Source: Candidatus Moraniibacteriota bacterium (lineage in GTDB: Bacteria; Patescibacteriota; Minisyncoccia; Moranbacterales; UBA1568). From it: a stretch of 42,703 nucleotides of DNA. Shown here one piece after another: positions 1 to 42,703 of this stretch. Position 1 is the first letter of the stretch; each line of letters begins with the position of its first letter. The notes under the pieces were generated by a model. The model did not search any database. It was given only the letters and a program-made list of their open reading frames with translations, and was not told the DNA's origin. The DNA is taken from positions 67,818 through 110,520 of the forward strand of contig JAGOBM010000004.1 in the NCBI GenBank assembly GCA_017983435.1, read 5' to 3'. Made by a program: the position numbers and the translations under genes.

Positions 1-566
1 TCGATCGACCAGCTGCGCCCTGGCAGGATCTCGACATCGAGATAGGTCGCTGGTACATGCTCACCCCGGAAGCTCCCCGCCGTATCGGCGTAGGCTCCAG
101 AGATGATCTTGATACGCACACCCTCCTCGGTTACGACGGGGATATCGGCGTGCGCTATATCACGGTAGGCCGGCGCGGTCATCTTGTCCTTCTCCGGCAG
201 GTTGAGCCAGAGCTGGGCGCCCCAGATACGCTCAGTCGGCTGCGGCATCTCCTGATGGATGATACCGGATCCAGCCGTCATCCACTGGCAATCGCCATCG
301 CGGATGCTGCCACGATTGCCGAGACTGTCGCCGTGCTCGATATCGCCAGCGATGAGATAGGTAATCGTCTCGATGCCTCGATGCGGATGCCACGGGAAGC
401 CGCGGACATAGTCATCGGGATTCCGGGAGTCAAAAGCGTCGAGCATGAGGAACGGATCGAAATCCCGGGTATCATGATGCCCGAACACACGTGTGAGCCG
501 TACCCCGGCCCCATCACTCGCTTCTTCTCCGGTAATGATTTTTTTGATCGGTCTTTCTAGAGACAT
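1..566 (-). CDS. Pirin family protein (C-terminus cut by window edge)
   Basis: A bicupin of the pirin family; pirins bind a metal and act as quercetinase-like dioxygenases or as protein partners, and the true substrate here is unknown. About 188 residues are visible, starting at an ATG at 564-566 (protein begins MSLERPIKK). The N-terminal cupin carries the expected metal ligands: H60 and H62 in FPWHPHRGIET, then H104 and E106 in GSGIIHQEMP. The context LDAFDSRNPDDY and QLWLNLPEKDKM is also typical of pirins. The gene runs off the left end, so the second cupin is mostly missing. No clear Shine-Dalgarno precedes the start. It lies downstream of a hairpin terminator at 611-652 on the same strand and is probably transcribed separately from the DUF3467 gene. 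Confidence 0.93.
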   Translation of the reverse strand, partial: MSLERPIKKIITGEEASDGAGVRLTRVFGHHDTRDFDPFLMLDAFDSRNPDDYVRGFPWHPHRGIETITYLIAGDIEHGDSLGNRGSIRDGDCQWMTAGSGIIHQEMPQPTERIWGAQLWLNLPEKDKMTAPAYRDIAHADIPVVTEEGVRIKIISGAYADTAGSFRGEHVPATYLDVEILPGRSWSI

Positions 567-823
567 AGGTATGGAAATAATAGGTTGTATCCAGGTCTTC
601 CAGTATACAACAAAAGAAAAAGGGCGTTTGATGGGTTACATCGAAACGCCCTAGCACACTCCCTCCTACCACCAGGATCCAAGCACCAGCGCCTGGATCG
701 GTCCGAAGTTTCGGCACTCCCGAACGCGTTGTCAGGGATTGCGGAACGAGTATCGCCTCGCACCTCATCACGCAGAATACCGATAACCGTCTGGACATTT
801 TTTGAATAGAGATTTTCTGACAT
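557..823 (-). CDS. Possible small hypothetical protein, perhaps frameshifted
   Basis: An open frame of 88 residues starts 14 bases after the DUF3467 stop. Its first 30 residues (MSENLYSKNVQTVIGILRDE and a charged stretch after it) look protein-like and helical. The rest is rich in R, C and S and runs straight through the hairpin terminator at 611-652 into the pirin start, which a genuine gene would not normally do. Either this is a short gene whose 3' end has been frameshifted, or the N-terminal resemblance is chance. No Shine-Dalgarno is visible. I do not recognise a family. Confidence 0.3.
   Translation of the reverse strand: MSENLYSKNVQTVIGILRDEVRGDTRSAIPDNAFGSAETSDRSRRWCLDPGGRRECARAFRCNPSNALFLLLYTGRPGYNLLFPYLCL
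611..652 (-). terminator. Rho-independent terminator
   Basis: A 9-bp stem (AGGGCGTTT at 621-629 with AAACGCCCT at 644-652) is extended inward by GATG/CATC. On the minus strand it is followed by a T-rich run (positions 620 down to 611). It closes the DUF3467 transcript ahead of pirin. Confidence 0.8.
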
Positions 824-837
824 AACAAAAAACTAAA

Positions 838-1137
838 TTAGTCCCTCGCTTCGAAGCCGATCGGGTTCTGGGGCGGTTCGACGGCGGAGACTTCGCCGAA
901 GCGGGATTCGTATTTCTTGAGATTGTCGGCCAGCGTGGCGACCATGCGCTTCATATGGCTCGGGCTCACGATGATGCGGGCGTTGAGCGTACCCGTCGGC
1001 GGAAACATATTCAAGAAATCCAGGACGAACTCCTCCTGGGTGTGCATCACCTGCATCATGTTCGCATACTCCCCTTTCATCTTCTCATCCGTCGCCTTGA
1101 TCTGTATCTGCTTCGATTGGTTATCCTGCTGAGTCAT
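838..1137 (-). CDS. DUF3467 domain protein
   Basis: A 99-residue soluble protein of the DUF3467 family; function unknown. Family signatures are the segment IQIKATDEKMKGEYANMMQV, then HTQEEFVLDFLNMFPPTGTL and IVSPSHMKRMVATLADNLKK. I place the start at the ATG at 1135-1137 (MTQQDNQ); a longer frame from 1164 would add nine residues (MYSIADYKT) encoded by what looks like the promoter itself (TGTGTATAGT and TTATAA). With that start there is no Shine-Dalgarno and a very short leader. It is a single-gene unit or heads the doubtful ORF at 557-823. Confidence 0.88.
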   Translation of the reverse strand: MTQQDNQSKQIQIKATDEKMKGEYANMMQVMHTQEEFVLDFLNMFPPTGTLNARIIVSPSHMKRMVATLADNLKKYESRFGEVSAVEPPQNPIGFEARD

Positions 1138-1173
1138 AGTTTTATAATCTGCTATACTATACACATTCAGACG

Positions 1174-1220
1174 AAAAGGGATCCGAACGGCTCATTACCT
1201 AAGGAGCCCTTTTCTTTTTT
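1174..1220 (+). terminator. Hairpin with T-run, plus-strand orientation
   Basis: GGCTC (1189-1193) pairs with GAGCC (1204-1208) over a 10-base loop, followed by a T-rich tract at 1210-1220. An alternative stem AAAAGGG/CCCTTTT uses the flanks. No plus-strand gene is seen upstream, so it may stop antisense transcription or insulate the accessory patch. Confidence 0.4.
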
Positions 1221-1272
1221 TATAACAACGTTCGTATATCGCATTTTCCCACAAAATCCACTGTCTTGTAAA

Positions 1273-1313
1273 TGTAACATATAATGACGGCCGTCAGATT
1301 ATGTTACAATTTG
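1273..1313. repeat. Left inverted repeat / 36-bp dyad of the PaaX/Cas2-like unit
   Basis: Positions 1286-1313 are the exact inverted copy of 1938-1965 (28 bp). The site is itself a dyad at 1273-1308: 9-bp arms TGTAACATA and TATGTTACA, 4-bp spacers, and a central perfect 10-bp palindrome GACGGCCGTC. The stop codon of the enclosed gene (1304-1306) falls inside it. On the plus strand it contains TGTTACAAT, an extended -10-like element pointing into the gene, antisense to it. Confidence 0.9.
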
Positions 1314-1933
1314 TTTTTAGGAGTTTTCTTTGCTGTTATTGATTTTTTCGGGCTGAAAAAATGCTTTTTGAGTACCTGTTCATTATCAATCCAATCGACC
1401 GTCATAATCCGCACAAATGATTCAGCGTCATACAGTGCTACTAATTCTGCGAGCTGCTTTTCACACGGATGCGGTGATACGAAGACGCTCTGCTGAATCC
1501 TATAGAATTTCAGCTCCCAAAGATGCTCCCGAAGGATAGTCCGGAACTCACGGTTCTTCTCCGGGATATCAAACATCACAATACGCCACTTCCCGTCCCA
1601 TTGCCGCTTGTTTTTGAAGCGGATCGAATTGCCGAACAGAGATTGGATACGAGCTTGTCGTTTCCCCTCCTCCGTCAAGACAAGCTGGAATGATCCGTCT
1701 GGCTGCACAATCTCCCGCACAAGTCTCTCGTTGCAAAGACGCTGCACGGATCGCTTGATACTCCGCTGATCAACCTTTTTCCACTCCCGTATCAATATCC
1801 CGAGCTTCCGATAATACCGTAGCGACGAAGTCTCTAGCCCGAGTGTGATTCCTCCCACGAGCAGGATAAGCAGTTTCTGTTGCGTCGGTCCGAACTTGTA
1901 CATACTTTTTTGTATTTCTACTGATTTTTCCAT
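1304..1933 (-). CDS. PaaX-type winged-helix regulator with Cas2-like C-terminal domain
   Basis: A 209-residue protein. Residues about 12-85 (from YKFGPTQQKLLILLVGGITL through QRLCNERLVREIV) look like a winged helix; residues about 93-180, beginning WDGKWRIVMFDIPEKNREFR and including YRIQQSVFVSPHPCEKQL, match the ferredoxin-like fold shared by PaaX C-termini and Cas2, with the Cas2-position aspartate in FDI. Such proteins in Patescibacteria genomes are often auto-named Cas2, but no cas1 or CRISPR array is in the window, so a DNA-binding regulator is the safer reading. The C-terminus is basic (KKSITAKKTPKNK). The gene is bracketed by inverted repeats; the -10-like TACAAT at 1941-1946 lies in the upstream repeat seven bases before the ATG, implying a leaderless, probably autoregulated transcript. 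Mobility is possible but no transposase is present. Confidence 0.8.
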   Translation of the reverse strand: MEKSVEIQKSMYKFGPTQQKLLILLVGGITLGLETSSLRYYRKLGILIREWKKVDQRSIKRSVQRLCNERLVREIVQPDGSFQLVLTEEGKRQARIQSLFGNSIRFKNKRQWDGKWRIVMFDIPEKNREFRTILREHLWELKFYRIQQSVFVSPHPCEKQLAELVALYDAESFVRIMTVDWIDNEQVLKKHFFSPKKSITAKKTPKNKL

Positions 1934-1937
1934 TTTT

Positions 1938-1979
1938 CAAATTGTAACATAATCTGACGGCCGTCGTATTAGGTAACAA
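1938..1979. repeat. Right inverted repeat / operator-like dyad upstream of the PaaX/Cas2-like gene
   Basis: Exact inverted copy (1938-1965) of 1286-1313. The dyad at 1942-1979 has the core GACGGCCGTC (1956-1965) with imperfect arms TTGTAACATA and TAGGTAACAA (8 of 10 positions symmetrical). On the minus strand it includes an extended -10 (TGTTACAAT) immediately before the gene start, so a protein bound here would cover the promoter. Confidence 0.9.
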
Positions 1980-2094
1980 TATTATTTAGGAGGAGGGCTG
2001 GGTCTATGCGTAATGAATTGCATAACAATCTATAGCTGGAAATTTCTTTTCTCCTCTCTTTTTACTAAAAATGCGATTGACCTATCTTCTTCTC

Positions 2095-3555
2095 CTAAAG
2101 ATTTCTCTCCAGTCGCTGGCTAATAATCCCCCCTATCTCCTTAAAAAGCTTCTTTCTTTTCTCTTGTATACCCGTGTCTCTTTCATTGGAAAGATTTTCA
2201 TAATAATGATCAATAATATTATCAGAAACTATATGAAGATAAGAAAATCTTTTCTTTATCTCGTTACAAGCCTTTGCCATATGGCCAATTTCTGGATCAA
2301 TAAACACCCCGAACTTTTGAAAAAATTCAACAGCATCTTTTGTCTCATCGATTACTGATCCACACGTAACATGACTTCCAAACAAAACATCTTTGCGATC
2401 AGAAATTTCATTTTCAAAAATATTATTCCACGCAACAGAGTCTCCATGTATATAGCTTTTTGAGCCACTAGCTATCCATTCGTTCGGAACAATACCGGAT
2501 TTAAGACTCCCAAGCTTTCCTATATATACAAATGTCGTGAATGAATGGAACCGAGCTAAAAATTTTATCAGAAAATAAGCAGCGTCTCCCCAGATACTGA
2601 ACTGACACCCCAGTAAAAGCACTCTGTAAGAACCAATATTTCCAATTTTCCATTTAAAATCCCCATCTCCGTCAAACTCTACATCCTCGAATAACCCGAT
2701 ACGATCAATATTCCCGAAAAGAATAATATCTGCTGCTGGAATACTCCCCAAGTTAGTATTCTTAAACGCCTGAAAAATCCTCTCATCATCAGCATAGATA
2801 TAAGATACCTCTTTCTTTTTGTTCAGATTGCAAAAATATGTAGCGACAAGATTAGCATAATGACGTATATAATCATATCCGGGAAAACAACAGAGATAGA
2901 GCGTATCTCCATCCAAAAAAGCCGTTGGTCTTTCGAAATTAAATAACTTATCATTCTTCTCATCTGTCGAAACATGCGCGCTCCGATCATGGCTACCTAT
3001 AACGCGTACTTTCGAAAACTCATCCTGTTTTGATTGAATAAGGTGATGCATCTTCATTTCTATATACCGATGAAGAGCATCTCCCATGGAATGATCACTC
3101 GATAAACAGGCCGAAACATCAAAAAATTCCTTATTCGATGAAATATTCTTAACGAATTGCAAAACGGTATAGTCTCGCAGCTCCGGCACCTCCTTCAACG
3201 AAACAAACTGAACTACTTCATGTTTCCCTTCTTCCATATTGCGAGCCTCGCTTTCATCGGCCACCTCGGCTATGTAGTACAATCCGAGCCAGTGCGTATT
3301 CTGAATGATCATTTTTTTCGTTGTCAACAGCTCTAGGCTTGTAATACGAAGATTGGTCTCTTCTAAAATTTCTCGAATCAGTGAAGACTCAATATCTTCT
3401 CCAAATTCAACTGTTCCACCGGGCAAAAGCCATGCTCCCGCGCCAATCTTTTGATCTGATTTCTTTTTCAAAAGCAACACGCGCTCCTTGGTCCTATCAA
3501 AAACAATAGCTCGCGCGTAAAAACGAAATATCGGCTGATTTTGATCACTGATCAT
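2095..3555 (-). CDS. Nudix hydrolase fused to a nucleoside phosphorylase-like domain
   Basis: A 486-residue two-domain protein. Residues 10-140 form a Nudix domain with the box at 47-69: G47, E53, then REILEET (61-67); the usual late glycine is N68. Residues about 205-455 resemble the nucleoside phosphorylase/nucleosidase superfamily: YIGKLGSLKSG (344-354) sits where the phosphorylase GTAGGL loop lies, VFIDPEIGHMA (417-427) where the ribose-binding VDMEt motif lies, followed by HIVSDN. Nudix enzymes cleave nucleoside diphosphate derivatives; the pair could act in sequence on one nucleotide. The start is the ATG at 3553-3555; upstream in-frame codons give only a poor TTG start. No Shine-Dalgarno. 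The gene is clearly AT-richer than its neighbours, suggesting transfer. The C-terminal assignment is by motif only. Confidence 0.72.
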   Translation of the reverse strand: MISDQNQPIFRFYARAIVFDRTKERVLLLKKKSDQKIGAGAWLLPGGTVEFGEDIESSLIREILEETNLRITSLELLTTKKMIIQNTHWLGLYYIAEVADESEARNMEEGKHEVVQFVSLKEVPELRDYTVLQFVKNISSNKEFFDVSACLSSDHSMGDALHRYIEMKMHHLIQSKQDEFSKVRVIGSHDRSAHVSTDEKNDKLFNFERPTAFLDGDTLYLCCFPGYDYIRHYANLVATYFCNLNKKKEVSYIYADDERIFQAFKNTNLGSIPAADIILFGNIDRIGLFEDVEFDGDGDFKWKIGNIGSYRVLLLGCQFSIWGDAAYFLIKFLARFHSFTTFVYIGKLGSLKSGIVPNEWIASGSKSYIHGDSVAWNNIFENEISDRKDVLFGSHVTCGSVIDETKDAVEFFQKFGVFIDPEIGHMAKACNEIKKRFSYLHIVSDNIIDHYYENLSNERDTGIQEKRKKLFKEIGGIISQRLERNL

Positions 3556-3670
3556 GCGCTTAAATAGAAAGTTTACACTGCCAGTATACACCCATCCCCC
3601 GAGGCAGCTTCCAAAGCTAGCTGTAAGCAGCAACTTAATTTAATAATTTCCGTATCTTTCATGGATATAT

Positions 3671-3698
3671 AAAGAGCGGAGGAAAACCTCCGCTCTTT
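3671..3698 (-). terminator. dnaK: Terminator of the hrcA-grpE-dnaK operon
   Basis: Perfect 12-bp stem AAAGAGCGGAGG / CCTCCGCTCTTT around an AAAA loop, with T-rich flanks on both strands. It lies just after the dnaK stop and can also act for anything arriving on the plus strand. Confidence 0.92.
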
Positions 3699-3708
3699 AT
3701 TCTACTCC

Positions 3709-5661
3709 TTATTTCTTCTCTTCGTCTGTCGGCTTGTCAGCGTCAGCTGGCCCGTCAGCGGGCGAGGCAGGCTCGGTCTCGGCATCCTTCGGAGCTTCGG
3801 CGGTTGGCTCGCCTTCGGCTTTGGCTTCTCCGTCAGTGGCTGGCTGCGGATTGGCAGCCTGGGCGGCGGCGTAGAGCTTTTCACCGATCTTCTGGGCGGC
3901 CTGCGAGAGGACTTCGGTCGCTTTCTTGATGGCCTCGAGATCATCGCCGTTCTTCACCTTGTTGAGTTCGGTGATGGCTTCCTCGACCGGCTGCTTCTCT
4001 TCGGCTGTGATCTTGTCGCCCGCGTCCTTCATCGCCTTCTCGGTCGTGTAGACCAGGGAGTCGGCCATGTTGCGCGCTTCGATGAGTTCCTTCTTGCGCT
4101 TGTCTTCCTCGCTGTGCATCTCGGCATCTTTCTTCATACGCTCGATCTCATCTTTGGAGAGACCAGTCGAAGCTTCGATGCGGATAGACTGGGATTTGTT
4201 GGTCGCCTTGTCCTTGGCCGTGACCGAGAGGATACCCGAGGCATCGATGTCAAAGGTGACTTCGACCTGCGGGACACCACGCGGCGCTGGTGGGATACCG
4301 TCGAGGATGAAGCGTCCGAGACTCTTGTTGTCGACCGCCATCTCGCGCTCGCCCTGAAGCACGTGGATCTCGACGGATGGCTGGCTATCGGCCGCGGTCG
4401 AGAAGACCTGGCTGCGGGAGACCGGTACGGTGGTGTTGCGCTCGATGAGCGGCGTGCGGACGCCTCCCATAGTCTCGATACCGAAGGTAAGCGGCGTCAC
4501 GTCGAGGAGGAGGACGTCTTTGACCGATCCCTCGAGGACTCCGCCCTGGATGGCCGCACCGGCAGCGACGACTTCATCCGGGTTCACGGTGATATTCGGC
4601 TTCTTGCCGAAGAACTTCTCGACGCTCTGGAGGACAAGCGGCATGCGAGTCATACCTCCGACGAGCACGACTTCGTTGATATCCTTGATGTCGAGCTTGG
4701 CATCGGCGAGCGCCTTCTTGACCGGCTCAAACGAGGCTTCGACGAGATCATGCACGAGCTCCTCGAGCTTGGCACGGGTGATCTTGATGAGCATGTGCTT
4801 CGGACCGTTGGCATCGCTCGTGATGAACGGCTGGTTGATCTCGGTGTCATTGGCGGTCGAGAGCTCGATCTTGGCCTTCTCAGCGGCTTCCTTGATACGC
4901 TGGAGCGCGAGCGGATCCTTGGACAGGTCGATACCCTCCTGCTTCTTGAACTCATCGAGTATCCAGTGGATGATGCGCTGGTCGAAGTCATCGCCGCCGA
5001 GGTGCGTATCGCCGTTGGTCGACTTCACTTCGACAGTATCCTCAGCCACTTCGAGGATGGAGATGTCAAAGGTACCGCCACCGAGGTCGTACACCGCGAT
5101 CTTCTCATCCTTCTTCTTGTTGAAACCATAGGCGAGCGCGGCCGCAGTCGGCTCGTTGATGATGCGACGGACATTGAATCCGGCAATCTCCCCTGCCTCC
5201 TTGGTCGCTTTGCGCTGGCTGTCATCGAAATACGCCGGGACGGTGATGACCGCGTCGGTGATCTTCTCACCGAGCTTCTCTTCGGCATCCGCCTTGAGCT
5301 TGCTCAAGATCATGGCGCTCACTTCCTGCGGGGTGTATTCCTTGCCGCCCATCACGATCTTGGTACCCTCGCCGGCCTGGATGACCTTGTAGGGAAGGGT
5401 CTTCATATCGCGCTGCACTTCGTCGTCGTTGAAATGCCGTCCGATGAGACGCTTGACTGAGAATAGCGTGTTCTCCGGATTGGTCACGCCCTGGCGCTTG
5501 GCCAGGAGTCCGACGAGGCGCTCGCCCGTCTTGCTGATTGCCACCATGGATGGCGTGGTGCGATTCCCTTCCTTGTTTTCGATGATGGTCGGCGTACCGC
5601 CTTCGACGATAGCCATCGCCGAGTTGGTGGTGCCGAGATCGATGCCGAGTATCTTTGCCAT
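3709..5661 (-). CDS. dnaK: Molecular chaperone DnaK (Hsp70)
   Basis: Cytosolic ATP-dependent chaperone, 650 residues. The N-terminal ATPase domain (1 to about 380) starts [20 protein letters not shown] and contains [17 protein letters not shown] and [20 protein letters not shown]. The substrate-binding domain follows ([16 protein letters not shown], then the NTTVP segment), then a helical lid. The tail after about residue 610 is low-complexity, rich in A, E, P and D, ending EEKK. It is the last gene of the CIRCE-controlled operon after hrcA, orf44 and grpE; dnaJ is not here. The 182-base gap to grpE (5662-5843) is very AT-rich and I find no gene in it. No Shine-Dalgarno precedes the ATG at 5661. 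Confidence 0.99.
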
Positions 5662-5843
5662 ATGATTATTGTTAGCTTATTTACTGATATTACGATTTAT
5701 AAATAATGGAATAAAGCACAGATTTCAGAACACAAACATCCAAACAGAGCACAACTTTCAAGTTTCAAAACACAAGAGAATCCGTTTGATGCTTTTGTAG
5801 TTTGAGATTTGTTTGGTTTTTGTGATTTTCATTTTTGTGCTTT

Positions 5844-6383
5844 TTATCGGACTACGACTCTCGCTGCTCTGATCACCTTGTCTCCTAATCTGTATCCTTT
5901 TTGTATCACCTTCACGATGATATGCGGCTTTTCTTCGGTTTCTCCTTCCTGTTGACTGTTAGTTGTTGACTGTTCACTGTCTATCGCTTCATGGATGGTC
6001 GGGTCAAACGCGTCTCCTTCCTTGGCTTCTATCGTCTGCATGCCATTGTCGGTGAGGACGGTCTCAAGCTGCTTCTCGATATACTGGATGCCGACGACCC
6101 ACGGGCTCTCCTTCTGTTCCGGTGGGACATGCAGCGTGGCAGCACGGAAATTGTCAAGGACCGGGATGACGTCGAGTACGAGCTTTTCTATGAGATAGCC
6201 GCCGAGCTCTTTCTGTGATTCCTGCTGGCGCTTCTTGTAGTTCTCGAATTCCGCCTGACAGCGCTTCCATCCGTCGAGGTATTCAGCCGCGAGCTCGGCA
6301 TCGGTCTTCGCTTCGGAAGCGACAGCGGTCTCATCGGCCGCGAGTGTCTCTTCGATCGGATCAGTTGTTTGTTCTTCGGGCAT
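5844..6383 (-). CDS. grpE: Nucleotide exchange factor GrpE
   Basis: Releases ADP from DnaK as a dimer. 179 residues: acidic disordered N-terminus (1-30), long coiled-coil helix including LDGWKRCQAEFENYKKRQQE, the domain with LVLDVIPVLDNFRAA, and the C-terminal beta domain AFDPTIHEAI ... VKVIQKGYRLGDKVIRAARV. The beta domain holds an extra polar loop of roughly ten residues (DSEQSTTNSQQEGETEEK) between HEAI and the VIQKGY strand, encoded by a repetitive tract at about 5945-5985 where TGTTGACTGTT-like units recur; homologues have a short turn there. It sits between orf44 and dnaK. No Shine-Dalgarno. Confidence 0.97.
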   Translation of the reverse strand: MPEEQTTDPIEETLAADETAVASEAKTDAELAAEYLDGWKRCQAEFENYKKRQQESQKELGGYLIEKLVLDVIPVLDNFRAATLHVPPEQKESPWVVGIQYIEKQLETVLTDNGMQTIEAKEGDAFDPTIHEAIDSEQSTTNSQQEGETEEKPHIIVKVIQKGYRLGDKVIRAARVVVR

Positions 6384-6403
6384 AGTTTTTTTCGCTAAAT
6401 TAT

Positions 6404-6538
6404 TTATGAGGCTTTGGTGATCCGCTCCTTGATGAGCTCAAATTCCTGTTGGCGTCGCTTGGCTTCTTCTTCGGCGGTGAGAGGCCGTGTCGTCTCATCA
6501 GCTGCTGCTTCGTCTTCGGGGGTCATATCTTCGGTCAT
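6404..6538 (-). CDS. Small acidic protein orf44 inside the heat-shock operon
   Basis: A 44-residue ORF placed between hrcA (stop at 6544, five bases before this start) and grpE (20 bases after this stop). It begins MTEDMTPEDEAAADETTRP and ends with a charged amphipathic helix, EEEAKRRQQEFELIKERI. The tight spacing, the single clean frame and its fit into the only gap of the operon argue that it is real. The helix resembles the style of the GrpE N-terminal helix, so it may be a duplicated fragment or a chaperone-associated peptide. No known family; function unknown. Confidence 0.6.
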   Translation of the reverse strand: MTEDMTPEDEAAADETTRPLTAEEEAKRRQQEFELIKERITKAS

Positions 6539-6543
6539 AGCGG

Positions 6544-7290
6544 TCAGGTGAGCGGTACGATGAGGAGGATAATACTAAGCGAAGATCCGAGCACGCGCCG
6601 CATGTATTCGATGAGGGACTTGTTCTTGGCATAGTCCATACGTTTCGGTCCGATGATGGCGAGGACTCCCTGCTCGCCGTCTTTGTCCTTGTACGGAGCG
6701 ACGACCATCGAGCAGTTGCTGATCTCCTTGATCGGATTCTCATCGCCGATGAAGATATGCGTCTCGCCGTCTTTCAACTTGAGCATGATGCCGTCGAGCT
6801 TCTCATCGAGGGAGTCAAGCGTCTCGACTAGCCGGCAGAGCTCATCGATTTCCTGGAACTCCGGCTTCTCCATGAGCTCCTTCATGCCGAAATCGTAGAA
6901 CTCTTCCTTGTCGATGAGGCCCGAGACGGCGAGGTTGCCCGAGAGGGCCGAGAGGAGCCGAGCGGTGCTGCGGCCAGTGCGGGCCTGCTTGGCCTTCATG
7001 ATCAGAAGCTCCTTCTGGAGCCGACGCTGATCCTCGCGCGAGAGATCTTCATCCCCCATCATCTCCTCGACGTAGAAGCGGTAGCCCATATCGGTCGGGA
7101 TGCGACCGGCGCTCGTGTGCGGCTGATAGAGATAACCCTGTGTTTCGAGCTCGACCATGTCATTGCGCAGGGTCGCTGAAGAGACCGGGAACTGGAAGTG
7201 CTCGAGCAGCGCCTGCGAGCCGACCGGGATAGCGGTCTTGGTATAGAGCTCGACGATGGCGGAGAGGACTTGTCTTTGGCGGGTATTCAT
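6544..7290 (-). CDS. hrcA: Heat-inducible transcription repressor HrcA
   Basis: Repressor that binds CIRCE elements and is kept active by the GroE chaperonin. 248 residues from the ATG at 7288-7290; a GTG six bases upstream is possible but would sit only two bases after the AAGGG Shine-Dalgarno, which is well spaced for the ATG. The N-terminal winged helix includes RQRQVLSAIVELYTKTAIPV and SSATLRNDMVELETQGYLYQ, followed by the family signature PHTSAGRIPTDMGYRFYVEE. The GAF-like dimerisation region follows. At about 250 residues it is shorter than the usual 340-350, with the middle insert reduced. It heads hrcA-orf44-grpE-dnaK and is itself under the CIRCE site at 7493-7519. Confidence 0.97.
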   Translation of the reverse strand: MNTRQRQVLSAIVELYTKTAIPVGSQALLEHFQFPVSSATLRNDMVELETQGYLYQPHTSAGRIPTDMGYRFYVEEMMGDEDLSREDQRRLQKELLIMKAKQARTGRSTARLLSALSGNLAVSGLIDKEEFYDFGMKELMEKPEFQEIDELCRLVETLDSLDEKLDGIMLKLKDGETHIFIGDENPIKEISNCSMVVAPYKDKDGEQGVLAIIGPKRMDYAKNKSLIEYMRRVLGSSLSIILLIVPLT

Positions 7291-7478
7291 ACTCACAGCC
7301 CTTAGTGTATAGGTTTATAGCTGATAGCTGCTGCGCTTTAAGCAGATGCATTGATTACGGGATACGTCCTGGGATACGAAAGCAGATTTTCCCCTCACTA
7401 TCGCCTCGGAAGTCTCGGGTATCAGGGAAAACCTCTTTCGCATCCCATGACATCCTGATTTCTCAAAGTGATGAATCT

Positions 7479-7508
7479 ATTATAAAAAATACTTAGCACT
7501 CTTGTCAA
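7479..7508 (-). promoter_or_regulatory. hrcA: Promoter of the hrcA operon
   Basis: Minus-strand consensus promoter TTGACA (7503-7508), 18-base spacer, TATAAT (7479-7484). The -35 box lies in the spacer of the CIRCE element, so HrcA binding would occlude RNA polymerase. The transcript would have a leader of about 180 bases before hrcA, in which I see no ORF or riboswitch. Confidence 0.9.
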
Positions 7509-7519
7509 GAGAGTGCTAA
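7493..7519. promoter_or_regulatory. CIRCE operator
   Basis: Perfect canonical CIRCE: TTAGCACTC (7493-7501), nine-base spacer, GAGTGCTAA (7511-7519). It is the HrcA binding site and shows that the operon is negatively controlled by its own first product. Confidence 0.98.
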
Positions 7520-7538
7520 GTATGGAAGACGGCTACCC

Positions 7539-7573
7539 AAAAAAAGAACCCGGAAAGAGATCTTTCGGGGTTC
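7539..7573 (-). terminator. Terminator of the two-gene small-protein unit
   Basis: Hairpin GAACCC (7546-7551) with GGGTTC (7568-7573), continued by AAAG/CTTT inside, and seven Ts on the minus strand (7545 down to 7539). It separates the small-protein unit from the CIRCE promoter. Confidence 0.85.
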
Positions 7574-7596
7574 ATGTGAGGAGGCGTCATACTGCA

Positions 7597-7743
7597 TCAC
7601 CGCATCGAGCGACAGGAGCGGTGCCGATAATCGGTACGCTTTTGGTTGCCGAGATACGAAGATTGCCAGGCCTTGCGACGAGAGATAGCGACACTCTGGA
7701 ACACGAGTGCCAGCATGAAAAAAATCCGGATTTCGGGACGCAT
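7597..7743 (-). CDS. 48-residue hypothetical protein, possible membrane peptide
   Basis: Starts at the ATG at 7741-7743, ten bases after the stop of the 79-residue gene, with AAAGG six bases upstream as Shine-Dalgarno. The product has a hydrophobic stretch at residues 5-20 (IRIFFMLALVFQSVAI) followed by a basic, polar tail (SRRKAWQSSYLGNQKRTDYR). That arrangement fits a short signal-anchor or secreted cationic peptide. A second frame (MKGQSCVPK..., 56 residues) overlaps it but lacks a Shine-Dalgarno. The terminator follows 24 bases after the stop. No known family. Confidence 0.5.
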   Translation of the reverse strand: MRPEIRIFFMLALVFQSVAISRRKAWQSSYLGNQKRTDYRHRSCRSMR

Positions 7744-7753
7744 GATTGGCCTT

Positions 7754-7993
7754 TCATGAGGAGGATAGATCGAAATCGAGATGCGGATTTTCCGCTTCAA
7801 TGCCGAAATGTTGATCGAGGTAGAGGCCGAGACACTGGGTCAGGTCCTGACACTCTTCTTCCGAACCAGCCCGATAGCATCGCTCTGTGCAATACTTCGA
7901 AGCGGCCTGCTCGAGCGGCACACCTTGCCCATCGAGCCGAGTGCGAGGCACTTGGACCGGGGCTATGAGCCTAGCAACAATGGATGATGCCAT
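7754..7993 (-). CDS. 79-residue Cys-containing hypothetical protein
   Basis: The ATG at 7991-7993 is preceded by AGGAGG nine bases upstream. A near-consensus promoter at 8047-8075 drives it. The protein has four cysteines in a short segment (KYCTERCYRAGSEEECQDLT, then QC), which could bind a metal or form disulfides, and an acidic C-terminus. It is the first gene of a two-gene unit with the 48-residue ORF. I do not recognise a family. The strong initiation signals make a real gene likely even though the sequence is unfamiliar. Confidence 0.75.
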   Translation of the reverse strand: MASSIVARLIAPVQVPRTRLDGQGVPLEQAASKYCTERCYRAGSEEECQDLTQCLGLYLDQHFGIEAENPHLDFDLSSS

Positions 7994-8046
7994 AGCGATA
8001 TACCTCCTCTGTAAAAAATGAAAAAGAACGACGAGAGACTACACTC

Positions 8047-8075
8047 AATGTAGGCGTTTTCCCTCCCTCCGTCAA
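8047..8075 (-). promoter_or_regulatory. Promoter of the small-protein unit
   Basis: TTGACG (8070-8075), 17-base spacer, TACATT (8047-8052) on the minus strand, about 50 bases before the 79-residue gene. Confidence 0.75.
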
Positions 8076-8098
8076 TCAGATGCCTCTCCGTCTGATTA

Positions 8099-8335
8099 TC
8101 AAGGAACTGGGTCGTATCCCCCGTCATTCCAGGGGTGACAACGGCCCACCCGTTTCAGTCCAAGCCAGCTCCCTCGGGCGACCCCGTATCGGATGATCGC
8201 TTCCAAGGTATACTGGCTGCAGCTCGGATGGAAGCGGCAGAGTCGTTCACCGACGATGATGCCCAGGAGACCCCGCTCGCTCGAGATGAAGCGCTGGTAA
8301 AAGCGGATGAGCATGAGGATCGGAGCTTTCAGCAT
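8099..8335 (-). CDS. yidD: Membrane protein insertion efficiency factor YidD
   Basis: Small protein that assists YidC/Sec insertion at the inner face of the membrane. 78 residues from the ATG at 8333-8335, matching the family length; upstream in-frame codons would add an unlikely N-terminus overlapping the corA promoter region. Signature segments are [29 protein letters not shown] and [20 protein letters not shown] at the C-terminus. It stands apart from the usual rpmH-rnpA-yidC cluster. It is divergent from corA, and a TTGACA on its strand at 8366-8371 overlaps the corA promoter area. Confidence 0.95.
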
Positions 8336-8382
8336 ACCGGATAGCGTACGGAATTTCCCTTCCGTTGTCAACGCCGTTCTGG

Positions 8383-8388
8383 TACAAT
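8383..8388 (+). promoter_or_regulatory. corA: Probable corA -10 element
   Basis: Extended -10 TGGTACAAT about 30 bases before the corA ATG, with a weak TTCCGT 17 bases upstream. Confidence 0.45.
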
Positions 8389-8417
8389 CAAGGAACAAGA
8401 CAAAACTCAAAATCAAC

Positions 8418-9326
8418 ATGCATCAAGTCAGATTCCAACAGGTGACCTGGATCGATTTCGAGGATCCCCGCGATGAGGATATCGCCTATCTCCAGGAGAA
8501 CTTCAATATCCACCCCCTCGCTATCGAGGAGCTCGTGACCCCGACCTATCAGCCCAAAGTCGTCCAGTATGACGGCTGTCTCTTCTTGTCCATCCATATC
8601 CCGCTCTTCGATACCAATCACCGGACGACATTCCCAGGCGAGCTCGACATCATCCTGACCAAAGACCATCTCATCACGAGCCATCGGCACGATATTTACC
8701 AGCTCTCCAAATTCTTCGCGGAGCTCTCCAAAAACGAAGGTCGTCGCCGGCTCTACATGAGCCAGAGTCCGTCGCATCTGCTCTATGCGACGCTCGAGAT
8801 CCTCTTCAACTCCTGTTTCCCCAAGCTCAACCATATCTCCGAGAAGCTCGACTTCATCGAAGCGCAGGTCTTCGCCGAGAAAGAGAAGGAGATGGTGCTT
8901 GAGATCTCGGTGCTCAAGCGGGATATCCTCAATTTCCGCCGTACGCTCAAGCCGCAGCGCTCCATCATCGAATCGCTCCTCGCCAAGGATCACCCCTACG
9001 TCTCCGAGGATCTCAAGATGTATTTCCAAGACCTCATCGGTACCAATATCCGCATCTGGAATATCCTCGAGAGCAACAAGGAGACGATAGAAGCGCTCGA
9101 GGCGACCAACAACTCCCTCCTGTCGAACAAGCTCGATATCACGATGAAGGTGCTCACGATCTTCTCCGCGGTGCTTCTGCCCATGTCGGTGTATACCAAC
9201 ATGCTTGCGATGAACGCCACGATCCCCTTCGGAAACCACCCGCATGCCTTCTGGATACACGGCGTGCTCATGATACTCATCGCTGCAGCGACCATCACGT
9301 TCTTCAAGTGGAAACAGTGGTTTTAG
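8418..9326 (+). CDS. corA: CorA family divalent metal transporter
   Basis: Pentameric Mg2+/Co2+ channel of the inner membrane, 302 residues from the ATG at 8418 ([17 protein letters not shown]). The large cytosolic N-terminal domain and long stalk helix ([20 protein letters not shown] region) precede two C-terminal membrane helices. The selectivity signature that is normally GMN after TM1 reads AMN here ([18 protein letters not shown]). Loop and TM2 are otherwise conventional and the protein ends KWKQWF. The loss of the glycine may alter pore behaviour, or reflect a divergent branch of the family. A terminator follows at 9362-9388. Confidence 0.93.
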
Positions 9327-9361
9327 CGCAAAGCGCGGAATGAAGAATAGAGAATATTGAC

Positions 9362-9388
9362 CATCGCCCTCCAAAAGGCGATGTTTTT
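9362..9388 (+). terminator. corA terminator
   Basis: CATCGCC (9362-9368) pairs with GGCGATG (9377-9383), followed by TTTTT. Flanked by a longer imperfect inverted repeat (about 9338-9360 and 9432-9453). Confidence 0.85.
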
Positions 9389-9462
9389 AGGATTCAGGTG
9401 TACAAATATATGTTTATTCATTATCCTTAAACCAATATTCATCATTCCGTATTCGATATTCT

Positions 9463-10866
9463 ATGCAGCTCCACAATACTCTCACCAAATCCAAAGAACT
9501 GTTTGAACCGATCAATCCGGGCAAAGTCGGCCTCTACACCTGCGGGCCGACGGTCTACGATTTCGCCCACATTGGCAATCTCCGTTCATTCGTCTTTTCC
9601 GATACGCTCCGACGCGTACTCGAGCGGGCGGGCTATGAAGTACGCCATATCAAGAACATCACCGATGTCGGACACATGACGGCCGACGACGTAGCGCAGG
9701 GCGACAGCGGCGAAGACAAGATCGCCAAGAAGGCACTCTCTGAGCACAAGACTCCCGAAGAGATCGCCCGTTTCTACGAGGAGCGCTTCCGCGAGGATGA
9801 GGCCGCGATGCATATCCTGCCGGCGCACTATTTCCCCCGAGCGACCGCCCATATACCGCACATGATCAAGACGATCGAGGCGCTCATCGAAAGCGGGCAT
9901 GCCTACGAGAAGAACGGCAATGTCTTCTTCGATGTCACCTCCTTCAAGCCATACGGGGCGCTCTCTGGCAACACGCTCGAGAAACTCAAGGTCGGAGCCC
10001 GACTCGAAGAGCATCCGGACAAGCGCCACCCTTGGGACTTCGCCCTGTGGCTCAAAGCGCCCGCGGGACACCTCATGCACTGGACATCCCCCTGGAGCGA
10101 AGGCTATCCGGGCTGGCATATCGAATGCTCATCCATGAGCCAGGAATACCTCGGCGATTCGTTTGATATCCATACCGGCGGCGAGGACAATATTTTCCCC
10201 CATCACGAAGCAGAAATCGCCCAGAGCGAGTGCTCGACCGGTAAGCCCTTCGTCCGCTACTGGATTCATTCCCGACATATCCTGGTCGATGGCACCAAGA
10301 TGTCCAAATCCAAAGGGAATTTCTACCGGCTCGCCGATATACTCGAGCGCGGCTTCACCCCGATGGACCTCCGGCTGTCTTTCCTGTCCGCCCACTACCG
10401 CAGCCAGATGAATTTCACCTGGGAGAGTCTGGAGCAGGCTCGCAAGAATAAAGAATCGATATTCAAAGCCTATGCTCGCGTCGAATCCGCTGCGATGACA
10501 GAGACCGGATTGAGTGCAGCCCCCTTCCTCGAGCGCTTCATCGCTGCCTGTGAAGACGATCTCAACACCCCGCTCGGATTGGCGATACTTCAGGAGCTGG
10601 TCCGCGAGGTCAACAGTCGGCTCGATGCCGGCGAATCGCTCCGCGCCGACGTACGCTCGGCATTCGAGATGATATTCAGCGTGTTCGGGCTGGCAATCGA
10701 AGCATCAGCATCGGTCCCGACCGATATTCTTGCATTGGCAGAGGCGCGGGAAGCGGCCCGCTCCGCCAAGGATTTCACCGAGGCCGATCGGCTGCGCGAT
10801 GAGGTAGCCACTCGCGGCTATACTATCGAAGATACTCCAGAGGGTCCGCGGGTAGCACGCCGATAG
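9463..10866 (+). CDS. cysS: Cysteinyl-tRNA synthetase
   Basis: Class I synthetase charging tRNA-Cys, 467 residues, normal length. The Rossmann fold carries the HIGH-type motif FAHIGNL (35-41) and the KMSKS loop at 279-283. The catalytic zinc ligands are C27, C222, H247 and E251 (in FPHHEAEIAQSE). The C-terminal helical domain includes CEDDLNTPLGLAILQEL and RSAKDFTEADRLRDEVATRG. No Shine-Dalgarno is visible before the ATG at 9463. It is the only cysteinyl synthetase in the window, downstream of corA but behind that gene's terminator. Confidence 0.99.
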   Translation: MQLHNTLTKSKELFEPINPGKVGLYTCGPTVYDFAHIGNLRSFVFSDTLRRVLERAGYEVRHIKNITDVGHMTADDVAQGDSGEDKIAKKALSEHKTPEEIARFYEERFREDEAAMHILPAHYFPRATAHIPHMIKTIEALIESGHAYEKNGNVFFDVTSFKPYGALSGNTLEKLKVGARLEEHPDKRHPWDFALWLKAPAGHLMHWTSPWSEGYPGWHIECSSMSQEYLGDSFDIHTGGEDNIFPHHEAEIAQSECSTGKPFVRYWIHSRHILVDGTKMSKSKGNFYRLADILERGFTPMDLRLSFLSAHYRSQMNFTWESLEQARKNKESIFKAYARVESAAMTETGLSAAPFLERFIAACEDDLNTPLGLAILQELVREVNSRLDAGESLRADVRSAFEMIFSVFGLAIEASASVPTDILALAEAREAARSAKDFTEADRLRDEVATRGYTIEDTPEGPRVARR

Positions 10867-10890
10867 CGGATATCCGAAAATCTGAGTAAG

Positions 10891-10915
10891 AAAAAAGCGC
10901 CTAGAGGGGCGCTTT
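10891..10915 (-). terminator. Terminator of the three-gene small-protein operon
   Basis: AAAGCGCC (10894-10901) with GGCGCTTT (10908-10915). On the minus strand it ends in six Ts (10896 down to 10891); it can also serve cysS on the plus strand. Confidence 0.85.
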
Positions 10916-10944
10916 AATAGTTGCGGTACGATGAGGGAATACCT

Positions 10945-11187
10945 TCACCGGATCCGGTAGTATATTTTTATACAGATATCACGTCGTTTGACGCCGGAAT
11001 AGTTGAAACTGGCATCGACCCGGATACACGTCCAGAGAATACGGCAGAGCGGATGCTCCACCTGCCAGTCAGCGATGACCTGGCACGGGGAAGGTCCATA
11101 CCTCTGCATATCTTTCGGACCGGCTCGCGTGAGCATGAGCCAGTCCGTCTCTTGGGCGTATGCTGGTCGCGGAAGCATGTCCACCAT
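10945..11187 (-). CDS. 80-residue hypothetical protein (third gene of small operon)
   Basis: The start at 11187 is preceded by AGGAGA seven bases upstream. The protein begins MVDMLPRPAYAQETDWLMLT, has cysteines in SPCQVIADW and the HPLCRILWTCIRVD segment, and ends with a basic, aromatic tail. No membrane segment is evident. It follows the 117-residue gene by 24 bases and ends 29 bases before the terminator at 10891-10915. I recognise no family; the strong Shine-Dalgarno and operon position are the main support. Confidence 0.65.
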   Translation of the reverse strand: MVDMLPRPAYAQETDWLMLTRAGPKDMQRYGPSPCQVIADWQVEHPLCRILWTCIRVDASFNYSGVKRRDICIKIYYRIR

Positions 11188-11211
11188 GAGAGTCTCTCCT
11201 GTACCTATTGA

Positions 11212-11565
11212 TTATGCAGCAGGCGGCCGACTCCACCATCTCGTAAATATACGAGGTGGAATATAGGCCAGATTCTTTCTGTCCAGCGTGAAGATGAATT
11301 GATGATCGATTTTCTTCTGTCCAAAAAGGAACTCGCAGGTTTCAGCATCAGCAACCGGAAACGAAAGCGTGACCGCTTTGGTCGCCTCGATCGCGTCACG
11401 GAGCCGTATCAATTGCTCCATGTCTTCCATATGCTGAACCGTGAGACAGAGCGGTTGTGGAGAGAAGACCACCTCGGTTGTTGGCAGCAGCAGCACCTGA
11501 ATCAAGTCTTCAAAAACAGTCCGGGATGATGATCCCGAAAGCGTGATGATGCCGGTATCAGGCAT
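11212..11565 (-). CDS. 117-residue hypothetical protein (second gene of small operon)
   Basis: Start at 11565 with AAGGAG six bases upstream. The sequence is a mixed alpha/beta pattern: MPDTGIITLSGSSSRTVFED, then the hydrophobic run IQVLLLPTTEVVFSPQPLCL, an EQLIRLRDAIEATKAVTLSF stretch and a basic C-terminus RWWSRPPAA. Likely cytosolic. It lies 36 bases after the 124-residue gene. No family recognised, so no function is proposed. Confidence 0.72.
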   Translation of the reverse strand: MPDTGIITLSGSSSRTVFEDLIQVLLLPTTEVVFSPQPLCLTVQHMEDMEQLIRLRDAIEATKAVTLSFPVADAETCEFLFGQKKIDHQFIFTLDRKNLAYIPPRIFTRWWSRPPAA

Positions 11566-11601
11566 AGATTTCTCCTTGATCGTTTCGAAAGCCTGCTCGA
11601 T

Positions 11602-11976
11602 TTAAAAACCAGGTTGACATTCGCGCGCATAATCCCTGATATAGCGCATTGCTCGACTGCGACGCAAATCATCCCCGTAGGGTAATGCTCCGGGTGCGTA
11701 GAGTGCCGGCGGAACATACTTCAGTCCCTCGGTCACTTGCCGGACTTCCGTACCATCCCCGAAGAGATCTGGGAAGATTTCCACCCCATGAATAGAGAGA
11801 GTGCGAGTCGTCGTCACGAGGATCGCCGCCTTGAAATGCTCGCGATCCTTGGTCGAAAGCTTCTCGAGAGAGAACCGATCGGCATCAGGATAATAGACTT
11901 CCGGATAGCCGGATTCCAGGCCGAAAAGAATGCATTTCAAAATCTTTTGCGTACGAGCATTGCCAAAAAAACCCAT
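11602..11976 (-). CDS. 124-residue hypothetical protein (first gene of small operon)
   Basis: Start at 11976 (MGFFGNARTQKILKCILFGL) with AGGGG seven bases upstream and a good promoter at 12013-12041, giving a leader of about 30 bases. The middle contains HFKAAILVTTTRTLSIHGVE and the C-terminus RYIRDYARECQPGF. No membrane segment or known motif. It opens an operon of three small genes, divergent from dnaB, from which it is separated by 105 bases holding promoters for both directions. Confidence 0.75.
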   Translation of the reverse strand: MGFFGNARTQKILKCILFGLESGYPEVYYPDADRFSLEKLSTKDREHFKAAILVTTTRTLSIHGVEIFPDLFGDGTEVRQVTEGLKYVPPALYAPGALPYGDDLRRSRAMRYIRDYARECQPGF

Positions 11977-12012
11977 GGTATTTCCCCTTCCGTATTAGTA
12001 AAGAACCTGTCG

Positions 12013-12041
12013 AATATACCCCGTTTCGACCATCTTGTCCA
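12013..12041 (-). promoter_or_regulatory. Promoter of the three-gene small operon
   Basis: TGGACA (12036-12041), 17-base spacer, TATATT (12013-12018) on the minus strand. Confidence 0.78.
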
Positions 12042-12081
12042 GTTTTCAGGCGGTCCGAATCGTGATAGCATACGGAATACT

Positions 12082-13446
12082 ATGGCAACGAATCCCAAAG
12101 AACATCTCCGCGTCCCGCCGCACAATATCGAGGCCGAAATGTCGGTCTTGGGGTCGCTTATGCTGGATAAGGACGCCATCATCAAGGTAGCGGATATCGC
12201 GCGGGTCGGTGATTTCTACAAAGATCATCACAATACCATCTACGAAGCGATTCTCAAGCTCTACGAGGATCGCGAGCCGATCGATGTACTCTCGCTCGCC
12301 AACCGGCTCGAAGAGACCTCACAGCTCGAGAAGGTCGGTGGATCGAGCTATCTCGCCTCGCTCGTCAACACGGTCCCTTCCGCTTCCAATGTCGTCCACT
12401 ACGCCAAGGTGGTCCAGAAGAAGGCCCTGCTTCGGCGGCTGATCGGCGCGGCGAGCGATATCGTCGAGATGGGCTTCGATGAATCCGAAGACGTGCACAA
12501 AGTACTCGATGAAGCCGAGCAGAAGCTCTTCGCCGTCTCACAGAAATACATCAAGCAGGATTTCATCCCGATCAAGTCCATCCTCGAAGCCGCTTTCAAC
12601 CGTATCGATGAGCTCCACAAGAGCGACAATGCGTTCCGCGGTGTTCCGACCCACTACCCTGACCTGGACAATCTGCTCGCCGGACTCCAGAAATCCGACC
12701 TGCTCATCCTGGCAGCCCGGCCATCGGTCGGTAAGACGACCTTTGCGCTCGATATCGCCCGCCAGGTGGGTGTCTACTCCAAAGTGCCGGTCGGCATCTT
12801 CTCCCTCGAAATGGGCGCGGACCAGCTCATCGACCGTATGCTCGCGGCGCAGGCCGGCGTCGATCTCTGGCGTCTGCGTACTGGCAAGCTCTCAAGCGAT
12901 GGCCCGAACAATGACTTCGAGCGCCTCTCCGATGCGATGGGTGTGCTCTCCGAAGCGCCGATCTTCATCGATGATTCCGGATCGCTCAATATCATGGAAA
13001 TGCGCACGATGGCCCGCCGTCTCCAGGCGGAGCACAATCTCGGCCTCATCATCATCGACTACCTCCAGCTGATGGAAGGCCGATCGCGCGGCGGCGACAA
13101 CCGTGTCCAGGAGATTTCCGAGATTTCCCGCGGATTGAAGCAGCTCGCCCGTGAGCTCAATATCCCCGTCATCGCGCTCTCGCAGCTGTCCCGTGCGGTC
13201 GAATCCCGACCAGACCAGCTTCCGAAGCTTTCTGACCTCCGTGAATCCGGTTCTATCGAGCAAGACGCAGACGTAGTCATGTTCCTCTACCGCGAGGACC
13301 GCGTGAAACCGGATACTCCCAATAAAAACATCGTCGACGTCATCGTCGCCAAGCATCGTAACGGACCGGTCGGCAAGATTTCCCTCTACTTCGAAGACAA
13401 TGCGACGACCTTCCGATCGCTCGAGCGAGCGCATGCCGACGCATAA
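12082..13446 (+). CDS. dnaB: Replicative DNA helicase DnaB
   Basis: Hexameric 5'-3' helicase of the replication fork, 454 residues. I take the ATG at 12082 (MATNPKEHLRVPPHNIEAEM); the frame is open further upstream but that stretch lies over the divergent promoter. The N-terminal domain has NIEAEMSVLGSLMLDKDAI; the RecA-like domain has Walker A around residues 211-219 (ARPSVGKTT), the FSLEMGADQLIDRML segment, Walker B LGLIIIDYLQLM and SQLSRAVESRPDQLPKLSDL. No intein is present. recR follows 33 bases later on the same strand. No Shine-Dalgarno. Confidence 0.98.
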   Translation: MATNPKEHLRVPPHNIEAEMSVLGSLMLDKDAIIKVADIARVGDFYKDHHNTIYEAILKLYEDREPIDVLSLANRLEETSQLEKVGGSSYLASLVNTVPSASNVVHYAKVVQKKALLRRLIGAASDIVEMGFDESEDVHKVLDEAEQKLFAVSQKYIKQDFIPIKSILEAAFNRIDELHKSDNAFRGVPTHYPDLDNLLAGLQKSDLLILAARPSVGKTTFALDIARQVGVYSKVPVGIFSLEMGADQLIDRMLAAQAGVDLWRLRTGKLSSDGPNNDFERLSDAMGVLSEAPIFIDDSGSLNIMEMRTMARRLQAEHNLGLIIIDYLQLMEGRSRGGDNRVQEISEISRGLKQLARELNIPVIALSQLSRAVESRPDQLPKLSDLRESGSIEQDADVVMFLYREDRVKPDTPNKNIVDVIVAKHRNGPVGKISLYFEDNATTFRSLERAHADA

Positions 13447-13479
13447 AGAAGTCCAAAAAAAATACACACCGGGCACCGT

Positions 13480-14067
13480 ATGCATTACCCAAAAAAATTT
13501 CAAAACCTGATCGCGCAGTTTTCCGCCCTCCCCTCGATCGGTCCCAAGATGGCCGAACGCTTGGTACTCTATCTCTTCAAGCAGGATGAGGCTAAGCTGC
13601 TCGCTTTCGCTGAGGCGCTCGAAGACCTCCATCACCTCCGGAGCTGCGATCGCTGTTTCTATATCTCCGAGTCAACGCTCTGCGAGATCTGCTCGGATAC
13701 GAGTCGGGACCGGACGACGATCTGCGTCGTCGAGGAACCGCTCGATGTCATCGCTATCGAACGGACCGGGTCCTTCCGCGGTCTCTATCATGTCCTCGGT
13801 GGGGTCATGGATATGAGCCGTGAACAGGAGGGCTCATCGCTCCGGATCGCCGAACTCGTGACACGAGTCACGGAAGACGAGGTGGAAGAGGTGATACTCG
13901 CGACCAATCCGACGACGGAGGGCGATGTCACCGCGCTCTATGTCCGGAAGAAGCTCGAAGGATCACACGCCAAGGTTACTCGGATCGCGCGCGGTCTGGC
14001 GACGGGTGGCGATATCGAATATGCCGATGAAGCTTCTATCACTGCTTCATTGACAAATCGCAAATAA
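13480..14067 (+). CDS. recR: Recombination protein RecR
   Basis: Acts with RecO (and RecF) to load RecA at gaps. 195 residues: helix-hairpin-helix with LPSIGPKMAERLVLYL (17-32), a four-cysteine zinc finger C56, C59, C68, C71 (CDRCFYISESTLCEIC), and a Toprim domain starting TTICVVEEPLDVIAIE. The C-terminus RGLATGGDIEYADEASI matches the family's conserved end. It is co-oriented with dnaB. The promoter of the next gene overlaps its last codons. Confidence 0.98.
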   Translation: MHYPKKFQNLIAQFSALPSIGPKMAERLVLYLFKQDEAKLLAFAEALEDLHHLRSCDRCFYISESTLCEICSDTSRDRTTICVVEEPLDVIAIERTGSFRGLYHVLGGVMDMSREQEGSSLRIAELVTRVTEDEVEEVILATNPTTEGDVTALYVRKKLEGSHAKVTRIARGLATGGDIEYADEASITASLTNRK

Positions 14068-14078
14068 AGGTGTATAAT
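14050..14078 (+). promoter_or_regulatory. Consensus promoter of the 92-residue gene
   Basis: TTGACA (14050-14055), 17 bases, TATAAT (14073-14078): a perfect sigma-70-type match that overlaps the 3' end of recR. Confidence 0.92.
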
Positions 14079-14123
14079 GTAAGTCAGTTACTTTTCACTG
14101 TTTTCTCTTGAGGAGGGATCATC

Positions 14124-14402
14124 ATGCAAGTCATCAAGACCTTTTATCTCGGGATGCCTCATCCCCTGATGGAAGCCAAACAGTTCGTTCTCGGCCTGTG
14201 TGATTGTCTGGGTGTGCCGATCCAACAGTTTCCGAAATGTTCGGTAACAGGAATCGGTTATATCGCTCCCGGCATCGAGTACAAAGTCGAGATCGCGCTC
14301 GATGATGATGAGATCCGTGCATACTTCCGGTACGCTCGTCCATCGGTGTGGCGCTTCCCGGTGGTTGAAATCACTTTCTTCTCCGATGGCACCCCCGCCT
14401 GA
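14124..14402 (+). CDS. 92-residue hypothetical protein
   Basis: The ATG at 14124 is preceded by AGGAGGG at proper spacing and by a perfect consensus promoter, so it is probably strongly expressed. The sequence opens MQVIKTFYLGMPHPLMEAKQ, has cysteines in LGLCDCLGV and FPKCSV, a beta-rich middle (GIGYIAPGIEYKVEIAL) and ends FPVVEITFFSDGTPA. It looks like a small cytosolic alpha/beta protein. It is its own transcription unit, closed by the terminator at 14414-14443. No family recognised. Confidence 0.8.
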   Translation: MQVIKTFYLGMPHPLMEAKQFVLGLCDCLGVPIQQFPKCSVTGIGYIAPGIEYKVEIALDDDEIRAYFRYARPSVWRFPVVEITFFSDGTPA

Positions 14403-14413
14403 AATCCAGGCAC

Positions 14414-14443
14414 AAAAAAACCGACACTACCTGTCGGTTTTTT
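14414..14443 (+). terminator. Bidirectional terminator between the 92-residue gene and rplU
   Basis: A7CCGACA (14414-14426) pairs with TGTCGGTTTTTT (14432-14443) around CTACC; T-runs on both strands, so it serves the plus-strand gene and rplU on the minus strand. Confidence 0.93.
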
Positions 14444-14473
14444 CATTTGGTTGAAAAAGGAACTCGCTTATGA

Positions 14474-14788
14474 TTAGGCGGCTATTTTGGTTATTTCGAC
14501 TTCGGTATAGGCCTGGCGATGTCCATAACGGGTCAGCTCGCGCTTCTTGGCCTTGTGCTTGATACCCGTCACCTTGTCGTGACGCTCCTGGGCGAGCACT
14601 GTACCGGTCACGGTCGCTTTCTCCAGCACCGGAGCACCGACTTTGACGGCCTTCTCGTCTCCTGCGAAGAGCACTTCAAATTCGACGGTCGCGCCGACTT
14701 CCGCTTCAAGCTTCTCGATTTTCACCCGGGTTCCCTCGGAAACGAGATACTGCTTTCCGCCGGTACGAATCACTGCCAACATACTCAT
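14474..14788 (-). CDS. rplU: Ribosomal protein bL21
   Basis: Large-subunit protein binding 23S rRNA. 104 residues; the core LAVIRTGGKQYLVSEG and the C-terminal HKAKKRELTRYGHRQAYTEV are standard for L21 (the RRxGHRQ-type rRNA-binding segment). The start may be the ATG at 14788 or, two codons later, at 14782, which better matches the family's M-x-A-V-I opening; there is no Shine-Dalgarno to decide. rpmA, normally its neighbour, is about 15 kb away on the opposite strand. Confidence 0.97.
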   Translation of the reverse strand: MSMLAVIRTGGKQYLVSEGTRVKIEKLEAEVGATVEFEVLFAGDEKAVKVGAPVLEKATVTGTVLAQERHDKVTGIKHKAKKRELTRYGHRQAYTEVEITKIAA

Positions 14789-14860
14789 GGAATCACAAGA
14801 AAATTAATACTGGCTTATTCTAGCTCTTTTCGGCTTTTCTGTCAACAACCTGAAGGTGGT

Positions 14861-16738
14861 TTAAGCGAGAATAGCCTTGATGCGACGGATACCAGCGGAG
14901 CAAGCTTCTTCTTTCTGGATCTTGAAGCGCCCAAACGCGGCGATCTCGGTCGTGGTCTTCACATGCGGCCCTCCGCAGAGCTCACGCGAATACGTCGTCC
15001 CGTCCGCCCCCTCGACCTGATACACCGTCACCTTGTCCGGATATTTCTCCCAGAAACTCCCCTCGACTCCGGCGGCCCGAGCCTCTTCCTTATCCATGAT
15101 CACCGTCGTGACGGAAGCCGGCGCATTGATCGCGGCATTGACATACATCTCTACCCGATCCAACACCTCTCGCGAGACTTTTTCCGGATAGGTGAAATCG
15201 AAACGGGTGCGTTCATCGGTGATGTTGGATCCGGCCTGATGGATATCGCCCCCGAGCTCCTGGCGGAGTCCAGCGAGCAGGAGATGCGTCGCAGTATGGA
15301 AAGCCGTCACCTTGTCGCTATGATCCGCAAGACCGCCCTTGAACTTGCCGGCGCTCGCCGTACGGGAAAGATCCTGATGCTTCTCAAGCTCCTGACGGAA
15401 ACCCTCGAGATCGATGCTCTTCCTTGCTTCCCGGGCCAGCTCCTCGGTCAGCTCGACCGGAAATCCGTATGACGAGAAAAGCATGAAGGCATCCACGCCG
15501 GAAATGGCCTCCCCAGAGAGTTTCTTGAATTCCTTCAGTCCGGTCTCGAGCGTTTTCCGGAATTTCACTTCTTCCTTCGCAAGCTCATCTCGGATGAAAG
15601 ACTGTTTCTCCACGAGAGACACATAATCATCCGCGTAGGTATCGATGAAGGCCTGTCCGACCTCCGCGATGAAATCATTTCGGATACCGAGGTGTCCAGC
15701 GAAACGGACGGCACGCCGGATAAGCCGACGGACGAAATATCCCTGGTCCTTGTTGGATGGAACGATACCGTCTCCGATCAGGAAAACCGCGGCACGGATA
15801 TGGTCGAGTATGACCCGATAGGCATAGGTATCATCAGGGTTTTCACCGTAGGCTTTGCCCGAAACCGCTTCTACCGCCTGACGAGCCCGGTCAAAAAGGT
15901 CGATACGGAAGACATCAGGGTTATCCAGCGATGCGGCAGCGATGCGCTCGAGCCCACCTCCGAAGTCGACGTTCTGCTGAGCGAGCTTGACGAAGCCGGT
16001 ATCGGTCTTCTGATATTCCATGAAGACATTGTTGCCGATTTCCATGAAACGTCCGCAATCGCAGTTCACGTGGCATGGTTCGTCCTTCCAGAGAGACTGT
16101 GCATGCAGGGAGAACTGATTTTCAGGATCGAAATCCCAAAACATCTCCGTATCCGGACCCCCCGGCTCCCCGACCGGCATATGGCTTGGAATACCGGCGC
16201 GACTCCACCAGTTCTTCTTCTCATCATAATAGAAGATACGGCCTCCCTGCATACCGTCACGTTCCGGAAAATCAGCGATGACTGCTTCAAGGCCCCGATC
16301 CTGGAAAAGCGTCTGCCAGAGTTCGGCGCTTTCGGTGTCCTTTGGGATACCAAGCGCGTCATTGCCTCGGAAACAGGTGAAATAGAGGCGACGAGGATCG
16401 AGTCCGATCTCCTCGGTCAGGAAGGCGAACATAAAACGGATCTGTTCCTCCTTGAAATAATCGCCGAGCGACCAATTGCCAAGCATCTCGAAGAAGGTTG
16501 TGTGACGGTTATCGCCGACTTCTTCGATATCCTGGGAGCGGAAGCACTTCTGCGAATCAGCGATGCGGCGGCCGAGTGGGTGCGGCTCTCCGAGCAGATA
16601 CGGCAGCATCGGCTGCATACCGGAACCAGTAAAGAGTGTCGTCGGGTCATTCTCCGGCCGGAGAGGAGCGGAAGGCACGATCGCATGCCTCTGGGAGCGG
16701 AAAAATTCGAGATAGCGCTGACGGAGAGAGACGGACAT
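14861..16738 (-). CDS. alaS: Alanyl-tRNA synthetase, short form
   Basis: Class II synthetase with editing, 625 residues against about 870 in most bacteria. The catalytic domain (1 to about 240) has CFRSQDIEEVGDNRHTTFFE and the DFGGGLERIAA segment. The tRNA-recognition region and the editing domain (HTATHLLL with two zinc-type histidines, then RELCGGPHVKTTTEIAAFG) are intact. The protein ends soon after the editing domain, so the C-Ala/DHHA1 oligomerisation region is missing, as reported for several reduced lineages. It is the last gene of the run pilM-like, 672-aa, 89-aa, 73-aa, alaS. The only tRNA in the window, tRNA-Ala(CGC), carries the G3-U70 pair this enzyme reads. Confidence 0.98.
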   Translation of the reverse strand: MSVSLRQRYLEFFRSQRHAIVPSAPLRPENDPTTLFTGSGMQPMLPYLLGEPHPLGRRIADSQKCFRSQDIEEVGDNRHTTFFEMLGNWSLGDYFKEEQIRFMFAFLTEEIGLDPRRLYFTCFRGNDALGIPKDTESAELWQTLFQDRGLEAVIADFPERDGMQGGRIFYYDEKKNWWSRAGIPSHMPVGEPGGPDTEMFWDFDPENQFSLHAQSLWKDEPCHVNCDCGRFMEIGNNVFMEYQKTDTGFVKLAQQNVDFGGGLERIAAASLDNPDVFRIDLFDRARQAVEAVSGKAYGENPDDTYAYRVILDHIRAAVFLIGDGIVPSNKDQGYFVRRLIRRAVRFAGHLGIRNDFIAEVGQAFIDTYADDYVSLVEKQSFIRDELAKEEVKFRKTLETGLKEFKKLSGEAISGVDAFMLFSSYGFPVELTEELAREARKSIDLEGFRQELEKHQDLSRTASAGKFKGGLADHSDKVTAFHTATHLLLAGLRQELGGDIHQAGSNITDERTRFDFTYPEKVSREVLDRVEMYVNAAINAPASVTTVIMDKEEARAAGVEGSFWEKYPDKVTVYQVEGADGTTYSRELCGGPHVKTTTEIAAFGRFKIQKEEACSAGIRRIKAILA

Positions 16739-16760
16739 ACGGGGAAAGTACGGGGACGGA

Positions 16761-16982
16761 TTACCAGCTCAGTTTCTTCTTGATCTCGCTGTACTCCCAA
16801 TCCTTGATGCGCCAGGAGAACATCTCCCTGGTCCGAGTGATCGCGTCTTCGATGGAGGCCGAGTAGCCGAGGTCTTTGAGTTTATGGAGATTGTATTCCG
16901 AGAGATCGAGCCGGTCGCTTTCTCCGCGTTCGGCATTGAGCGCCTGAAGGAGCGTGATGAGTTTGTCGGATGTTCCGGGCAT
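16761..16982 (-). CDS. 73-residue hypothetical protein before alaS
   Basis: I choose the ATG at 16980-16982 (MPGTSDKLITLLQALNAERG), just after the stop of the 89-residue gene; the frame is open further upstream but would overlap that gene. The product is helical and charged, ending SWRIKDWEYSEIKKKLSW. It is 22 bases from alaS and part of the same operon. No Shine-Dalgarno and no known family; small helical proteins downstream of pilM-like genes are common in these genomes, but I cannot name one. Confidence 0.62.
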   Translation of the reverse strand: MPGTSDKLITLLQALNAERGESDRLDLSEYNLHKLKDLGYSASIEDAITRTREMFSWRIKDWEYSEIKKKLSW

Positions 16983-16992
16983 AGGCGAATAT

Positions 16993-17262
16993 TTAACGGA
17001 GAGTATTGAGTTTCTTCTTGCGATAGACGATGTCCGCATCGATACGGCGGAGCTCGGTCTCTTCCTTGCGGAGCTCGGCGGCCGTACGGAGCAGATCGAG
17101 ACTGACTTGCTTCTCGGTCATCTTGAGCTTGCGCTGATCAGCCTGGAGCGTCGCGAAGAGACGGGCATGCTTGCTGCGATCCGAAGCCAGCATGACGAGA
17201 TCGATTTCGATACGCCGCTTGGCGGCTCGCAATTCACTATTCGCTGCCGGATCGGTTCGCAT
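16993..17262 (-). CDS. 89-residue coiled-coil hypothetical protein
   Basis: A strongly helical protein, MRTDPAANSELRAAKRRIEI at the start, then heptad-like stretches (SKHARLFATLQADQRKLKMT and AAELRKEETELRRIDADIVY) and a basic end KKKLNTLR. Predicted coiled coil over most of its length, no membrane segment. It starts 38 bases after the 672-residue membrane protein gene and may be its partner in an envelope complex, which is inference from position. No Shine-Dalgarno. Confidence 0.62.
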   Translation of the reverse strand: MRTDPAANSELRAAKRRIEIDLVMLASDRSKHARLFATLQADQRKLKMTEKQVSLDLLRTAAELRKEETELRRIDADIVYRKKKLNTLR

Positions 17263-17300
17263 AAGTCTATCAGAACTCTACGAGGCTTTCAAGGGCCGGA

Positions 17301-19319
17301 TTAGAGGTCTTTTTCAAGGATAACGCTGACTCGGCTGGTGCTGTTTGGGATGCTCCGGAACAGGAATTCCGGCGTAAAATTGACTTCGATCTTCTTGATT
17401 TCCGGATGCTGTTCAAGGATCGTCTTGATGCCCTGCTCGTCCTGGCCGAGCAGCTCTTCGCGCAGAGCGTCTTTCATAACGACGGACTCGAGTGAGAGGA
17501 CCGACTGGACGCTGAATTCGACGGTATTCTCATCGTAATGCGGGACGACATTTTCGAAAGACAAGGTGGCACCGATCACGGCGAAAGCGACATCCTTGAG
17601 TTCAGGCTGATTCTTCTCGGCGAGCTTGTCTTTGAGCGCCTGCTCGGAAACGACGAAGACTTTGCCATCGAAACGCTGCTCGATATCGAAACTCTCTCCG
17701 ATCGATCCGATGAGCGGCAAGGTCGGAGTGCCATCTTCCCGGATCTCTACGGAATCATCGATAATACGCTCTTCCGGCAGCAGATCCTGTTTGACCGCGG
17801 CCAGAAACTCTTCTTTGGAAAGCTCTTTGAGTTTCTGGACAGACTTATCGATGTCCTCTTTCGTGATGCTCATCATCCCATCGCCGCCGGCGCCTCCCCC
17901 GGTGAAGGCCTTGGTGGATTGAGCGCGGAACTTATCGTATTTCGCACTGCCTTTGAATCCAGGGACTGTGAAGGCCGTCGGGTCGATATTGTAGGTATCG
18001 CCAGCCGCATCTGCTACCACGACCGCTTCGACTACCCCGGCTTCACGCTTGCCGTTTTGGATCGTCATACCAGGCACAGTGACGGATTCTGCCAAGCGGA
18101 ACACTTTCCCCTCGCTGGTTTCAAAACGCGTAGTCGAAATCAGCGGCTGAGAATCGCTCGAATATTCATTGGAGATGATGATAGTGCCGCGCGCTTTCTG
18201 ATTGCCGGCTGATGACTTGCCGGTCGCTTCCCCGGACAGCTTGGTCGCATAGGATTTTTCGATCTTGCGGACTGGGACGATATTCTCACTCTTGTCTCCG
18301 ATCGGAGCGATAGTACGGCCTTCGTACTTGGCGGTGATATCGCGAGTGATATCATGCGGGGTCACGATCACGGTCGCCTTGGGCACGAGGAAATAGACCG
18401 CGGCGCCGACTCCCGCGAGGAAGAGGAGCGAAAGCACGATAGAAGAGGCTGTCTTCCAAGAAGACACCGGGGCACGTCCCGAGGAAACCGATGACCGAGA
18501 CGGAACCATCTCCGGTCGCATGCTTGGTGCGTTTCTCTGCGCGACGGGCGGACGATGCTCGGCCGTAGCTTCACGGTTGAAAAACTTCTGCAGCTTCTGA
18601 TTCCGTTCGGAGAAGTCCTGTGTCGAATGAACGGCTGTATCTAGAGCGGGACGATACGGCTGATGATGTTCTGTCGTCAGCACACGACTCTCTACGGGCT
18701 CTACGACGTGGCGTCGCGTCATCGTCGCCTCTTCTCTCGGCGGACGGATATCGCTTTTCGAATTGAGCGCTGTCTGATAGCGCGGAGAAGTATCGCGGAT
18801 TTTCAGCCGTTTCGCGGTAGCGGCCTCCGGGCGAGACTCTGGCATGATTGTCTCTGTGGCACGACGCAGTGGCAAGGCGGTCGAAGCTTCACTTGCTGGA
18901 GCAAACGAATCCGATCCGATACGATTGGCCGCCGGCATCAGGGGATCGACATGGCGCTCCGGGACCGCATCGCGATGCGATGGTGTGCTTGCGACTGCCG
19001 ACTGTCGGCCTTCAGGCCTGATCCGATCCGTCATCGGCTGGGCCTCCTGACGCAACGATCCGATTTCAGCCGCATAATCCTTCGTGGGAATCCCGACGCG
19101 TTCGGCCAGCTGGCGACCAGTTTCATCCTGAGAGACAATAATGATCTTCTTCCCCTGCTTCTCAGCTTCCCGCTGGAAGAGACGAAGATTCACGGCACTC
19201 TGCAGTACGAGGGAACGCTTCGGAAACACGAAGTAATTCTCCGGATCCGAAGACTTCCGCAGCTGCCCGATGACCGAGATGATCTCCTCATCCGAATCGA
19301 TGAAAAAAGTTTGCGCCAT
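17301..19319 (-). CDS. Single-span membrane protein next to the pilM-like gene
   Basis: 672 residues. Residues 1-85 form a soluble alpha/beta domain (DPENYFVFPKRSLVLQSAVN then KQGKKIIIVSQDETGRQLAE), reminiscent of Rossmann-like domains in Patescibacteria envelope proteins. Residues 90-285 are low-complexity, rich in R, S, P and E. One membrane helix lies at about 291-312 (ASSIVLSLLFLAGVGAAVYF), followed directly by VPKATVIVTP. The rest (about 360 residues) is beta-rich and probably outside the membrane. It starts ten bases after the pilM-like gene, so the two are cotranscribed and may form a cytosolic-ATPase-like/membrane pair of a pilus or cell-surface system. Family known in these genomes but without an established function. 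Confidence 0.75.
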   Translation of the reverse strand: MAQTFFIDSDEEIISVIGQLRKSSDPENYFVFPKRSLVLQSAVNLRLFQREAEKQGKKIIIVSQDETGRQLAERVGIPTKDYAAEIGSLRQEAQPMTDRIRPEGRQSAVASTPSHRDAVPERHVDPLMPAANRIGSDSFAPASEASTALPLRRATETIMPESRPEAATAKRLKIRDTSPRYQTALNSKSDIRPPREEATMTRRHVVEPVESRVLTTEHHQPYRPALDTAVHSTQDFSERNQKLQKFFNREATAEHRPPVAQRNAPSMRPEMVPSRSSVSSGRAPVSSWKTASSIVLSLLFLAGVGAAVYFLVPKATVIVTPHDITRDITAKYEGRTIAPIGDKSENIVPVRKIEKSYATKLSGEATGKSSAGNQKARGTIIISNEYSSDSQPLISTTRFETSEGKVFRLAESVTVPGMTIQNGKREAGVVEAVVVADAAGDTYNIDPTAFTVPGFKGSAKYDKFRAQSTKAFTGGGAGGDGMMSITKEDIDKSVQKLKELSKEEFLAAVKQDLLPEERIIDDSVEIREDGTPTLPLIGSIGESFDIEQRFDGKVFVVSEQALKDKLAEKNQPELKDVAFAVIGATLSFENVVPHYDENTVEFSVQSVLSLESVVMKDALREELLGQDEQGIKTILEQHPEIKKIEVNFTPEFLFRSIPNSTSRVSVILEKDL

Positions 19320-19329
19320 AGGAATCGGA

Positions 19330-20592
19330 TTATTGGTTGTCTTCGATAGCTCGCATGCTGCGCTGGAGGATCTGCGTCAGCGTCTTCTCCTGGTCGAGGA
19401 TCTCGATGAGTCCGAGATGGGCCAGGCCGATCGGGGTGATATCTTGTGGGTTGTTGAGTTCACCGGTCGTGTCGACGATGCGAGCGACGTCCTTGGGCTG
19501 GAGATAGCTGATATGCGGCGGCCGAGCGAACGGCAAGGCATCCGCCCATTCCGGCGAAGCGAGCGCCTCCTTGATGCCCGGCAAAGCGGACCCGCCTCCG
19601 CAGAGAAAGATACGGGATGGCAAAAGATCCGTTTCCGCGAATTCACTCAAGGAAATCTCGACGCCTCCGAGCCATATCCGGCAATCATCGGAGTAGAGTG
19701 CAGAGAGTTTGGCGGCATCTTCTGGATGGAGCCGGCCTCCGGAATAATCGATCTTCATTTGCTCGGCGACATCGAAGGTAAGTCCGAACTCCTGTGCGAT
19801 CCGCTTGGTAAAAGCCCGGCCGCCGAGGGCAAACATCTTGGTGCCTTCGAGCCCTCCGTTGCGTACGACGGCAATGTCAGTCGTACCGCCGCCGATATCG
19901 ATGAAGATAGCACTGAAATCGCTCATGTCCTGCACCTCAACCGATCGGGCGACCGCATACGGTTCGGCAGCGACTGAGAGTAGATCGAGATGGAGGGATT
20001 TAGCGATGGTTTCGAGCGCTCCGAGATGGATCAATGGAGCATAGGCATTGAAGATGCTCATCGAAACATCGCTCCCCTGGAAATTGGTCGGATTCTGAAT
20101 ATGGTACCCATCTATGCTGACGTCGACCATGGCGGCATTGATCAGCTTGACCTCGATATTCTCCTGGCCGGTCTCCCAGGCGAGCTGCTTCTTGATACGT
20201 TCGAAGGCCTTCTCCTGGACTTTCTGTACGATCATCTTGAGCTCCGACTGGCCGATCTCAAGACTGGCATTGACGCGGTTATAGTGCACCGTCGTTGTCG
20301 TGCCTTTGACGAGCTCCCCGGCGATGCCGATGATGCTCTTGCTGATTTTCTTGACTTTGGCGTTGGTCATCGCGATATCGATCGCCTGACGGGAAGATTC
20401 GATGACGCCGGTGATATCCGCGACCGCTCCGCTCTGCATATTGCCAGGCTTCTGATGCACTTTGCCGACACCGATGACGACACCGCGATTCTCCGCTGCA
20501 TCGACACGAAACACCAAAGCCTTCACGACTTCGGTGCCTATATCGAGAGCAAGAATAACCTCTGGGCTATTTCCCCAGGAAAGGAGTCCCAT
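19330..20592 (-). CDS. FtsA/PilM-like actin-fold protein
   Basis: 420 residues of the actin-like ATPase superfamily with an SHS2-type insert, closest in layout to FtsA and PilM. Phosphate-1 motif LALDIGTEVVKALVF (14-28), the second phosphate motif IFIDIGGGTTDIAVVRNGG, and the adenosine motif FLCGGGSALPGIKEAL. It may assemble at the inner face of the membrane and recruit the membrane protein encoded ten bases downstream. FtsA is an alternative name; the membrane partner rather than ftsZ as neighbour favours a PilM-like role, but this is inference. Promoter at 20626-20654. Confidence 0.85.
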   Translation of the reverse strand: MGLLSWGNSPEVILALDIGTEVVKALVFRVDAAENRGVVIGVGKVHQKPGNMQSGAVADITGVIESSRQAIDIAMTNAKVKKISKSIIGIAGELVKGTTTTVHYNRVNASLEIGQSELKMIVQKVQEKAFERIKKQLAWETGQENIEVKLINAAMVDVSIDGYHIQNPTNFQGSDVSMSIFNAYAPLIHLGALETIAKSLHLDLLSVAAEPYAVARSVEVQDMSDFSAIFIDIGGGTTDIAVVRNGGLEGTKMFALGGRAFTKRIAQEFGLTFDVAEQMKIDYSGGRLHPEDAAKLSALYSDDCRIWLGGVEISLSEFAETDLLPSRIFLCGGGSALPGIKEALASPEWADALPFARPPHISYLQPKDVARIVDTTGELNNPQDITPIGLAHLGLIEILDQEKTLTQILQRSMRAIEDNQ

Positions 20593-20625
20593 ATCTGCTT
20601 TTTTGTTTTGAACCAGTACACCCTC

Positions 20626-20654
20626 AGTATACCATGATATGCCCGCGCTTAAAA
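20626..20654 (-). promoter_or_regulatory. Promoter of the pilM-like operon
   Basis: TTTTAA (20649-20654), 17 bases, TATACT (20626-20631) with an extended TGG on the minus strand. The -35 box overlaps the pfkB stop codon, giving this operon its own start of transcription. Confidence 0.62.
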
Positions 20655-21686
20655 CGTCTCTGTCGAGACATCTTTCACCCGCTCCGACCGATCAGCCATC
20701 GTCTGAAGCCCCTCGATAGCGCCATAATGAGCGACGACACCCCCGCTATTGAGTATGCCGGTCGAGAGTGAGAGCGAGAGCGGTTCAGCGTGCATACGAC
20801 TAGCCAAAAAGCCTGAGGCAAACGCATCGCCAGCACCGGTACTGTCGACGACCGTGCCCAGCACATGGATCGGGGCATGCAGGAACTCGGTCCCGTCGGT
20901 CGCCCAGGCACCACGAACCCCATCGGTCAAGCCTATCGTCTTGGCCCCCTTCTTAAGGAGAGTCTCCATGAGATAGCGTTCATCATCGAGCCGGTCCTGG
21001 TCGATACCCGCTTCGTGCATGAGCAGTTCTATCGCTTCATCCTTGTTGAGCATGAGCACATCGGCCCGTGCGATCAATGAGAGTATCAATGACGGATCTT
21101 CTTTCAGGTTATGTTGTCCCGGGTTGAGAGCAAACTTGGCTTCGGAAGCATTGAGGTACTCGGTGATAGCAGCGACGTTTGTCTGCCATGCGCCATTGAG
21201 CGAGCTCATGAATATCCATGATGCGCCAGAGAGACGCTTCGGATCGACTGCGAGGCGCTCATTGGCATCACGGTTATGGAAGATGATCCGATCGCCGGAT
21301 TTCATAAGCACGACGATAGCCGACAGGTCGGTCTTGATGCCGGCCTCGCGATCGACATACGCCGTCGAGACTGCTTCCGAGGCAAACGTATCCATCGCCC
21401 AGTCGCCGATCGCGTCCTGGCCGATATGCGTGTAGCAGCCGGAGCGGATACCGAGCCGCGCCAGACCGATGGACACATTGGCAGCGACGCCGCCGATGGC
21501 TTCATACCGGTCAGGGACGCGGAACTTCCCGCCGATCTCGAAAGTGGCTTTGCTTTTCGACGTGATATCTTCGGGCGTCTCGAAGACCGTATACTCATCG
21601 CTTGGAAAAAAGATGTCTTGCGAGCAGGATCCGATGCAGATGATTTCCGGAACGGCAGGTTTCTTGAACCACATAGGCGACAGCAT
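20649..21686 (-). CDS. PfkB-family carbohydrate kinase
   Basis: Ribokinase-superfamily sugar kinase, 345 residues. After a short N-terminal extension the fold starts PEIICIGSCSQDIFFPSD; glycines of the substrate site are in IGGVAANVSIGLARLG, and the C-terminal signature VVDSTGAGDAFASGFLAS provides the anion hole and catalytic aspartate. The natural substrate (fructose, fructose-6-phosphate, adenosine, ribose) cannot be read from sequence. The gene follows eno by six bases in a pgk-eno-pfkB run, which suggests a role in sugar phosphate entry to glycolysis. The start may be at 21686 (MLSPMWFKKP) or at the second methionine. Confidence 0.9.
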   Translation of the reverse strand: MLSPMWFKKPAVPEIICIGSCSQDIFFPSDEYTVFETPEDITSKSKATFEIGGKFRVPDRYEAIGGVAANVSIGLARLGIRSGCYTHIGQDAIGDWAMDTFASEAVSTAYVDREAGIKTDLSAIVVLMKSGDRIIFHNRDANERLAVDPKRLSGASWIFMSSLNGAWQTNVAAITEYLNASEAKFALNPGQHNLKEDPSLILSLIARADVLMLNKDEAIELLMHEAGIDQDRLDDERYLMETLLKKGAKTIGLTDGVRGAWATDGTEFLHAPIHVLGTVVDSTGAGDAFASGFLASRMHAEPLSLSLSTGILNSGGVVAHYGAIEGLQTMADRSERVKDVSTETF

Positions 21687-21692
21687 GAGAAT

Positions 21693-22970
21693 TTAGAGCT
21701 CTCCCCAGATCTTGAGAAGGCGATTGTACTTGGCCAGCCGCTCCCCTCTCGAGAGCGATCCGGTCTTGATGAAACGGGCACCGGCTCCGACCGCGAGATC
21801 AGCGATGAAATCATCGCTCGTCTCTCCGGAACGATGAGAAATGACGGTATTGTGACCATTGGCATGCGCGAGGGCCATGCAAGAGAGCGTCTCCGACAGC
21901 GTACCGATCTGGTTCGGCTTAATGAGGACGCTGTTGCAGGATCCGGCAGCTAGAGATTTTTCGAGCCGATGGATATTGGTCACCAAGAGATCATCACCGA
22001 TCAAGAGGAGCGGCTTCCCCCAGCTGGCCGGTTCCGGCTCAAGGCGATCTTTCATCACCTTCCATCCGTCCCAGTCCTCCTCATGCAGACCGTCTTCGAT
22101 AGAGACGATATGGTATTTCCGCATCCATGCCTGATAGAGATCAACCAGCGCATCGCGTGTCAGATCCGTATTTTCCGGCTGCAGTTCGTACCGATCCTTC
22201 GGAGCGGCATAAAACGAATTGGCCGCGACATCCAAACCGAGAAACACCTGTTCGCCGGCCGCATACTCGGCATCGGCGATGGCCTGATTGATCTTCTCGA
22301 GCGCCTGAGCATGACTCGTGAGGTGCGGTGCAAAACCACCCTCATCACCGACACCGGTCGAGAAGCCATCCTTCTCGAGCAGCTTCTTGAGCGCATGAAA
22401 AATCTCGCTCCCGGCGCGGAGCTGCTCCGGATAGGTGCTGATACCACTCGGCACAAGCTTGAATTCCTGTACCGATAATCCGGAATCGCTATGCTTGCCG
22501 CCGTTCAGGATGTTGAACATCGGAATCGGAAAGCGCTCAATAGCGATTTCGGTCTTGGTCAGATCAGCGATATGCCGATAGAGCGGCACTCCACGGCTGA
22601 TCGCCGAGGCCCGAGCGGCAGCGAGAGAGATGCCGAGAATCGCATTGGCTCCGACGCGGGACTTGTTCTCCGTCCCATCGCAGGCGATCAGAGCGGCATC
22701 TACGGCGGATTGGTCGGTCGATTCGATACCGATGACCGCCGCTTTGAGCTCCGTATTCACGAAGTTCACCGCCCCCAAAACACCGAGTCCTCCGTAGCGG
22801 TGCGGATTGCCATCGCGCAGCTCATGCGCTTCAAATGTGCCGGTCGATGCGCCAGACGGTACAGCGGCGGTAGCCGTCGTGCCATCTTCGAGCCCAAGCA
22901 CTACTTCGACTGTCGGATTGCCACGGGAATCGAGGATTTCGCGGGCTTGTACGTCTTTGATGATAGCCAT
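21693..22970 (-). CDS. eno: Enolase
   Basis: Converts 2-phosphoglycerate to phosphoenolpyruvate; 425 residues, normal length. Conserved elements: VPSGASTGTFEAHELRDG loop, GVGDEGGFAP, the metal ligands in SIEDGLHEEDWDGW and IGDDLLVTN, LIKPNQIGTLSET with the catalytic lysine, and ISHRSGETSDDFIADLAVG. The segment FNILNGGKHSDSGLSVQEF has lysine where many enolases have serine before the histidine. It lies between pgk (33 bases upstream) and the PfkB-type kinase. Confidence 0.99.
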   Translation of the reverse strand: MAIIKDVQAREILDSRGNPTVEVVLGLEDGTTATAAVPSGASTGTFEAHELRDGNPHRYGGLGVLGAVNFVNTELKAAVIGIESTDQSAVDAALIACDGTENKSRVGANAILGISLAAARASAISRGVPLYRHIADLTKTEIAIERFPIPMFNILNGGKHSDSGLSVQEFKLVPSGISTYPEQLRAGSEIFHALKKLLEKDGFSTGVGDEGGFAPHLTSHAQALEKINQAIADAEYAAGEQVFLGLDVAANSFYAAPKDRYELQPENTDLTRDALVDLYQAWMRKYHIVSIEDGLHEEDWDGWKVMKDRLEPEPASWGKPLLLIGDDLLVTNIHRLEKSLAAGSCNSVLIKPNQIGTLSETLSCMALAHANGHNTVISHRSGETSDDFIADLAVGAGARFIKTGSLSRGERLAKYNRLLKIWGEL

Positions 22971-23003
22971 AGGATTTTTGTGTTGATGGGACGAATGCGT
23001 TTT

Positions 23004-24065
23004 TTATTGGACTCGGGAATTTTCGAGCGCCACGATACCTGGCAGCTCGGCACCGCTCATATACTCGAGCATCGCGCCGCCGCCGCTTGAGACAAAACCA
23101 ATCTTATCCATCACGCCGGAGGCTTCGACCGCCGCGAGCGATTCGCCGCCGCCGATGACCACTGAAGCCTCAGTCTCGAGAATGGCGTGCAGGATAGCGT
23201 CCGTTCCGAGATTATTCGGCTTTTCTTCGAACTTCCCCATCGGTCCGTTCCAGACGATGGTCTTAGCTGTCTTGATGATCTTGGAGAAATACGCGATAGT
23301 CTGCGCGCCGATATCAAGCCGATTCGGACCATTGAAATCAATCGGGAGCAGCACCTTCTCGGAAAATTCAATTTTCTGATCTATCGCCTCATTGGCTATC
23401 TTGCCGCCGACCAGGATGCAGTCATAATTCGGTTCGAGCGCTTTGATGAGCGGAAGTTTGGTCTCGATTTTCGCTCCCCCGATAATGGCGATAGCCGGAT
23501 GCTCCGGATGCAGACGGGTCTTATCAAGCCGGTCAATCTCTTCCAGGAGACGCTCCCCGGCGAAGGCCGGCAGGAACTTCGGAATGATGGAGACCGAAGC
23601 ATGATTGCGATGACAGACGCTGAAGGCCTCGTTGACGAAGACATCGAACGGCCGGGCCAAATCCTTCGCGAGCTCGATATCTCCTTCCTCTTCGCCTTTC
23701 TTGAAACGGACATTCTCGAGCAGGAGGAGTTCTCCCGGTTGCTGATCCGCCAAGGCCTGGGTCACGGCGGCGCCAGTGCAGTCCGATACGAAGATAATCT
23801 TTTTCTTGGTAGCGTTGGCGACGCTCGCCACCAGACGCTGTGTCGAATACGCTGTGTCGAATACGCCGGCTTCCGGTCGGCCGAAGTGCGTCAGAAGTGC
23901 GACCTTGGCTCCCTCCTGCTGGCTCAAGAAATCAAGCGTGTCCCGGACGACCATAAAGCGGAAATGTTCCTGTATATTCCTGACATCGTCGAGCTCGACA
24001 TTGTAATCGACGCGGACCAGTACTTTTTTCCCTTTGAAATCCCCGAGGCGCATATTCTTCAGCAT
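23004..24065 (-). CDS. pgk: Phosphoglycerate kinase, short form
   Basis: Makes ATP from 1,3-bisphosphoglycerate. 353 residues, about 40 shorter than usual. Substrate site VLVRVDYNVELDD and LLTHFGRPEAG; then LLLLENVRFKKGEEEGD, FVNEAFSVCHRNHASVS (usual NDAFG... with D to E), IAIIGGAKIETKLPLI (usual GGAKvsDK), VWNGPMGKFEEKPNN and VSSGGGAMLEYMSG. The catalytic and hinge residues are mostly kept, so it is probably active, but the sequence is divergent. Start at 24065 or four codons later (MRLGDFKGKK). Upstream of eno in the same run. Confidence 0.96.
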   Translation of the reverse strand: MLKNMRLGDFKGKKVLVRVDYNVELDDVRNIQEHFRFMVVRDTLDFLSQQEGAKVALLTHFGRPEAGVFDTAYSTQRLVASVANATKKKIIFVSDCTGAAVTQALADQQPGELLLLENVRFKKGEEEGDIELAKDLARPFDVFVNEAFSVCHRNHASVSIIPKFLPAFAGERLLEEIDRLDKTRLHPEHPAIAIIGGAKIETKLPLIKALEPNYDCILVGGKIANEAIDQKIEFSEKVLLPIDFNGPNRLDIGAQTIAYFSKIIKTAKTIVWNGPMGKFEEKPNNLGTDAILHAILETEASVVIGGGESLAAVEASGVMDKIGFVSSGGGAMLEYMSGAELPGIVALENSRVQ

Positions 24066-24119
24066 ACCGATATATTCACAATGGATTATTGATACTCTAT
24101 CACGACGAGAGAAAACTAT

Positions 24120-25223
24120 TTACGTTCCCATGCCAAGTATGGCGATCATGACACCGATCAGCGCCGTCACGGCCGTGAAGATCCAGGCGCGCATGACGAC
24201 CTTTGGCTCCGGCCAGCCCTTGGCTTCGAAATGATGATGCAGCGGAGCCGCGAGAAAGACTTTCTTGCCGAAGTAGCGCTTGCTCGTCAGTTGGATCGCC
24301 ACCGAAAGCGACTCGAATCCATAGAGCGCGACGATAATGAAGAGCGGGATGACGGAATTCGTGAGCAGCGCGACGACACCGAGCGTCGTCCCGAGCGATA
24401 TAGCCCCGGTATCGCCCATGAAGAAGCGGGCCGGATAGATATTGAACCAGAGAAACGCCAAGAGCGCACCAGATATGGCGGCACAGAATGCGGCGAGGTC
24501 AGCCTTGTTGTGGGTATAGGCGATGAAAGCGAAGGCGACAAAGGCGATGAGGAGAATACCGCCGTTCAGGCCATCGAGTCCATCGGTCTCATTGGAGGAA
24601 ATAGCGGTGTAAAGGATGACGAAGATGAACAGCGGGATATACCAGAGGCCGATCGAGAAATCCCCGACCGCCGGAATATGGATCGAATCCCAACCGAGCT
24701 TCTCATAGAACCACCAGGATCCAGCACCAGCGATCAGGAAGAGCCACCAGAAACGGAACGCGAAACGTATGCCACCCCCCTTGTTCGATCCGATTTTCCG
24801 AACGCTGCAGTAGTCATCGATAAGGCCGAGAATACCGGCGGTCACTAGCGCGAACAGCGGAAGCCAGGTCTCCCGTCGGCGCAGGAAATCGAGATTGGCG
24901 ATGAAACCGATATCGGTCCAATCAGCGATATACGGGAAGATGTATTGGGAAGCAAAAATAAGGATAAGGACCGTCATCCAGATGATGACGCCACCCATCG
25001 TCGGGGTGCCGGATTTGGAGGCATGCAGTTTGCTGACGAAAGTGAGCTTGTCTCCCTGCACTCCGGTTTCTTTGATCTTGATGCCGAGCTTGTACCGATA
25101 GAGGATATGCGTCCAGAGCGGTGTCAGGATAAAGGCGAGTACGAACGACAGGATACCGGTCGCGAGAATCTTCATGATATTCGCCATTTCTGGAATGTAC
25201 TGCAGCTGCGGGATATTCAGCAT
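24120..25223 (-). CDS. mraY: Phospho-N-acetylmuramoyl-pentapeptide-transferase MraY
   Basis: Membrane enzyme that makes lipid I. 367 residues with about ten membrane helices. Motifs: SGTPTMGGVIIW, the Mg2+-binding LGLIDDYCSVRK, SSNETDGLDGLNGG (usual NLTDGLDGLA), FFMGDTGAISLG (usual MGDTGSLALG) and APLHHHFEAKGWPE. All essential aspartates and the HHH motif are present. AAGGAT lies six bases before the ATG. It follows the D,D-carboxypeptidase gene by 20 bases, so two cell-wall genes are together here, away from a mur/fts cluster. Confidence 0.98.
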   Translation of the reverse strand: MLNIPQLQYIPEMANIMKILATGILSFVLAFILTPLWTHILYRYKLGIKIKETGVQGDKLTFVSKLHASKSGTPTMGGVIIWMTVLILIFASQYIFPYIADWTDIGFIANLDFLRRRETWLPLFALVTAGILGLIDDYCSVRKIGSNKGGGIRFAFRFWWLFLIAGAGSWWFYEKLGWDSIHIPAVGDFSIGLWYIPLFIFVILYTAISSNETDGLDGLNGGILLIAFVAFAFIAYTHNKADLAAFCAAISGALLAFLWFNIYPARFFMGDTGAISLGTTLGVVALLTNSVIPLFIIVALYGFESLSVAIQLTSKRYFGKKVFLAAPLHHHFEAKGWPEPKVVMRAWIFTAVTALIGVMIAILGMGT

Positions 25224-25243
25224 AGACGATCCTTAAAAAAGGG

Positions 25244-26263
25244 TTATTTCCACTCGAACGCCTGGAAGCTCCAATCAAACATAGACTGGACGCTCTGCCA
25301 GCGGTACTGATCATCGAGCACTACCGCGACGACGCGATGATTCGAATCCGGATGCTTGGCGACGGCCAGGAGCGAACGCCCGGCCAGCGGCGTGAATCCG
25401 GTCTTCGTACCGACGAGATTCGGCATCTGACCGAGCAACTCATCAGTATTGAAAATCTCATGCCGATAGCGTCCATCGCTTGAGACGATTTCTTCTTTTT
25501 CGAGCCGCATGAACTGCCAGATGATGTCGTATTTCAATGCCTGTACGGTCATCTTGGCGACATCACGGGCGGTCGAATAGCACTCAGTCTCACGTCCGTC
25601 CGGTTCGAGACCGGATGGAGTACAGAAATGAGTATTCGTCATACCGAGCTCTCGGGCCCGCTTATTCATAATTGTAGCAAATCCTTCCTGGGTTGTCCCC
25701 AAGTGCTTCCCGAGAGCTATCGCCGCGTCATTCGCACTGTTCATGAGTGCGGCTTTCAGGAGATCGCGCACGGCCAGCTGCTCCCCGACTTTCAATCGCT
25801 CTCCGATACAATACCCGCTCCGCGGACAACCGACACGCGTGCCATCAGCATATACCGCTTCCTCATCGATCGTGACCAACTCATCGAGATCTTTGACGGA
25901 TTCGATGACGATAAACGATGTCATAAGCTTGGTCAACGAAGCGATCTGCCGCTGTTCATCCGCATCTTCCGCATACAAGATCTCTTGCGAATCGCTATCA
26001 ACGATGACGGCCGCATGCGCGGTCGGAACAGCGATTCGAGGCGCGTAGGGCTTGAGTATAGGCTGATAGGTCGCTGTGAGCCCCCGATTTTCTGTGACAA
26101 TCGGCTCCAGTATCGGTTCACCCACGCTCTTCGATGCCGACTGATCGACCGTAGCCCCATCTAGATCCTGACGAAACGTCGAGGACAGGAAAGAGAGGAG
26201 GCCGTCATGCGACCACCACAGCAGTGTCCCGAGAAATGCCAGTGTGAATACTTTGAAGCGCAT
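25244..26263 (-). CDS. D-alanyl-D-alanine carboxypeptidase (S11 family)
   Basis: Penicillin-binding peptidase trimming peptidoglycan stems. 339 residues: N-terminal signal/anchor (VFTLAFLGTLLWW), a linker to about 80, then the transpeptidase fold with S109-L-T-K112 (SxxK), S176-A-N178 (SxN) and K287-T-G289. Extracytoplasmic. A cysteine pair in VGCPRSGYCIG may form a disulfide. The C-terminal domain of DacA/PBP5 is absent, so it resembles PBP7/DacB-like short forms. Between scpB and mraY. Confidence 0.95.
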   Translation of the reverse strand: MRFKVFTLAFLGTLLWWSHDGLLSFLSSTFRQDLDGATVDQSASKSVGEPILEPIVTENRGLTATYQPILKPYAPRIAVPTAHAAVIVDSDSQEILYAEDADEQRQIASLTKLMTSFIVIESVKDLDELVTIDEEAVYADGTRVGCPRSGYCIGERLKVGEQLAVRDLLKAALMNSANDAAIALGKHLGTTQEGFATIMNKRARELGMTNTHFCTPSGLEPDGRETECYSTARDVAKMTVQALKYDIIWQFMRLEKEEIVSSDGRYRHEIFNTDELLGQMPNLVGTKTGFTPLAGRSLLAVAKHPDSNHRVVAVVLDDQYRWQSVQSMFDWSFQAFEWK

Positions 26264-26290
26264 AGTCAGTATCGGTATCAGACAGACAGA

Positions 26291-26935
26291 TCAGGCACTT
26301 GGTGTCGATGCGGGAGCATCCGACGTATCAGCGAGAACCGCTCCCGAGTCCTGGGCTTCATCAGCCAGCATCTGCTTCAGACGGTCATCATTGCGGAGCG
26401 TCTCAAAATCAGGGAGTTCCCCGATTGAAGACAGCCCGAGCGATTGGAGAAATTTGAATGTCGGCTGATAGAGATAGCCGCGGCTATCGGTCGGATTGCC
26501 TATTCGCTCGATCAGATCGCGCAGGAGCAGATTGCGGAGCGTGAAGCTGCAATTCACTCCGCGTATCGCTTCGATCTCGACCCGAGCGATCGGAGCCCGA
26601 TAGGCGATGATCGCCAGCACTTCGAGGGCGGCACGGCTCAGGTTTTCCTGGAGAGCGGCCTTGGTCAATTGTTCGATCAGTCCAGCGTGCAGGCTCTTGG
26701 TAGCGAGCGAGACGTTCTGGTGGTGCGTGATGACCTGCAGGCCGGCCGAATCATCATGAGCCAGTTTCTCCTGAAGCGCCGCGAGAAGCTCAGCGAGCTC
26801 AGTCGCGGTGACATTGAGCGTCTTTTCGATACGGGTGAATGACACCGGCTCGCCACTGACGAACAGCACGGCTTCCAGCGCGCCAATCAGCTGCTTCTTA
26901 TCTCTCTCTCCAGATTCGATAGGTTCGGTCGTCAT
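26291..26935 (-). CDS. scpB: Segregation and condensation protein ScpB
   Basis: Kite subunit of the SMC-ScpAB condensin. 214 residues with two winged-helix domains: KKQLIGALEAVLFVSGEPVS, LSRAALEVLAIIAYRAPIAR and the hallmark DSRGYLYQPTFKFLQSLGL. The C-terminal tail after about residue 185 is acidic and probably disordered. It starts 20 bases after scpA. No Shine-Dalgarno. Confidence 0.97.
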   Translation of the reverse strand: MTTEPIESGERDKKQLIGALEAVLFVSGEPVSFTRIEKTLNVTATELAELLAALQEKLAHDDSAGLQVITHHQNVSLATKSLHAGLIEQLTKAALQENLSRAALEVLAIIAYRAPIARVEIEAIRGVNCSFTLRNLLLRDLIERIGNPTDSRGYLYQPTFKFLQSLGLSSIGELPDFETLRNDDRLKQMLADEAQDSGAVLADTSDAPASTPSA

Positions 26936-26955
26936 ACACGTGAGATTTTGAGAGA

Positions 26956-27684
26956 TTATGATGGATCGGATACGGATTCGGTCTCGATGCGCTTCAATCG
27001 GATTTCACTCCAGAAGCCGCTCTGCTCAGCGACGAGGAATCGCTGCTTCACCAGCTCGAGCAGCGCCAGGAATGAGATGATCACATCAACCTTATTCTTG
27101 GCCGATCCTGAGAATTCCGAGAATGAGGCTTCGATGCGTTCAGTCAGATGACTCTGCAGATGGAAAATCCTTTCTTCGAGTGAGATCACCTGCTCGATGA
27201 TTTTTTCCGGGAGCTCCTCATGCATCGGTATCTCTCCGAGCACGGAGCGGAAGTGTTTCACCAGATCATCCGGTGAGAAATCCTTTGGCGGATAGAAGAC
27301 CACCTGCGATCCCGGGAAGCTCTCCCGGATGAACGCTCCCGTATGCAGACTAAACATCCCTCCGAGCCTGAGCGCGGCATCACGGAACAGCTTGTACTGC
27401 CGGAGACGCCACTCGAGGTCATCCACCGCCTCCTCTTCTTCCTCGGTAAACGAGAGGATCGGCAAGAGCGCTCTCGATTTGATCAGGAGCAGCCGCGAGG
27501 CGACTGCAAGGAACGATGAGAGATTCTCGAGCGTCACTTCTTCCTCATGAGAGAGGTATTCGAGATACTGATCAGCCACCTGTGCCAGGCTCACCGTCGT
27601 GATATCGAGCTTCTCGCGTTCGATAAGCGAGAGCAGCAAGTCGAGTGGGCCCTCGAAACGATCGAGTCGGAAATGATAGGCCAT
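26956..27684 (-). CDS. scpA: Segregation and condensation protein ScpA
   Basis: Kleisin subunit of the SMC complex. 242 residues from the ATG at 27682-27684; the N-terminal signature FRLDRFEGPLDLLLSLIERE starts right after it, so longer starts are unlikely. Followed by LDITTVSLAQVADQYLEYLS, LENLSSFLAVASRLLLIKSR, and a C-terminal winged helix with NKVDVIISFLALLELVKQRF. First gene of the long scpA-scpB-dac-mraY-pgk-eno-pfkB run. smc is not in the window. Confidence 0.97.
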   Translation of the reverse strand: MAYHFRLDRFEGPLDLLLSLIEREKLDITTVSLAQVADQYLEYLSHEEEVTLENLSSFLAVASRLLLIKSRALLPILSFTEEEEEAVDDLEWRLRQYKLFRDAALRLGGMFSLHTGAFIRESFPGSQVVFYPPKDFSPDDLVKHFRSVLGEIPMHEELPEKIIEQVISLEERIFHLQSHLTERIEASFSEFSGSAKNKVDVIISFLALLELVKQRFLVAEQSGFWSEIRLKRIETESVSDPS

Positions 27685-27752
27685 AACAGTCTTCTGAAAC
27701 ACTAGAAAAACAACCAACACTGCTCCACTCCGGAACAGGGCGATTCCTCTTT

Positions 27753-27781
27753 ACCATAGCATTTTTCCGATGCCCGAGAAA
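27753..27781 (-). promoter_or_regulatory. Candidate promoter of the scpA-to-pfkB run
   Basis: TTTCTC (27776-27781), 17 bases, TATGGT (27753-27758) with an extended TGC on the minus strand. Weak -35. Confidence 0.38.
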
Positions 27782-27795
27782 GAGGGAAATAGAGC

Positions 27796-29016
27796 CTAGA
27801 CGGGAGTTACGGAAGCTTTGTTGGCGATATCGTATTCGCTTTCCGTATCTTTGAGCCTGAAAACCTGGAATAAGGCGAGGAAGAGCCCGACGATGACCGC
27901 GATGAACAGTGCAGGAAGCTGAAAAAAAGACAGGGTAATCACGGCGATCACCGCCCCCGCCATGCTGGCTACCGGACGGGCCATCCTGAAAAAAGCGATA
28001 ATATGGATATCGTCACCATCAATCTGCTTGTAGAAATAGGAATCGCGGAGCACTTCGATACCGGCGATACCGACGCGAGTCATAAAGAGGATCGCTCCCC
28101 ACGCCAGCAGATGCTTTTCCGAATATGTCGCTACGCCGACCATCGCCGCGGTCGTGATAAGGAGACAGAGAGCCAGGAGTTCTTTCTCCCCATAGCGCTT
28201 ATCCGCCAAAAGGCCGATCGGGTACTGCAGAAAGACGAATGGGAGCAGCATGATGGTAAAGATGATGCCAATTTCGGTCCAAGCGAATCCGAGATGCTGG
28301 AGATGGATCGGCATATAGATCACCATGATGGTGTAGAAGAATTCCAAAGCCAGTGAGACGATGAAGATGCTGCGGAGATCCGTATTGCCGGAAACTTCCT
28401 GCAATGCTGACCAGAGTCTGATTTTCGGCTGCTCCGTGTGATTGTCAAAACGGAACAATACCGTCGCCATAAGCAAGATAGTGGCGTACCCGATAAAAAC
28501 GATCAGGAATACGGCGGCATAGCCATGCGCATCAAGGATACGGGTCGCCAGATACGGAGTGAGCAGGAATCCTATGCTAACGATAGTCAGATGCAGGCCG
28601 CGGATACGGCCAGAGAGCTGATCCTTGGAATACCCTTCCAAGATAACATCGAGCGCCACCCAGGCCGTATTGGAGAAAGCGAGAAAGGCGACTGCCAAAG
28701 CCACCCCCTTCAAGCCATCGCTGATGGAGGGCAGGATGCCGACGGCAGCAGCAGCCAGACCGAGACAGAGGAGCAGGTAGCGTATCTTGCCGATTTTCCG
28801 GATAGTCCCCTGCAGATTAAGGAGAAGGATGAGATGGATGCCGAAGGCGATGAAATAAGCGGCCCCGATATACTGCGTACCGAGCGTCGTCTCGATGAAA
28901 CTCGAAATCGTATAGAGAATCAGCGCATCGACAAAGGCGAGAGCGAACGAGAGCAGCGAGACGAGACTGGATTTCTTGGGACTATATTGTTCGTGATGTT
29001 GTATTGGTTTTGACAT
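27796..29016 (-). CDS. Major facilitator superfamily transporter
   Basis: 406 residues with about twelve hydrophobic helices, for example SLLSFALAFVDALILYTISS, a mid-protein cytosolic loop (RFDNHTEQPKIRLWSALQEV) and the second six-helix half starting LRSIFIVSLALEFFYTIMVI. The IGLLADKRYGEKEL segment is the typical MFS loop between helices 8 and 9 (GxLaDrxG-like). No substrate can be assigned. GGAG precedes the ATG at nine bases. It stands alone between scpA and the Ada-like gene. Confidence 0.9.
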   Translation of the reverse strand: MSKPIQHHEQYSPKKSSLVSLLSFALAFVDALILYTISSFIETTLGTQYIGAAYFIAFGIHLILLLNLQGTIRKIGKIRYLLLCLGLAAAAVGILPSISDGLKGVALAVAFLAFSNTAWVALDVILEGYSKDQLSGRIRGLHLTIVSIGFLLTPYLATRILDAHGYAAVFLIVFIGYATILLMATVLFRFDNHTEQPKIRLWSALQEVSGNTDLRSIFIVSLALEFFYTIMVIYMPIHLQHLGFAWTEIGIIFTIMLLPFVFLQYPIGLLADKRYGEKELLALCLLITTAAMVGVATYSEKHLLAWGAILFMTRVGIAGIEVLRDSYFYKQIDGDDIHIIAFFRMARPVASMAGAVIAVITLSFFQLPALFIAVIVGLFLALFQVFRLKDTESEYDIANKASVTPV

Positions 29017-29070
29017 AGTGTATATCTCCGATATTGTACCCCGACTTTCCGTTTCAGCATATACGGATCA

Positions 29071-29502
29071 TCACTGTGTGCAGCCCGGTGTGAGTCCGCG
29101 TGCAACCGCTTCGCTCACTTCTTTGAAACAAAGCCGATTCTCTGGTTTGATCCGTTTGACGACAGCGCAGCCGGCGGCGTGATAGAGTTTCGAATTGCGA
29201 CTAGCCACGAAAAGACAGCTTGCTCCCTCGGGTATTGCCTTCCGCTCTTCTCCCGCCGTGCGCTCGCCGATACCGACTGAGGGTGACACTGGATCAACAT
29301 TAGCGACTGCCGAGACAGCGACCGGTGCGAGCTCGATACGGAGCGGTTCCTGATGACTGCCTGATTTCCCACTGATCAGCCCAGCTTCAAAACCGAGCAA
29401 CGCGACAGCGACCAGGCCAAAAAAGACCACCCAGGCGTCCTGTCGCTTTTTTATGATTCTGTGGAGCTTCCGCAACCGATCAGTGATGTGGATTGACAAC
29501 AT
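29071..29502 (-). CDS. Membrane-anchored Ada-type metal-binding protein
   Basis: 143 residues: a cytosolic basic N-terminus, one membrane helix at about 23-43 (AWVVFFGLVAVALLGFEAGL), a linker, then at about 98-143 the Ada-type metal-binding domain: FVASRNSKLYHAAGCAVVKR, IKPENRLCFKEV and ARGLTPGC. In Ada this zinc-cysteine site accepts methyl groups from DNA phosphotriesters; tethered extracytoplasmic versions are found on nucleases and cell-surface proteins and probably have another role. No catalytic domain is attached here. The gene is divergent from rpmA. Confidence 0.85.
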   Translation of the reverse strand: MLSIHITDRLRKLHRIIKKRQDAWVVFFGLVAVALLGFEAGLISGKSGSHQEPLRIELAPVAVSAVANVDPVSPSVGIGERTAGEERKAIPEGASCLFVASRNSKLYHAAGCAVVKRIKPENRLCFKEVSEAVARGLTPGCTQ

Positions 29503-29520
29503 AAAAAAGCATGTTATACT
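29493..29520 (+). promoter_or_regulatory. rpmA: rpmA promoter
   Basis: TTGACA (29493-29498), 16 bases, TATACT (29515-29520) with extended TG. Overlaps the start of the divergent Ada-like gene. Confidence 0.85.
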
Positions 29521-29565
29521 CTTCCAGTATACCGTAAAGGTGGTAAACGTATAACACTGTAGGCT

Positions 29566-29850
29566 ATGGCAACCAGAAAAGCTGGTGGATCAACCGCCCT
29601 CGGTCGTGATTCGATCTCTAAGCGCCTCGGCGTTAAGATCTTCGGCGGCCAGGCGGCAGAGACCGGCAACATCATTCTCCGTCAGCGCGGAACGAAGTTT
29701 CATCCAGGCAAGCACGTGGAGCGTGGTGCCGACGACACCCTGTTCGCTCTCGTAGCGGGCAAAGTGCAGTTTCAGGTGAAGAAGGTCAAGAGTTTCACCG
29801 GCAAGCTCGTGAAGCGAACTTACGTCAACGTCCTCCCGGAGACCAAGTAG
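29566..29850 (+). CDS. rpmA: Ribosomal protein bL27
   Basis: Large-subunit protein whose N-terminus reaches the peptidyl-transferase centre. 94 residues: [60 protein letters not shown]. No cleavable N-terminal extension of the Firmicutes type. An AAGGTGG lies about 25 bases upstream and GTAGG closer. It has its own promoter and terminator and is separated from rplU, unusual for this pair. Confidence 0.98.
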
Positions 29851-29865
29851 TCTCTTGCGGAATCA

Positions 29866-29898
29866 AAAAATCCCCTGCCTCCGGGCCGGGGATTTTTC
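29866..29898 (+). terminator. rpmA terminator
   Basis: AAAAATCCCC (29866-29875) with GGGGATTTTT (29888-29897); T-run on the plus strand. Confidence 0.92.
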
Positions 29899-29934
29899 GT
29901 ATGCGACAGCATCGTCTGGTGCCACGCTCGCCGA

Positions 29935-31599
29935 TCAGTGTTTTGTCTGTTTCGTCGCGGCCTTGAGAAACGCTACAAAGAGCGGATGCGGCCGCATAAG
30001 CGATGATTGGAATTCCGGATGGAACTGCGCCGCTACAAAAAACGGATGCTGTTTTTTCGGTAACTCGGCAATTTCCATCAGTACCCCGTTCGGCGAAGTG
30101 GCCGAGAAGACCAGTCCGGCTTTCTCAATATCCGCCACGTATGCCGGATTCACTTCGTAGCGATGCCGATGCCGCTCGAGGACCGAATCGGTTTTGTAGG
30201 CTTCGCGAGCGATCGTGCCCGGGCGGATCATCGCTTCATACTGTCCGAGCCGCATAGTCGCACCGAAATTCTTGCTCCGGAGATTCGCCTTCTGCTCCGG
30301 CATGATATCGATGACGGGATGCTTCGCGGATGGATCCACCTCGGTCGTATGCGCTCCCTTGAGTCCCATGATATGCCGGGCGTATTCGATCACCATGAGC
30401 TGCATGCCATAGCACAGGCCGAAATACGGGATCTTTTCCTCGCGACAGTAGCGGATAGCAGCGATGATACCTTCGATACCCCGACCGCCGAATCCTCCCG
30501 GCACTAGAATGCCTTGGTATTCCTTGAGCGTCGCGAGCGACTTCGGATCGTTTTCGAAATCAGCGCTGTCCAGCCAATCGAGCTCGATTTTCCGTCCGAC
30601 TTCGCAGGCAGCATGCTTGAGAGCTTCGATGACGCTGATATAGGCATCAGAGAGGACGTAATCCCCGGTCTTAAAATACTTGCCGACAATGCCGATACGG
30701 ACTATTTCCGTCGATTTTCGATTCCGTATTACCCGCGCTTCCCATCCGGACAGATCATGCTTCTTGGCCCGGAGACCAAGCTTCTTGAGGAGACGAACTC
30801 CCAGATGGTCACGTTCAAAATTGAGCGGGACATCGTAGATACTATCGACATCCGGTGCGCTGATGACGTCTTCCTGCCGGATACTGCAGTTGATCGCGAG
30901 CTTCTCCTTGCGCTTCTCATCGAGCGGACGATCGGAGCGGGCTACGATAAAATCCGGCTGTATACCGGCGCTATTCAGCGTACGCACCGCGTACTGGGTC
31001 GGCTTGGTCTTCATCTCTCCGACTTTGCTTGGTACCGGCAGATAACTCACGAGCACAAAGAAGACGTCCTCTGGATGCTCGAGTTTCAGCATACGCGCTG
31101 CCTCGAGAAACAAGATATTTTGATATTCCCCGACCGTACCGCCGATCTCCGTGATAACGACGTCCGCCCCGGCGTTCTTCCCGGCCTTCTTGATCCGGCG
31201 GATCACTTCCTGAGGAATATGCGGTACAACCTCGACACAACGGCCCTGGTATTCGAGATTGCGCTCTTTCTCGATAACCGTCTTGTAGACGAGACCGGTC
31301 GTCATATAGTGGTCGCGCGTGAGCTCGAGCCCCATGAAGCGCTCATAATTGCCCATGTCCTGATCCGTCTCGTAGCCGTCCTTCAAGACAAATACTTCGC
31401 CGTGCTCGGTCGGATTCATCGTCCCGGCATCGACATTGATATACGGATCGATCTTGAGCGCGGTCACGGTATAGCCTTTGGATTGGAGGATCAGACCGAT
31501 AGACGAGGTCGCGACTCCCTTGCCGACGCCGCTCATCACCCCCCCGACGACAAAGATATATTTCATCGGGGCTTTTTTCTTGGTCTTGCGTACGGCCAT
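29935..31599 (-). CDS. pyrG: CTP synthase
   Basis: Makes CTP from UTP, ATP and glutamine. 554 residues. Synthetase domain: MKYIFVVGGVMSGVGKGVAT (from residue 12), DPYINVDAGTMNPTEHGEVF, EIGGTVGEYQNILFLEAARM. Glutaminase domain: GILVPGGFGGRGIEGIIAAI, nucleophile in PYFGLCYGMQLMVIEYAR, and FHPEFQSSLMRPHPLFVAFL. The start at 31599 gives an eleven-residue basic extension (AVRKTKKKAP); the ATG at 31566 is the usual family start and cannot be excluded. It follows rplI with a hairpin between. Confidence 0.98.
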   Translation of the reverse strand: MAVRKTKKKAPMKYIFVVGGVMSGVGKGVATSSIGLILQSKGYTVTALKIDPYINVDAGTMNPTEHGEVFVLKDGYETDQDMGNYERFMGLELTRDHYMTTGLVYKTVIEKERNLEYQGRCVEVVPHIPQEVIRRIKKAGKNAGADVVITEIGGTVGEYQNILFLEAARMLKLEHPEDVFFVLVSYLPVPSKVGEMKTKPTQYAVRTLNSAGIQPDFIVARSDRPLDEKRKEKLAINCSIRQEDVISAPDVDSIYDVPLNFERDHLGVRLLKKLGLRAKKHDLSGWEARVIRNRKSTEIVRIGIVGKYFKTGDYVLSDAYISVIEALKHAACEVGRKIELDWLDSADFENDPKSLATLKEYQGILVPGGFGGRGIEGIIAAIRYCREEKIPYFGLCYGMQLMVIEYARHIMGLKGAHTTEVDPSAKHPVIDIMPEQKANLRSKNFGATMRLGQYEAMIRPGTIAREAYKTDSVLERHRHRYEVNPAYVADIEKAGLVFSATSPNGVLMEIAELPKKQHPFFVAAQFHPEFQSSLMRPHPLFVAFLKAATKQTKH

Positions 31600-31627
31600 A
31601 GCGGTGCAGCTTATTGTATTTATAGAG

Positions 31628-31662
31628 AAAGAGCCGCTACCACTGACGCGGAACGGCTCTTT
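31628..31662 (-). terminator. Hairpin between rplI and pyrG
   Basis: AAAGAGCCG (31628-31636) with CGGCTCTTT (31654-31662); T-rich but short tail on the minus strand. Partial terminator after rplI or leader hairpin of pyrG. Confidence 0.6.
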
Positions 31663-31683
31663 GGAAAACGACTAGAATGGAGA

Positions 31684-32124
31684 TTACTCTCCTTGAATCT
31701 TGACTTCAAATACCGCTTCGACACCATGGCCGAAATGAGCGGTCACCTCGTACTGACCGACCATCTTGAACGCCTTGGCGACATCGATGATCTTCGGATC
31801 GACTTCGATACCCTCGGCCGCGAGCGCCGCAGCGATCTCATCTTGTCCGATCGAACCGAACAGACGTCCTTCTTCTGCCTTCGTACGGATGACGACCGAG
31901 CGATCACGGAGCGCGTTGGCCTGGAGGAGCAGCGCCTTCTTGAGATCAGCGGCCTCAAGCACCTGCTTCTTCTTGAGCTCTTCCACCTGACGCAATCCGG
32001 CAGCCGTCGCCATCTTCGCCAGACCTTGCGGCAGGAGAAAATTGAGAGCGTAGCCGTTGCTCACCTCTTTCACATCGCCGACTTTTCCGATTTTCGGCAC
32101 GTCTTTCACGAGAATCACTTTCAT
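31684..32124 (-). CDS. rplI: Ribosomal protein bL9
   Basis: 146 residues. N-terminal domain MKVILVKDVPKIGKVGDVKE, VSNGYALNFLLPQGLA; long connecting helix; C-terminal domain with EGRLFGSIGQDEIAAAL and the VTAHFGHGVEAVFEVKI end. Complete. bL9 is reported missing from several CPR lineages, so its presence helps place the organism. Promoter at 32158-32187. Confidence 0.98.
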   Translation of the reverse strand: MKVILVKDVPKIGKVGDVKEVSNGYALNFLLPQGLAKMATAAGLRQVEELKKKQVLEAADLKKALLLQANALRDRSVVIRTKAEEGRLFGSIGQDEIAAALAAEGIEVDPKIIDVAKAFKMVGQYEVTAHFGHGVEAVFEVKIQGE

Positions 32125-32157
32125 AGAGTGTCGTATTTCATCCGTATTATGTCCTCA

Positions 32158-32187
32158 AGTGTACAGCTACAACGGCTGTCTTGGCAA
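32158..32187 (-). promoter_or_regulatory. rplI: Promoter of rplI
   Basis: TTGCCA (32182-32187), 18 bases, TACACT (32158-32163) on the minus strand, 34 bases before the start. Confidence 0.55.
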
Positions 32188-32210
32188 GGTCTTTTTGCTT
32201 TTTTTCACAA

Positions 32211-32240
32211 AAAAAATCGGGAAACCAAGAGCGGTTTCCC
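32211..32240 (-). terminator. Terminator of the 191-residue gene
   Basis: GGGAAACC (32219-32226) with GGTTTCCC (32233-32240), then a GA and a run of Ts on the minus strand. Confidence 0.92.
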
Positions 32241-32262
32241 AAAGGGACTACGAAGATACTGT

Positions 32263-32838
32263 TCAAGTGGTATGGATGATCGCGCCCCATTTGGTACCAT
32301 TGGAATCACTCAGAGGCACTGTGGCCAAGATACCTTTGACAGCGCAGATGATCATGCCATTGGAAACTTCCTGAAGCATTTTGATGAATGCCTTGGTTTC
32401 TTCGACTTCCTTTTGCCCAAGCACTTTTCGAATCACCACACACTTCCCAGGTTTTTTCTCGAGTGCCGAAAGAACCACGCCTTTAACGAAGTCTTCTGAA
32501 TCGCTCGTACGAAAAGCAAACGAGGCTATCTCGCGGGCCGGATCATGTTCAGCAAGCGCCAAAGCGACACTGTAGCCGAGACCGGGATTGGTATTACACA
32601 GCTCGATCACGACTCCGATCTCGTTCGTTGGTACGCCAAGACCATTTGCCATCGAAGCACCAATATGGGCCAGCTGTTTTGGCTTGGACCCGAGACGATG
32701 TTCGAGCAACAGCTCAACGACATCAGATTCCGTCATGTCTCCATGACTGTAAGCCTCAGCCAAAATAGCAAAGACCGTGCTACGCAGCAGGAGCTGCAGA
32801 TCCGGAGCGCGTTGACTCACGGCTGTTTCAGTAGACAT
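32263..32838 (-). CDS. 191-residue hypothetical protein
   Basis: Starts at 32838 with AGAGGAGAG just upstream and a promoter at 32882-32910; closed by the terminator at 32211-32240, so it is a self-contained unit. The protein is helical in the first half (LQLLLRSTVFAILAEAYSHG, TESDVVELLLEHRLGSKPKQ) and alpha/beta in the second (KCVVIRKVLGQKEVEETKAF, GMIICAVKGILATVPLSDSN). Cytosolic, no membrane segment. No family recognised. Confidence 0.82.
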   Translation of the reverse strand: MSTETAVSQRAPDLQLLLRSTVFAILAEAYSHGDMTESDVVELLLEHRLGSKPKQLAHIGASMANGLGVPTNEIGVVIELCNTNPGLGYSVALALAEHDPAREIASFAFRTSDSEDFVKGVVLSALEKKPGKCVVIRKVLGQKEVEETKAFIKMLQEVSNGMIICAVKGILATVPLSDSNGTKWGAIIHTT

Positions 32839-32881
32839 AATACTCTCCTCTCAAAAAACTTGTTCCCCATCGGAACGTATT

Positions 32882-32910
32882 TTTATAGCACAGTAAATAC
32901 ACGCTGTCAA
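32882..32910 (-). promoter_or_regulatory. Promoter of the 191-residue gene
   Basis: TTGACA (32905-32910), 17 bases, TATAAA (32882-32887) with extended TGC on the minus strand; abuts the queA stop. Confidence 0.9.
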
Positions 32911-33963
32911 TTAGAGGATCAGCATACTGTCGCCAAAAGAATAGAAGGCGAAATGGTTTTCGATAGCTATCCGATAGAGCTCCATGACATTTTTCTTCGC
33001 CCTCTTGTGCTGCAGAAAGGCATCCACCAAGAGGAGCAGCGATGTCTTGGGAAGATGGAAGTTGGTTATCAGATGATCGACTATCTGAAACTCATACGGC
33101 GGAAAAATGAAGATATCCGTCTTGCCAGCACCGCTCTCGATCATGCCGTCATGCACGAAGGCTTCCAGTGTCCGAGTGGTGGTCGTACCGACCGCGATGA
33201 TCGGCCGGCCGGATCGTTTTGCCGTGTTGAGAGCCTCGGCCGTCTCGTCCGTGATGAGGGCAGACTCGCTGTGCAGGCGCTGATCGACAAAATACTCTTC
33301 CCGCAGCGGCGCAAAAGTACCAAGACCGACATTGAGCAGAAGCGTCGTCCGATCGATATGCCGCTCATCGAGAGAATGGAAGACCGCATCTGTAAAATGG
33401 AGCGAGGCAGTCGGCGCCGCCACGGAAGCTCCGGCCCGGGCAAACACCGTCTGATAGCGCTCCCGCAGCTCGGCCTCCCCTATCTCCGCCCCTTCGAGAT
33501 AGTGTGGCAGCGGTGTTTTGCCATAGGCTTCGAGCAGCGAGCTAAGCGATTGTCCGGACGCGCTCTTGAGCCGCACCGAAAAAATCTGCTCTGTCTGATC
33601 GACGACCTCGAAGAAATCCTGATTCGGGAAAAAAAGTTTCTGACCGACCGCCGTCTTCCGATCGACCAAGACCGGGATACGCTCGTCATCCTCGATCTGG
33701 TTGGCCAGCACGAACACTTCGATCTTGCCGCCGGTCTCCTTGGTAAGCCAGAGCCGGGCCGGCAGCACCCGGGTATCATTGAGCACCATGAGCGACCGCT
33801 CCGGCAGGAAACGGGCGACATTCGCAAACGTATCAAATATGACCGTATCTGTCCGGGTATCGTACACGAACAGGCGGGCGCTATCGCGGGGCTCGACTCC
33901 TGCCTTGCGGATCAGTTCCGGCGGGAGGTGATAATCGTAATGCTCCAGGTCAGCTAGTCGCAT
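32911..33963 (-). CDS. queA: tRNA ribosyltransferase-isomerase QueA
   Basis: Transfers the ribosyl moiety of S-adenosylmethionine to 7-aminomethyl-7-deazaguanine at tRNA position 34, making epoxyqueuosine. 350 residues: DYHLPPELIRKAGVEPRDSA, MVLNDTRVLPARLW, PHYLEGAEIGEAELRERYQT, SVAAPTASLHFT, NVGLGTFAPL and TNFHLPKTSLLLLVDAF. Complete. Last gene of the long minus-strand run from the 123-residue gene; nine bases after the ABC permease. tgt and the preQ1 genes are not in the window. Confidence 0.97.
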   Translation of the reverse strand: MRLADLEHYDYHLPPELIRKAGVEPRDSARLFVYDTRTDTVIFDTFANVARFLPERSLMVLNDTRVLPARLWLTKETGGKIEVFVLANQIEDDERIPVLVDRKTAVGQKLFFPNQDFFEVVDQTEQIFSVRLKSASGQSLSSLLEAYGKTPLPHYLEGAEIGEAELRERYQTVFARAGASVAAPTASLHFTDAVFHSLDERHIDRTTLLLNVGLGTFAPLREEYFVDQRLHSESALITDETAEALNTAKRSGRPIIAVGTTTTRTLEAFVHDGMIESGAGKTDIFIFPPYEFQIVDHLITNFHLPKTSLLLLVDAFLQHKRAKKNVMELYRIAIENHFAFYSFGDSMLIL

Positions 33964-33972
33964 ACAAATACC

Positions 33973-34755
33973 CTATTGTTTCAGACCGAGTCCCGTACGG
34001 ATAAGATACCAATTCACACTGCCCAACACTCCGATCATCGAGAAAAGTACCAAGAGAGACAGCCAGAGCGAAACATCCGCGACTCCCAAGAATCCATAGC
34101 GGAAACCACTGATGAGATAGAAGAGCGGATTCGTATAGGTGAGCGTCTGCCACCATTCTGGGAGTGTATGAATGGAGTAAAAAACACCTCCGAGGTACAC
34201 GAGCGGAGTGAGCACGAAGGTAGGTACGATGCTGATGCCATCCATAGATTTGGCATAAATACCGTTTACCAGGCCGGCAAGTGCAAACACCAGCGCGGTC
34301 AAAAAAGCGAATCCAGCGATGATGAGCGCCGAAGTGATCGACAAGGAAATTTCGGTAAAAAAGAGCGAGACCAGAAGCACCAACGTACCGGTCAGAAAAC
34401 CGCGGACCACTCCTCCTCCGATAAATCCGACGATAAGGAGCCAGGGAGGGGTCGGCGATACCAAGATTTCATCAATCGAACGAGCGAAGAATTTCGAGGT
34501 AAAAAAAGTAAACGAGGTGTTGGCGTAGGCAGTGGTTACGATGGAAAGCATCACGAGGCCAGGTACGACAAACGTCATGTAGTCGACCCCCTGCATATCT
34601 CCGATCTTACTCCCCAGCACGGTTCCAAAAACCAGAAAATACAGCACCGAGGTCACGACTGAGGGAAGAAAGGTCTGTACCCAAATACGAAACATGCGGA
34701 CGACATCTTTGCGGAGTATGGTATAAAAGGATACCCATTTTTGGTAGGGAGTCAT
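33973..34755 (-). CDS. ABC-2 type transporter permease
   Basis: 260 residues with six membrane helices and the ABC-2 layout, for example VTSVLYFLVFGTVLGSKIG, FVVPGLVMLSIVTTAYANTS and the C-terminal signature TYTNPLFYLISGFRYGFLGV. It pairs with the ATPase 12 bases upstream. Family members export polysaccharides, drugs or lipids; the substrate is not readable here. Confidence 0.92.
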   Translation of the reverse strand: MTPYQKWVSFYTILRKDVVRMFRIWVQTFLPSVVTSVLYFLVFGTVLGSKIGDMQGVDYMTFVVPGLVMLSIVTTAYANTSFTFFTSKFFARSIDEILVSPTPPWLLIVGFIGGGVVRGFLTGTLVLLVSLFFTEISLSITSALIIAGFAFLTALVFALAGLVNGIYAKSMDGISIVPTFVLTPLVYLGGVFYSIHTLPEWWQTLTYTNPLFYLISGFRYGFLGVADVSLWLSLLVLFSMIGVLGSVNWYLIRTGLGLKQ

Positions 34756-34767
34756 ACAGGTGCAGTC

Positions 34768-35538
34768 CTATTTATTTTCAGTCAGCTGGATAAATACTTC
34801 TTCGAGTTTTCCGCCACGGTATCCGTTTTCAGCCTGTCCGTTGGTTTCATGCAAAGCCAAGACTTCCGCCATCGGAGCATTGGCGACCAGTCTCCCCTTG
34901 TGGATAATGGCGACGTGCGAAGCGAGCTGCTCGGCTTCTTCCAGATAGTGCGTCGTCAAGAGTATCGTCAGGCCTTCTTTGGTCAATGTGCGGAGGTAGT
35001 CCCACATACTGCGGCGCAGTTCGACATCTACTCCCGCGGTCGGTTCATCCAGAATCAGAAAGCGCGGCCGATGGATCAAAGCCCGGGCAATCATCAGCCG
35101 CCGCTTCATACCGCCAGACAAAGCCATAGCCTTGTCGTACATTTTTTCGCCCAAACCGAGATCCGTCAACAGCTGTTTTCCTCTCGGGAGCGCGACCGAA
35201 CGCGGGATGCCATAGTAACCAGCCTGGTTGACGATGATATCGAGCGGTTTCTCAAAAGGATTGAAATTGATCTCTTGACCGACCAGCCCGATACAGGCCT
35301 TGGCGGCTTCCGGATCCGCATCGATATCATGCCCAAACACGGATACCATTCCGCTCGATTTATTTACCAAACCAGTGGTAATGCCGATCAGTGTCGTTTT
35401 TCCAGCCCCGTTGGGCCCCAGGAGTGCAAAGAATCCCCCCTGAGGTACGGAAAGCGAAACACCCGAAAGAGCCTGCGTCCCAGAGGCGTACGTTTTCGTG
35501 AGGTTGGTTATTTCAAGTGCGGGAATTGGAGAGTTCAT
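34768..35538 (-). CDS. ABC transporter ATP-binding protein (ABC-2/DrrA type)
   Basis: 256 residues. Walker A GPNGAGKTT (41-49), signature LSGGM (140-144), Walker B LILDEPTAGVD (161-171), H-loop in ILLTTHYLEEAEQLASHV. The DrrA-like sequence points to an exporter. It lies 24 bases after the DsrE2-like gene and 12 bases before its permease, with no Shine-Dalgarno. Confidence 0.96.
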   Translation of the reverse strand: MNSPIPALEITNLTKTYASGTQALSGVSLSVPQGGFFALLGPNGAGKTTLIGITTGLVNKSSGMVSVFGHDIDADPEAAKACIGLVGQEINFNPFEKPLDIIVNQAGYYGIPRSVALPRGKQLLTDLGLGEKMYDKAMALSGGMKRRLMIARALIHRPRFLILDEPTAGVDVELRRSMWDYLRTLTKEGLTILLTTHYLEEAEQLASHVAIIHKGRLVANAPMAEVLALHETNGQAENGYRGGKLEEVFIQLTENK

Positions 35539-35562
35539 GATGAAAGATAGTGAAAGAATACT

Positions 35563-36036
35563 CTATACGAAAATAATCTGCGTATCCGGCGTGAAGCGCT
35601 CGTAGAACTGTCCGACCGTGAGTGTCCCATCGACACCGCTCCAGAGATCATCTTGGGTCAGATGGAACATGTCCATGGCGAGCTTGCAACCAAAGATCTT
35701 GCCGCCCTCGTCCTTGATCATCTGAAGAAATTCTTCTATCCCCGGGATATCGAGCTTCTCCATCTCTTTCTGCATCATCACCGTCGCCAACGCTTCCATC
35801 CCCGGCACCGCCCCGAGGAGCGTCGGCATATGCATACCCGTATTGCCGACCGTCGCCACATGCAGGCTATTCATCCGATCCTTCCGGATGACATCCAATC
35901 CAAAAAACGTGAAAAAGATCTCCGCCTCGATACCCTCGGCGCGCGCGCCGTGAGCGAGGATAAGCGCGGCATAGACGTTCTCGATGCCGGACTTCGAGCA
36001 GATGATCATCATCTTCTTGAGCGGTTGATTCTCCAT
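35563..36036 (-). CDS. DsrE2-type (DsrE/DsrF/DrsH-like) sulfur relay protein
   Basis: 157 residues of the DsrE2 branch: KKMMIICSKSGIENVYAALI at the start, AEIFFTFFGLDVIRK in the middle and GGKIFGCKLAMDMFHLTQDD toward the end. C117 matches the conserved, persulfide-carrying cysteine of the family; C13 is also near the active face. No membrane segments, so a soluble form. Family members accept or pass sulfane sulfur to TusA or DsrC-type proteins. It lies 31 bases after the TusE/DsrC-like gene, which supports a shared relay. Confidence 0.88.
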   Translation of the reverse strand: MENQPLKKMMIICSKSGIENVYAALILAHGARAEGIEAEIFFTFFGLDVIRKDRMNSLHVATVGNTGMHMPTLLGAVPGMEALATVMMQKEMEKLDIPGIEEFLQMIKDEGGKIFGCKLAMDMFHLTQDDLWSGVDGTLTVGQFYERFTPDTQIIFV

Positions 36037-36067
36037 AGTCTTCGATGAATAATGGTAATGTATTTTC

Positions 36068-36379
36068 TCAGATACAGCCGACCGGCTTCGGCAGCCCGGC
36101 TATCTTGGAAGCGAATTTGAGCGGCTTACCCGGAAACAGCGCGTAGAAGGTCTTGATATCCGTCACACCGGAATTACCGATCTTGCGGAGCGTCATGGCG
36201 ACGCCGGCTGTGTGCTGCTCACGCAGCCACGCGAGTACCTGCATATGTTCCTGGGTCAGCTCATGGATACCGAGCTCTTCTGCTAGAGCCCGAGCGGCTT
36301 CCGTATTCCACGCATCCGCGTGCTCGAGGAACCCTTCTTCATTTACATCGTATGCCTGTCCGGCCAGTATTTTTTGCAT
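36068..36379 (-). CDS. TusE/DsrC family sulfur relay protein
   Basis: 103 residues: AGQAYDVNEEGFLEHADAWN, LTQEHMQVLAWLREQHTAGV, and the C-terminal arm KIAGLPKPVGCI with the conserved penultimate cysteine C102. The second cysteine of true DsrC, eleven residues upstream, is serine here (S91). So it cannot form the DsrC trisulfide/disulfide and is expected to act like TusE or RspA, carrying sulfur on a single cysteine. In E. coli TusE passes sulfur to MnmA; here the neighbours are DsrE2- and SQR-like genes rather than tusBCD. Confidence 0.92.
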   Translation of the reverse strand: MQKILAGQAYDVNEEGFLEHADAWNTEAARALAEELGIHELTQEHMQVLAWLREQHTAGVAMTLRKIGNSGVTDIKTFYALFPGKPLKFASKIAGLPKPVGCI

Positions 36380-36389
36380 AGATCGGTGA

Positions 36390-37628
36390 TTATTTTTGCT
36401 TGAGACGCTTCCCTGCCAGACTGAATGTATCTGAGAAAAAAGGCAGCGGTCGATCTTTCAGCAAGAAATTCCAATAGATGAAAGAAAAGAACTTCTTGCC
36501 CCAGTGATTGATGCGGCTCCCCTCCAAGAGACGAAACGGTCCGATAATCGGTACCGGAAAGACGCCCGGCAATGGCTCCATCTCATAGCTGAAATCGATC
36601 ATCGCAGCCTCTCCGGCGCCGAGCTCGACGAAGCAATTGGCATGACCATCATAGCGAGCCGTGAGCGGGATGCCTTCCAGGAAACAGCGGACATTCTGAG
36701 CGACCACCCCGGTCTGAAAATGCGCGGATGACCCGGCTTTGGACGCAGGGATATCCGATGCATCGCCGAGCACGAAGATATCCGGATGCGATTTCGACTG
36801 CAGCGTATGGGGATCGGTTGGGACGAGATCGAGCTCATCGCCGAGTCCGCTCCGCCCGACACACTCGGCACCGCGATTGGTCGGCACAGTCACCAAGAGA
36901 TCAAACGGCACTTCCCGGCCATCATAGGCGACCATTTTTTTCGCTGCTTCATCGATACGCTCGATAGCGAAATCCGTGACCGATCCTATCTGGCGCTCCT
37001 CCAGGAAATGGCTGAACTGCTGGGCAGCGACCGGGCGGGTGAATACTTCCGAAAGCGGCGTGACGTAGGTGATCGACACCCGATCCCTCATCCCCCGCCG
37101 GACAAAAAAGTCATGCGCAAGACACGCGAACTCAAGCGGTGCCACCGGACACTTGATCGGCATCTCGGTGATATGGACCACGATCGATCCGCCCGTGAAG
37201 TTGGAGAGCTTCTGTTTCAATGTCTGAGCCCCCTCCCCGGTATAGAAATCAAAGATATCCTGGTGCCAGAGCGCCCCCTGCATACCCGGAATTTCCTCCG
37301 GAGCCAGGCGGACACCAGTGGCGACAATCAACACATCATACGGCACCGCCGTACCATCCGACAGCGTGACTCTCCGGGCGACGGGATCGATACGATCGAT
37401 AGCCAGAGCGATACGGATGACTGATGGCGGCAGCAAAGACGCAGATGGGCGCCTCAACCGCTCGAGAGAGACCAACCCGAAAGGCACGAACAAAAGCCCC
37501 GGCTGATAGATATGTTCATGCTCTTTCTCGATGAGCGTGATATCCCAGTCATCTCGACGCGCATGCGCGAGCCGATGAGCGATCATCGTCCCACCCGTCC
37601 CTCCACCGAGAATTACGATTCGTTTCAT
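36390..37628 (-). CDS. Sulfide:quinone oxidoreductase-like flavoprotein
   Basis: 412 residues, two-dinucleotide-binding-domain flavoprotein. FAD motif ILGGGTGGTMIAHRL (6-20), second motif IFVLGDASDIPASKAG (284-299), and the family segment EMPIKCPVAPLEFACLAHDF with C160 and C169; C256 (GAECVGR) and C315 are also present. SQR and flavocytochrome c sulfide dehydrogenases oxidise sulfide through paired cysteines. Given the DsrE2 and TusE genes downstream, sulfide or persulfide oxidation is the best guess, but type (II, III or other) and electron acceptor are uncertain. AAGGG lies seven bases before the start. C-terminal amphipathic helix present (INHWGKKFFSFIYWNFLL). Confidence 0.87.
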   Translation of the reverse strand: MKRIVILGGGTGGTMIAHRLAHARRDDWDITLIEKEHEHIYQPGLLFVPFGLVSLERLRRPSASLLPPSVIRIALAIDRIDPVARRVTLSDGTAVPYDVLIVATGVRLAPEEIPGMQGALWHQDIFDFYTGEGAQTLKQKLSNFTGGSIVVHITEMPIKCPVAPLEFACLAHDFFVRRGMRDRVSITYVTPLSEVFTRPVAAQQFSHFLEERQIGSVTDFAIERIDEAAKKMVAYDGREVPFDLLVTVPTNRGAECVGRSGLGDELDLVPTDPHTLQSKSHPDIFVLGDASDIPASKAGSSAHFQTGVVAQNVRCFLEGIPLTARYDGHANCFVELGAGEAAMIDFSYEMEPLPGVFPVPIIGPFRLLEGSRINHWGKKFFSFIYWNFLLKDRPLPFFSDTFSLAGKRLKQK

Positions 37629-37648
37629 ATGAAATCCCTTCTCTCTAT

Positions 37649-38017
37649 CTATTCCACTGCCGGTGTATCTGGCAGACGATCCAGCAGCAGCTTGATTTCT
37701 GCGGCGTGCTGTTCGATGACTTCAGGCGGGCGGAAGCTCAACGCGAATTGCCCGAGTTCCTCCACAAGCCGCACCAGCGTCGTCTTGTCCGGATGCTCGA
37801 AATCCCCGCCGATCTTGGCAAACATCTGACTGATCAAGAGTTTGACGTCAAGATGCTTGATCTGCTCGATCTTTTCCGGATCGATAGTGCTTTCTGAAAA
37901 CATCGTCTCCTGCAAGACTTCATCGTGTGCTTCGATGAAACAGCGGACAATAGCATCCCGTGCATCGATACAGGAAAAATCGCTCTCGATATCGACGCCA
38001 TAGATGATACGGGCCAT
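37649..38017 (-). CDS. 123-residue hypothetical protein heading the sulfur cassette
   Basis: I use the ATG at 38015-38017 (MARIIYGVDIESDFSCIDAR); a GTG at 38059 lies directly against AGGGAGGT and is less well spaced. Two cysteines, C15 and C25 (SCIDARDAIVRCFIEAHDEV), are candidates for sulfur or metal chemistry. The rest is helical (ALSFRPPEVIEQHAAEIKLL). It is 20 bases before the SQR-like gene and so is the first gene of the cassette. Not recognised as any family. Confidence 0.7.
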   Translation of the reverse strand: MARIIYGVDIESDFSCIDARDAIVRCFIEAHDEVLQETMFSESTIDPEKIEQIKHLDVKLLISQMFAKIGGDFEHPDKTTLVRLVEELGQFALSFRPPEVIEQHAAEIKLLLDRLPDTPAVE

Positions 38018-38156
38018 AGAGATACCAATCTTATTCAGCTTACCCGTCCACAGTACCACACCTCCCTGGAAAAAGACACTCGCCGCCCAAGCGGAAGACT
38101 CTCGGAGAAAAAATACTGGAATGCCTTACACAAGCCAGAAATACGCACACATATAT

Positions 38157-38185
38157 TTGATATATCGCAAAAGATATGCTATACC
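38157..38185 (+). promoter_or_regulatory. Promoter of the 2-oxoacid:ferredoxin oxidoreductase operon
   Basis: TTGATA (38157-38162), 17 bases, TATACC (38180-38185) with an extended TGC. A short dyad CTCTATTAGAG (about 38193-38203) lies just downstream. This 227-base divergent region also has to hold the start of the sulfur cassette. Confidence 0.82.
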
Positions 38186-38244
38186 TCTGACACTCTATTA
38201 GAGTTCAGTTTCCTTAACATTTTGCCACTGAAAGGAGTGTCATC

Positions 38245-39168
38245 ATGACACGCATCAAAGCAGTACTCCTCGGCGATGCGGGTTCGGGCGTGGTTACCGC
38301 CGGTCCGACCCTCGGCCTCTCCGTCATGCTGAGCCACCTCTGGGATGCGAGCGAATTTCCAAAATTCGGCGCAGCCCGCAAGGGAGCTCAGGTCATGAGT
38401 TCAGGAGAGTTCGCTCACGGAGAAGATATCGCTTCCGGACACCCGTTTGCTCTCGATGAAGCGGACCTGGTCGGATTCCTCGGTCTCGATACATTGACCC
38501 AGGAAAACATCCTCAAAACCCCCGAGCACGCCGTCATCGTGGCCAATGTCAGCGACATCAGCCAATCCGAACGGAAATTCTACATCGGCGATCGTCAGGT
38601 GTGGGTCGTACCCGCCACGAAGATCGCGGTGGAGACTATCGGCCTTGCCAAACCCAATACTCCCCTCCTGGGAGCGCTGGTGCGGGCGATGGACGATCAA
38701 GAGCCGTTCTCCCTCCACCACCTGGCGACAGCCCTCCGTCAGACGCTCAAGAAGCAATCGGCGCTCGACGCCAATCTTCAAGCGATCCAACAGGGGCATG
38801 ATCAGGCCGTGCGTATCGAAGGCATCGCCGTACGACCGGAAGACGGTTCCGCTCTGCGGTGTCAGCCTCGTCTGCCGGCCTGGCATACCTATCTGCCGGG
38901 AGGCAAACTGGAAGACACGATCGGCAATACCGAACAGAACGACATCAGCGCGTGGGGATCCATGCGGGCGATGCTTGATCTGGACAAGTGCAACGGCTGC
39001 GGCCGCTGCGCTTCGTTCATCTGTTCGGACAACGCCCTCGTCTTCCAAGGTACCTACCTGGTCGAGATCGTCGCTGACCGCTGCAAAGGCGATGGCCAAT
39101 GCGTAGCGGCCTGCCCGGTCACTGCCGATGCCATCCATCTCGTCGAAAAGAAAGGGAGTCAACCATGA
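38245..39168 (+). CDS. 2-oxoacid:ferredoxin oxidoreductase, fused gamma and delta subunits
   Basis: 307 residues. The gamma domain (1 to about 195) starts IKAVLLGDAGSGVVTAGPTL and has KFGAARKGAQVMSSGEFA; the delta (ferredoxin) domain at about 240-300 carries two clusters: C249, C252, C255 and C260 (CNGCGRCASFIC), then C280, D283, C286, C290 (CKGDGQCVAACP). Aspartate replaces one ligand of the second cluster, as in Pyrococcus ferredoxin, where it changes potential and lability. AAGGAG sits seven bases before the ATG. The order gamma-delta, alpha, beta matches archaeal-type POR/VOR operons, here with gamma and delta in one chain. Confidence 0.93.
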   Translation: MTRIKAVLLGDAGSGVVTAGPTLGLSVMLSHLWDASEFPKFGAARKGAQVMSSGEFAHGEDIASGHPFALDEADLVGFLGLDTLTQENILKTPEHAVIVANVSDISQSERKFYIGDRQVWVVPATKIAVETIGLAKPNTPLLGALVRAMDDQEPFSLHHLATALRQTLKKQSALDANLQAIQQGHDQAVRIEGIAVRPEDGSALRCQPRLPAWHTYLPGGKLEDTIGNTEQNDISAWGSMRAMLDLDKCNGCGRCASFICSDNALVFQGTYLVEIVADRCKGDGQCVAACPVTADAIHLVEKKGSQP

Positions 39169-40415
39169 AAACAACTGATCGATTCATCGATGGCAACACG
39201 GCTGTCGCCTACTCCGTAGCGCAGACCATGAACGCCATCCACCAGCATGCCCGGATTATCGGGATAGTCTCCGGATATCCGATCACTCCAAATACCGAGG
39301 TGCTCAAAGTGCTCAATCAGGCGATAGAGGAAGAGCGGCTCACCGCCGTATTCCGCAATGCCACGAGCGAGCACGCCGGATTCGGCATCCTCAAAGGAGC
39401 GGCCCTACTCGGAGTGCCCGCGTTTACCGCGAGCTCTTCGCAGGGCATCGCGCTCGGCGTCGAAGAACTGATGGATATCGCCTTCAAACGGCTGCCCATC
39501 GTGCTCTTCTGCGCCAGCCGGGCGGTCGGCGGACTCAATATCCTCAACGACCTCTCGGACATGACGCGGCTGCTCGTGAAAAGCGGTTGGGTCGTGCTCG
39601 TGGCCAATACCGGTCAGGAAGCCTACGATTTGATGCCGATCGCGTTCGGTCTGGCCAATACGGCACAGTTGCCGGTCGTGGTCTGCCTGGATGGTTTCCG
39701 TGAGACGCATCGTTCGCGCAATGTCGGCCTCGAGGAGAACCAGAAGTTTCTCAAGTTCTTCCAAGATGTCGGCTGGGTACGGCACACAAATCTTGCTGAT
39801 AAAGAGCATCCGACCGTGACCGGTCAGCTCTTCACAGACAATATGTACGAGGAGCTCACCTACGCGCATCACCGGGCCATCCAGAGCGTCGGCACTCGGC
39901 ACTATATGGATGGTATCGGTGAGACAGATCTGTTCCGCCACATAGCAGAGCGTTTCTGTCTCGCCTTTGGCCGACAAGAAAGCTACGACGTAGTCTCGGA
40001 GTTCGAGATCACTGATGCCAAACTCATCATCGTATCAGTCGGATCATTCGACTGGACGGTGCGGAGCGCGGTGCGAGAGCTCCGGGATGCGGGCATCCCA
40101 GCAGGCGCTCTCTCCGTACGGCTCGTAGTCCCGTTCCCCTACGACCTGATCAAAGATCTCCTCCGCGGCAGAAAAGCAGTAGTGGTCATCGATCGGTCAT
40201 TCGATCCGGATACCGGGTATTTCCTGGAAAAAGTCCGGCATGCCCTCTACGATACGCCCGAACATGAAAGGCCGGCGATCGAAGGGACAACTATGGCTCT
40301 GGGCGGCAGATATGTCCGCCCGGAACTCCTCACCGAACTGTTGCGGACCACTTGGCAGAATCTGGAGAACGACAGGCCTCTGTCGCTCCCCGATTACGCC
40401 GATGTCCGAAGATAA
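39165..40415 (+). CDS. 2-oxoacid:ferredoxin oxidoreductase, alpha subunit
   Basis: 416 residues from the ATG at 39165, which overlaps the gamma-delta stop (ATGA). Pyrimidine-binding domain and the typical IGIVSGYPITPNTEVLKVLN, RNATSEHAGFGILKGAALLG, FTASSSQGIALGVEEL, PIVLFCASRAVGGLNI; C-terminal domain with KLIIVSVGSFDWTVRSAVRE and AVVVIDRSFDPDTGYFLEK. AAAGGGAG is the Shine-Dalgarno. Substrate preference (pyruvate, 2-oxoglutarate, branched chain) is not decidable by eye. Confidence 0.95.
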   Translation: MKTTDRFIDGNTAVAYSVAQTMNAIHQHARIIGIVSGYPITPNTEVLKVLNQAIEEERLTAVFRNATSEHAGFGILKGAALLGVPAFTASSSQGIALGVEELMDIAFKRLPIVLFCASRAVGGLNILNDLSDMTRLLVKSGWVVLVANTGQEAYDLMPIAFGLANTAQLPVVVCLDGFRETHRSRNVGLEENQKFLKFFQDVGWVRHTNLADKEHPTVTGQLFTDNMYEELTYAHHRAIQSVGTRHYMDGIGETDLFRHIAERFCLAFGRQESYDVVSEFEITDAKLIIVSVGSFDWTVRSAVRELRDAGIPAGALSVRLVVPFPYDLIKDLLRGRKAVVVIDRSFDPDTGYFLEKVRHALYDTPEHERPAIEGTTMALGGRYVRPELLTELLRTTWQNLENDRPLSLPDYADVRR

Positions 40416-40428
40416 AGGGAGCAGCATC

Positions 40429-41430
40429 ATGAAAATCAAAGTTGCTGACGCCGCTGGCAGCACCCCGGCACTCGCCGGGAAGCATACGCTCTGCGGCGGG
40501 TGCGGTTGGGCCTCTGCGATCAATGCGGTTTCGCTCGCCTGTCAGAAAGCAGGCAAGGAACCAATATTCTTCATCGCTACCGGATGCGGGCAAGTCAGCC
40601 TGCTCTGGGATGAGCATACCGCCTTCAAAACCTCGGCTGCCCACGGTCTCTTCGAAGATTTCGCGTCTATGGCTGAAGGTTTCCAAGCCGTCTATGCTGC
40701 GAATGACCAGGCCGGCTATCTCACCCCTTCCGAACAAGACCGTATCATGGTCGCGCTCGGAGGGGACGGAGCCAATGAGATCGGCTACGAGTGGACTCGC
40801 GGGGCGATACGCGCCGGATTCAAAGGCGTCATCATCTGTCTGGACAATGGAGGCTATCGGAATACGAAAGGCCAAGCCTCCGCCAGCACGCCGAAAGGCG
40901 CCACGACCACCACGAGCGTCCACGGGCAACCCTTCCACGGAAGCGACCTCGTACAGGAATACTTCCGGGCCGGAGCATTGTTCTCGGCTCAGGCGGTCTT
41001 CCCGCTCGGACGCAACCTGATGGATCTGGCCAACATGATGTCAGAAGCGATCGCCTCTGCCGAACGCGGACCAGCCTTCGTCAATGTCACTACCCCCTGT
41101 CTCATGGAGGATGAGAACACGCACGCCATCATCGAAGCCGGCGTCAACTGCTGGGCGACTCCCCTGTACACCATCCATCGGGATACCGAAGGCCAGGAAC
41201 ATTGGAAGCTCAGAGCCCAGCCGAAGATCAAGGAATTCGTGCCGACCGGCGATGAAGAGCAGGATCGTCTAGAATTCGCCCGTCTCTTCCGGAGCCAGGT
41301 CGAAACCTGGACAGGACTGCAGGCGCGGTATCACCACGCCGGCATGACCCCTGCCCTCATCGACGATCTCACGGAGCACTTCTCCAACAAGCGGGACTAC
41401 CTCACCAGGATGTGCAAGGCTTTCCCCTAA
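40429..41430 (+). CDS. 2-oxoacid:ferredoxin oxidoreductase, beta subunit
   Basis: 333 residues. Thiamine diphosphate and proximal-cluster subunit: C22 and C25 (TLCGGCGWASAINAV), C53 in IATGCGQVS, the TPP motif VALGGDGANEIGYEW (GDG at 112-114), CLDNGGYRNTKGQASASTPK, and C224 in VTTPCLMEDE. Starts at the ATG 40429 with AAAGGGAG upstream, 13 bases after alpha. The terminator at 41445-41500 ends the operon, so there is no separate delta gene. Confidence 0.95.
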   Translation: MKIKVADAAGSTPALAGKHTLCGGCGWASAINAVSLACQKAGKEPIFFIATGCGQVSLLWDEHTAFKTSAAHGLFEDFASMAEGFQAVYAANDQAGYLTPSEQDRIMVALGGDGANEIGYEWTRGAIRAGFKGVIICLDNGGYRNTKGQASASTPKGATTTTSVHGQPFHGSDLVQEYFRAGALFSAQAVFPLGRNLMDLANMMSEAIASAERGPAFVNVTTPCLMEDENTHAIIEAGVNCWATPLYTIHRDTEGQEHWKLRAQPKIKEFVPTGDEEQDRLEFARLFRSQVETWTGLQARYHHAGMTPALIDDLTEHFSNKRDYLTRMCKAFP

Positions 41431-41444
41431 GCAAAGAGCCCTCG

Positions 41445-41500
41445 CCGCATCCGGATACGAAAAGCCACGACTTTTCATCCGGATGCGGTTTTCTTTTTTT
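41445..41500 (+). terminator. Terminator of the oxidoreductase operon
   Basis: 12-bp stem CCGCATCCGGAT (41445-41456) / ATCCGGATGCGG (41477-41488), inner GAAAAG/CTTTTC stem, then a T-rich run. Confidence 0.95.
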
Positions 41501-41501
41501 G

Positions 41502-41545
41502 AAAAACAAAAAGACCCCGAGAACTGGTTATAGTTCCAAGGGTCT
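41502..41545 (-). terminator. Terminator of the 239-residue gene
   Basis: AGACCC (41512-41517) with GGGTCT (41540-41545), inner GAAC/GTTC; T-run on the minus strand from 41511 downward. Convergent with the oxidoreductase terminator. Confidence 0.85.
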
Positions 41546-41570
41546 AAAAAAATGGCGATGGGTCAAAGCA

Positions 41571-42290
41571 TCACAGGGCTGCGGTGCCGGGACAGAGAAC
41601 CTGGCGGTCAGCATCCCAATCGCCAAACCCGCCGAGCTCCCAGTTGCGGACGCGCCAGCGACGGCGGCCGGAGTCCCAGCGGACACCCACGGCGAAGACT
41701 TCGCCGTTTTTACCCTCGACGTAGAAGATGTTCGCATAGCCGTTGTTCAGCAGGAAGCCCGACTTGCCGTTGGGCTGTGCTTCGATCAGGCCCGCGATGC
41801 CTTCGAGCGTCGACAGGTGGGTTTCCGGCAGTTCCTTGCGAATATCTCCGTCGGAAGCGTTCGCTTTGAGAAGCGAGGCCACGTAGGGACGCTCGGGAGC
41901 CGAGTCCACTGCCTGCCTGGCGTTCAATTCGAGGCGGTCTGCGAAAGTGTCGTAGACGTAGAGGCCGGGGCCGGTCTGGTAGAACTCTGCCACATTGAAG
42001 GGCTTCGTCCTCGCTGGAACAGTCGCTTGAGCCACGGGTTTGAGAAGCCTGGTTTCAGCGAACACCGGGTAGCGCGAGCTGAGTTGCTTCAGGGCGTTAA
42101 CGGTCGCCTGTTCGATGGCAGTTTTGAGCTCACCGCCGCGCTCAATGACGAGCTGGGCACCGTCCTTCCAGAGAAAGTCTGCATCGGCGACTACTTGCTT
42201 GGCGGCGCTTTCGGCAGCATCAGCGACGAAACGCACGAGCTGCTTTTCCTGACCTGATGTCATGGGTACTGACGTGATTGGCTGAGCCAT
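41571..42290 (-). CDS. 239-residue hypothetical protein
   Basis: ATG at 42288-42290 with AAGGAG six bases upstream (an adjacent ATG three bases earlier is possible). N-terminal half helical and charged (EKQLVRFVADAAESAAKQVV, GELKTAIEQATVNALKQLSS). The C-terminal half is beta-rich with GPGLYVYDTFADRLELNARQ, SGFLLNNGYANIFYVEGKNG and VRWDSGRRRWRVRNWELGGF, which resembles recurrent proteins of unknown role in Patescibacteria genomes (from memory, not searched). No signal peptide or membrane segment. Own promoter and terminator. Confidence 0.85.
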   Translation of the reverse strand: MAQPITSVPMTSGQEKQLVRFVADAAESAAKQVVADADFLWKDGAQLVIERGGELKTAIEQATVNALKQLSSRYPVFAETRLLKPVAQATVPARTKPFNVAEFYQTGPGLYVYDTFADRLELNARQAVDSAPERPYVASLLKANASDGDIRKELPETHLSTLEGIAGLIEAQPNGKSGFLLNNGYANIFYVEGKNGEVFAVGVRWDSGRRRWRVRNWELGGFGDWDADRQVLCPGTAAL

Positions 42291-42372
42291 CATCGTCTCC
42301 TTTCGATTCAATGAACTTCTCTCATCAACGGCGAGAGATAAGCCGTTCGTAAGCCTTTACCCACGAACTGGT

Positions 42373-42401
42373 ATCATACACCTTTTTAGTCTCTACGTCA
42401 A
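42373..42401 (-). promoter_or_regulatory. Promoter of the 239-residue gene
   Basis: TTGACG (42396-42401), 17 bases, TATGAT (42373-42378) on the minus strand, leaving a leader of about 75 bases with a small CTCTC/GAGAG hairpin. Confidence 0.85.
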
Positions 42402-42404
42402 TAC

Positions 42405-42429
42405 AAAAGAGGCTCGAGAGAGCCTCTTT
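42405..42429 (-). terminator. Terminator after tRNA-Ala
   Basis: AAAGAGGCTC (42406-42415) / GAGCCTCTTT (42420-42429) around GAGA, with a short T-run on the minus strand; lies ten bases after the tRNA. Confidence 0.85.
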
Positions 42430-42439
42430 ATTTATTTTG

Positions 42440-42510
42440 TGGACCTGAGGAGAATCGAACTCCTGCCTCCGCAATGCGAATGCGGCGTTGTACCACTTAA
42501 CTACAGGCCC
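42440..42510 (-). tRNA. tRNA-Ala (anticodon CGC)
   Basis: 71 bases. Acceptor GGGCCTG pairs with CAGGTCC and contains the G3-U70 wobble that identifies alanine tRNAs. Anticodon stem CCGCA/TGCGG encloses the loop TTCGCAT, giving anticodon CGC (codon GCG). T arm AGGAG-TTCGATT-CTCCT. The D arm is short (GTT/AAC, three pairs). The discriminator is A and CCA is not encoded. Confidence 0.95.
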
Positions 42511-42601
42511 GAAAGTTAAAACATTGCAATTCTAGCACAAAACAGGCTAGCGTCAACCGCTCAAAGGCTTCAATGCACGATGACTCGCGTACCGAAGCCC
42601 G

Positions 42602-42703
42602 CTAATCTTTTTCTTCTATCAACTGCTCGAGGACAACATCTCCTTCCCCAAAAAGAAATTTGGTTTTGAACTTTTTTCCCGCTAGGAAAATCGGGATCCA
42701 GAA
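42602..42703 (-). CDS. C-terminus of a protein cut by the right edge
   Basis: The last 33 codons of a minus-strand gene ending with TAG at 42602-42604. Visible residues include FWIPIFLAGKKFKTK and EGDVVLEQLIEEKD. The end is charged and helical. Too little is present to name a family. The 91 bases between it and the tRNA hold nothing I can identify. Confidence 0.55.
   Translation of the reverse strand, partial: FWIPIFLAGKKFKTKFLFGEGDVVLEQLIEEKD

Follow-up and report, generated by a model that had tools for sequence, protein, structure and literature searches.

Across the Patescibacteria, genes for proteins that join a winged helix (wHTH) to a Cas2-like domain lie between pairs of matching palindromes, and these palindromes are mobile in their own right, a finding that suggests a form of mobile DNA not described before. 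In this phylum of ultra-small bacteria (CPR), Cas2-like proteins unaccompanied by cas1 are common and are usually dismissed as misannotated Cas2. Here, we describe one such protein and its homologues, collectively abbreviated PAX, in the window, a stretch of 42,703 nt from Candidatus Moraniibacteriota bacterium (GCA_017983435.1, contig JAGOBM010000004.1, positions 67,818-110,520 of the forward strand; genome G000, a 795-kb assembly), and in related genomes. The layout recurs phylum-wide, the two ends match within an element, and loci with and without the unit occur in one genus; moreover, single palindromes move without the gene, even into coding sequence, and compensatory changes keep them palindromic. 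We consider it probable that palindrome, gene and palindrome form a small mobile unit of about 0.7 kb in which PAX acts on the palindromes, working much as a REPtron does with an unrelated protein. That the wHTH-Cas2 protein is itself the enzyme mobilising hairpin palindromes, by a mechanism other than those of DDE, HUH, serine or tyrosine recombinases and widespread in Patescibacteria, is put forward more tentatively. A literature search, with subscription papers and preprints outside its range, returned nothing relevant as a published account of this arrangement.

A winged-helix and Cas2-like gene bracketed by palindromes

The inverted copies in the window, which the original prediction had described as perfect 28-bp repeats enclosing a single gene, are exact at 28 of 28 nt (Table 1), against a chance expectation of about 1e-8 (own arithmetic) for a perfect 28-nt inverted pair in 42.7 kb. 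Extended to 41 nt (1273-1313 and 1938-1978), the arms match at 88%. Both arms are individually palindromic over about 36-40 bp (TGTAACATATAATGACGGCCGTCAGATTATGTTACA; ATTGTAACATAATCTGACGGCCGTCGTATTAGGTAACAAT), and the perfect 28 nt form the inward-facing portion of each palindrome. One gene is indeed bracketed, although enclosure is not strict because the left arm overlaps its stop codon; ATG 1903 is its likely start, since homologues begin at the same MYKFGP/MKxLGP motif. The extended dyad occurs once in the assembly, and a paralogue, 75% identical, on contig C8 of the same genome has its own palindrome pair.

Table 1. Coordinates of the window unit, its parts and its neighbours (window positions)
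Feature	Position	Strand	Remarks
Downstream end	1273-1313		36-bp palindrome 1273-1308; 1286-1313 is a perfect inverted copy of 1938-1965; overlaps stop codon
PAX gene, wHTH + Cas2-like	1304-1933	-	Longest ORF 209 aa; likely start ATG 1903 gives 199 aa, MYKFGPTQQK...
N-terminal winged helix region	1619-1903	-	Three helices and wing, LTEEGK motif; from model secondary structure and profile matches to HTH proteins
Cas2-like (PaaX_M) domain	1391-1606	-	D122, R131, Q147 and S149 invariant in 57/57 homologues
Upstream end	1938-1980		40-bp palindrome 1941-1980; 1938-1965 is a perfect inverted copy of 1286-1313; in the gene's probable promoter region
DUF3467 protein, neighbour outside element	838-1164	-	Orthologues in G013 and G021 near dnaK without PAX element
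NUDIX + weak phosphorylase-like ORF, neighbour outside element	2095-3633	-	No full-length orthologue in family

The predicted combination of a winged helix and a Cas2-like domain was borne out by Pfam matches to PaaX_M (PF20803, 2.1e-22) and CRISPR_Cas2 (PF09827, 5.6e-6; 26.9 bits against a cut-off of 23.8), with no other Pfam domain in the window protein and, specifically, no HUH/Y1 transposase domain (PF01797); among aligned homologues, 57 of 57 match PaaX_M and 52 of 57 match Cas2. Domain searches likewise found no known transposase catalytic domain (DDE, Y1, serine or tyrosine) in PAX. In an AlphaFold model (mean pLDDT 83, pTM 0.59), a Cas2 fold comes after the winged helix, the pTM leaving the relative placement of the two domains uncertain, and the solved structures nearest to the model are E. 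coli PaaX, then Cas2 and VapD. The four signature residues of the Cas2-like domain are invariant throughout the aligned homologues (Table 1). The corresponding stretch of E. coli PaaX is WDGKWLLLLSEGLD...LAPSL and does not keep D122 and Q147, according to a BLASTP alignment, which was used because MAFFT --add aligned the Cas2 region poorly. Nuclease activity of the domain is assumed, from its conserved residues only. The gene does not adjoin cas1, its window neighbours in the neighbourhood examined being DUF3467, NUDIX and dnaK genes. PADLOC matched Cas2 models only, and a reading of PAX as a defence system was therefore rejected. As to carriage, there was no phage match and one weak PaaX match on a plasmid.

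Matched ends and movement of the unit

A single-protein query against genome contigs returned no relatives, whereas an alignment query returned more than 550. PAX homologues occur in 16 of 28 genomes of the family, 168 of 286 of the class and 125 of 381 in a sample of the phylum; a genome of the class can hold as many as 11 copies, some of them carrying internal stops. We compared the flanks of 73 homologue loci with those of 466 ORFs taken from the same contigs as controls. Palindromes scoring at least 11 on both sides were found at 29% of homologue loci and 0.4% of controls, and palindromes scoring at least 9 on either side at 86% and 13%, respectively. The repeats thus flank homologues far beyond the control level without flanking all of them: some lack detectable palindromes, and clear two-sided palindromes are confined to about a third. 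Upstream and downstream palindromes are equally frequent at homologue loci (48% each), which argues against a random downstream copy. The original prediction had named such a copy, or homologues without flanking repeats, as refuting it, and neither outcome applies cleanly. In other classes of the phylum both ends are present at 8 of 24 loci, some of them identical over 40 bp.

Within a single element, the ends match each other at 30.3 of 36 positions, compared with 16.3 of 36 between unrelated elements, and an element's own partner end is its best or second-best match in 20 of 21 cases. The palindromes share a format of approximately [G/T]TAACA, about seven variable self-complementary bases, RCGRYCGY, their complement and TGTTA[C/A]. 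The centre hardly varies (C at -3 in 99%; RCKR/YMGY), and a second conserved position is CA at -13/-12; no GT(A/G)G foot was found within 18 nt of the centre in the column frequencies of 70 palindromes. Palindrome similarity tracks PAX similarity weakly but significantly (r = 0.26; 0 of 2000 permutations). No Rfam family matches the palindromes, and a terminator reading was rejected, as there are no T-tracts and no terminator-like site in the region.

Flanking genes differ for most homologues, while some sites are common to relatives, implying that movement of the unit is slow. L021 and L031, two elements of one genus, align at 77% across the full span bounded by the outer edges of their palindromes, and their flanks are unrelated. 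The proposed comparison of empty sites in relatives yielded orthologous loci without the unit in same-genus genomes, the closest available being different species, with junctions and target duplication too diverged to read. Between the RNase J and TrpRS genes, the unit is present in G005 and G006; same-genus G003 and G004 have a gap of about 115-136 bp, and in these two and in G000 the interval is a plain terminator-promoter gap lacking the unit. Similarly, the TrmU-AlaRS interval holds a unit in G083 and measures about 60 bp in same-genus G145. As for the window site, G013 and G021 have dnaK close to DUF3467 with no PAX there, and only this wider interval is comparable as an empty site because the family offers no full-length orthologue of the NUDIX gene. 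As for very recent transposition, no near-identical units were found in different contexts, and close relatives share sites; full units appear, from these sequence comparisons, to move rarely.

Some additional features were seen at these sites. The dnaK-DUF3467 interval is a variable spot with different genes in each genome, and the 512-aa ORF found there in the window fuses NUDIX to a weak nucleoside-phosphorylase-like region. Upstream of the grpE/dnaK region, the window carries a textbook CIRCE (HrcA operator) palindrome, ATACTTAGCACTCTTGTCAAGAGAGTGCTAAGTAT, at 7489-7523. In G006 (L106, 6530-7630), two identical palindromes lie 110 bp apart past a degenerate PAX unit, together with a second copy of the RNase J gene 3' end and terminator, looking as though the insertion were bordered by a duplicated target end.

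Palindromes without the gene

The complete genome G083 contains 77 palindromes scoring at least 13, against 1 in a Markov null. Besides PAX-unit ends, ordinary terminators and REPs, they include 11 solo palindromes of PAX format, four of which match PAX ends of their own genome at 31-33 of 36 positions (12-22 of 36 against another genome's ends) and six of which have no close match to any extant PAX end of that genome. Solos have entered coding sequence: sufS of G083 carries an in-frame 45-nt insertion within its SFN..GIHPHD motif, containing a 36-bp palindrome identical at 32 of 36 positions to an own-genome PAX end, and tig carries a solo inside a low-complexity insertion. Both are absent from G145, as are the G083 solos beside the ROK, PUS, ComEC, argS and thiolase genes. 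The tatD 3' end does bear a palindrome of PAX format in G145, but not the same one. Of nine intergenic solos in G083, six are no more than 30 bp from a stop codon, where 14% would be expected, and among the 14 intergenic solos of G083 and G141 five lie between convergent genes and none between divergent ones. Such positions, near stops, between convergent genes and within genes, are a poor fit to promoter operators.

Dispersed solos of the same type are present in G083, G141, G015 and G019; in the window's own genome, none was found in about 0.3 Mb. The core ACTTTTCTTGCAATTGCAAGAAAAGT occurs in 16, 4 and 2 copies in G015, G019 and G023, respectively, and in none of 24 other family genomes, and its reversed control is absent from all family genomes. 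G015 and G019 carry PAX genes flanked by this core, and no cognate PAX was recognised in G023. Furthermore, bases outside the searched core covary (score 0.240 compared with 0.074 when shuffled; 0 of 500), with arm pairs 5-8 forming in nearly all of 15 sequences through two to four pair types. One solo (L263/L264; G015:C22 and G019:C8) has persisted at orthologous positions in two species, between HAD-like and nucleotidyltransferase genes, with arms that differ (ATCTT/AAGAC and ACTCT/AGAGT) and are still largely complementary.

Candidate roles of PAX and related systems

In the mechanism we propose, PAX, probably as a Cas2-type dimer, would bind the palindrome in the form of either a duplex dyad or a hairpin (extruded or single-stranded), and may then cut, pair or join it through its Cas2-like domain. 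A solo palindrome or the two-ended gene unit would thereby be copied or moved, preferentially beside stop codons. At the upstream end, PAX would also repress its own promoter; this added role is compatible with mobility and is likely, because a -10-like sequence follows the upstream palindrome in L166 and L106. The original prediction had offered a minimal mobile element carrying its own regulator and possibly mobilised in trans, or else a regulator with an operator copied at both ends. Its mobile-element part is supported by recurrence in different places, by the empty sites and by the mobility of the palindromes themselves. Its 'own regulator, trans-mobilised' part was not established, the Cas2-like protein being the best candidate for the factor acting on the ends in a genome without Y1; the regulator alternative may hold as an additional role and explains the solo palindromes poorly.

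That alternative, the chief rival, in its full form makes PAX an autoregulated PaaX-type repressor, with operators at both gene ends (DNA looping) and solos as operators of its regulon. The PaaX_M domain and PaaX-like fold place the protein in homology with a known repressor family, the palindrome overlaps the probable promoter in several loci (in L166 and L106, a TGTGATATACT-like -10, judged by eye, lies just inside the upstream palindrome), more similar proteins tend to have more similar palindromes, and the L263/L264 solo has been retained. We nevertheless judge this account rather unlikely. Solos sit inside sufS and tig, at 3' ends or between convergent genes and in no divergent intergenic region, most are missing from the same-genus relative with rapid turnover between sister species, and downstream ends are found as often as upstream ends. 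Arms that vary while remaining self-complementary are also unexpected for operators read by base, and the window protein scores 32 bits against the 264.55-bit cut-off of the PaaX equivalog TIGR02277. Compared with the PaaX repressor itself (PF20803/TIGR02277; E. coli PaaX, 8a39), PAX shares a homologous winged helix and Cas2-like core, the WDGKW motif and an expectation of palindromic DNA sites. However, it is shorter, lacks the C-terminal PaaX extension, keeps D122, R117 and Q147 where E. coli PaaX does not, and is encoded by multi-copy, mobile genes outside catabolic operons.

Movement could instead come from elsewhere, with a RAYT/Y1 transposase or replication template switching spreading the palindromes and PAX units riding as passive passengers between two of them. 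Template-directed repair can maintain perfect palindromes, and Y1/HUH (Y1_Tnp) genes exist in several of these genomes. These genes serve as an internal control, which makes the passenger account improbable: those of G083, G141 and G006 have palindromes of their own on their flanks (CCGAACTCGG, CTATAGAGGTC, GGGAGTTCGACTCCC, CTCCGAGGAC), the expected picture for RAYT/REP (PMC2817692), and none of these is of PAX type; the PAX core is also missing from the Y1 loci of G015 and G019, and no Y1_Tnp was found in G000. Palindrome type, moreover, follows PAX subfamily and genome. RAYT was accordingly rejected as the cause of the PAX palindromes, and PAX is better regarded as a parallel system than as a RAYT by-product. 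A further account, in which PAX is a Cas2/VapD-like RNase that processes mRNA or controls its decay by acting on hairpins in transcripts of the palindromes, while the palindromes spread by other means, strikes us as very improbable. It draws on the Cas2 and VapD RNases among the top structural neighbours, the invariant metal-binding Asp of Cas2 and the frequent 3' UTR positions of palindromes, but leaves the mobility of the gene unit and the upkeep of both DNA ends unexplained, and the N-terminal winged helix points to DNA; nor do the palindromes match any Rfam family.

Separately, an ordinary REPtron was seen in this CPR phylum. In G083 (C1, about 410-418 kb and 565-571 kb; L214, L222), a RAYT gene at 410626 lies amid CCGAACTCGG REPs, which are dispersed and partly in frame within genes.

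A REPtron consists of a RAYT/TnpA-REP gene between two inverted REPs, together with dispersed REPs (PMC2817692, PMC8266576). The PAX system resembles it in having one gene between two inverted palindromes, dispersed solos, a cognate palindrome type for each gene and complementary changes that preserve palindromicity. Unlike in REPtrons, the protein is wHTH plus Cas2-like rather than HUH/Y1, the palindromes, at 36-44 bp, exceed REPs in length, have a core centred on CG and lack the GTAG foot, no more than 16 copies of one palindrome type were seen, and the gene unit also moves. It is thus similar to REPtrons in working principle; by protein it is not a member. With a classical insertion sequence the unit has in common terminal inverted repeats and presence/absence polymorphism, and it differs in lacking a known transposase catalytic domain. 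The Cas2/VapD ferredoxin-fold nucleases share the domain fold, the invariant Asp and the QxSVF motif; in PAX, however, the domain is fused to a winged helix and flanked by palindromes, with no adjoining cas1 in the neighbourhood examined, and the protein is not a stand-alone one of about 90 aa like the Cas2 of CRISPR adaptation.

If PAX acts on the palindromes, it would provide a second, protein-unrelated solution to the REP/RAYT layout, give the Cas2 fold a DNA-mobility role outside CRISPR and be one way in which reduced genomes acquire in-frame peptide insertions. PAX units also offer a testable system for the spread and perfection of DNA palindromes. Rickettsia palindromic elements (RPE; PMC10969869) are similarly palindromic DNA inserted in frame in protein genes, as in sufS and tig of G083, although PAX solos are about 36-45 nt rather than about 150 nt and are linked to a candidate mobilising gene.

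Other in-frame palindromes were also encountered. The window's own genome carries ATCTCCGCCCGAGGCGGATCCGCCCTGGGCGGAGAT in trpS (G000:C8:26744-26779; L176, 1708-1743; LAAGI-SARGGSALGG-DP), at a site where many relatives have a longer insertion. A further family, GGACATCC...GGATGTCC, lies in frame at similar places of a cysS-like gene in two different Patescibacteria (L058, 9393-9426; L090, 7228-7261) and in trmU of G145 (L328), and looks like a Rickettsia-type palindromic insertion.
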